Assembly: GCA_001804705.1 (NCBI GenBank)
Contig: MHAY01000063.1
Location: 1-34,484, forward strand
Direction: 5' to 3'
DNA: 34,484 nt
From: Ignavibacteria bacterium RIFOXYC2_FULL_35_21
GTDB taxonomy: Bacteria; Bacteroidota; Ignavibacteria; Kapaibacteriales; UBA2268
The first letter of the stretch is position 1. Every line of letters begins with the position of its first letter. The notes under the pieces are model-generated. The model saw only the letters and a list, made by a program, of their open reading frames with translations, had not been told where the DNA came from and made no database searches. Shown in pieces: positions 1-34,484 of this stretch. Both the position numbers and the translations under genes were made by a program.

Positions 1-101
1 ATCCTGATGAACTACCATTTTGATTTTTCCGGTTTTTTTTATAATTTTATTTGGTCACATGACACTATGTGCCAAATGGCATTATTCACAATTCATCAAA
101 T

Positions 102-1199
102 TTATTGCATATAAAAATGAATCAACTGCTCATCTTTATTTTTAAATTTCAATTTACTTTCGGTTTCATCGGGTAACTTCTGATTGAATTTTTGGAATGC
201 ATTGTTCATAAAATCAATCACTTTTGAATCACTTATTTTTACATCTTTACCGAAAGTAATGGCATCGGTAATATAAGAGTGAATCAGAAATTTGTATTGC
301 TTTTTGAAAAGGTCAGGATTGCAGAAAATATCCGTACCTAACACAGTATCTCCCGTGCAGGCTATGAATCCGACTACATTGGAAGAATTATCAAATTGAT
401 TTTCAAAAAATTTCATGTATTCATCATTGGCTTTTGTGAATTCTTCCGAATTTTCCAAAGCTGTATATGTCGAAGTTGTACTGCCTGCCTTATTTTGAGC
501 TGTTATTTCATCTACTTTTGACCATACTTTACTTTGATTAGCATCATTCTGAACAGTGCTTCTGACAGCATTGGAAACTACGTTATAGTATCCTTTGAAT
601 TCATGTGTACTGTCATCACCAACCCGCCAACGCCCTTTTTCAACACAGAAAACACTAAGGTCAATTTCTTTACTACCGGGAAGAATTAGCACATCCTTAC
701 CTACTATCCGGTCTTGCTTGCCTCCTTTAACAACGTCGCCTGCCATAAGAAAAATAGTGTCCTGCGAAAGGTTTTCAATCACCAATGTATTAACCTGTCC
801 TGATGAACTTAAATTATAATTTTGTATTTGAACTTGCTGATAAATATTTCCGGTGTCTTGTCTCACCAGAGGATTAATCCTTGCTTCAACTTCACGGTTA
901 GGACGGTTCATCATCTCACCTGGAACCAAATTAATTTCATTAGAATCCCTTGGGCGAATTTTCTCGCTTATTTTGACTTTACCATGTTCTAAAGCTTCTT
1001 TCAGGTTTAAATAATTTCCGGTTTTTGAATTTCTTTGTATGTACTGATACTCGGCAATTATGGGATATATTCTTAGGTTTTTATATGTGTAGTTCATTGT
1101 GTTTTTCAAATCGAGCTTTAATTCTTTTCCGTCCTGAGAAAAAGTTGATGAACCAACAAGGAACAATGTGAGAACAATTATCATTAAGTAGTTTTTCAT
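102..1199 (-). CDS. Secreted ARPP-1 (DUF6569-like) domain protein
   Basis: 365 residues. Residues 1-21 form a signal peptide (basic MKNY start, hydrophobic stretch, cut near STFSQ), so the protein is exported. The core at about residues 130-200 reads VNTLVIENLSQDTIFLMAGD followed by a KGGKQDR turn and a CVEKGRW segment. This is what I recognise as the ARPP-1 domain (associated with ARG and rhodanese-phosphatase proteins, DUF6569), whose biochemical role is not known to me. The C-terminal third is charged with no motif I recognise. It is the last gene on the minus strand at the left edge and no partner gene is visible beyond it. Bases 1-101 downstream show no gene or convincing terminator. Family call fairly sure; function unknown. 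Confidence 0.8.
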   Translation of the reverse strand: MKNYLMIIVLTLFLVGSSTFSQDGKELKLDLKNTMNYTYKNLRIYPIIAEYQYIQRNSKTGNYLNLKEALEHGKVKISEKIRPRDSNEINLVPGEMMNRPNREVEARINPLVRQDTGNIYQQVQIQNYNLSSSGQVNTLVIENLSQDTIFLMAGDVVKGGKQDRIVGKDVLILPGSKEIDLSVFCVEKGRWRVGDDSTHEFKGYYNVVSNAVRSTVQNDANQSKVWSKVDEITAQNKAGSTTSTYTALENSEEFTKANDEYMKFFENQFDNSSNVVGFIACTGDTVLGTDIFCNPDLFKKQYKFLIHSYITDAITFGKDVKISDSKVIDFMNNAFQKFNQKLPDETESKLKFKNKDEQLIHFYMQ

Positions 1200-1258
1200 A
1201 CGAAGCCCTTTATTAATTGAAAATACTCAATTACTATTAAATTAATTCAACGCTTCGT
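1200..1258 (-). promoter_or_regulatory. Nested inverted repeats just upstream of the ARPP-1 gene
   Basis: Two perfect 7-bp inverted repeats are nested directly upstream of the ATG. The outer pair is ACGAAGC (1200-1206) with GCTTCGT (1252-1258); the inner pair is TAATTGA (1214-1220) with TCAATTA (1227-1233). They could form a 5' leader hairpin or mark an operator. The flank (1259-1326) is simple AT-rich DNA. Inference only; the inner pair could be chance in AT-rich sequence. Confidence 0.3.
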
Positions 1259-1326
1259 ATAATATATTATTTTAAATTATTTAATTAGTCATTAGTCTCA
1301 ACTCAATTGTCATTAATTACTATTCA

Positions 1327-1494
1327 CTTTCGACTTTCGACTGTCAACTTTCGACTTCCGACTTTCGACTGTCAACTTTCGACTTTCGACTGTCAACTTT
1401 CGACTTCCGACTTCCGACTTTCGACTCTCAACTTTCGACTTCCGACTTCCGACTTTCGACTGTCAACTTTCCACTTTCGACTCTCAACTTTCGA
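1327..1494. repeat. 24-unit heptamer tandem array, consensus CTTTCGA
   Basis: Exactly 24 consecutive 7-bp units with no phase slip. CTTTCGA is the commonest unit; variants are CTTCCGA, CTGTCAA, CTCTCAA and one CTTTCCA. Variants recur in an ordered way (CTGTCAA or CTCTCAA is usually followed by CTTTCGA), suggesting amplification of multi-unit blocks. The array covers the 3' end of the pflX reading frame, whose last residues (RKLRVESGKLTVESRKSEVES-like tail, at most 20 shown here as RKLRVESGKLTVESRKSEVE) are array-encoded. Comparable heptamer arrays are known from cyanobacteria (STRR) and Bacteroidota. Confidence 0.9.
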
Positions 1495-1682
1495 CTATTA
1501 AAAGGTTCATTCAGGGTGAAATCCGGAAGGTAAAAATCACTGCTATCCAATTCCTGAATCCATCCGTTTTCAAATCCCAGTTTTTCCATTTCATCCACAA
1601 TAATATAATATTCTTCTTTAGATAATATTCGATTCAGATATGGATGATTGCTGACATTTATTGTTGGATTGTATTGAGACAT
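1428..1682 (-). pseudogene. C-terminal part of PflX-type radical SAM protein, cut off by an in-frame stop
   Basis: 84-residue frame starting MSQYNPT, with NHPYLNRILSKEEYY and LGFENGWIQE. This is the normal C-terminal end of PflX/COG1313 proteins (SLMSQY.P, P.LNR, GW.QE). It lies in exactly the same frame as the upstream piece (1713-2564). Reading through gives ...LRLIA-stop-EITNEVHLSLMSQYNP..., so one TAA at 1713-1715 separates two otherwise continuous halves. The conserved part ends at about NEPF (near 1500); the last 20 or so residues are encoded by the CTTTCGA heptamer array. The ATG at 1682 is an internal Met codon and probably not a true start. I list it as a pseudogene fragment; readthrough or a sequencing error at the stop would restore a single gene. 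Confidence 0.75.
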
Positions 1683-1712
1683 TAATGATAAATGAACCTC
1701 GTTTGTTATTTC

Positions 1713-2564
1713 TTATGCAATCAATCTCAGAACATTTATACTGTTTTCAATATATCCCGGTAAAACAAGATGCCTGATAATCAAACCCGATATGGCTAAT
1801 CCATTTCCATCAATACTTAGAAAATCCCCTTTTTGCTTGTACATTTCCTTGATTGAATCTAGAGCAATCTCTCTATAATTTGATACATCAGAAAATTCTT
1901 TTGCAAGATTATTATCAGAATATTTGAAGTCCGGAAGATAAATGTCAATCATACCCTCGAGGGATTTAATTGTTTCAACCTTGTCAAAAGCATTAGTATT
2001 CATTACAAAAGTAGGCTTGTATCCTTCATCGGGAATTGTCTTAATTATCAGCTTCTTATGGGGCCTATGATGTGAAGGGGAGACGAAACCAACAGACTGA
2101 CAGCCATTTTCAAGGCATTTAATTATTTCAGAAATTATTTTTTCAATGTTATTAAATATTTTTTTATTACTATTTAATCCGTAACTCGTAATAATGTCAC
2201 CCTGAGCTAAGTCGAAGGGCCTCGATTCATTATTGGATTTGTGCTGACTAATTTGATAGTTTTGACAATAAATACATTGAAGATTACAACTCGAAAAAAA
2301 GACATTACAAATTCCATTTTCTCCCGATACAACCGGCTCTTCTCCTTTATGAACACAAATTGATGATATGTTGAATGAAGCATCACTTTTGCAGTATCCA
2401 AGTTTTTTTGAATACCTGTTTACTCCACATTCACGTGGGCATTGTTTGCAATTTCCAAGTTCATTTATAAAAAAGGGTATGGGGGACTGGGTTTGGGGTA
2501 TGGAAAATCCATCCCCCAATCCCCAACCCCTATTCCCCAAAATTTTTAATTCAGCACTCATCAT
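1713..2564 (-). CDS. PflX-type radical SAM protein (COG1313-like), truncated by nonsense codon
   Basis: 283 residues. An N-terminal Cys cluster (CKQCPRECGVNR) is followed by EEPVVSGENG and the radical SAM motif CNLQCIYC (CxxxCxxC, 4Fe-4S ligands), then QNYQIS, DIYLPDFKY and IRHLVLPG. This order is typical of PflX, a homologue of the pyruvate formate-lyase activating enzyme with no settled substrate. It ends early at LRLIA; the missing C-terminus is the frame at 1428-1682. Three repeats mark the gene: a G/C-run block encodes residues about 9-30, a composite repeat encodes the RPFDLAQGDI segment, and a heptamer array covers the far 3' end. The ATG lies 9 bases after the acylase stop, so it is probably co-transcribed. 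No later ATG precedes the first Cys cluster, hence this start. Whether the product is active is open. Confidence 0.75.
   Translation of the reverse strand: MMSAELKILGNRGWGLGDGFSIPQTQSPIPFFINELGNCKQCPRECGVNRYSKKLGYCKSDASFNISSICVHKGEEPVVSGENGICNVFFSSCNLQCIYCQNYQISQHKSNNESRPFDLAQGDIITSYGLNSNKKIFNNIEKIISEIIKCLENGCQSVGFVSPSHHRPHKKLIIKTIPDEGYKPTFVMNTNAFDKVETIKSLEGMIDIYLPDFKYSDNNLAKEFSDVSNYREIALDSIKEMYKQKGDFLSIDGNGLAISGLIIRHLVLPGYIENSINVLRLIA
2172..2221 (-). repeat. Composite palindrome-heptamer repeat inside pflX
   Basis: Read on the minus strand: CCCTTCGAC-TT-AGCTCAGGG, then TGACATTATT, then degenerate heptamers ATTACGA/GTTACGG/ATTAAAT. It encodes RPFDLAQGDIITSYGLN in frame. A second copy at 11943-11990 in the 2-oxoglutarate dehydrogenase gene matches at 41 of 48 aligned positions (counted by hand) and is read in the same frame (RPFDKAQGDIILNYELN). 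Confidence 0.85.
2475..2538. repeat. Back-to-back G-run / C-run block (G-quadruplex motifs on both strands)
   Basis: On the plus strand, bases 2475-2498 read G3-TAT-G5-ACT-G3-TTT-G4, and 2513-2538 read C5-AAT-C4-AA-C4-TATT-C4. Each half therefore meets the G3+N1-7 quadruplex pattern, one on each strand. The minus-strand (mRNA-sense) G-runs fall within about the first 18 codons of pflX. The two halves are also imperfectly complementary. Very unusual in this AT-rich sequence. Similar CCCCAATCCCCAACCCC strings occur as dispersed repeats in other bacteria (from memory). Confidence 0.85.
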
Positions 2565-2573
2565 TCAACATTT

Positions 2574-5174
2574 TCAACGTTGAGTAGGTTCAAAAAAAGT
2601 TCTCAGTTTAAACGAACTACCAGGTTCTTTTGAAACAGGCAATGCAATATACCCGCCATTAAGCCATAATTGTACCTGGTTACTGTAATAGTCGCTGAAT
2701 GGGTCCCCGGAAATGCCTCCCGCTATTGAAGTATATACCACCGTATCACCCATATCCGCTATAAACCTCATGCTTGGCCCCGACACAATTTTATATGGTT
2801 CACTTAAGTTCCATTCCATGGCATTAATTGTCGTATTGCTTCCGCCAGATTCAAAAGGCTCCAAATTGCTCGCACTCTTTATCAGATTGTTAAATGAAAG
2901 TATGTGTTTTAATTCGATTTTATTATTTGTCCCATATTTCCACAAATTAATATCCTCATTACCATACATGTTTTTCAAATCCTCAACTGCTTCCTTGAAA
3001 CTCTTTTGAATAATATAATCCTTTTCTTCATAATCTGAAGTTCTGACGTTATCAAACCAGCTTGAAGATACCGTATCGGCAACAAGTTCCATGATTCTTC
3101 CTGGTGGCAGGTTCGATACTGAAATGAATTGATTAAATAAATTTTCTCCAAGCTCATCTTCAAACGTATTCTTAATGAGTCTGATTAGAAATTGTGAAAA
3201 GAGCATAGGAGAAGCTGTGTGCTGCGACATTAAACAATCCCATTTTTTGAGTTTTCTGAGGGCTTGTCTTTGTAACTCGTTCAACCTTTCGGGTTGTTTT
3301 TGTATTGATGGTATGGTGCAATCTAATAATTCTTTCGCAAATGACGAATATACGTCCAACTGCATGATTTCAGCTTCCCTTGAATTATACTCATCATATA
3401 AATTCAACAAATTATTAATTCTCTGCATCCTTGATGAATTTTCCCAATAGCATGATATATAATTTGGCTCATATCTCCATAATTTATTATTAGCAGCTGA
3501 GACAAAACGTTTTGGCGGGTTGTAAAGAGTTGGAAGGTCATTCAATTTTTTATAGCCTAGCCAGTTATAGCCGCGTATCCATCCCGGATTTGGAATCTGA
3601 GGCTTACATTCTTTGTCCCTTATCGGAATCGCCCCTGTTGCTGATAATCCTATGTTACCGGACTTGTCGGCATAAATAAAATTTACAGAAGGAATTCCCC
3701 AGGAATTTATTGCGTCTCTGAATTGGAACCAGTTTTTTGCCCTAGTGAGTTTGTATAAAGCATCAAACTCGTATGATGTTTTATTTCCCAACCAATTAAA
3801 AGTGATGCAATATTTTTTTATAAAATTTTGTTTAAAATTATCTTTTTTATCATTAATAATATTATAATGATTTTTTATATTGTTTAATTCGTTCAGAACT
3901 GCAGAGCGTTGTGAGTATTTTCTATAATAAACATAATTTTCAGAATCTTTTATTTTTACAGTATCTTTTACATAATTAAAACGAATTCGCTGGCCATTTG
4001 GAGTGAAATAATAATTAGTATCTGCATCAATTTTTTCAATAAAGAAGTCGCAGTCATCAAGATTCATGTTTGAATAGCCCCATGAAATGTTATTGTTCCT
4101 TCCTGAAAAAATAAAAGGAATGCCTGGTATAGTTAGTCCGATTACATTTATTGTAGGACATGTGGCATGAATTTGATACCATTGAGAAGGTAAGCCTAAT
4201 GGCATATGGGAGTCATTAGCAAGTATTGCAGGTGATTTGGTTTTCTTTGCTTTTTTAATAGCCCAAATATTACTTCCTTTAGAGTTTCCATCCATCCCAA
4301 TACTCATCCTTATAGCATTTAATTCTTGACCGGTATGAACAAGAAGATTCAATTTTTGTCTATCTTTTTTAATTGTTTTAAATGTAGAGACAGGCCTAAG
4401 GCCTGTCTCTACAATATTTAGTTTTTTCTCTAAAAATGATTCTGTTCCAACATTAAAATTAGTATCCTGAATTTGTTGCTTTTTCTTAACTGTTATTGCA
4501 GGGTATGATGAATCGAGAATACAGGGTGCTTGTGCCGGATAAGATGGTAATAACTCCAAAGCTCTTATAGGCCCGAGCCTTTCAGCAATTGCTCCATTCG
4601 TTATATCAGCCCAAAAACTAACACTCAATTCAAGAGCTATTAGCCTCTGAATAATTATACAATCTATAGGACTCCAATTATCAGGTGTGTAATCAAGTAC
4701 ACAAAATTCGTAAGGTAATTTTTTCTTGTTTTGTGCAATGAAATAATTAATTCCATTAGAGTAAGAATTCAACAATTCAAGTGTTGTCTTATTTATTCTT
4801 TTATTAATCTCATGAGCAGTTTTTTCAATTTCAATTGCTCTCATAAATATATCTACACTTAAGGAGGTTTTCCCGAAGATTTCCGATAGTCTGCCTTTAC
4901 CTAACCGTCTTAAATAATCCATCTGCCAAAGCCTGTCCTGTGCATGTGCATATCCAATAGCAAAAAATAAATCTTTTTCGTTATTTGCTATAATATGAGG
5001 AATTCCGTATAAATTTCTATAGATTTTCACTTGGGAATTGATTTGGCCAGTTTTATTCTCCTCATAATCATCAGGCAGGGACACATTGGCAATGTGTTTG
5101 AGAAATAAAAAAACAGATATAATAAGTATTAAAGATGATATAATTATAGCAGCAAATTTTTTAAAAAATTCCAT
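2574..5174 (-). CDS. Penicillin acylase family Ntn hydrolase (penicillin amidase-like)
   Basis: 867 residues from the ATG at 5174, with an N-terminal hydrophobic segment (about residues 5-26) indicating export or membrane anchoring. The alpha-chain region shows VKIYRNLYGIPHI, YAHAQDRLWQMDYLRRLGKGRLSE (in two parts: AHAQDRLWQMD, RLGKGRLSE). The nucleophile is Ser301 in GSNIWAI (codon 4272-4274), which after autocleavage becomes the beta-chain N-terminus; HMPLGLPSQWYQIH and SWGYSNMNLDDCDFF follow, as in the family. Substrate unknown; members cleave amide bonds of beta-lactams, acyl-homoserine lactones or other amides. A longer start at 5198 would overlap the epimerase gene; 5174 lies just past the epimerase stop, so I prefer it. 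A 31-bp palindrome (4383-4413) encodes residues about 254-264, in the spacer normally removed between alpha and beta chains. Confidence 0.88.
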   Translation of the reverse strand: MEFFKKFAAIIISSLILIISVFLFLKHIANVSLPDDYEENKTGQINSQVKIYRNLYGIPHIIANNEKDLFFAIGYAHAQDRLWQMDYLRRLGKGRLSEIFGKTSLSVDIFMRAIEIEKTAHEINKRINKTTLELLNSYSNGINYFIAQNKKKLPYEFCVLDYTPDNWSPIDCIIIQRLIALELSVSFWADITNGAIAERLGPIRALELLPSYPAQAPCILDSSYPAITVKKKQQIQDTNFNVGTESFLEKKLNIVETGLRPVSTFKTIKKDRQKLNLLVHTGQELNAIRMSIGMDGNSKGSNIWAIKKAKKTKSPAILANDSHMPLGLPSQWYQIHATCPTINVIGLTIPGIPFIFSGRNNNISWGYSNMNLDDCDFFIEKIDADTNYYFTPNGQRIRFNYVKDTVKIKDSENYVYYRKYSQRSAVLNELNNIKNHYNIINDKKDNFKQNFIKKYCITFNWLGNKTSYEFDALYKLTRAKNWFQFRDAINSWGIPSVNFIYADKSGNIGLSATGAIPIRDKECKPQIPNPGWIRGYNWLGYKKLNDLPTLYNPPKRFVSAANNKLWRYEPNYISCYWENSSRMQRINNLLNLYDEYNSREAEIMQLDVYSSFAKELLDCTIPSIQKQPERLNELQRQALRKLKKWDCLMSQHTASPMLFSQFLIRLIKNTFEDELGENLFNQFISVSNLPPGRIMELVADTVSSSWFDNVRTSDYEEKDYIIQKSFKEAVEDLKNMYGNEDINLWKYGTNNKIELKHILSFNNLIKSASNLEPFESGGSNTTINAMEWNLSEPYKIVSGPSMRFIADMGDTVVYTSIAGGISGDPFSDYYSNQVQLWLNGGYIALPVSKEPGSSFKLRTFFEPTQR
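4383..4413. repeat. Perfect palindrome TGTAGAGACAGGCCT-A-AGGCCTGTCTCTACA within the acylase gene
   Basis: Fifteen-base arms (TGTAGAGACAGGCCT and its exact reverse complement) around a single central A at 4398. Translated in frame on the minus strand it gives VETGLRPVST. Its ends (TGTAG-R-G-R-CAG) match the palindromes at 17454-17521, so these appear to be one family with a variable core. Confidence 0.9.
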
Positions 5175-5175
5175 T

Positions 5176-6162
5176 CTACAACCATTCGTTATTGACATAC
5201 CATCTAATTGTGTCCAGTACGGCTTCTTCAGGGCTGAATTTCGTACTAAAATTAAAATCTTTTTTTGCGTTTTCTACTGAACATACCCAATATTTCTGTA
5301 TAAAGTCCCTGCCTTTGTCAAGATTGAATGGATGGGGTTTTCCAGCAATTTTTCTGATTTGCTCAAATGTAAATGCTGCAGAAAGAACAAAAAAGTGAGG
5401 GAAGCGGATATTAAATGTAAAATTTCTGTTTAACTCCTTTTTTGCAAGAGTCATTATTTCATTCCATGAGACAGGTTTTTCATCGGCAACGTAGTAAATT
5501 TTACCAATTGTATTCTCCGAAACCGCTGCACTGAATGTCGCTTCAGCAAGGTCACTTGCATGAATTAAATTCAGATATTTTGGTTTCATTCCAATCAACA
5601 CGACTATACGTTTTTTTATTGATTTAAAAAGTGTAAATATTGCCGTATCACGCGGCCCAACAACTGCCGAGGGCCTTAGAATAGTAACCGGGAAAAATTT
5701 GCCATACTCCAGCACTGAGTCTTCGGCTTCTTTTTTGCTTTTTGCATAAGTTGTTAATGGTGATGGAGTATTTGATTCGTTAACGGGTAGGGATAGTGAT
5801 TTTGCTGGGCCGCCAACACTTTGACTGCTAATAAAGACAAATCTTTTTAGGTTAGGAGAATGTTCTAAAGCAGATTTGAGCAGGTTGATTGTGCCATCAC
5901 GATTGACACGAAAGAAATCCTCAGGTTTATTTGCCATGATTGTGCCACCGCAATGGATAATGTAATCTACATCTTTGAGTGCTTGTGATAAAGAATTGGA
6001 ATCGAATAGGGAGTATTTAACCAAATCAAATGGTTTATCTCTTAGCCATTGGATATTACTATGCTCTCTAAAACCGCAGCGAACCTGAAAGCCATGGCTG
6101 AATAATACGTCGGCTATATGGCTTCCAATGAATCCTGTTGCACCTGTTACAAAAGCAATCAT
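5176..6162 (-). CDS. NAD(P)-dependent epimerase/dehydratase (extended SDR family)
   Basis: 328 residues. The Rossmann nucleotide-binding motif GATGFIGS is at residues 7-14. The family's VDYIIHCGG follows, then FISSQSVGG (catalytic Ser region) and the YxxxK pair in TTYAKSKKEAED, then LRPSAVVGPRD. The closest groups by eye are 3-beta-HSD-like and UDP-sugar epimerase-like reductases; the true substrate (nucleotide sugar, sterol-like or dihydroflavonol-like) cannot be read from the sequence. It heads the minus-strand group epimerase-acylase-pflX and is divergent from the sugar nucleotidyltransferase gene. That neighbour makes a nucleotide-sugar role attractive but unproven. Confidence 0.85.
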   Translation of the reverse strand: MIAFVTGATGFIGSHIADVLFSHGFQVRCGFREHSNIQWLRDKPFDLVKYSLFDSNSLSQALKDVDYIIHCGGTIMANKPEDFFRVNRDGTINLLKSALEHSPNLKRFVFISSQSVGGPAKSLSLPVNESNTPSPLTTYAKSKKEAEDSVLEYGKFFPVTILRPSAVVGPRDTAIFTLFKSIKKRIVVLIGMKPKYLNLIHASDLAEATFSAAVSENTIGKIYYVADEKPVSWNEIMTLAKKELNRNFTFNIRFPHFFVLSAAFTFEQIRKIAGKPHPFNLDKGRDFIQKYWVCSVENAKKDFNFSTKFSPEEAVLDTIRWYVNNEWL

Positions 6163-6163
6163 A

Positions 6164-6182
6164 TAATAATTATGAATTATTA
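6164..6182. promoter_or_regulatory. Inverted repeat in the divergent intergenic region
   Basis: TAATAATT-ATG-AATTATTA, a perfect 8-bp inverted repeat, immediately upstream of the epimerase ATG. The 169-base divergent region (6163-6331) must hold promoters for both the epimerase and the nucleotidyltransferase genes. I could not assign -7/-33 boxes with confidence. AT-only symmetry of this kind may be chance. Confidence 0.25.
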
Positions 6183-6331
6183 GTACTAATTTTTATAAAA
6201 CTGTAATAAAAAAGTTATGCAAGATATTAAAATCCAAATAAAAGGGAGTAAAAAAAGGTTTGAATTAAGTTTATAAAATCAATAAATTGCAACTCACATA
6301 TTTCAATATATAATATCTATATACGGATAAA

Positions 6332-8839
6332 ATGATGAATAAAGCTGTTATTATGGCGGGGGGATTTGGCACAAGGCTCAGGCCACTGACTGCAAGCCTG
6401 CCAAAACCAATGGTGCCTATAGTGAACCGGCCGATGCTGGAACATATAATTGACCTGCTCAAAAGTTATAATATTAAAGATATTGTTTGTGTTTTATATT
6501 ATCAGCCGGAGGTGATTACCACTTATTTCGAGGATGGTACTAAGTTTGGTGTAAATATTAAGTATGTTCTGGCTAATGCTGATTACGGCACTGCCGGTGC
6601 TGTGAAAAACGCTTTTGAGTATCTCGACCAAAGATTCATTGTCATCAGTGGGGATGTTCTTACAGACTTTAATTTGTTTTCTGCTCTCGACTTTCATATT
6701 AAAAATGATTCAAAGTCTACAGTGTTATTGACTCGTGTGAGTGAGCCGTTACAATATGGTATTGTTATTACAGATGAAATTGGAAAGATAACAAGTTTTC
6801 TTGAAAAACCTTCTTGGGGAGAAGTTTTTTCTGATACAATAAATACCGGAATCTATATACTCGAACCGGATGTATTGGATTTAATCCCTTATCATGAGGA
6901 GTTCGATTTTAGTAAAGATTTATTTCCGCTTATGCTAAGGCAAAATATGCCGCTATATGGACATATCACAGATGGTTATTGGAAGGATATAGGGAATCTT
7001 AATGAATATCAATCGGGGCAAAAGGATGCTTTGAACGGGGAAGTAAATCTGAAGATTAAAGGAATAACAAAAGCTAATTATATCATAGGTGAAAACACAA
7101 AAATAGCAGCTACGGCAGTTCTTAAAGGAACGGTTATAATTGATAATGGGGTAACAATCGGAGAACATGCAACTTTGATAAATTGTATAATCGGGAAAAA
7201 TGTGTCTATCGGGAATGGTTCCAAGCTTTCGGGTGTTACTTTGTGGGAAAATGTAAAAATCGGTGATTTTGCAGAATTGACAGATGACGTAGTTTGTAAT
7301 GATTGTTATATCGGAGATAATGCAACTATTCACGAGAATGTATTTATTGCAGAAAATTGCAGAATTGGAGATAATGCAACATTGATGTCGAATATAAAGC
7401 TATGGCCCAATAAGCATATTGAAGAGGGTGCAACGCTCTCCAGGTCAATGGTTCAGGAGGAAAAATGGATTCGGGAACTATTTACAGATGCAAGGATATC
7501 AGGATTATCGAATATAGAAATTAATCCCGAGTTCGGAGCTAAACTTGGAGCTGCTATTGGAATGACATTTGGAAAGAATTCTACATTAATTGCGAGCCGT
7601 GACCCTGACATCGTATCGAGAATAATGAAAAGAACAATAACAGCAGGCATATCATCCGTAGGAGTAAATGTTAACGATTTGCAAACGGTTTCGATTCCAC
7701 AGACGAGGCAGGAACTGAGAACAGGAAAGTATGCGGGAGGTTTTCATGTACGTCGCTCACCGAGGAATCCCGACAAGAGCGACATAATAATTTTTAATAA
7801 GGAAGGGCGTGATATACAGATTGCCCGTACAAAGGCGATTGAGAGGTATTTTTTCGGGGAAGAGATAAAGCGGGTTCATTATGACAGCGTTGGGCATATT
7901 TATTATCCTGAAAGAACGAATGAGATTTATATAAACAGGTTTCTTGAATCACTTAAGAAGGAAAGGATAATTGAAAAAAGGTTCAAAATACTTGTTGATT
8001 ATTCTTATGGACTGGCATCGACTATTATGCCTTACATTCTCGGGAAACTGAATGTTGAAGCATTGTCTCTTCATGATTATGTGGACGCTACAAGGTATCA
8101 GCCCGACCCAACGATGACAAAACCCGGGAGCGATGAATCGGAAAAAGTGATGAAGGCACTTGGGTATGGGCTTGGGTTTAAGATTGAACCGGGGGCCGAA
8201 AAAGTCGGATTGATTGACGAGAGGGGAGTGTTTTATAATCCGCTAAGGCTGTTGACTATATTTATAAAGTTGTTTCTGGAAACACACAGGGACAGGGAGC
8301 CATATAAAATAGCAGTATCGGTGTTTGCCAGTAAAGAGATTGAAATGACAGCAAATAAATATGATGTGGAAGTGATTAGAATAAAAAATTCGCATTCGGC
8401 GATGATGGAAGCGACAAGGGAAAAAAACTTGTTATTTGTCGGTGGTATATGGGGTGGATTTATTTTCAGTGATTTTTTGTTTGCTTCCGACGGGATGTTT
8501 ACATTAGGGAAAACGCTTGAGATGTTAGCTGTATCGGGAATGAGCATATCGGAACTTGACATGAGTTTACCAAAACGGTATCAACACCATATAAGCATAA
8601 ACTGTCCATGGTCGTATAAGGGTTCGGTTATGAGGAAAGCTATGGAACATTCGGAGAAAATGGACAGGGAGTTAATCGAGGGAGTAAAACTAAATATTGA
8701 CGGGGATTCTGTGCTGCTTGTGCCTGACAAGGAGAGGGCGGCATTTAGTGTTATTTCGGAGAGTGATAATTACGAGGGTGCAGTTGTATTGGGTAAGAAG
8801 TATTCCAATTTGATTTCTCAGTGGAGAGATGACAGATAG
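6332..8839 (+). CDS. Sugar-1-phosphate nucleotidyltransferase / phosphomannomutase-like fusion (GDP-mannose type)
   Basis: 835 residues. Residues 1-235 are a nucleotidyltransferase domain with AGGFGTRLRPLT and LPKPMVPI (nucleotide and metal binding) and GDVLTDFNL. Residues about 250-375 hold left-handed beta-helix hexapeptide repeats (IGENTKI, IGEHATL, IGDNATI). Residues about 385-835 are a phosphohexomutase domain. Related fusions in cyanobacteria and Chlorobi-like bacteria are annotated mannose-1-phosphate guanylyltransferase/phosphomannomutase. The mutase half is degenerate: the TASHNP-type serine loop reads RRSPRNP (Ser476) and the DGDGDR metal loop reads EPGAEK (619-624). Mutase activity is therefore doubtful, and a regulatory or structural role is possible. 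Starts at MMNKAVIM; ATG 6335 is equally possible. Likely supplies GDP-mannose-type sugars for surface glycans. Confidence 0.85.
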   Translation: MMNKAVIMAGGFGTRLRPLTASLPKPMVPIVNRPMLEHIIDLLKSYNIKDIVCVLYYQPEVITTYFEDGTKFGVNIKYVLANADYGTAGAVKNAFEYLDQRFIVISGDVLTDFNLFSALDFHIKNDSKSTVLLTRVSEPLQYGIVITDEIGKITSFLEKPSWGEVFSDTINTGIYILEPDVLDLIPYHEEFDFSKDLFPLMLRQNMPLYGHITDGYWKDIGNLNEYQSGQKDALNGEVNLKIKGITKANYIIGENTKIAATAVLKGTVIIDNGVTIGEHATLINCIIGKNVSIGNGSKLSGVTLWENVKIGDFAELTDDVVCNDCYIGDNATIHENVFIAENCRIGDNATLMSNIKLWPNKHIEEGATLSRSMVQEEKWIRELFTDARISGLSNIEINPEFGAKLGAAIGMTFGKNSTLIASRDPDIVSRIMKRTITAGISSVGVNVNDLQTVSIPQTRQELRTGKYAGGFHVRRSPRNPDKSDIIIFNKEGRDIQIARTKAIERYFFGEEIKRVHYDSVGHIYYPERTNEIYINRFLESLKKERIIEKRFKILVDYSYGLASTIMPYILGKLNVEALSLHDYVDATRYQPDPTMTKPGSDESEKVMKALGYGLGFKIEPGAEKVGLIDERGVFYNPLRLLTIFIKLFLETHRDREPYKIAVSVFASKEIEMTANKYDVEVIRIKNSHSAMMEATREKNLLFVGGIWGGFIFSDFLFASDGMFTLGKTLEMLAVSGMSISELDMSLPKRYQHHISINCPWSYKGSVMRKAMEHSEKMDRELIEGVKLNIDGDSVLLVPDKERAAFSVISESDNYEGAVVLGKKYSNLISQWRDDR

Positions 8840-8842
8840 TCA

Positions 8843-8874
8843 ATTACGAATTACGAATTACGAATTACGAATGA
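8843..8874. repeat. Four perfect ATTACGA heptamers plus ATGA
   Basis: Four exact ATTACGA units (8843-8870) followed by ATGA, starting 3 bases after the stop of the nucleotidyltransferase fusion. The identical 32-base block recurs inside the 2-oxoglutarate dehydrogenase gene at 9687-9718, and a decayed four-unit version lies at 9406-9437. Confidence 0.95.
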
Positions 8875-8938
8875 AGGGTTATTATAATTTTGAATTGTGG
8901 TTATATAATTATTCATTAGATTTTGAATTGAGGAATGT

Positions 8939-9400
8939 ATGAGGCTTGAAGAAATATTAGCTGTTGATGCTATTGAAGTAAATATTGGAGTGAAGGACAA
9001 ATCGGAATTGCTTGCCAGAATGGTTGAATTGGCGGCGAAATCGGGAAGGGTGAATAACCGGGAAGAGGTTCTTAAAGACATAATTGAGCGAGAGAGGCTG
9101 ATGTCAACGGGTATAGGTAAAGGGATTGCTTTGCCTCATGCAAAGACGAATGGGGTTGATGATACTGTGGGTTCGTTTGTTATATTAAGGGATGTGTTGG
9201 ATTTTGAATCGCTGGATGGTGAACCTGTTAAGCTTGCTTTTATGCTCCTTGGGAGAGAGGCTAATGTGGGGCTACACCTGAGGATATTGAGTAAGATATC
9301 GAGGATTTTGAATGATGATGAATATAAGGAAAGAATTTTGAGTATGGGAAGTGGAATGGAACTGATTGATTTTTTTAAAAATTTAGAGGAAGAGGAGTAA
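8939..9400 (+). CDS. PTS EIIA domain protein (PtsN/EIIA-Ntr-like)
   Basis: 153 residues, a single EIIA domain of the fructose/nitrogen type. The phosphorylatable histidine is His67 in GIALPHAKT, preceded by the typical MSTGIGKG. AFMLLGREANVGLHLRIL and the C-terminal SKISRIL helix fit the family. A good Shine-Dalgarno sequence (GAGG, seven or so bases before ATG 8939) supports the start. No PTS permease genes lie nearby, so a regulatory role through PTSNtr-type phosphorelay, or control of a target protein, is more likely than sugar uptake. It sits between a sugar-nucleotide gene and a TCA-cycle gene, flanked on both sides by ATTACGA repeats. Confidence 0.9.
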   Translation: MRLEEILAVDAIEVNIGVKDKSELLARMVELAAKSGRVNNREEVLKDIIERERLMSTGIGKGIALPHAKTNGVDDTVGSFVILRDVLDFESLDGEPVKLAFMLLGREANVGLHLRILSKISRILNDDEYKERILSMGSGMELIDFFKNLEEEE

Positions 9401-9405
9401 CATTA

Positions 9406-9437
9406 ATTACGAATTATTAATTACTAAATACTAATGA
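9406..9437. repeat. Decayed four-unit ATTACGA heptamer block plus ATGA
   Basis: Units ATTACGA, ATTATTA, ATTACTA, AATACTA, then ATGA: the same 4 x 7 + 4 layout as 8843-8874 and 9687-9718. It starts 6 bases after the EIIA stop. A further short match (TTACGAATGAAGG) at 9515-9527 precedes the next gene. Confidence 0.75.
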
Positions 9438-9539
9438 AATTTCTGATAAACTCTTTGCTATTATAAATAATAAGAATTTGTTTTTACCGTCCCTAATAAG
9501 TTACAAAATAAGATTTACGAATGAAGGATAATAATAATT

Positions 9540-12500
9540 ATGATAGATTTGAATACAGCGTTTGAGGATGAGATTTATGAGGAATACCTGAGGGACCGTC
9601 TTTCGGTGAGTCCGGCATGGAGGGATTATTTTGATAAGAGGAATTCTAAGAGTGAAAAAAGATATGACGGGACGGAAGAAGGATTAATTACGAATTACGA
9701 ATTACGAATTACGAATGACAAAATAAAGGATGCAGAGATGCATGGTAATGCACCTGTACTAATTGAGGCAGGTGAGGAAGCTGTTCAGATGCCGGCGATA
9801 CAGGCGAGGATATCGGGGAATATGGAGGAGAGCCTCGGGGTGCCGACGGCGACTTCGATGAGGGCAATACCTGTAAAGGCTTTGGACGAGAACCGCAGGG
9901 TAATCAATAAATATTTGGGGAAGCTGAAGAGGGAGAAGGTGTCGTTTACGCATTTGATGGGATGGGCAATTGTTAAGGGATTGGAAAAGTATCCTCAAAT
10001 GAATTACGGATATGCTCTGAAGGACGGGAAACCGCATTATCTGAAAAGGAATAAAATCAACCTGGGTTTTGCAGTTGACATTATAAAGAAGGACGGAACG
10101 AGGCTGTTGCTGGTACCAAATTTGAAGGGTGTGGAAGAAATGAATTTTTCGGAGTTTATCGAGGGGTATGATGATTTAATCAGGAAGACGAGGGATAATA
10201 AGTTGAGTGTGGATGAGCTGGCAGGGACAACAGTGAGTATAACAAATCCGGGTATGATAGGGACAACTGCTTCGACGCCGAGGTTGATGAAGGGACAGGG
10301 TTTGATAGTTGCAGTGGGTGCGATCGAGTATCCGACGGAGTTTCAGGCAGTGAGGCCGGAAGTTATGACTTCGCTTGCAATATCCAAAGTAGTGAATATA
10401 ACAAGTACGTATGACCACAGGATTATCCAGGGAGCAGAATCGGCAGAATTTCTTGCATACATTCACAGGCTTTTGATAGGTGAAAATCATTTTTATGACC
10501 AGATATTTGCTTCATTAAAAATACCATTCGAACCAATCAGATGGACTAATGACAATACGGTAATTGATGCATTTGGAAGGGTTGACGAAAGAGAAGCAAT
10601 AGAAAAAGCGGCTCATGTAATGTTGATGATAAATGCATACCGTGTAAGGGGACATCTTCTTGCATCTGTGAATCCTCTTGGCTATGAAAGTTATTATTAT
10701 CCTGAGTTAGACCCGGCATATTATGGATTTACTATATGGGACCTTGACCGGGTGTTTCATGCAGAAGACACATGGGAAAATAATAATCTACCACTCAGAG
10801 ACATAATTGAAACCTTACGTGAAACATACTGCGGTGCATCAGGATTTGAGTTTATGCACATACAGGACCCTATGAGGAAGCAATGGATTATGCGTGAGCT
10901 CGAAAAGGGAGAATTGGGTAAAGACTATTCGAATGAAGTGAGAATTGAAACATTGAGGAAGTTGACAAAATCAGAATTGTTTGAAAATTTACTTCATACA
11001 AAATTTGTTGGCAGCAAAAGGTTTTCAATTGAGGGGGGGGAATCGGTTGTTGTGATGTTGGATAAAATATTTGAAGAAGCGGCTGTTGAAGGGCTTCATG
11101 CAATAACATTAGGAATGGCACACAGGGGAAGGTTGAATGTGTTAGTAAATAATATCGGAAAGTCTATAGAAAAAATATTTGATGAATTCGAGGGCGCCAT
11201 TGACCCCGATTCATTCCATGGTTCCGGTGATGTAAAATATCACCTGGGAGATACGGGAATATATAAAACGGAAGATGGAAAAAGTGTTGAAATAATTTTG
11301 TCTCCTAATCCGAGCCATCTTGAGTTGGTCAATCCGGTTATCGAAGGTATGGCAAGGGCTTTGGAGAATGAGATTAATGACAGTAGTCATTCAAAGGTTT
11401 TACCGATACTCATCCATGGTGATTCTGCTTTTGCAGGGCAGGGTATTGTTGCTGAAACTCTGAATCTATCTCAATTGGAAGGTTTTAAGACGGGGGGAAC
11501 AATTCATATCGTTATTAACAATCAGATAGGTTTCACGACTAACATAGGAGATTCACGGTCATCAGTGTACTGCACCGATATTGGAAAGATGATACAGGCT
11601 CCAATAATACATGTTAACGGTAATGAGCCGGATGCAGTGATGAGAGCGGGTTCTTTTGCTTATGAGTACAGGAAGAAATTCGGAACGGATATAATTATTG
11701 ACATGATGTGTTACAGAAAATACGGGCATAATGAAGGCGATGAACCATCATATACTCAGCCCTTGCTATATAAGAAAATCAGGGGAATGAAGTCAGTCAG
11801 GGCATTATATGAGCTTGAACTTATTAAAGAATCTGTGATTAGTGATGATGATGCAAAAAAATTGTATGATGAGGAACATCGCCTATTAGATAATTTATTT
11901 GTTGAAAGAAAGAAAAAAAATGGGAATAATACTGAATTAAGACCCTTCGACAAAGCTCAGGGTGACATTATTCTGAATTATGAATTAAATAAAATCGCCT
12001 CAGAGCCGGGAAAAATTGTTGGGGCGAGCCATAATACAGGGAGAGAAGGAACAGAACAGTATTCTGCCGGCACATCCATATCTAAAGATATTGTAAAAAA
12101 ATTGACAAAGGTTATATCAACAATACCCGAAGGATTCAAGGCTAATCCGAAATTGATTTCTTTATTTAAGAAACGAGCCGAAATGTTTGATGAGAAAAAA
12201 GAATTGTTTGATTGGGCTATGGCAGAATTACTTTCTTTTGGTTCTATTCTAACAGATGGAAAAAATATCAGGATTACCGGTCAGGACACGAGAAGAGGTA
12301 CATTCAGCCAGAGGCATGCTGTTATTACCGATATTGAAAACAATGATAATTATGTTCCATTGAATAATTTAAAAGATGGACAGGGGAGACTAAGAATATA
12401 TGATAGTCCCCTTAGTGAACTTGCAGTGCTTGGATTTGAATACGGGTACAGCACAATTGCAATAAATGATTTGACTATTTGGGAAGCTCAATTCGGTGAC

Positions 12501-13241
12501 TTTGCAAATGGAGCTCAAGCTATCATTGACCAATTTATATCTTGTGCCGAATCGAAGTGGGGAAAGACATCAAACCTGGTATTATTACTACCACACAGTT
12601 ATGACGGACAGGGACCGGAACATTCGAGCGCCCGGCTTGAAAGATTTCTACAGCTCTGTGCCGGAAATAATATGTTCGTATGTCATCTGTCAACACCTGC
12701 TCAATATTTTCATGCTTTGAGAAGACAGGTTATGCTTAAAAATAAGAAGCCTTTAATATTGATGACACCTAAATCAATGTTGAGACATTCGCTGGCAGTT
12801 AGCGGCGTAAAAGAATTTACAGAAAAAAGTTTTGAAAATGTTATTAATGAAGTTCAATTACAAATTAAAGATATTAAAAAAGTCTTAATGTGTTCAGGCA
12901 AAATATATTACGATTTGTTATCCGAAAGAGAGAAGAATAATATAAAAGATATAGGAATAATCAGAGTTGAACAATTGTATCCCTTAGATATAAATTTATT
13001 AAAAGATATTTTGTCAAAGTATAAGAATGCAGTTGAATATTATTGGGTGCAGGAAGAACCCGAAAATCAGGGTGCATGGAGATTTGTTGAACCACAAATA
13101 AACACGGTTTTATCTGATTTATCAACCAATAACAGTATTAAATTTATTGGAAGAGGGGAATCTTCTGCTACTGCTACAGGTTCTTATCATATACATCTCG
13201 AAGAACAAACTGATATATTAAAAAATTCATTTAAAAAATGA
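9540..13241 (+). CDS. kgd: Fused E2-E1 2-oxoglutarate dehydrogenase (OdhA/Kgd type)
   Basis: 1233 residues; TCA-cycle oxidation of 2-oxoglutarate to succinyl-CoA (with E3), or decarboxylation. Residues 1-30 (DLNTAFEDEIYEEYLRDR) are the E1 N-terminal segment. Residues about 75-325 are a succinyltransferase catalytic domain with SITNPGMIG and DHRIIQGAESAEF (catalytic His293). Residues about 345-1233 are the thiamine-diphosphate E1: INAYRVRGHLLA, HRGRLNVLVN, GDVKYHLG, GDSAFAGQGIVAET, INNQIGFTT and GQGPEHSSARLERFLQL. There is no lipoyl domain, as in actinobacterial OdhA. Two dispersed repeats are in frame: ATTACGA heptamers (residues about 50-60, between the N-terminal segment and E2) and a composite palindrome element (about 802-817, encoding RPFDKAQGDIILNYEL). 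A G8 run lies at 11033-11040 in the conserved EGGES motif. E3 is not in this window. Confidence 0.92.
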   Translation: MIDLNTAFEDEIYEEYLRDRLSVSPAWRDYFDKRNSKSEKRYDGTEEGLITNYELRITNDKIKDAEMHGNAPVLIEAGEEAVQMPAIQARISGNMEESLGVPTATSMRAIPVKALDENRRVINKYLGKLKREKVSFTHLMGWAIVKGLEKYPQMNYGYALKDGKPHYLKRNKINLGFAVDIIKKDGTRLLLVPNLKGVEEMNFSEFIEGYDDLIRKTRDNKLSVDELAGTTVSITNPGMIGTTASTPRLMKGQGLIVAVGAIEYPTEFQAVRPEVMTSLAISKVVNITSTYDHRIIQGAESAEFLAYIHRLLIGENHFYDQIFASLKIPFEPIRWTNDNTVIDAFGRVDEREAIEKAAHVMLMINAYRVRGHLLASVNPLGYESYYYPELDPAYYGFTIWDLDRVFHAEDTWENNNLPLRDIIETLRETYCGASGFEFMHIQDPMRKQWIMRELEKGELGKDYSNEVRIETLRKLTKSELFENLLHTKFVGSKRFSIEGGESVVVMLDKIFEEAAVEGLHAITLGMAHRGRLNVLVNNIGKSIEKIFDEFEGAIDPDSFHGSGDVKYHLGDTGIYKTEDGKSVEIILSPNPSHLELVNPVIEGMARALENEINDSSHSKVLPILIHGDSAFAGQGIVAETLNLSQLEGFKTGGTIHIVINNQIGFTTNIGDSRSSVYCTDIGKMIQAPIIHVNGNEPDAVMRAGSFAYEYRKKFGTDIIIDMMCYRKYGHNEGDEPSYTQPLLYKKIRGMKSVRALYELELIKESVISDDDAKKLYDEEHRLLDNLFVERKKKNGNNTELRPFDKAQGDIILNYELNKIASEPGKIVGASHNTGREGTEQYSAGTSISKDIVKKLTKVISTIPEGFKANPKLISLFKKRAEMFDEKKELFDWAMAELLSFGSILTDGKNIRITGQDTRRGTFSQRHAVITDIENNDNYVPLNNLKDGQGRLRIYDSPLSELAVLGFEYGYSTIAINDLTIWEAQFGDFANGAQAIIDQFISCAESKWGKTSNLVLLLPHSYDGQGPEHSSARLERFLQLCAGNNMFVCHLSTPAQYFHALRRQVMLKNKKPLILMTPKSMLRHSLAVSGVKEFTEKSFENVINEVQLQIKDIKKVLMCSGKIYYDLLSEREKNNIKDIGIIRVEQLYPLDINLLKDILSKYKNAVEYYWVQEEPENQGAWRFVEPQINTVLSDLSTNNSIKFIGRGESSATATGSYHIHLEEQTDILKNSFKK
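9687..9718 (+). repeat. ATTACGA heptamer array inside the 2-oxoglutarate dehydrogenase gene
   Basis: Four perfect ATTACGA units plus ATGA, identical over 32 bases to 8843-8874. Read in frame as ITNYELRITND within the linker between the E1 N-terminal segment and the E2 domain. Because 28 bases is not a multiple of three, each unit gain or loss would shift the frame, so copy number here is constrained. Confidence 0.95.
11943..11990 (+). repeat. Composite palindrome-heptamer repeat inside the 2-oxoglutarate dehydrogenase gene
   Basis: CCCTTCGAC-AA-AGCTCAGGG, then TGACATTATT, then CTGAATTATGAATTAAAT. Second copy of the element at 2172-2221 (reverse strand there). Encodes RPFDKAQGDIILNYELN, in a charged, lysine-rich stretch between the two halves of the E1 part, where an insertion would probably be surface-exposed. 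Confidence 0.85.
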
Positions 13242-13279
13242 AAATATTAAAATTTGATGAATAAGTTGCGGAGTGCCTT

Positions 13280-16200
13280 ATGAAAAGAAAAATACTGTTT
13301 TATAATTTAATACTTTTACTTTTTTCATCTTTCCTTTTAGGAAAAGACAATGAAAAAGTTAACGAGTATATGAATGTCTATCAGCCCGGTTTTTGGGAGA
13401 ACAGGGGACAGTTGGTTGACCAGAACAGGAAACAGAGGAATGACATCCTATACTATCGTAGTGCAAATGGTATGAATATTTATCTCAGAAATGATGGTAT
13501 AAGTTATGAATTTCGTAAAGTTGAGAAAGCAGATACAAACAATTCTAATTATGACTTACCATTTACAAAGGATTTTGAGAAAAAAATTAATTATTTCAAA
13601 ACTAAATTAAATACTCACAGGGTTGACCTTCACTTCCTTGGCTCTAATCAGAATCCGGAGATAATAACAGAAGGGATTTCCGAAGATTATAATAATTACT
13701 ATGGTTCCGGTTGTGGTGAAAAAGGACTATTATTTATTCATAATTATCAGAAAATAATATACAAAGATATCTATCCCAATATTGATTTTGTTTACTATAT
13801 TGATGAAGGGGAATTAGGAAAAGAAAATGTTAGAAGTTTTAGAAATGTTAAGTACGATTTTGTTGTTAAGCCCGGTGGTGAAATCAGCTCGATAAGAATT
13901 AAGTATTCAGGTGCTGATGATCTATCCTTGAGTCAATCAGGTTCACTGCTTGTCAAAACATCTCTTGGCAATATGGAGGAAGCTAAACCTTTTAGTTTTA
14001 CCAGTGAATCGAAAAGTAATGCGGCTATTTTATCTAATCTCTCATCTGAACAAATTGTTAATGTACAATATAAACTTGAAAATAATATATTAAGTTTTAC
14101 CGAAAGTAATTACGATGAAAACAAAGTCCTTGTCATTGACCCGAGATTAATCTGGGGGACTTATTACGGTGGAGAGCGGCAAGATGAGGCTATTGCTGTG
14201 GCTGTTGATAATATTAATAATATTGTCGTAACAGGATATACTAAAAGTGTAATGAGAATTGCAACAAATGGTGCATTTAAAACTAAGGGAGATGATATTG
14301 GATTAAATGCTTTTATCTTAAAACTTGATTCAACAGGAAAAAGAAAGTGGTGCACTTTTTATGGTGGCGTTTATAGCTTTTCAGATTATGATTCTGCAGT
14401 TGATTTTGGTACCGGTATTGGATGTTTCCGCTCGGATAATAGTATCGCTGTAGCTGGTATTACATTCAGTGATGATTCTTTAGCTACCCCAGGTGCCTAC
14501 CAAACAACACTGAGAGGAGAAACAGATGTTTTTCTTGCCCGGTTTGATTCCAACGGGGTTAGAAAATGGGCAACTTATTATGGTGGTGACAGTACAGAAG
14601 GTGCTCTTGGTTATGGGGTAAACTTATGTATTAATCCCAAAGGTGATATACTTATGACTGGTTGGACTTCCAGTACTAATGGCATTGCAACACCAGGGGC
14701 TTACAAAACTACGAAGACAACATTGTGGGATGCATTTATTGCCAGGTTTGATTCATCGGGTAATCGAAAATGGGGAACATATTTTGGAATTGATGGAGTA
14801 TGGGATTATGGGACTGCAATAACATCCGATCAAATTTGTAACTTTTATGTTACAGGATGGACCAACAGTTTTTCAGGCTTAGCCACACCGGGAACTCACC
14901 AATTTACATCATGTGATGCTGATGATGCTTTTGTTGTGAAATTCGACTCGAATAACACAATTAAATGGAGTACTTATTATGGGGGATGTTCGCATGATGT
15001 TGGTAATGATATTATTCCTGATGGTTGGGGAAATGTTGTAATTACTGGATTGACATCAAGTCTTACTGATATTTCTACTCCAAATTCTATGCAAGCGATT
15101 TATGGCGGTGGAGGAGAAGATGCATTTATGGCAAAATTAGATACAAATGGAGTACGTAAATGGGGAACATATTATGGCGGCTCAGATATAGATATTGGCT
15201 TAGGATTAGCACAGGATAAATATAGAAATATTGTATTAACGGGGATAACAAGAAGTGCGAATAATATTGCGACGATTTGTACACAAAAATCTACTCCTGG
15301 TGAAGGTTTAAATCAATTTCTCTCAAAATTTGGTCCTGATGGTTCAATTCAGTGGGGAACATATTATTGTGACAGTACTCACGGTTGGAATATAGGAGGA
15401 AGCGATATTGATATTGACAAGAACGGTGATATGATTATTGTTGGCGGTACTCAAAGCTGGAATGATGTAGCAACCCCAGGTGCTCATCAAACTCAGATTG
15501 ACACAACAGCGCTTCCTGGCCCTTATGGTGACTATTGGATTACATTCGATGCTTTTATAGCAAAATTTGGCCCTGTTATTCCTCCTTCTGCCTTCGATTC
15601 AAAGGATGATGAAATTCAATATGCATCAGTTTGTCTTACTGCCGGACCTGTTCTTGGTCCATACTGTGTTGGAGAGGAAATTGTGGTACCATTTAAGACT
15701 TATGTGGATTTTAATCCGGGTAATGTCTTTACGGCAAAATTATCGAATAAATTTGGTGAATTTATGAATCCGACTACAATAGGAACTGTAACAGGAACTT
15801 CATCGGACACTATCAGAGGAGTAATTCCGGTTGGCCTGCCATTCAGTAGAAGTTATAGGGTTATGGTAATAGCTTCAGACCCTCCCACTGTTGGAGAACC
15901 AAATCCTTATGAGATTACAATTGGGCCCTGCTTTGCAGTGGATTCAGTATATGGCCCATTCTGCCAGGGAGAGACAATTGAAGTAACTTTCGCTGCATTT
16001 TTGGATTATGATGATTCAAATATTTTCACAGCTCAACTTTCTGATTTGAATGGGGAGTTCTCACCGGCAATAGATATTGGCTTCATCAATGCGACAGCAT
16101 CTAATACCATAACGGCTGTTATACCCAAAAGCATAACACCCGGAGCCGGGTATAGAATAAGGGTTACGGCTTCAAGTCCTCAACTTATAAGCGATGATAA

Positions 16201-17443
16201 TGGTAGCAATATTACTATTAATCCATTACCTACACCTGATTTCACAGGTCCTGATGAAATCTGTTTCGGAAGGTTAAATGATTATTCTTCAACCAATAAT
16301 CCTGGCGGAGTAATTAATGAATGGTTCGTTGAAAATGGCAACATAATTGGTGATTCTGTTGGAAATACAGTAACCGTTCAATGGTTAAATAATGCAGTTA
16401 CTACATTGAAACTTGTACAAACAATATCCACAACCGGATGTATTGATTCAATAACAAAATTAATAAATGTTGCTAATATCATTTTGCCGGACTCAATCGG
16501 TGAAAGTCCAACCTGTGATAAAATCGAATTGAATTATAATGCTCCAAAAAATGATTATTTGGTTGGCCACAAATGGATTGTAACCGGCGGGACAATTATT
16601 AGCGGTGAATCCGACAGTATTGTTACTGTCATGTGGGACCAATCCGGAACTGGGAAAATAAAACTCATAATAAGTTTCACCGATGATCCCGATTGCAAAG
16701 ATTCAGTAGAACAGACTTTCACAATTAAAGAATCTCCTGTTGTAACTTTGGACACTTTTCCTAATGTTTGTGTTAATTCAAATTCATTTTATCTAACCGG
16801 TGCTAAGCCGGATGGAGGAACATATTCAGGTACCGGTGTTTTTGAACTCGGTTTATTCTATCCCGAAGTTGCAGGTTCAGGTTCTCATACTATCACATAT
16901 ACTTATACTGGCCAAAATGGCTGTACAATTAGTAAATCGGGTATTCTAACTGTGAATCCCTTACCCGATAAGCCAATTATTACAAAACAGGATAGAGATT
17001 TAATATCCAGTGCCGATACGGGAAACCAGTGGTATCGAAACGGTGCCAAGCTCACTAATGCTGTTCATAAAATATACACACCTAATCAGAATGGTTCATA
17101 TACAGTTCAGGTTACCGACACATTAGGATGTAAATCGGAAATTTCTGATGTTTTTGATTATTATGTTTCGGTTGAGGATATTACTAATTCCGACTTATTT
17201 AGGATTTATCCTAATCCTGCTCAAGATAAACTTATAATTGAAATAAATACCGATGAAATTCCTAATGTTAGTTACAAATTTATTAATCTTCTTGGGGAGC
17301 CCTTGATTAATTCTTCATTTGAAATGAAAGGTGCTAAAACATCTGAATCTTTAAATCTAAAGGGAATCAGAGACGGAATTTATTTCTTAGCTTTAACTAT
17401 TGGAGAAAATACATTTTATCAAAAGATAATTATCAGGAAATAA
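13280..17443 (+). CDS. T9SS-secreted SBBP beta-propeller protein with PKD-like domains
   Basis: 1387 residues. Signal peptide at residues 1-21. An N-terminal domain (about 35-270; FWENRGQL, MNIYLRNDGISYEF) resembles the DUF7948 domain that often precedes SBBP repeats. Then come seven blades (about 291-765), each opening with a W-x-T-Y-Y-G-G motif (WGTYYGGE, WCTFYGG, WATYYGG, WGTYFG, WSTYYGG, WGTYYGG, WGTYYCD) and containing ATPGAYQT and DAFIAKFD strings. Two tandem domains of about 100 residues follow (GPYCVGEEI and GPFCQGETI), then PKD-like domains, then a type A sorting domain (about 1305-1387; RIYPNPAQDKLIIE to the end at KIIIRK). The protein should be exported by Sec and then T9SS to the cell surface or medium; its ligand is unknown. 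GGAG seven bases before the ATG supports the start. Confidence 0.9.
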   Translation: MKRKILFYNLILLLFSSFLLGKDNEKVNEYMNVYQPGFWENRGQLVDQNRKQRNDILYYRSANGMNIYLRNDGISYEFRKVEKADTNNSNYDLPFTKDFEKKINYFKTKLNTHRVDLHFLGSNQNPEIITEGISEDYNNYYGSGCGEKGLLFIHNYQKIIYKDIYPNIDFVYYIDEGELGKENVRSFRNVKYDFVVKPGGEISSIRIKYSGADDLSLSQSGSLLVKTSLGNMEEAKPFSFTSESKSNAAILSNLSSEQIVNVQYKLENNILSFTESNYDENKVLVIDPRLIWGTYYGGERQDEAIAVAVDNINNIVVTGYTKSVMRIATNGAFKTKGDDIGLNAFILKLDSTGKRKWCTFYGGVYSFSDYDSAVDFGTGIGCFRSDNSIAVAGITFSDDSLATPGAYQTTLRGETDVFLARFDSNGVRKWATYYGGDSTEGALGYGVNLCINPKGDILMTGWTSSTNGIATPGAYKTTKTTLWDAFIARFDSSGNRKWGTYFGIDGVWDYGTAITSDQICNFYVTGWTNSFSGLATPGTHQFTSCDADDAFVVKFDSNNTIKWSTYYGGCSHDVGNDIIPDGWGNVVITGLTSSLTDISTPNSMQAIYGGGGEDAFMAKLDTNGVRKWGTYYGGSDIDIGLGLAQDKYRNIVLTGITRSANNIATICTQKSTPGEGLNQFLSKFGPDGSIQWGTYYCDSTHGWNIGGSDIDIDKNGDMIIVGGTQSWNDVATPGAHQTQIDTTALPGPYGDYWITFDAFIAKFGPVIPPSAFDSKDDEIQYASVCLTAGPVLGPYCVGEEIVVPFKTYVDFNPGNVFTAKLSNKFGEFMNPTTIGTVTGTSSDTIRGVIPVGLPFSRSYRVMVIASDPPTVGEPNPYEITIGPCFAVDSVYGPFCQGETIEVTFAAFLDYDDSNIFTAQLSDLNGEFSPAIDIGFINATASNTITAVIPKSITPGAGYRIRVTASSPQLISDDNGSNITINPLPTPDFTGPDEICFGRLNDYSSTNNPGGVINEWFVENGNIIGDSVGNTVTVQWLNNAVTTLKLVQTISTTGCIDSITKLINVANIILPDSIGESPTCDKIELNYNAPKNDYLVGHKWIVTGGTIISGESDSIVTVMWDQSGTGKIKLIISFTDDPDCKDSVEQTFTIKESPVVTLDTFPNVCVNSNSFYLTGAKPDGGTYSGTGVFELGLFYPEVAGSGSHTITYTYTGQNGCTISKSGILTVNPLPDKPIITKQDRDLISSADTGNQWYRNGAKLTNAVHKIYTPNQNGSYTVQVTDTLGCKSEISDVFDYYVSVEDITNSDLFRIYPNPAQDKLIIEINTDEIPNVSYKFINLLGEPLINSSFEMKGAKTSESLNLKGIRDGIYFLALTIGENTFYQKIIIRK

Positions 17444-17453
17444 ATATAAAAAA

Positions 17454-17521
17454 TGTAGGGGCAGAACATTTTCTGTCCCTACAACATTTCAAAAACGGGC
17501 AGAACATTTTCTGTCCCTACA
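17454..17521. terminator. Two tandem TGTAG palindromes between convergent genes (likely bidirectional terminator)
   Basis: Copy 1 (17454-17483): TGTAGGGGCAGAA-CATT-TTCTGTCCCTACA, arms matching at 12 of 13 positions. Copy 2 (about 17495-17521) repeats GGGCAGAACATTTTCTGTCC CTACA with a shortened left arm. They lie between the convergent T9SS protein and lipoprotein genes and could form strong hairpins in either transcript. The arms share their outer sequence with the palindrome inside the acylase gene (4383-4413), so they are also members of a dispersed repeat family. Confidence 0.7.
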
Positions 17522-17540
17522 TTTCATAATCAACAATTCA

Positions 17541-17568
17541 TTTTACATTCTACATTTTGAATTTTACA
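17541..17568. repeat. Four TTTTACA-type heptamers abutting the lipoprotein stop codon
   Basis: Units TTTTACA, TTCTACA, TTTTGAA, TTTTACA in perfect 7-bp register, ending at the base before the stop codon (17569-17571) of the minus-strand lipoprotein gene. A third heptamer sequence in this window, again four units and again at a gene 3' end. Confidence 0.65.
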
Positions 17569-18243
17569 TTATTCTTTATATTTCACAACCAGTTTCTTCC
17601 CGTCGGCAAATTCAAGCAATGTAGGTTTCCAAAGTGCCTGTAATCTAACAAATTTACTGCGTATTATTGTGTCCCTTGGATTTGACGGTACATGCTGATA
17701 GCTATCTGTAAACTTTAAATCTTTACCCTTCTCAATATTATAATTAACTCTAATTGGGAATCGTTTTACAATCTGATTATTCAAATCGTAAAACTCAAGC
17801 TCGCCTTCGACTTTTTTAATCGTTGAATTTGATTTATTTTTCATTTCAAAATGCAAAATATTTGACAACAATGTGTCATTATCAGCCTTTTGAACTCCGA
17901 TATATTTAAAACCAAGATTCATATGGATTTGCAAATTAGATGTTTGAGTACTTAACATATCCAGAATATACTCTTTTTTAAAATTCCTTTGTTTCTCAAT
18001 AATATCTCCGACTTTTTTTCCTATTATGGAATCTACCGAGATGCCGGACCTTGCAAGGCCGTTTGAGTACAGCTCCAGTTCTTCACTTGTTACGTCCTTA
18101 TCGGTTTTTAGTTTTTCAGTAATAGAAATCAGGTTATCTCCGGTAATTACCTCATCGAGCATATCCGATTTCTTCTCACTCGAGCATGAAAAAAGAAATA
18201 AAACGGTTAGAATCAAACCAAACATTTGTTTCGTTAATTTCAT
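17569..18243 (-). CDS. Predicted lipoprotein of unknown function
   Basis: 224 residues. A lipoprotein signal peptide ends in the lipobox LFSC with Cys20, followed by SSEKKSD, so it is likely anchored in a membrane facing the periplasm. The rest alternates charged helix-like sequence (residues 30-95) with beta-rich sequence (HFEMKNKSNSTIKKVEGELE), resembling the fold of FxLYD/DUF-type extracellular beta-sandwiches, but I cannot name a family. A strong Shine-Dalgarno (GGAGGAG at 18246-18252) directly precedes ATG 18243, unusual here as most genes lack one. It sits downstream of the Ppx gene and may be transcribed with it. Real gene with good confidence; function unknown. Confidence 0.75.
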   Translation of the reverse strand: MKLTKQMFGLILTVLFLFSCSSEKKSDMLDEVITGDNLISITEKLKTDKDVTSEELELYSNGLARSGISVDSIIGKKVGDIIEKQRNFKKEYILDMLSTQTSNLQIHMNLGFKYIGVQKADNDTLLSNILHFEMKNKSNSTIKKVEGELEFYDLNNQIVKRFPIRVNYNIEKGKDLKFTDSYQHVPSNPRDTIIRSKFVRLQALWKPTLLEFADGKKLVVKYKE

Positions 18244-18311
18244 ATCTCCTCCAATAATTATTAATTGTCAATTTTTTAATAAAAATATAACCACAATTCA
18301 AAATTTAAAAT

Positions 18312-19223
18312 TTATAATTCAAAATTATTTTGTCGAGATGCCAGGTCAATCAGAATGCCATATCTCAGTCCGCGTGTACTGACACTGCATTTGTTAATTT
18401 CAAGAAATTTCATTATACATAGTAAAATTAAAGTACCCGCTGTTATTATATCCGCCCTGTCGGGATGTATGCCCGGTATTTTTTTTAATTCATCAACATT
18501 TAAGTTTTTTAATTTATTAAATATTTGATGCAATTTTTCAAAATCTAAAATGTAACCATGTACTTTTTCTTTTACATATTTTGTTAGTTCCTGTACCACT
18601 GCGGCAAGAGTAGTAGGTGTTCCAGCAACTCCAATCAGTTCTCCTTTGAATTGCGAAGTATCAATTTTATTGAGACTTTCAGTAATAAATAATTCTGCTT
18701 CACGTACACTATCCTCATTTGCCGGTTGAATTTTGAAATACCTTTCCGTCAGCCTTACAGCTCCTATTGGAAGGCTATATCTTAACTTAACGATTTGATT
18801 CTCCCCACAAATGAACTCCGTGCTTCCACCGCCAATATCTACGACAATACATGGTTTATTATTCTCGATTGTTCCCAAAAAACTCAATCTGGCTTCTTCC
18901 TCACCTGATATTACTTTTATATCTGTTCCAATTGCTTCTGATAATATTTTGATGACATCATCCCTGTTTATAGCATCCCTCAATGCAGAAGTACCAGCAG
19001 AAGATATCTTCGCAACATTGTTTTCATCACAAATATTCTTATAATTTACTAAGATTTTCCTTGCTCTTTCAATGGCTTCCGTCTTTATAACATGAGTTTT
19101 GTCAACCCCTTCACCAAGCCTTGCAATGCTATGTTCATTTTGCAAAAATACAAGCTCTCCATCGGAATTTTTCTCCCCTATAACCATCAGAATAGTATTT
19201 GTCCCAATATCAATACCAGCCAT
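18312..19223 (-). CDS. Ppx/GppA family phosphatase (exopolyphosphatase/pppGpp phosphohydrolase-like)
   Basis: 303 residues from ATG 19223. ASKHA-fold phosphate loops: MAGIDIGTNTILMVIGE at the start and CIVVDIGGGSTEFI near residue 125, plus GVAGTPTTLAA and IPGIHPDRADIITAGTLIL. The family hydrolyses inorganic polyphosphate or pppGpp; which one cannot be told. The length fits the short form without the C-terminal HD-like domain. A longer frame begins at 19295 inside prmA, but its first 24 residues include a stretch encoded by a dispersed palindrome (19240-19261), and family similarity begins at MAGIDIG, so I chose 19223. Likely co-transcribed with prmA. Confidence 0.88.
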   Translation of the reverse strand: MAGIDIGTNTILMVIGEKNSDGELVFLQNEHSIARLGEGVDKTHVIKTEAIERARKILVNYKNICDENNVAKISSAGTSALRDAINRDDVIKILSEAIGTDIKVISGEEEARLSFLGTIENNKPCIVVDIGGGSTEFICGENQIVKLRYSLPIGAVRLTERYFKIQPANEDSVREAELFITESLNKIDTSQFKGELIGVAGTPTTLAAVVQELTKYVKEKVHGYILDFEKLHQIFNKLKNLNVDELKKIPGIHPDRADIITAGTLILLCIMKFLEINKCSVSTRGLRYGILIDLASRQNNFEL

Positions 19224-19239
19224 CCTAATTGGAGCTATC

Positions 19240-19261
19240 ACTCTGAGCGTAGTCGAAGAGT
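19240..19261. repeat. TCGAC-type palindromic repeat between prmA and the Ppx gene
   Basis: ACTCTGAGCGTAGTCGAAGAGT: five-base outer arms and the same TTCGAC / GCTCAG core as the composite repeats at 2172-2221 and 11943-11990. This copy is intergenic and lacks the heptamer tail. Strings like this are common as dispersed repeats in Bacteroidota-type genomes (from memory). Confidence 0.65.
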
Positions 19262-19264
19262 CTT

Positions 19265-20107
19265 TCAGTTTACCTGAAAATGTATCGCTATCCATTCATC
19301 CTCTGTAATACTATTAGTTATTTCAAAGCCGGCATCTGTTGCGGCTTTTATTATTTCATCCTTATCATAAATCATTATTCCTGATACAAGCAAATCACCT
19401 TTCTTATGTTTTAATCCATTATAAAACTTTGGGAAAGAAGGAATAAGCAAATTAAAAAATAGATTTGCCATAATACCATCACAATCTGGAAAATCAAAGC
19501 TGTCAATGTCGGCTTCAATCAGTTCAATCTGAAACTGGACATTGTTTAGTTTAATATTTTCAACTGCATTATCAATTGACCAATAATTATTATCGAATGC
19601 CAAAACTCTCCTTGCACCAAGCTTTACAGCCAATATGGCAAGTACACCGGTACCTGTTCCGGCATCAATCCAATAAGAATCCCGTTTAATTACTTGCTCT
19701 GTAAGTATGCACATTAGTCTTGTCGATGAGTGTTCACCTGTGCCAAATGACATTTTAGGATTAATTGCTATTTTTATTTCATTTTTAAGCTCCGATAATT
19801 TCCATTCGGGAGCAATACCGATTCTATCGTTTACATTAATTGCCGGGACTTGTTTCTCCCATTCTTCGTTCCAGTTCTTATCCTCAAGAATTTCTTCTTT
19901 TGTAATTTCTGCCTTAATTCCCGATTCTTCCAAAATAGTTTTTATGTGAGTTCCTTTTTCAATCCAATATTCAAGAGGGAAGGTAGCTATAAGTTCATCG
20001 AGTTTTTCTTCGATACCTGAAAAGGGTAGTCCATAAAAAATAGCATAAAGGAGGTCGTAATCCTCCTCCAAAATCTTAATATGAATATTTATAAATTTTT
20101 TTCTCAA
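19265..20107 (-). CDS. prmA: Ribosomal protein L11 methyltransferase-like SAM methyltransferase
   Basis: 280 residues. The N-terminal half holds the family's L.E.GI and NWNEEWEKQ segment (DKNWNEEWEKQVPAI) and MSFGTGEHSSTRLM. The SAM-binding motif I is WIDAGTGTGVLAILA, followed by VLAFDNNYWSIDNAVENI (motif II) and GIMANLFFNLL (motif IV position). PrmA trimethylates L11 on the 50S subunit; it is usually dispensable. The order and spacing of motifs and the length match PrmA. Divergent from kdsC across about 98 AT-rich bases (20108-20205), in which I saw no clear promoter boxes. Confidence 0.9.
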   Translation of the reverse strand: MRKKFINIHIKILEEDYDLLYAIFYGLPFSGIEEKLDELIATFPLEYWIEKGTHIKTILEESGIKAEITKEEILEDKNWNEEWEKQVPAINVNDRIGIAPEWKLSELKNEIKIAINPKMSFGTGEHSSTRLMCILTEQVIKRDSYWIDAGTGTGVLAILAVKLGARRVLAFDNNYWSIDNAVENIKLNNVQFQIELIEADIDSFDFPDCDGIMANLFFNLLIPSFPKFYNGLKHKKGDLLVSGIMIYDKDEIIKAATDAGFEITNSITEDEWIAIHFQVN

Positions 20108-20205
20108 AACAAATTATCTTCTATTACCGTCTAACTAAATGTTAATAAAAATTATTATTTTTGTTCTTTAAGCAATTATGAAAAAACAAAACTAATTAAA
20201 CTTGG

Positions 20206-20730
20206 ATGGATTCTAAAACGTTAAATGAAAAGCTGGCACATATTAAATTACTTGTAATGGATGTTGACGGTACATTAACAAATTCGAAAGTTTATTATTC
20301 AAGCAAAGGTGAAGAGCTAAAGGAATTTTCAATCAGGGACGGAATGGGAATTGAACTGCTGAAAAATGCAGGAATTAAAACAGCAATCATCACAACAGAA
20401 AATTCCCAGATAGTTACGTCCAGAGCCAAAAAACTGAAAATTGACAATATTATTTTGGGTTCAAGGAATAAGAAAAAAGATTTGAATGATTTAACTGAAA
20501 AATTGAATTTATCTTTAGAAAATGTTGCTTATATTGGCGATGATGTGAACGATATTCAGGCTATGGAGATTAGCGGAATAACTGCTTGCCCTGATGATGC
20601 TGTTTCATCTGTTAAAGAAATAGCGTCTTATGTTTGTGATAATGGTGGAGGTAATGGCGCAGTCAGGGAGTTTATTGAAAAGATAATAATTGCACAAAAT
20701 AAATCATTATTATTACCGGAAAATTGGTAA
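20206..20730 (+). CDS. kdsC: 3-deoxy-D-manno-octulosonate 8-phosphate phosphatase
   Basis: 174 residues. HAD motif I DVDGT (nucleophile Asp19, acid/base Asp21), then the KdsC hallmark GEELKEFSIRDGMGIELL, motif II IITTENS, and motif III/IV YIGDDVNDI with CPDDAV. KdsC removes phosphate from Kdo-8-P to give Kdo for the LPS inner core, in the cytoplasm. Length is typical for tetrameric C0-type HAD phosphatases of this family. First gene of a tight plus-strand set (kdsC, YtxH, DUF948-like) that ends in a hairpin terminator. Together with lptD in this window it shows a Kdo-containing LPS outer membrane. Confidence 0.92.
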   Translation: MDSKTLNEKLAHIKLLVMDVDGTLTNSKVYYSSKGEELKEFSIRDGMGIELLKNAGIKTAIITTENSQIVTSRAKKLKIDNIILGSRNKKKDLNDLTEKLNLSLENVAYIGDDVNDIQAMEISGITACPDDAVSSVKEIASYVCDNGGGNGAVREFIEKIIIAQNKSLLLPENW

Positions 20731-20748
20731 AATTAATCAGGAGTTATT

Positions 20749-21180
20749 ATGTCAAAAGATTCAGATTCAGGCAGCTTCACCAGGGGATTATTCCTCGGAG
20801 CTATCCTCGGAGGCTTAGTTGGAGCTGTTACAGCCTTATTGCTTGCTCCTAAGAGCGGGGCAGAGTTGAGGAAAGATTTAGCAGAAAAATCTGCTGAACT
20901 ATACGATAAAGCAACCGATATGCTTCAAACAGTAGAAGCTAATGTTGGAGATGCAGTTCATACAGCAGTAAATGAAGGAAAGGTACGTGCTCAAAATATT
21001 GTTCAATCTGCTAAATCACAGGCAGAAGAGCTTATGTCAAATGCCGATGCTGTTCTTAAGGAAGCACGTTCCAAAGCTCATACTGCAAAAGAAAACATCG
21101 GAGATAAATTACAAAATGTTAAGGATGCTGCCAAAGCCGGTGTTGAGGCTTTCCGCAGTGAAATGGATTCATCAAGTTAA
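20749..21180 (+). CDS. YtxH domain protein
   Basis: 143 residues. A glycine-rich hydrophobic N-terminal segment (LFLGAILGGLVGAVTALLLAP, here residues 14-33 or so) is followed by KSGAELRKDL, the YtxH signature, and then a long Ala/Lys/Glu-rich helical region likely to form coiled coil. A membrane-associated protein of unclear role; relatives are linked to general stress. GGAG nine bases before the ATG supports the start. Lies 18 bases after kdsC and 22 before a DUF948-like gene, the pairing often seen for YtxH-type proteins. Confidence 0.85.
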   Translation: MSKDSDSGSFTRGLFLGAILGGLVGAVTALLLAPKSGAELRKDLAEKSAELYDKATDMLQTVEANVGDAVHTAVNEGKVRAQNIVQSAKSQAEELMSNADAVLKEARSKAHTAKENIGDKLQNVKDAAKAGVEAFRSEMDSSS

Positions 21181-21202
21181 TTTATAATTTGAGGTAAAAA
21201 AA

Positions 21203-21595
21203 ATGGATTTAGCACTTCAAATAATTTCTTTGATTGCACTGGTTGCTTTTATTGTTCTGACTGTATATGCTGTCATTTCATTAAATTCAATGAGAAAACT
21301 AAGTGATGATGCGGCAAGGTCTTTAAATACGATGACGAGGGATATAAATGAACTAAAAGTAAAGTTAATTGAATCTCTTGAAAATCTTGATAATACAGCT
21401 ATACAAATTGGTTCATCTACTCAAAGATTGGAGGAGGATGTTAATTCTGTTACAGGTATTTTCAAACCCTTTAACAAATTAGCAACAGATGTTTACAATA
21501 AAATATCACCTCCGATTATTCAAAGTGCAACTATAATATCAGCAATTTCTAAAGCAATTAATGTTTTCGCAAATGTGTTAGTAAGTAAGAAATGA
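21203..21595 (+). CDS. DUF948-like membrane-anchored helical protein
   Basis: 130 residues. One N-terminal transmembrane helix (about residues 5-26, LQIISLIALVAFIVLTVYAV) followed by a heptad-like helical region (MRKLSDDAARSLNTMTRDIN). This matches DUF948/YtxG-type proteins, which usually sit next to YtxH genes; function unknown. GAGG with a poly-A spacer precedes the ATG. Last gene before the terminator at 21605-21632. Confidence 0.75.
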   Translation: MDLALQIISLIALVAFIVLTVYAVISLNSMRKLSDDAARSLNTMTRDINELKVKLIESLENLDNTAIQIGSSTQRLEEDVNSVTGIFKPFNKLATDVYNKISPPIIQSATIISAISKAINVFANVLVSKK

Positions 21596-21604
21596 TTCAT
21601 CAAA

Positions 21605-21632
21605 AAAACCTACGATTCAGTTCGTAGGTTTT
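21605..21632 (+). terminator. Rho-independent terminator after the kdsC-YtxH-DUF948 set
   Basis: Perfect 11-bp stem AAAACCTACGA / TCGTAGGTTTT around the loop TTCAGT, followed by TCTTTTAT. It starts 9 bases after the DUF948-like stop. The A-rich left arm means it may also serve the convergent DUF6580 gene on the minus strand. Confidence 0.88.
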
Positions 21633-21658
21633 CTTTTATAATTTTGTTCTAATGAAAA

Positions 21659-22189
21659 TCAATCCAAATGAGCCATTCTGAATTTTGGTACATATTTTTC
21701 CAATAACACAAACCCACCAATCATAATCGTGCAATAAATCATATCTCCAAATAATGCATTTCTATAAAAGGGCAGTGCCATAGTATAGCATTTCGTCAAT
21801 CCGTCAAATGTAAGTGCATATAAATCAGTCATTAACCATACAGCGAAGTTAGTTATAATAAAAAATGCAGTTGATGATAGCAAGGAAGCTAACACAACTC
21901 TTGATACTGATACCTTTTTAAGTAACATGAATCCAATTAAAGCACCAACTCCGAAGCTTAGATAAACAGCAATGATTGTTTCGTGTAACCCAATGAATAT
22001 ATCGCTGATAAACATGATGATAACAGGAATAATGATTGCTAATCTTTTATCTGGGAAAAATGCTGCACCGAATAGGGCAACAGCCATTATAGGATTAACA
22101 TTAGGTATGTGAGTGACTAACCTGGATATAATCGCCGCTAAAATAATTCCTATAATAATCAGGAACCTTGGATTTAGATATTTTTTCAT
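21659..22189 (-). CDS. DUF6580-like multi-pass membrane protein (putative transporter component)
   Basis: 176 residues, very hydrophobic, with about five transmembrane segments. Features I associate with DUF6580 are the N-terminal ISRLVTHIPNVNPIMAVALFG, FISDIFIGLHET, ITNFAVWL, and CYTMALPFYRNALFGD. The fold resembles ECF-transporter S components, so uptake of a small molecule is possible; no substrate can be assigned. The 154-base upstream region (22190-22343) is AT-rich; I looked for a riboswitch and saw none. Confidence 0.7.
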   Translation of the reverse strand: MKKYLNPRFLIIIGIILAAIISRLVTHIPNVNPIMAVALFGAAFFPDKRLAIIIPVIIMFISDIFIGLHETIIAVYLSFGVGALIGFMLLKKVSVSRVVLASLLSSTAFFIITNFAVWLMTDLYALTFDGLTKCYTMALPFYRNALFGDMIYCTIMIGGFVLLEKYVPKFRMAHLD

Positions 22190-22343
22190 GATACACCTGT
22201 TTTATTTTTAAATTACTTGTTTTCTATTTTTCTGCAAATTTAATTTATTTATTCAAATTAATCCACACGATAGAGTATAATCATATTAAATGAATATATT
22301 ATTAGTTTACATAATGTAGATTATATTACATCTATTCCAGGAA

Positions 22344-22541
22344 TTACTCTTGTTTATTCTTTGTACCTTCTTCATGTAACATGTACTTAAGCGTCTTAAT
22401 AAACGAAGGGTCATTCTTATCAATTTTATTTCTAATCTTATCTTTTATTTCTTTTAATAATAATTGATTCATCAGAATTTCTTCATTATTTTCCTTCTCA
22501 ATACCGGTTTCTGTCCTAATTATTTTATTATCTTCTGCCAT
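22344..22541 (-). CDS. Small charged protein of unknown function
   Basis: 65 residues, rich in Lys, Glu, Asn and Ile; predicted mostly helical (EEILMNQLLLKEIKDKIRNK), no signal peptide, no membrane segment and no Cys. No family recognised. Upstream (22542-22661) is 120 bases of AT-rich DNA without a Shine-Dalgarno, which is common in this lineage. It lies between pyrC and the DUF6580 gene on the same strand. Probably real, because the frame is intact and the amino acid mix is sensible, but the evidence is thin. Confidence 0.45.
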   Translation of the reverse strand: MAEDNKIIRTETGIEKENNEEILMNQLLLKEIKDKIRNKIDKNDPSFIKTLKYMLHEEGTKNKQE

Positions 22542-22661
22542 TTTATAGTTGAATTAGATATTTTAATAAATATCAATATATCTTTTATAATCAGTAAATA
22601 AATAAATATATCTAATAGTTATTATCAATTAATTTAGTTCTGTTACTTGAATTACAATTAC

Positions 22662-23945
22662 TTATAAATTTGAATTATAAATTTGATTATTATTTATAAC
22701 AAATTTTGGTTTCCCCTTTAATTTCATACCATTATATGGCGTATTCCTGGATTTTGATTTAAACAAATCCGAATCAATAATCCAATCTTCATTCGGAGCA
22801 AATATTGTCAAATTAGTCTTTTCACCTTCTTTAATTATTATTTCCGGTAAATTCAGTATTTTTCTCGGATTTACAGATAATTTTTCAATAAGTTGATTGA
22901 TCGTTATAACTCCTGTATGAACTAAGTAAGTCATAGAAACAGCAAGGGCTGTTTCAAGACCGATAATACCGTTTGGAGCTTTTTCAAACTCAACTTCCTT
23001 CTCATATAATGTATGAGGAGCATGGTCTGTGGCTATGCAATCAATCGTTCCGTCAGATAAACCTTCCATTAATGCTTCAATATCTTTTTCAGTCCTTAAA
23101 GGCGGATTCATTTTAAAATTAGTGTCATAGCTTTCTATTAACGTATCAGACAATGAAAAATGATGAGGTGCAACTTCACAAGTTACCCTAATACCCTGTT
23201 CCTTTGCTTTACGAATTATATTTACAGCCCCGGCAGTACTTATATGCTGTGCGTGATAACGGCGATTCCCACAGTATTCAGCAAGTGTTATGTCCCTATA
23301 AAGAATTATTTCTTCTGCAACTGATGGATAACCTTTCAAACCAAGCTTAGTTGAAATCATTCCCTCGTTCATCGAAAAACCTTCTGTAAGTAACAAATCT
23401 TCGCAATGCTGAGCTAATAACAAATCCTTAGAGCCGGCATATTCAAATGCACGTTTCATAATATTGGAATTTTGGACAGCATTCCCGTCATCAGTGAAGA
23501 AAGATACACCATAATCATTTAGTTCAAGCATTGGAGAGAGATATTTGCCTTCCCTTTTAACAGTTATACCGGCTGAAATACTTACATCTACTATATTATC
23601 CTTTGCTTTCTGCTTAATAAATTCGACAACTGTCGGATGGTCAATTGCAGGTTCTGTGTTTGGCATACAGCATAATCCGGTAAATCCGCCATTTGCCGCC
23701 GCTTCACATCCGGATTGAATGTCCTCTTTATCTTCCTGACCGGGTTCACGCAAATGAACGTGCATATCGAAAAAACCGGGTGCGGCAACAAGTTTTTCGG
23801 ATGGTATGACGGTTGTGTTTGTATCTATCTCGGCATCCTTTTCATTGCAATGCTTAATTACACCATCCTTAACCCAAAGATTAACAACTTTGTCTAATTT
23901 TTGTTCGGGGCTTATTACCCTTATTTTTTTGAAATAGTGATTCAT
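22662..23945 (-). CDS. pyrC: Dihydroorotase (class I)
   Basis: 427 residues; converts carbamoyl aspartate to dihydroorotate in pyrimidine synthesis. The HxH zinc motif is DMHVHLREPG (His62, His64), followed by CCMPNTEPAID, LAQHCED, RYHAQHIST and CIATDHAPH, all metal or substrate sites of the amidohydrolase fold. FKMNPPLR and GIIGLETAL also match. The length matches Bacillus-type PyrC. The last codons overlap a short TATAAATTTGA direct repeat. It sits 20 bases after the UDG-like gene on the same strand, so may share its transcript with the restriction-modification genes upstream. Confidence 0.93.
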   Translation of the reverse strand: MNHYFKKIRVISPEQKLDKVVNLWVKDGVIKHCNEKDAEIDTNTTVIPSEKLVAAPGFFDMHVHLREPGQEDKEDIQSGCEAAANGGFTGLCCMPNTEPAIDHPTVVEFIKQKAKDNIVDVSISAGITVKREGKYLSPMLELNDYGVSFFTDDGNAVQNSNIMKRAFEYAGSKDLLLAQHCEDLLLTEGFSMNEGMISTKLGLKGYPSVAEEIILYRDITLAEYCGNRRYHAQHISTAGAVNIIRKAKEQGIRVTCEVAPHHFSLSDTLIESYDTNFKMNPPLRTEKDIEALMEGLSDGTIDCIATDHAPHTLYEKEVEFEKAPNGIIGLETALAVSMTYLVHTGVITINQLIEKLSVNPRKILNLPEIIIKEGEKTNLTIFAPNEDWIIDSDLFKSKSRNTPYNGMKLKGKPKFVINNNQIYNSNL

Positions 23946-23965
23946 ATAAAATTTTATTGATTATT

Positions 23966-24592
23966 TCATTTATACAACTTTTTAATGTTTTCAAAACTAT
24001 TAACTTTATATTTTATTACTAATTTATCCCATAAGCCTTCAACCCAATCCTTATCAGTTCCCCAACATCCATAATGTTTATAATTTAAAATACATTTTTT
24101 AAGAGGATCATTGTCATTTAATTTAAAGTGTTTTTTAAAAAATTTTTGTACTGTATCCCCTAATAATATAATTTTACCTTTTTGGGGATTAAAACAAATT
24201 TTATCTAATTCAGATTGGAAATCTTTAAATACTTTTTTTATAAAATTTTTATTTTTCTTATCAATTTCCTTTTTTAATTCTGACGATGACTTTTTCGTAA
24301 AATTTTTAAATAAATCGGTTAAATAAGAGCCACGAAGACAATCTATTTCACAAGCATATTTTAATTTTCTATCATGCTTTCCTCCTCTGAAATTTGACCA
24401 TTTGACTTTTCTTAAGTTTTTAGAAGGATTTAAGCCAACAAACACAAAATTTGAATGAAGAATTTTTATATTTTTATCAATGATTTCGGTATCATACTCT
24501 TTATTTTTATCCCAAATAGCCCAACTTGCAAAGTTTCCAAATTGTTTTCTTAATTCATTATATTTTGGCATTGAATACATAATAATCCTCAT
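23966..24592 (-). CDS. Uracil-DNA-glycosylase-like fold protein, linked to type III RM genes
   Basis: 208 residues. Not firmly recognised. FVFVGLNPS (residues 50-57) resembles UDG motif 1; SYLTDLFKN, KIILLGDTVQKFF and a late KHYGCWG resemble, in order, the middle and histidine-containing end of UDG-superfamily proteins. If that is right the protein would bind DNA or modified bases, but activity is not shown. Lysine-rich and very AT-rich coding. Start is uncertain: ATG 24592 is 3 bases after the res stop, whereas ATG 24580 has GAGG six bases upstream and may be the real one. It directly follows mod and res on the same strand, so a role in the same defence locus is a reasonable guess. Alternatives: an unrelated DUF with a chance GLNPS string. 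Confidence 0.55.
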   Translation of the reverse strand: MRIIMYSMPKYNELRKQFGNFASWAIWDKNKEYDTEIIDKNIKILHSNFVFVGLNPSKNLRKVKWSNFRGGKHDRKLKYACEIDCLRGSYLTDLFKNFTKKSSSELKKEIDKKNKNFIKKVFKDFQSELDKICFNPQKGKIILLGDTVQKFFKKHFKLNDNDPLKKCILNYKHYGCWGTDKDWVEGLWDKLVIKYKVNSFENIKKLYK

Positions 24593-24595
24593 TAT

Positions 24596-26953
24596 TTATA
24601 AAATGTCACTTAAATTTTTCCATTCACTATAATTAGCATCAACATTATATTCATCATTGTTGTTTATTTTCCAAATATCAGAAACTTTAGTAATGATACC
24701 GCCCATAAATCTAATTGAATCTTTATTCTGTTCTTTTATCCATAATTGTAAAGCCTGAGCTTTGTATTTAGTATCATTTGTGCTAACCGTTCCTGTTAAA
24801 CCTTGTTTTGTATCAAGAATGAAAATAAACTTTTTTGTTTTAATTATCCAGTCTGGGAAAAATAATTTTTCTTTTTTCTCAATTTCACTATAATATGGTA
24901 TTGAAAAATGTTCGCTGCCATAATCACCATTCTTATACCACCAGTCAACATCTTTTTCTTCTATATAGTCTATAAAACCCAACTCATTTTTCTTACCAAG
25001 ATAATTGATTCTAAGATAGAATGGCTCCATTGAATTTTTTTTCAAACCTTCAATTTTTTCATATTCATCTGTATAATATAAAGATGGTCTTGGTATTTCC
25101 AACTTTAAAACTTGTTTAGAATATGATTCCTTGATTTTTACTTCTTCTGTTCTTATCGGTCTGTATGCCTCTAATGCTTGAGATATTACTCTACTAAGAA
25201 CACTATCATGTTTAAGTAAATCATTAACCATGATTGTATACATAGTTATTCTTTTTTCATTAATATTTTCAATAAACCATACATTTAAAGCCGATTTCAA
25301 TTTACCCCAAGAACGATCTGGAGCAAATTTTCTGTTTTCCTCTTCTTGTTTAGCAATTATGTTAAAGCATATTAAATTATACATTCTTTCTATATCATTT
25401 GAAGAAGTATCTTCACTTAAATCCTTACCACTTTTCCTCAGAAGATTAACAAAATTGTCATAATCTTCAATCTCTGCATCCACAATAAGCTTATTTTTTA
25501 TTTTAACATTATAAATCTCTAGTCCTTTATCTTCCAATTTACTCTTAACATTTTCCGTTAATACTTCTTCTTTCAATTCAAAATAATTATCAGCAACTTC
25601 CTTAAAAGTGCTTTGAAAAGAAGGGCCAAGATCATTATAATCTGATCTGCCCAAAAAAGTTGATTGAAGAATTATTGGAACTATCCCGCCTTTTCTTTTG
25701 CTTTCAAAAATAAACGGTTTATTTTTACCGAGCTTATTGTCAGGAAATTGTATCTGGTTTCTCTCATAATTTGTATATAGGTAACCAATATTTAGTTCAG
25801 GTTTTGGGTAGTGATATGCTTCAGGCATTCTTAATATACGACCAACAGTTTGAGTATGAAAGACTGGACTTTTTATTTCTCTAAACATAACCAAAATTGA
25901 AGCCCTGGGACAGTCCCAGCCAGTTGCAGCCGCTTGTTTAAAAATTAAAAATGATACAGGTGAATCATTAAATTCAATCTCTTCAAGATTTTCTTTTTTC
26001 TCAGAAAGCCAAATTGCTATATCATTATCATCAATTTTTTTATCTCTGAGATAATCTTTTACTATATCAAGTTTTGATTTATCTAATGTTTCTTTTCGAG
26101 CTTTATCATCATTTGGAAGTTGTATTAAAACAAGTGGATTAATATCTAATGATAATTCTTTATGTGCATTTTGTAATTCAATTCGTTTATCAAAAGCTAA
26201 ATTTAGCAATAAAATATCTTGGTCAATTTCCTTATTAGAAAACTTTTCTAGATCCTCTTTTGTTTGTGTTATAATTTTTTCTTTTATTAAACCTGCTTCA
26301 ATAACATCTTCTCTTACTACCTCAACAAAACCAGCTAGTTTTTGCTGGAAAAGTGATATTGATGGTTCGGATTTAGGTGTCGCTGTGATTTTTAAAATAA
26401 TTCTTGGATCAATTAAATCAATCAATTCATCAGCTAATTCAGTATCTGTGTCTCTATGTGCTTCATCAACAATTAAAACCAATTCACGATTGTCTTCATG
26501 GGTTTTTATAATAAACTCATCAAAAGCCCCATCATCTCCTGATGTAAATTCTGTCGGTTTTCTAAGCTTTCTTCCCTCTTTTGTTGAATCTTTAATTTTT
26601 TGCCAATTAATGAAGAAAATATTATTATTTTCGAGTTTACCTCTGCCAATATCATTTAAATCAAGTAGTGTTAATTCGTTTGCTCCACCATAATAATCAA
26701 AAAGTTTATTTTTACTTTGGGTATAGGAATCCTCACTGAAACTAAACCATAAAAAAGCTTTATCAACAATAAATTGTGGATCATTGCTAATATCTTTTAG
26801 GAATTGAGCAATCATTACCGTTTTACCGCTTCCGGTAGGTGCTTTAAAAACTAACTCAAGTTTTCTATTTGTGGTTTTCCATAATTCAAGAAATTGCTTT
26901 CGTAAATCAGTAATTGCCCTTTCTTGAAAAGGTTTTAAAATTATATTTGACAT
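24596..26953 (-). CDS. Type III restriction enzyme Res subunit (helicase-endonuclease)
   Basis: 785 residues. SF2 helicase with Walker A APTGSGKT (38-45), DEAHRD box (163-168), motif III KITATPK, and motif VI QTVGRILRMPEAYH. The C-terminal PD-(D/E)XK nuclease is FPDW...FILDTKQG (Asp701, Asp714, Lys716). Res needs Mod for recognition and cleaves DNA with two head-to-head unmethylated sites after ATP-driven translocation or sliding. Size is a little below the usual 900-1000 residues, but all motifs are present and the frame is intact. It starts 4 bases after the mod stop, so the pair is co-transcribed. Coding is extremely AT-rich compared with genes to the left, hinting at transfer. Confidence 0.88.
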   Translation of the reverse strand: MSNIILKPFQERAITDLRKQFLELWKTTNRKLELVFKAPTGSGKTVMIAQFLKDISNDPQFIVDKAFLWFSFSEDSYTQSKNKLFDYYGGANELTLLDLNDIGRGKLENNNIFFINWQKIKDSTKEGRKLRKPTEFTSGDDGAFDEFIIKTHEDNRELVLIVDEAHRDTDTELADELIDLIDPRIILKITATPKSEPSISLFQQKLAGFVEVVREDVIEAGLIKEKIITQTKEDLEKFSNKEIDQDILLLNLAFDKRIELQNAHKELSLDINPLVLIQLPNDDKARKETLDKSKLDIVKDYLRDKKIDDNDIAIWLSEKKENLEEIEFNDSPVSFLIFKQAAATGWDCPRASILVMFREIKSPVFHTQTVGRILRMPEAYHYPKPELNIGYLYTNYERNQIQFPDNKLGKNKPFIFESKRKGGIVPIILQSTFLGRSDYNDLGPSFQSTFKEVADNYFELKEEVLTENVKSKLEDKGLEIYNVKIKNKLIVDAEIEDYDNFVNLLRKSGKDLSEDTSSNDIERMYNLICFNIIAKQEEENRKFAPDRSWGKLKSALNVWFIENINEKRITMYTIMVNDLLKHDSVLSRVISQALEAYRPIRTEEVKIKESYSKQVLKLEIPRPSLYYTDEYEKIEGLKKNSMEPFYLRINYLGKKNELGFIDYIEEKDVDWWYKNGDYGSEHFSIPYYSEIEKKEKLFFPDWIIKTKKFIFILDTKQGLTGTVSTNDTKYKAQALQLWIKEQNKDSIRFMGGIITKVSDIWKINNNDEYNVDANYSEWKNLSDIL

Positions 26954-26957
26954 ATTT

Positions 26958-28691
26958 TTATCCTAAACGATTTACTTCTTTGTAAACATCAATAATTGGT
27001 TCCGGAATATCATCAACTTTAATATTTTTATATGCAGCAAATTCGTCCTTATACTCATTTTTTCCCCAGCTAAAAATATACAATACAACTTTTTGATTGA
27101 GTTTTGATAATTTTTTTGCCAATTCATACAATTTCTTTTTATCTTCTTTAAAATATATTGCTGTATATTTTGTTCCATCTTTAAAAATTTGCCACCATTC
27201 ATTCTTTTCTACTTCTTCAAAAGTAATTTCCCTTAATGCTATCATCTCCCCTGCTTTATAAGTCAGCTTAATTTTCTGTTCATCAGTTATATGAGAGATA
27301 TGTTCAATATCTAATAGTTCAGTTTTAAAGTATTTTAAATTTCCTCCAAGTCCATCTAAATTCTTACCATTAAAATTTTTCATTCCATTAATTACTTTTT
27401 CAATTCTTGGATAACATACTTCGGTACAGATATTACTTTCATTATTTGTACATAGTATGAATGTCCTATTACCATTATCCTCTTTGTTTAGTTCAAGTGT
27501 TGCATGTCCGGTTGTACCCGAACCAGCAAAAAAATCTAGAATGGTAATATCTTTATTATTATTAGAACTAGTAAAAATTGCATCAATAACTGCATATAAA
27601 GATTTTGGATAATCAAAGATTTTATTATCATTAAACATTTTTTTCAATAAAACAGCACCATAAGCTGATGAGTCATATTTTGCATCTAACCATAAACTTT
27701 TCGGTCTCATTCCTTTATTTATTCTATCTTTTTTATAAATAGAAATATTTCCATTTTTTTCTCGAACAACATCAATATCTCCATCTTCAATTAATTTCTT
27801 CATAGAGTCATTTGGGTAATCCCAAACTCTTTGTTTTCCATCTTTTCCAATATGTGGCAAAATTTTTAAAAATCCTTGTATTTTTATTAGTGAAATCTCT
27901 TTTGTGATAATATTAACATAAATTGGAAAATAATTATTTGGTCTTTCTTCTAATGAGCCGTGACCTCTCATAGATAGAGATTTTCTCCGATAAAATGAAA
28001 TATTATCTTTATATGGATATTTGTTTTTGTCTATTTCCTTAATTGGTAAATTTTGAATCACTACATTATTTATGTTTTTTGCATAAAATAAATAATATTC
28101 ATGTGAAGTTGCAAAATATTTACTTATAGCTCTACCAGGTGGATTATTTCTTACGGGTATTATACCTATTCTATTTTTTTCAGTAAATATTTCATCTGCC
28201 ATTAAACCTAAAGTGAAAAGTTCATAATCATCAATCGCTATTATTATTATACCAGTGTTTTTTAATAGGTTTTTGGCTAATCTTAATCTTTTTTCCATCA
28301 TACAAAGCCATTTACTATGCCTATATGGATCTTCAGCATCAACAAAATTATTATTATATTTCCAATCTCTAGCTCCAGTATTAAAAGGCGGGTCAATGTA
28401 AATAACATCAATCTTATCTTTATGAGTATAATTTAAAACAGATAAAGCATGATAATTATCTCCTTCAATTAGAATATTTATTGGTTTTTCTTTATTAGTA
28501 TAAATTTCTTTAGTTTTAACATCTTTCAATATTGGAATTTTATATTGACAATCAAGTACAATTTGTTCTGGTTCTTTATCTGCTTCCCAAACAAGTCCAT
28601 ATTTTTTTTTGGCTTTAAGTATTTTTACTTGTTTCTTTAATTTTTCAATTTCTTCTTGAAATTCTTTGTTTTTCTTTTCTAATTCAGTCAT
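26958..28691 (-). CDS. Type III DNA methyltransferase Mod subunit (N6-adenine, beta class)
   Basis: 577 residues. An N-terminal coiled coil (MTELEKKNKEFQEEIEKLKK) is followed by the catalytic motif DPPF (100-103) and, later, the SAM-binding motif FAGSGTT (388-394); this order marks the beta class typical of type III Mod. The stretch between the motifs is the target recognition region and is too variable to read a target. The ATG overlaps the rnhB stop (ATGA at 28688-28691), so translation may be coupled to rnhB. An A9 run (T9 at 28602-28610 on the plus strand) encodes Lys28-30; such runs can slip and switch Mod on and off. It is on in this sequence. Confidence 0.9.
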   Translation of the reverse strand: MTELEKKNKEFQEEIEKLKKQVKILKAKKKYGLVWEADKEPEQIVLDCQYKIPILKDVKTKEIYTNKEKPINILIEGDNYHALSVLNYTHKDKIDVIYIDPPFNTGARDWKYNNNFVDAEDPYRHSKWLCMMEKRLRLAKNLLKNTGIIIIAIDDYELFTLGLMADEIFTEKNRIGIIPVRNNPPGRAISKYFATSHEYYLFYAKNINNVVIQNLPIKEIDKNKYPYKDNISFYRRKSLSMRGHGSLEERPNNYFPIYVNIITKEISLIKIQGFLKILPHIGKDGKQRVWDYPNDSMKKLIEDGDIDVVREKNGNISIYKKDRINKGMRPKSLWLDAKYDSSAYGAVLLKKMFNDNKIFDYPKSLYAVIDAIFTSSNNNKDITILDFFAGSGTTGHATLELNKEDNGNRTFILCTNNESNICTEVCYPRIEKVINGMKNFNGKNLDGLGGNLKYFKTELLDIEHISHITDEQKIKLTYKAGEMIALREITFEEVEKNEWWQIFKDGTKYTAIYFKEDKKKLYELAKKLSKLNQKVVLYIFSWGKNEYKDEFAAYKNIKVDDIPEPIIDVYKEVNRLG

Positions 28692-29344
28692 AAAATTTTG
28701 TAATTATAAGAAATATTTAAATCAAAATTAGTAAATTTCTTCAAAAAACTTCTTCTATGCAATGGGCACAATCCATGTTTTTCGATTGCTTTGTAATGCT
28801 CTTTTGTTCCATATCCCTTGTGCTTTGCAAAGCCAAACTCGGGAAAGAGCCTGTCAGCAACATCAACCATCCATTTATCACGGACAACTTTTGCTATGAT
28901 TGAAGCCGCCGCTATCGAAATTGACTTGCTGTCCCCTTTTACGATTGTTGTAAACGGAATCCCAAACTCTTTAAAGTAATTCCCGTCAACAAGCAAGTGG
29001 TCAGGTTTTATTGTCAGCGATTCAACTGCTTTTCTCATTGCCAATTGAGTCGCCTGCAATATATTTATTTTATCAATTATTTCATTGTCAACAAAACTGA
29101 ATCCAAAAGATAAGGATATTTTTTGGATTAATTCAAACAACCTGACTCTTTCTTTTTCCACAATTTTCTTTGAGTCATTAATTCCCGATTTAGAAAGCAA
29201 TTGTGGCTGTAAAATCACAGCCGCCGCCACAACAGGACCTGCTAAGGGACCTCTCCCCGCTTCGTCAATTCCTGCGACAAAGCCTTTGACTGTAAATTCT
29301 TTTTCTATGCTGTAATCAGGATATTTTTTCTTCATAAAATTCAA
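28688..29344 (-). CDS. rnhB: Ribonuclease HII
   Basis: 218 residues. GIDEAGRGPLAGPVVAAAVIL with catalytic Asp27 and Glu28, then INDSKK, HLLVDGNY and SIAAASIIAKVVRDKWM, and the C-terminal GFAKHKGYGTKEH. It removes misincorporated ribonucleotides and RNA primers from DNA. Alternative ATG at 29335 (MKKKYPDY) is possible. Its last 4 bases overlap the mod start, so the restriction-modification block is joined directly to this housekeeping gene. Confidence 0.93.
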   Translation of the reverse strand: MNFMKKKYPDYSIEKEFTVKGFVAGIDEAGRGPLAGPVVAAAVILQPQLLSKSGINDSKKIVEKERVRLFELIQKISLSFGFSFVDNEIIDKINILQATQLAMRKAVESLTIKPDHLLVDGNYFKEFGIPFTTIVKGDSKSISIAAASIIAKVVRDKWMVDVADRLFPEFGFAKHKGYGTKEHYKAIEKHGLCPLHRRSFLKKFTNFDLNISYNYKIL

Positions 29345-29367
29345 TTAGATTTTTCAAAATTTCAATT

Positions 29368-29436
29368 GTCATTCCTGTGAAAACAGGAATCCATTGCAGG
29401 TGCAGATTTGTGGATTCCCGCTTTCGCGGGAATGAC
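29368..29436. repeat. Inverted dispersed repeat GTCATTCCTG...CGGGAATGAC between folE and rnhB
   Basis: Outer arms GTCATTCCTG-type (29368-29392, itself a hairpin CCTGTGAAAACAGG) and GGATTCCCGCTTTCGCGGGA ATGAC (29412-29436, itself the hairpin CCCGCTTTCGCGGG) face each other around a 19-base spacer. The whole can fold as one large stem or two small hairpins and could end folE transcription. The GTCATTCCCGCGAAAGCGGG string is a widely dispersed bacterial repeat (from memory). Confidence 0.8.
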
Positions 29437-29469
29437 AGTTATTGACTTTTATCATTATGCAAATTAAAT

Positions 29470-30240
29470 TTAGTTTTCAATCAGTTTCAAAAATTCGTTT
29501 CTTAAATTAAAATCTTCGAGAATTAATCCTCTCATAACTGATGTAATCATCAACGAATCAGTCTCTGAGCCTTTCACTCCACGCGAAATCATACAATAAT
29601 GTTTTGCCTTGATAACTACACCCAAGGCACGTGGATGAATCAAATCTTCAATATAATCTGCAATCTGCTCCCCTAATTCTTCCTGTATCTGTCCCCTTCT
29701 CGAAAACCATTCGACAATCCTCGACAGTTTTGACAAGCCGAGAATATGTTTACCGGGAATATATCCGATAGCACACTTTCCTGAAATCGTCTGCCAGTGA
29801 TGTGAACAGACAGACATTACTTCAATTCCTTTGCTGATAATCAACTCATCAATATTTTTTCTATTAGGAAATACGGTTGTGATTGGTGGTTTCTGATATC
29901 TTCCGGCAAAAAGTTCATTAACGAACATTCTTGCTATTCTTGCCGGTGTATGAGTTGAGTTAGGGTCATTTCTTGATATTCTCAGTATATCGAGTACTTC
30001 TTCAAATTTCTGTTCAAGCAATGGTAGTATAGAATCTTTTTCTTCTTTTGTAAGAGGGATATTTCCGTTTGCATCAAACAGTTTTTCACCATATTTATTT
30101 TTTTCAGGGTATTTCACGCCAACTGTATCTCTAAGCTCTTCGATTTCTTCATCGCTCAAATCGTAAAATCCTCCTGATATAACCTTTGGTGCGATATTTG
30201 TCAATGTCGCCTTTGTTTTCTTAACTTTTTTTATTTTCAT
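29470..30240 (-). CDS. folE: GTP cyclohydrolase I
   Basis: 256 residues; makes dihydroneopterin triphosphate from GTP, the entry to folate, or 7-deazaguanine when paired with QueD. Zinc ligands sit in SVCSHHW (Cys145, His148 region) and AKHYCMISRGV (Cys216). GLSKLSRIVEWFSRRGQIQE and RNDPNSTHTPARIARM are family signatures. The N-terminus carries about 70 residues before the conserved domain, basic at first (MKIKKVKKTK), so it is longer than typical bacterial enzymes of about 190-220 residues. It is 44 bases from the queD-like gene on the same strand, which suggests a pterin or queuosine pathway unit. Confidence 0.92.
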   Translation of the reverse strand: MKIKKVKKTKATLTNIAPKVISGGFYDLSDEEIEELRDTVGVKYPEKNKYGEKLFDANGNIPLTKEEKDSILPLLEQKFEEVLDILRISRNDPNSTHTPARIARMFVNELFAGRYQKPPITTVFPNRKNIDELIISKGIEVMSVCSHHWQTISGKCAIGYIPGKHILGLSKLSRIVEWFSRRGQIQEELGEQIADYIEDLIHPRALGVVIKAKHYCMISRGVKGSETDSLMITSVMRGLILEDFNLRNEFLKLIEN

Positions 30241-30284
30241 TTCATCCTCAAAACTCTTATCGGTTACGACAAATAAGTATGCCG

Positions 30285-30692
30285 CTATTTTCCAAAGTAA
30301 TCTACAAAGCTGTTTTCGGTTTCATACAATCTAATCGAATGCAATTTACCATTTGGAAAATTGTTTTCAAGTATTTTCCAGAAAACAACTGTAAGATTTT
30401 CAACTGTTGGAATAATACCTTTCAAAAAGTCAACATCATGGTTAAGGTGTTTATGGTCAACTTTTGAAATAATTTCATCATTCAAAATCTTCTTTAGAAT
30501 TTTTAAATCAATTATATATCCTGTCTGGGGAATTGGCTCACCGGCAACAGTAACTTCAAGCTTGTAATTATGCCCGTGGCCATAAAAATTGTTGCACTTG
30601 TCAAAAATCCTTTCATTTTCCTCATCGCTGAATTCAGGATTGAAGAGTCTGTGTGACGCCGAAAATGTAACAGTCTTTGTAATATATAACAT
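30285..30692 (-). CDS. queD: 6-pyruvoyl-tetrahydropterin synthase / 6-carboxytetrahydropterin synthase (QueD-like)
   Basis: 135 residues from ATG 30692. Zinc site His14 (SASHR), His39 and His41 (CNNFYGHGHNYKLEV), with the family Cys33 just before; DHKHLNH and PTVENLTVVFW carry the second catalytic His and the Glu region. It acts on dihydroneopterin triphosphate, the product of the adjacent folE, for queuosine or related pterins. QueD and eukaryote-like PTPS are hard to separate by eye. A longer frame starts at 30719, but AGGGAG seven bases upstream of ATG 30692 makes the shorter start better. Confidence 0.87.
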   Translation of the reverse strand: MLYITKTVTFSASHRLFNPEFSDEENERIFDKCNNFYGHGHNYKLEVTVAGEPIPQTGYIIDLKILKKILNDEIISKVDHKHLNHDVDFLKGIIPTVENLTVVFWKILENNFPNGKLHSIRLYETENSFVDYFGK

Positions 30693-30807
30693 TAGTTTCT
30701 CCCTTATTAACAAATGCAAATTTAAAAAATCCTATGATTTACATTGATTGAAAATTACTGTGAAATAATTATTTTTGAAGGATTTTGTAAAATTTTTATT
30801 TAAAACT

Positions 30808-31587
30808 ATGAAATATATCAAGACATTATTTAAAACTGTATTTATTACACCAACAGTTTTTCTTATTTTATTTTCTGCCTGTACAACTTCTCCCATTCAA
30901 AAAAAATCAAATTCTTTTGTTCAGCCTGCTAAATGGAATGATGAATTAATTACATTAAATATTTCTGCCAATTTAGCTTCTAAATATCATGATGAAACAA
31001 ATAGCGGTTCCTGCAAATTTATATTGAACGGCAAGGATTCATTATCTTTAATAATTAAAGGGCCCTTTGAAATCCCTATTGGAAAACTCTATGCAGATCC
31101 AAAATACTTCGTATATTATGATGCTTTTAATAATCAAATTCTTGAAGGAAAACCTACTGCAAAGAATTTAAAAAGAGCTACAATGGTTCCTTTAAGCTTT
31201 GATGAATTCATAAGGCTTCTGAGGTGTGAAACACCTTCAGAACCTGATGATTTTACTCGTGATGAAACATACAAGAATAATGATGGTTTACTTTATAAAA
31301 ACACATCAAATAAAGACTATATTGAATATGCCTTATATTCGTCTGAAAACAATAATTTAATTCGTTATCAGAGAAAATTAATGACTGGGCAGTTAATTTT
31401 AGATTTAGTATATAAAGATTACGAAACGTTTGATGGATTTCAACTTGCAAAATATATGATATTCAATTTTCCTGAGATTGATACTAAGGTTGATTTACAG
31501 ATAAATAAATATGAAATAAACAAGGACATTAATAAGACTCTGAGATTCAATTTGCCTGAAGGAATCAAGGTTTATAGAATAGAGTAA
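30808..31587 (+). CDS. DUF4292/LolB-like outer membrane lipoprotein
   Basis: 260 residues from ATG 30808. A lipoprotein signal with lipobox FSAC (Cys25) is followed by beta-rich sequence: NISANLASKYHDE, CKFILNGKDSLSLIIKGPFEIPIGKLYADP, YYDAFNNQILEG. The last part alternates beta strands (LILDLVYKDYETFDGFQLAK). This layout fits DUF4292 proteins of Bacteroidota, thought to have a LolB/LolA-like lipid-binding fold. A TTG-initiated extension to 30775 would add 11 residues before the signal peptide, so I use the ATG. It lies 50 bases before lptD, consistent with a role in lipoprotein or LPS delivery to the outer membrane. Confidence 0.68.
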   Translation: MKYIKTLFKTVFITPTVFLILFSACTTSPIQKKSNSFVQPAKWNDELITLNISANLASKYHDETNSGSCKFILNGKDSLSLIIKGPFEIPIGKLYADPKYFVYYDAFNNQILEGKPTAKNLKRATMVPLSFDEFIRLLRCETPSEPDDFTRDETYKNNDGLLYKNTSNKDYIEYALYSSENNNLIRYQRKLMTGQLILDLVYKDYETFDGFQLAKYMIFNFPEIDTKVDLQINKYEINKDINKTLRFNLPEGIKVYRIE

Positions 31588-31637
31588 TTTTTATAAAATG
31601 CTGAATTCTGAATGATTTACACGGATTCTGATAATTA

Positions 31638-34340
31638 ATGAAATTGAAATTATATATAGTTATTCTCAGCTTTATTATAATAAATATTGAAGCTTATTCT
31701 CAATCCAAAGAAGCCGTAAAAAAGACACTTCCTGAAAAAGTTAAAACTTTAGATAGCACAACTCAGAATGTTTTAAATATCAATCCTTCAGCAAGAGATT
31801 CGATATTGAAATTATACAACGATTCTGTATTGGTTAAGACTGACAGCGGCAAAACAGAAATCCGAAAATCGAAGTCAGGAATTGATTCTGTCGTTATTTA
31901 TTCTGCTAAAGATTCGGTGAAATTTACTGTAAATAACCGGACAATGCGGCTGAAGGGTGATGCGAAAATCAAATTAAAAGCCCAGGCTCTCGAATCTGAA
32001 ATAATCGAAATGAATTTTGGAAATACATCCCTTAAAGCGGAAGGTACAAGGGACTCAAATAATCAAGTTAAGGGATATCCCAAATTTATGGACCAGGGCG
32101 AATCTTTTGTAGGTGAAAAAATGCTGTATAATTTCAGTAATAAACAAGGAACAATCAGTTTCGGTGAAACAGAATTATCGAACGGTTATTATTTCGGAGA
32201 TAAAATAAAACGAGTATCAGAATCAGAATTATTTGTAAAAGACGGCTGCTACACTACCTGCAACGAAGCACATCCCCATTTTTATATTGGTTCTCCTGAA
32301 ATGAAGGTGATTGCTAACGAAAAAGTTTATCTCGACCCGATTATTTTCTATGTGGAAGATATGCCATTGTTTGTTGTGCCTATTGGTTTATTTTTCCCGA
32401 GCCGTGGAGGCAGGCAGTCGGGTTTGATGGTCCCTTCATTTTTCTTTTCAAAAGACCGTGGAGTTGTCTTCCAGGATTTTGGTGTCTATCTGGCTTTGAG
32501 TGATTATTACGACACTCAATTCAAAATTGATTTCTATTCAAAAGGTGGATTCATTGCTAAAAATGAAACGAGATGGAAACTGCTCGATAAATTTGACGGT
32601 AGTCTTGATGCCGAGTATGGATATATAAGATTAACACCCGATGAAGATTATAAGATAAACTATAAATTCGGACTAAATCACAATCAAACAATTACACCTC
32701 AATCAAATATTGTAGCTAATATGAGTTTTATGTCTCAAGACTACAATCGAAATACATCAATGTATCTTCAGGATAGGGTAACTCAGAACATTCATTCAAA
32801 TGCTGCCTATTCACAATCTTTTGATGATGGTTCAAGTTTTTCCTTATCATTTAATCGTGACCAGAATATAATAACAGATGAATACCAGCAAACATTTCCT
32901 CAAGTTAATTACTCAATGCCAAGCTGGAAACCGTTGAAATCTTTTGTTCCATCAGGAAACTGGTTAGGTGATATATCAGTTAAGTATGGAGTTTCAGGAA
33001 GGTATTACATGGATAAAGTAATACACCGGGATTCAGTTTTTGTTGATAGTACACAGCAATATGTACCCGATACAAGTTTTATATATAATACAAGGTCATC
33101 AATAAGCCACAGTCCGAGTATTTCTATTTCACCAAAGTTCGGATATTTCTCATTAACACCTTCAATTTCGTTCAGGGCTAATAATTATTTTAAAAGATTG
33201 ACCAGAACCTATAATTCTGTTGATTCAACAACAAGTGATTCATTCGAACATGGTTTATATACTGAATATACTTATAGTTTTGGTGTATCAGCACAAACAA
33301 GACTATTCGGTATAGTCAAACCCGATTTATTTGGGATAAAAGCACTGAGGCATACTTTTCAGCCAACCTTCAGCTTTTCTTATACACCGAATTTATCGAA
33401 TCCTTCACTTGGTTTTTATGACAAATATTATTATGAAAAAACTAAGCAATGGGTGCAATATTCAAGATTCGAAATAGATGGAGGCGGAATAGCATCGAGA
33501 AATCTGTATCGTTCAATCAGCTTTGAGTTTATGAATAACTTTGATGCTAAACTTGAGTCGAAAGATACTATGCCTGACCAAAATATAAGCTTTTTCAATT
33601 GGAAAATAAATGGCAGCTATAATATGGCGGCAGATTCCCTCAGATTCAGCGATATAACCATGAACTTCAGAATTCCCGATTTGAGATTTATCACATTAAA
33701 TGCAGATGCAGGATTCACAGTATATGATGAAGCAAGGACAATTAACCAGGCCACAGGTGAATTGACCGATAATTATGCCCCTATAAATAAGTTCCTGATT
33801 GAAAACGGGAAAGGTTTAATGCGTCTCAAAAGACTTGGATTAACACTAAATACATCATTCTCTTCGGAAGGAATTTCTACTGGTTTAATGGGCGAAGAGG
33901 ACCAGACACAACAACTGACGCAGGATTCAATAGGATTAGGCGACAGATTCAAACGAAGGCTTGAATACACAGAAACACCATTTGATAATTTCGGAGACAA
34001 TTCTCCCGGTTATTCCCCCTTTAGTATTCCCTGGCAGTTTGGATTTAGTCTTAGATTTGATTATAACAATCCGACTTTGAATACATTTTCCAAATCTCTG
34101 AGTTTTAATACAGATTTTTCATTAAAATTAACAGAGACATGGAATTTCAAGGGTAGAGCACAATATGATTTTATCAACAAGCGACTTCTTCAGCCAAGTC
34201 TCAGCATAACAAAAGACCTTCATTGCTGGCAGTTGGATTTCACTTGGTATCCGAATCAGGGATTTTATTTAAGATTTGCTGCAAAAGCTCCCCAACTAAA
34301 AGATTTGAAACTTGAAAAACGCAATACACCGATTTACTAA
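31638..34340 (+). CDS. lptD: LPS-assembly outer membrane protein LptD (OstA)
   Basis: 900 residues. Signal peptide at 1-21 (IVILSFIIINIEAYS). Residues about 95-200 form the OstA/LptA-like beta-jellyroll domain (RTMRLKGDAKIKL, LKAEGTRDSNNQVKGYPKF). A CYTTC motif with HPHFYIG follows, conserved in Bacteroidota-type LptD. From about 245 on there is a beta-barrel with alternating polar and aromatic strands. LptD inserts LPS into the outer leaflet. The downstream 123 bases (34341-34463) are AT-rich; an AAAAATA-G-TATTTTT inverted repeat is present but too simple to call. Confidence 0.9.
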   Translation: MKLKLYIVILSFIIINIEAYSQSKEAVKKTLPEKVKTLDSTTQNVLNINPSARDSILKLYNDSVLVKTDSGKTEIRKSKSGIDSVVIYSAKDSVKFTVNNRTMRLKGDAKIKLKAQALESEIIEMNFGNTSLKAEGTRDSNNQVKGYPKFMDQGESFVGEKMLYNFSNKQGTISFGETELSNGYYFGDKIKRVSESELFVKDGCYTTCNEAHPHFYIGSPEMKVIANEKVYLDPIIFYVEDMPLFVVPIGLFFPSRGGRQSGLMVPSFFFSKDRGVVFQDFGVYLALSDYYDTQFKIDFYSKGGFIAKNETRWKLLDKFDGSLDAEYGYIRLTPDEDYKINYKFGLNHNQTITPQSNIVANMSFMSQDYNRNTSMYLQDRVTQNIHSNAAYSQSFDDGSSFSLSFNRDQNIITDEYQQTFPQVNYSMPSWKPLKSFVPSGNWLGDISVKYGVSGRYYMDKVIHRDSVFVDSTQQYVPDTSFIYNTRSSISHSPSISISPKFGYFSLTPSISFRANNYFKRLTRTYNSVDSTTSDSFEHGLYTEYTYSFGVSAQTRLFGIVKPDLFGIKALRHTFQPTFSFSYTPNLSNPSLGFYDKYYYEKTKQWVQYSRFEIDGGGIASRNLYRSISFEFMNNFDAKLESKDTMPDQNISFFNWKINGSYNMAADSLRFSDITMNFRIPDLRFITLNADAGFTVYDEARTINQATGELTDNYAPINKFLIENGKGLMRLKRLGLTLNTSFSSEGISTGLMGEEDQTQQLTQDSIGLGDRFKRRLEYTETPFDNFGDNSPGYSPFSIPWQFGFSLRFDYNNPTLNTFSKSLSFNTDFSLKLTETWNFKGRAQYDFINKRLLQPSLSITKDLHCWQLDFTWYPNQGFYLRFAAKAPQLKDLKLEKRNTPIY

Positions 34341-34463
34341 TTTTTTTTTGCTGATTAATAAAAATAGTATTTTTGCTCAAATTCTATGTTATAAAATAAA
34401 CCCAGATTTTTCAATTAACGAAAATTCTAATGAAATGCAATAGAAAAATACAATTACAAACTT

Positions 34464-34484
34464 ATGGAAAACAATGAGTTCAAA
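34464..34484 (+). CDS. Start of a further gene, cut by the window end
   Basis: ATG at 34464 opens a frame (MENNEFK) that is still open at the last base. Seven codons do not allow a family call; no Shine-Dalgarno is visible. It follows lptD on the same strand. Confidence 0.35.

Follow-up and report, generated by a model that had tools for sequence, protein, structure and literature searches.

Two unrelated genes in the window (the whole 34,484-nucleotide stretch of DNA analyzed here) carry nearly the same short segment in frame, which raises the question of what this segment is and how it came to lie in both. One is an open reading frame for a PflX-like radical SAM protein (1713–2564, minus strand; Pfam Radical_SAM, 26.6 bits, under the 29.5 cut-off), and the other encodes the E1 component of 2-oxoglutarate dehydrogenase (SucA; 9540–13241, plus strand) and includes a 2-oxoacid_dh acyltransferase domain. 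The two segments are identical at 41 of 48 positions on comparison, and both peptides given for them in the initial annotation of this DNA are present in the ORFs. Each is made up of one and the same 26-base hairpin and, after it, ~23 bases of degenerate heptamers. Copy A of this REP-like hairpin (2195–2220, minus strand; GCCCTTCGACTTAGCTCAGGGTGACA) reads RPFDLAQGD within the PflX-like ORF and adjoins its heptamer tail (2172–2194, minus strand; TTATTACGAGTTACGGATTAAAT), which is too worn to pass the heptamer criterion of the genome count below. Copy B (11942–11967, plus strand; ACCCTTCGACAAAGCTCAGGGTGACA) reads RPFDKAQGD within SucA and adjoins a similar tail (11968–11990, plus strand; TTATTCTGAATTATGAATTAAAT).

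A third copy reported as palindrome-only is also real. Copy C (19237–19261, minus strand; ACTCTTCGACTACGCTCAGAGTGAT) has no heptamers and lies between prmA and the conserved start of Ppx, within what may be an N-terminal extension of that ORF. Its outer stem differs from that of copies A and B yet is still paired. Heptamers likewise occur in the window without a hairpin, as an intergenic AATTACG array (8842–8869, plus strand) and as an AATTACG array in frame near the SucA N-terminus (9686–9713, plus strand; LITNYELRITND). The window alone had no match in Rfam at gathering thresholds. The structure model of a SucA fragment was unusable (mean pLDDT 32), and that of the PflX-like protein was poor (mean pLDDT 58), with residues 92–138, which include the insert, below 50.

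A dispersed hairpin with a covarying stem

The hairpin follows the pattern RNNCTTCGAC-nnn-GCTCAGNNTGACA, and its foot, read on the opposite strand, is TGTC. The whole-genome scan suggested by the initial annotation (4.15 Mb, 105 contigs), carried out with the pattern CCTTCGACNNNGCTCAGGGTGAC and up to three mismatches, gave 88 matches, 43 forward and 45 reverse, vs none for the reversed control pattern. The exact pattern CTTCGACNNNGCTCAGNNTGACA gave 68 matches, again vs none for its reversed control. The 88 matches correspond to 76 distinct contexts and, with a stricter core and near-identical neighbors collapsed, to 70 copies. A larger set of 361 copies was drawn from this genome, its relatives (15 of the 40 copies in G001 and 15 of 26 in G003 were examined, and 10 of 21 in G009 counted), and, for the public part, the matches listed from public contigs.

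The stem has five outer pairs, followed by inner mismatches. Its two outer variable positions covary, being paired in 329 and 321 of the 361 copies, vs 102 and 121 expected from independent columns. The next position outward is A-T in 249 copies and G-T in 81. Single copies are predicted to fold weakly (−1.8 to −6.1 kcal/mol), and the main evidence for a hairpin is therefore the covariation, part of which could result from the spread of stem subfamilies alone. The unpaired foot TGTC occurs in 60 of the 70 copies in this genome, a count in which the first base was free in the initial search and the remaining bases were selected for; in the other collections the foot was wholly selected. The unpaired tail shows no CCA consensus, the commonest triplets among the 361 being CTC (41), CTT (29), and TTT (23). 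The palindrome of the initial annotation is joined to heptamers in copies A and B as described, but it is a hairpin with imperfect pairing, in which changes in the outer stem compensate for one another while the foot stays almost constant.

The suggestion that the family is private to this lineage did not hold. The exact pattern CTTCGACNNNGCTCAGNNTGACA was found in 8 of 60 genomes, this one included (68, 40, 2, 26, 1, 21, 44, and 25 copies), and 56 of 395 sampled genomes of the phylum, again with this one, carry the hairpin, with up to 204 copies in one. In public genome contigs, at least 117 stretches have it. The titles of the matches listed are mostly Bacteroidota; others among those listed are Chloroflexi, Eremiobacterota, Scalindua, Clostridia and other Firmicutes, Saccharibacteria, Patescibacteria, Ignavibacteriae, Gammaproteobacteria, Acidobacteriaceae, Gemmatimonadota, Cloacimonadota, and Spirochaetia. 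About seven chance matches are expected across the whole public collection, by arithmetic from its stated size with equal base frequencies. On records not titled Bacteroidota, two of them titled only 'bacterium', 30 of the 33 listed copies pair at both variable stem positions, vs 1 in 16 by chance, and most of these copies are therefore real; the assignment to other phyla is by record title, and contamination of metagenome bins is possible. The exceptions are a Spirochaetia copy, an Oscillospiraceae copy, and one from an unnamed record. Fewer copies pair on Bacteroidota-titled contigs (98 of 130 listed), because copies with one core mismatch were admitted.

A replication-strand bias was considered and rejected. 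The listings for two genomes (G254 and G220) suggested ten consecutive copies on one strand, but in the sequence of G254 a further copy lies on the opposite strand at a distance of 40 bases, identifying this as an effect of the listing. Of the 13 copies in 20 G061 stretches, most form inverted pairs, and the 13 have no link to GC skew.

Association with a heptamer repeat

In this genome, a heptamer dimer occurs on the same strand within 45 bp of 15 of the 70 hairpins, vs 1 of 798 background windows, and on the opposite strand by 2 of the 70. The association is nearly confined to hairpins with a CC..GG stem (14 of 27, vs 1 of 43 other copies), although three of those 14 are units of one tandem array (L005–L007). 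A junction consensus, ATTACG/RCCCTTCG...GGTGAC/ATKATTACGAAT, is frequent and in some copies inexact. This recurrent junction, the predominant same-strand order, the confinement to one stem subfamily, and the arrangement common to SucA and pflX are what would be expected if hairpin and heptamers together were one mobile, lineage-specific, protein-invading unit, much as the initial annotation proposed in describing a single composite repeat.

Several observations make such a unit improbable. Hairpins with a heptamer number 3 of 54 in G015, 0 of 10 in G009, 0 of 31 in G035, and 0 of 160 among the matches listed from public contigs; in G001 and in G003, 0 of 15 have one on the same strand and 1 of 15 on the opposite strand. 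The exact hairpin-plus-heptamer pattern had no match in public genome contigs. An exact triple heptamer occurs in 12 of the 60 genomes, this one included; it is plentiful in G010 and G018, where hairpins are absent, and was not found in the hairpin-rich G015 and G035. At the pflX site itself, G001 and G002 carry a heptamer array with no hairpin. Since each half is abundant without the other, in different genomes, hairpin and heptamer are separate families that are joined in one subfamily, either by insertion of the hairpin into heptamers or by co-amplification.

Our preferred reading, which we consider probable, is that the element is a non-autonomous hairpin of ~26 bases and of the REP class, which spreads by insertion, leaves peptides as by-products, and has one subfamily joined to heptamers. 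Such an element would have a TGTC foot, an outer stem of 5 bp with variable pairs that change in concert, mismatches further in, and a short loop, and would spread by inserting at scattered sites. Its CC..GG subfamily would have been joined in this lineage, often at one junction, to an independent ATTACGA-type heptamer, and the segments in SucA and pflX would be a worn form of the resulting composite.

Heptanucleotide tandem repeats are known elsewhere, for example, as the STRR of cyanobacteria. These and the TAACTGA arrays of PMC4679880, for which no transfer mechanism is evident in the text available from that source, resemble the heptamer here in being dispersed 7-base tandem repeats of patchy distribution; the unit AATTACG does not appear in that text.

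Copies within genes

By long-ORF criteria, 36 of the 361 copies are intragenic (the public part being the matches listed), as are 12 of the 70 in this genome. Pfam hits of the hosts in this genome include MutS, ABC_tran (ABC-F-like), KdtA-type Glycos_transf_N, SMC_N (RecN-like), OmpA, GGDEF, and heparinase-like; elsewhere they include methylmalonyl-CoA mutase, valyl-tRNA synthetase, SufBD, PPDK, RmlD, and PRAI. The likening of the repeat to Rickettsia palindromic elements is borne out, in that the 12 intragenic copies of this genome lie in unrelated proteins and orthologues lack the segment. As with elements of the RPE-1 type, copies are in frame in unrelated genes and absent from orthologues. 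RPE-1-type elements are longer than the ~26-bp hairpin, and 58 of the 70 hairpins here are outside long ORFs, a comparison made by description only.

A single preferred reading frame is not seen: in this genome eight of the 12 copies read PST.LRVT and four PFD.AQGD. The opposite strand of the hairpin gives VTLSxVEG and CHPExxR. The accompanying claim of a single orientation relative to the host gene stands in this genome, where all 12 copies are on the same strand and none on the opposite one, and fails on public contigs (6 vs 6 among the matches listed); the same-strand and opposite counts are 6 and 2 in G015, and 3 and 1 in G001. Counting orthologous sites and one close pair once, by hand, gave 16 vs 3 unique sites for this genome (G000), G001, and G015 combined (p = 0.004), and 22 vs 9 for all sets, with the public one again as the matches listed (p = 0.03).

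Empty sites were found in orthologues. The SucA segment is absent from 28 of 29 other aligned orthologues, which came from 51 other genomes with a match; the one exception is G001, of the same genus. The KdtA segment is present in G000 and G001 and absent from the other 17 of 19 aligned sequences (net gain, 21 nt). That of ABC-F is in G000 only and absent from the other 15 of 16, the alignment comprising the 16 best loci, with weaker ABC matches left out (net gain, 12 nt). Each gain is divisible by three and falls short of the ~26-base hairpin, so some target sequence must have been lost, during insertion or afterwards, and clean transposition does not explain these gains. Intragenic copies would survive where the resulting length change leaves the reading frame intact and the protein can accommodate a loop, and PFDxAQGD, PSTxLRVT, VTLSxVEG, and CHPExxR would accordingly be by-products; we infer that these peptides are neutral.

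The pflX site is less simple. The initial annotation took the same segment at the same place in distant lineages, or a lack of other copies in the genome, as evidence against an invading repeat. The segment does recur at this place in G015, another genus of the same family, as a hairpin with a different, partly worn stem, together with heptamers; neither is clearly present in G003 or G018. With the copies found throughout the genome and the empty SucA sites, these observations as a whole leave the dispersed repeat standing. In methylmalonyl-CoA mutase, the open frame of G001 and that of G015 each have a copy at position 495, the two being oppositely oriented and a few residues apart in the alignment, a placement that, as judged from the aligned frames, points to repeated use of one tolerant site.

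Compensating stem pairs could also mean that the hairpin has been retained for a role at the RNA or DNA level, such as a transcript end, mRNA stability, or a protein-binding site, with pairing under selection at each site. One orthologous site, in a RidA-like gene (L052, L359), fits this: the hairpins of the two genera share core and loop exactly but not the stem, and that of G015 has one mismatch. We regard such a function as quite unlikely for the element as a whole, given its patchy distribution (8 of 60 genomes), its presence in unrelated genes and, outside this genome, on either strand, the mismatched stem of the KdtA copy in G001, and the capacity of subfamily spread to yield covariation as well. 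Independent origin of similar short peptides in the two genes, by coding-sequence convergence or chance, is refuted by the extent of the DNA match and by the number of genome matches over the reversed control.

For the inserted hairpin that we favor, these results extend intragenic REPs, already in print (available text of PMC3733652 and PMC6006769), to a hairpin type of several phyla and to conserved enzymes such as 2-oxoglutarate dehydrogenase, KdtA, and valyl-tRNA synthetase. They explain recurring odd peptides in predicted proteins, which is useful in annotation. The empty sites among related genomes make the movement of transposase-less, CGTC-like REPs testable by strain comparison.

Relation to known REPs and transposases

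The closest comparison is with the CGTC-tagged REPs, one of two superfamilies (GTAG and CGTC) in the available text of Di Nocera et al. (2013; PMC3733652). There, CGTC REPs are reported in Bacteroidetes and Chlorobi among others, include Rickettsia RPE-4 and RPE-6, have intragenic copies, some in repair genes, and have no associated transposase; RPE-1-type elements are mentioned as well. As described in that text, the foot is CGTC (or TGTC or CCTC), which covers the TGTC of the hairpin, and the first stem position is A-T, as in most copies here. Both kinds have intragenic copies, some in repair genes, and neither is associated with a transposase, in the case of the hairpin at the loci examined. 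Dimer arrangements give a mixed picture: HH dimers (inverted pairs with the feet outward, as in REPs generally) predominate among CGTC REPs in that account and are the commonest here in every set with several dimers (4 HH, 0 TT, and 3 HT in this genome; 18, 9, and 8 among the matches listed from public contigs), whereas TT dimers, rare in CGTC REPs, make up 9 of 35 in those public contigs and 4 of 14 in G035. The same source gives CGTC REPs a stem of 8–9 bp with A-T at the first and second positions and a CCA tail, whereas the hairpin has five outer pairs before its mismatches, a freely variable second position, and no such tail. The hairpin is filed here as a variant of CGTC-like REPs and not a member, agreeing in foot and transposase features and differing in stem length and tail.

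REPs mobilized by RAYT (TnpA-REP) proteins are also alike: they too are scattered, imperfectly paired hairpins with a foot of four bases, and they form inverted pairs and insert in frame in genes (available text of PMC3733652 and PMC6006769); in-frame REPs occur within tnpA-REP genes of subclass 2.4 (PMC6006769, likewise). In the GTAG REP/RAYT system as these sources describe it, the foot is GT[AG]G instead of TGTC, and the RAYT gene is flanked by the repeat, an arrangement that the hairpin shows at none of the loci examined. Caldithrix REPs were rejected as a match on the basis of a different motif in the available text of PMC5317091. Six variants of the hairpin core were not found in the literature searched, whose coverage excludes most subscription journals, and no paper in it was recognized as describing the hairpin.

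Transposases were sought with the Y1 models PF01797 and NF047646 across 60 relatives. None of the 55 Y1 loci examined, a part of the Y1 matches (L031–L036 and L176–L224, some overlapping), has hairpin copies on both sides. Hairpins and Y1 genes co-occur weakly (PF01797, 7 of 8 vs 24 of 52 genomes, p = 0.053; NF047646, 7 of 8 vs 31 of 52, p = 0.24), G015, with 44 hairpin copies and 76% complete, has no match to either model, and two small custom profiles found a Y1 gene in three of the 117 listed public stretches. By analogy with REPs, the likeliest route would be transposition of single-stranded DNA by a Y1 (HuH) enzyme supplied in trans.

A broader proposal, which we put forward tentatively and with considerable doubt, is that the hairpin represents a third large class of REPs, TGTC-footed, present in many phyla, and without a transposase of its own, which replaces target DNA in genes, revisits tolerant sites across lineages, and in places lands on heptamer arrays. 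The cases cited for revisited sites are pflX, in two genera with different stems, and methylmalonyl-CoA mutase near residue 495 in G001 and G015.

In both G000 and G009, a single hairpin lies ~300 bp downstream of an IS200 gene (146 aa, of one type in the two genomes), and the two hairpins are oppositely oriented. The one in G000 lies within the neighboring ABC-F gene, beyond the conserved IS, and this proximity was taken as chance and not as the sign of a cognate transposase. The clearest RAYT of this genome (C72, L035; RAYT L035/L424) is flanked by its own, different hairpin, TGTC[AG]GGAGTAACTCC[TC]GACA, which has copies elsewhere. This hairpin is also TGTC-footed and otherwise of another sequence, and is noted as a lead only.

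Hairpin clusters and a second palindrome

Three of the REP-like hairpins, spaced by 132 bases and accompanied by ATTCTGA-type heptamers, lie in the genome of the window (positions 1501–1787 of stretch L005, contig 9) and apparently form a tandem array. Four in-frame copies are found within a single methylmalonyl-CoA mutase gene of G015, a genome from another genus (L370, 163–1959).

A second palindrome, CCCCCTTTGAAAAAGGGGG, occurs near hairpins in the genome of the window (for example, in L039, L056, L057, L061, and L077). It is located at most 45 bases upstream of the hairpin in 9 of the 70 copies and downstream in 2 of the 70, and is present in none of the 532 background windows.

Transposase genes and nearby repeats

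A RAYT-like gene of the same genome (L036, 1037–1639, contig 28) carries the segments GAGSQPAP and GAGCEPAP in frame, and in this resembles the genes of subclass 2.4 that PMC6006769 describes as containing REPs. Two RAYT genes, one in this genome (L035, 1351–1884) and one in the same-genus genome G001 (L424), are flanked by tandem hairpins of the TGTC[AG]GGAGTAACTCC[TC]GACA type, four more exact copies of which occur in other examined stretches of the genome of the window. The IS200-type transposase genes of L048 (2256–3023, same genome) and L215 (1968–2712, related genome G009) each have one copy of the REP-like hairpin ~300 bp downstream, in opposite orientations.

N-terminus of the PflX-like ORF

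At its predicted start, the PflX-like ORF contains a GGGATTG-type heptamer run (window 2508–2537, minus strand) that reads GNRGWGLGDG. Because locus comparison finds this run in G001 as well but not in the related genome G002, the real start may be located further downstream than predicted.
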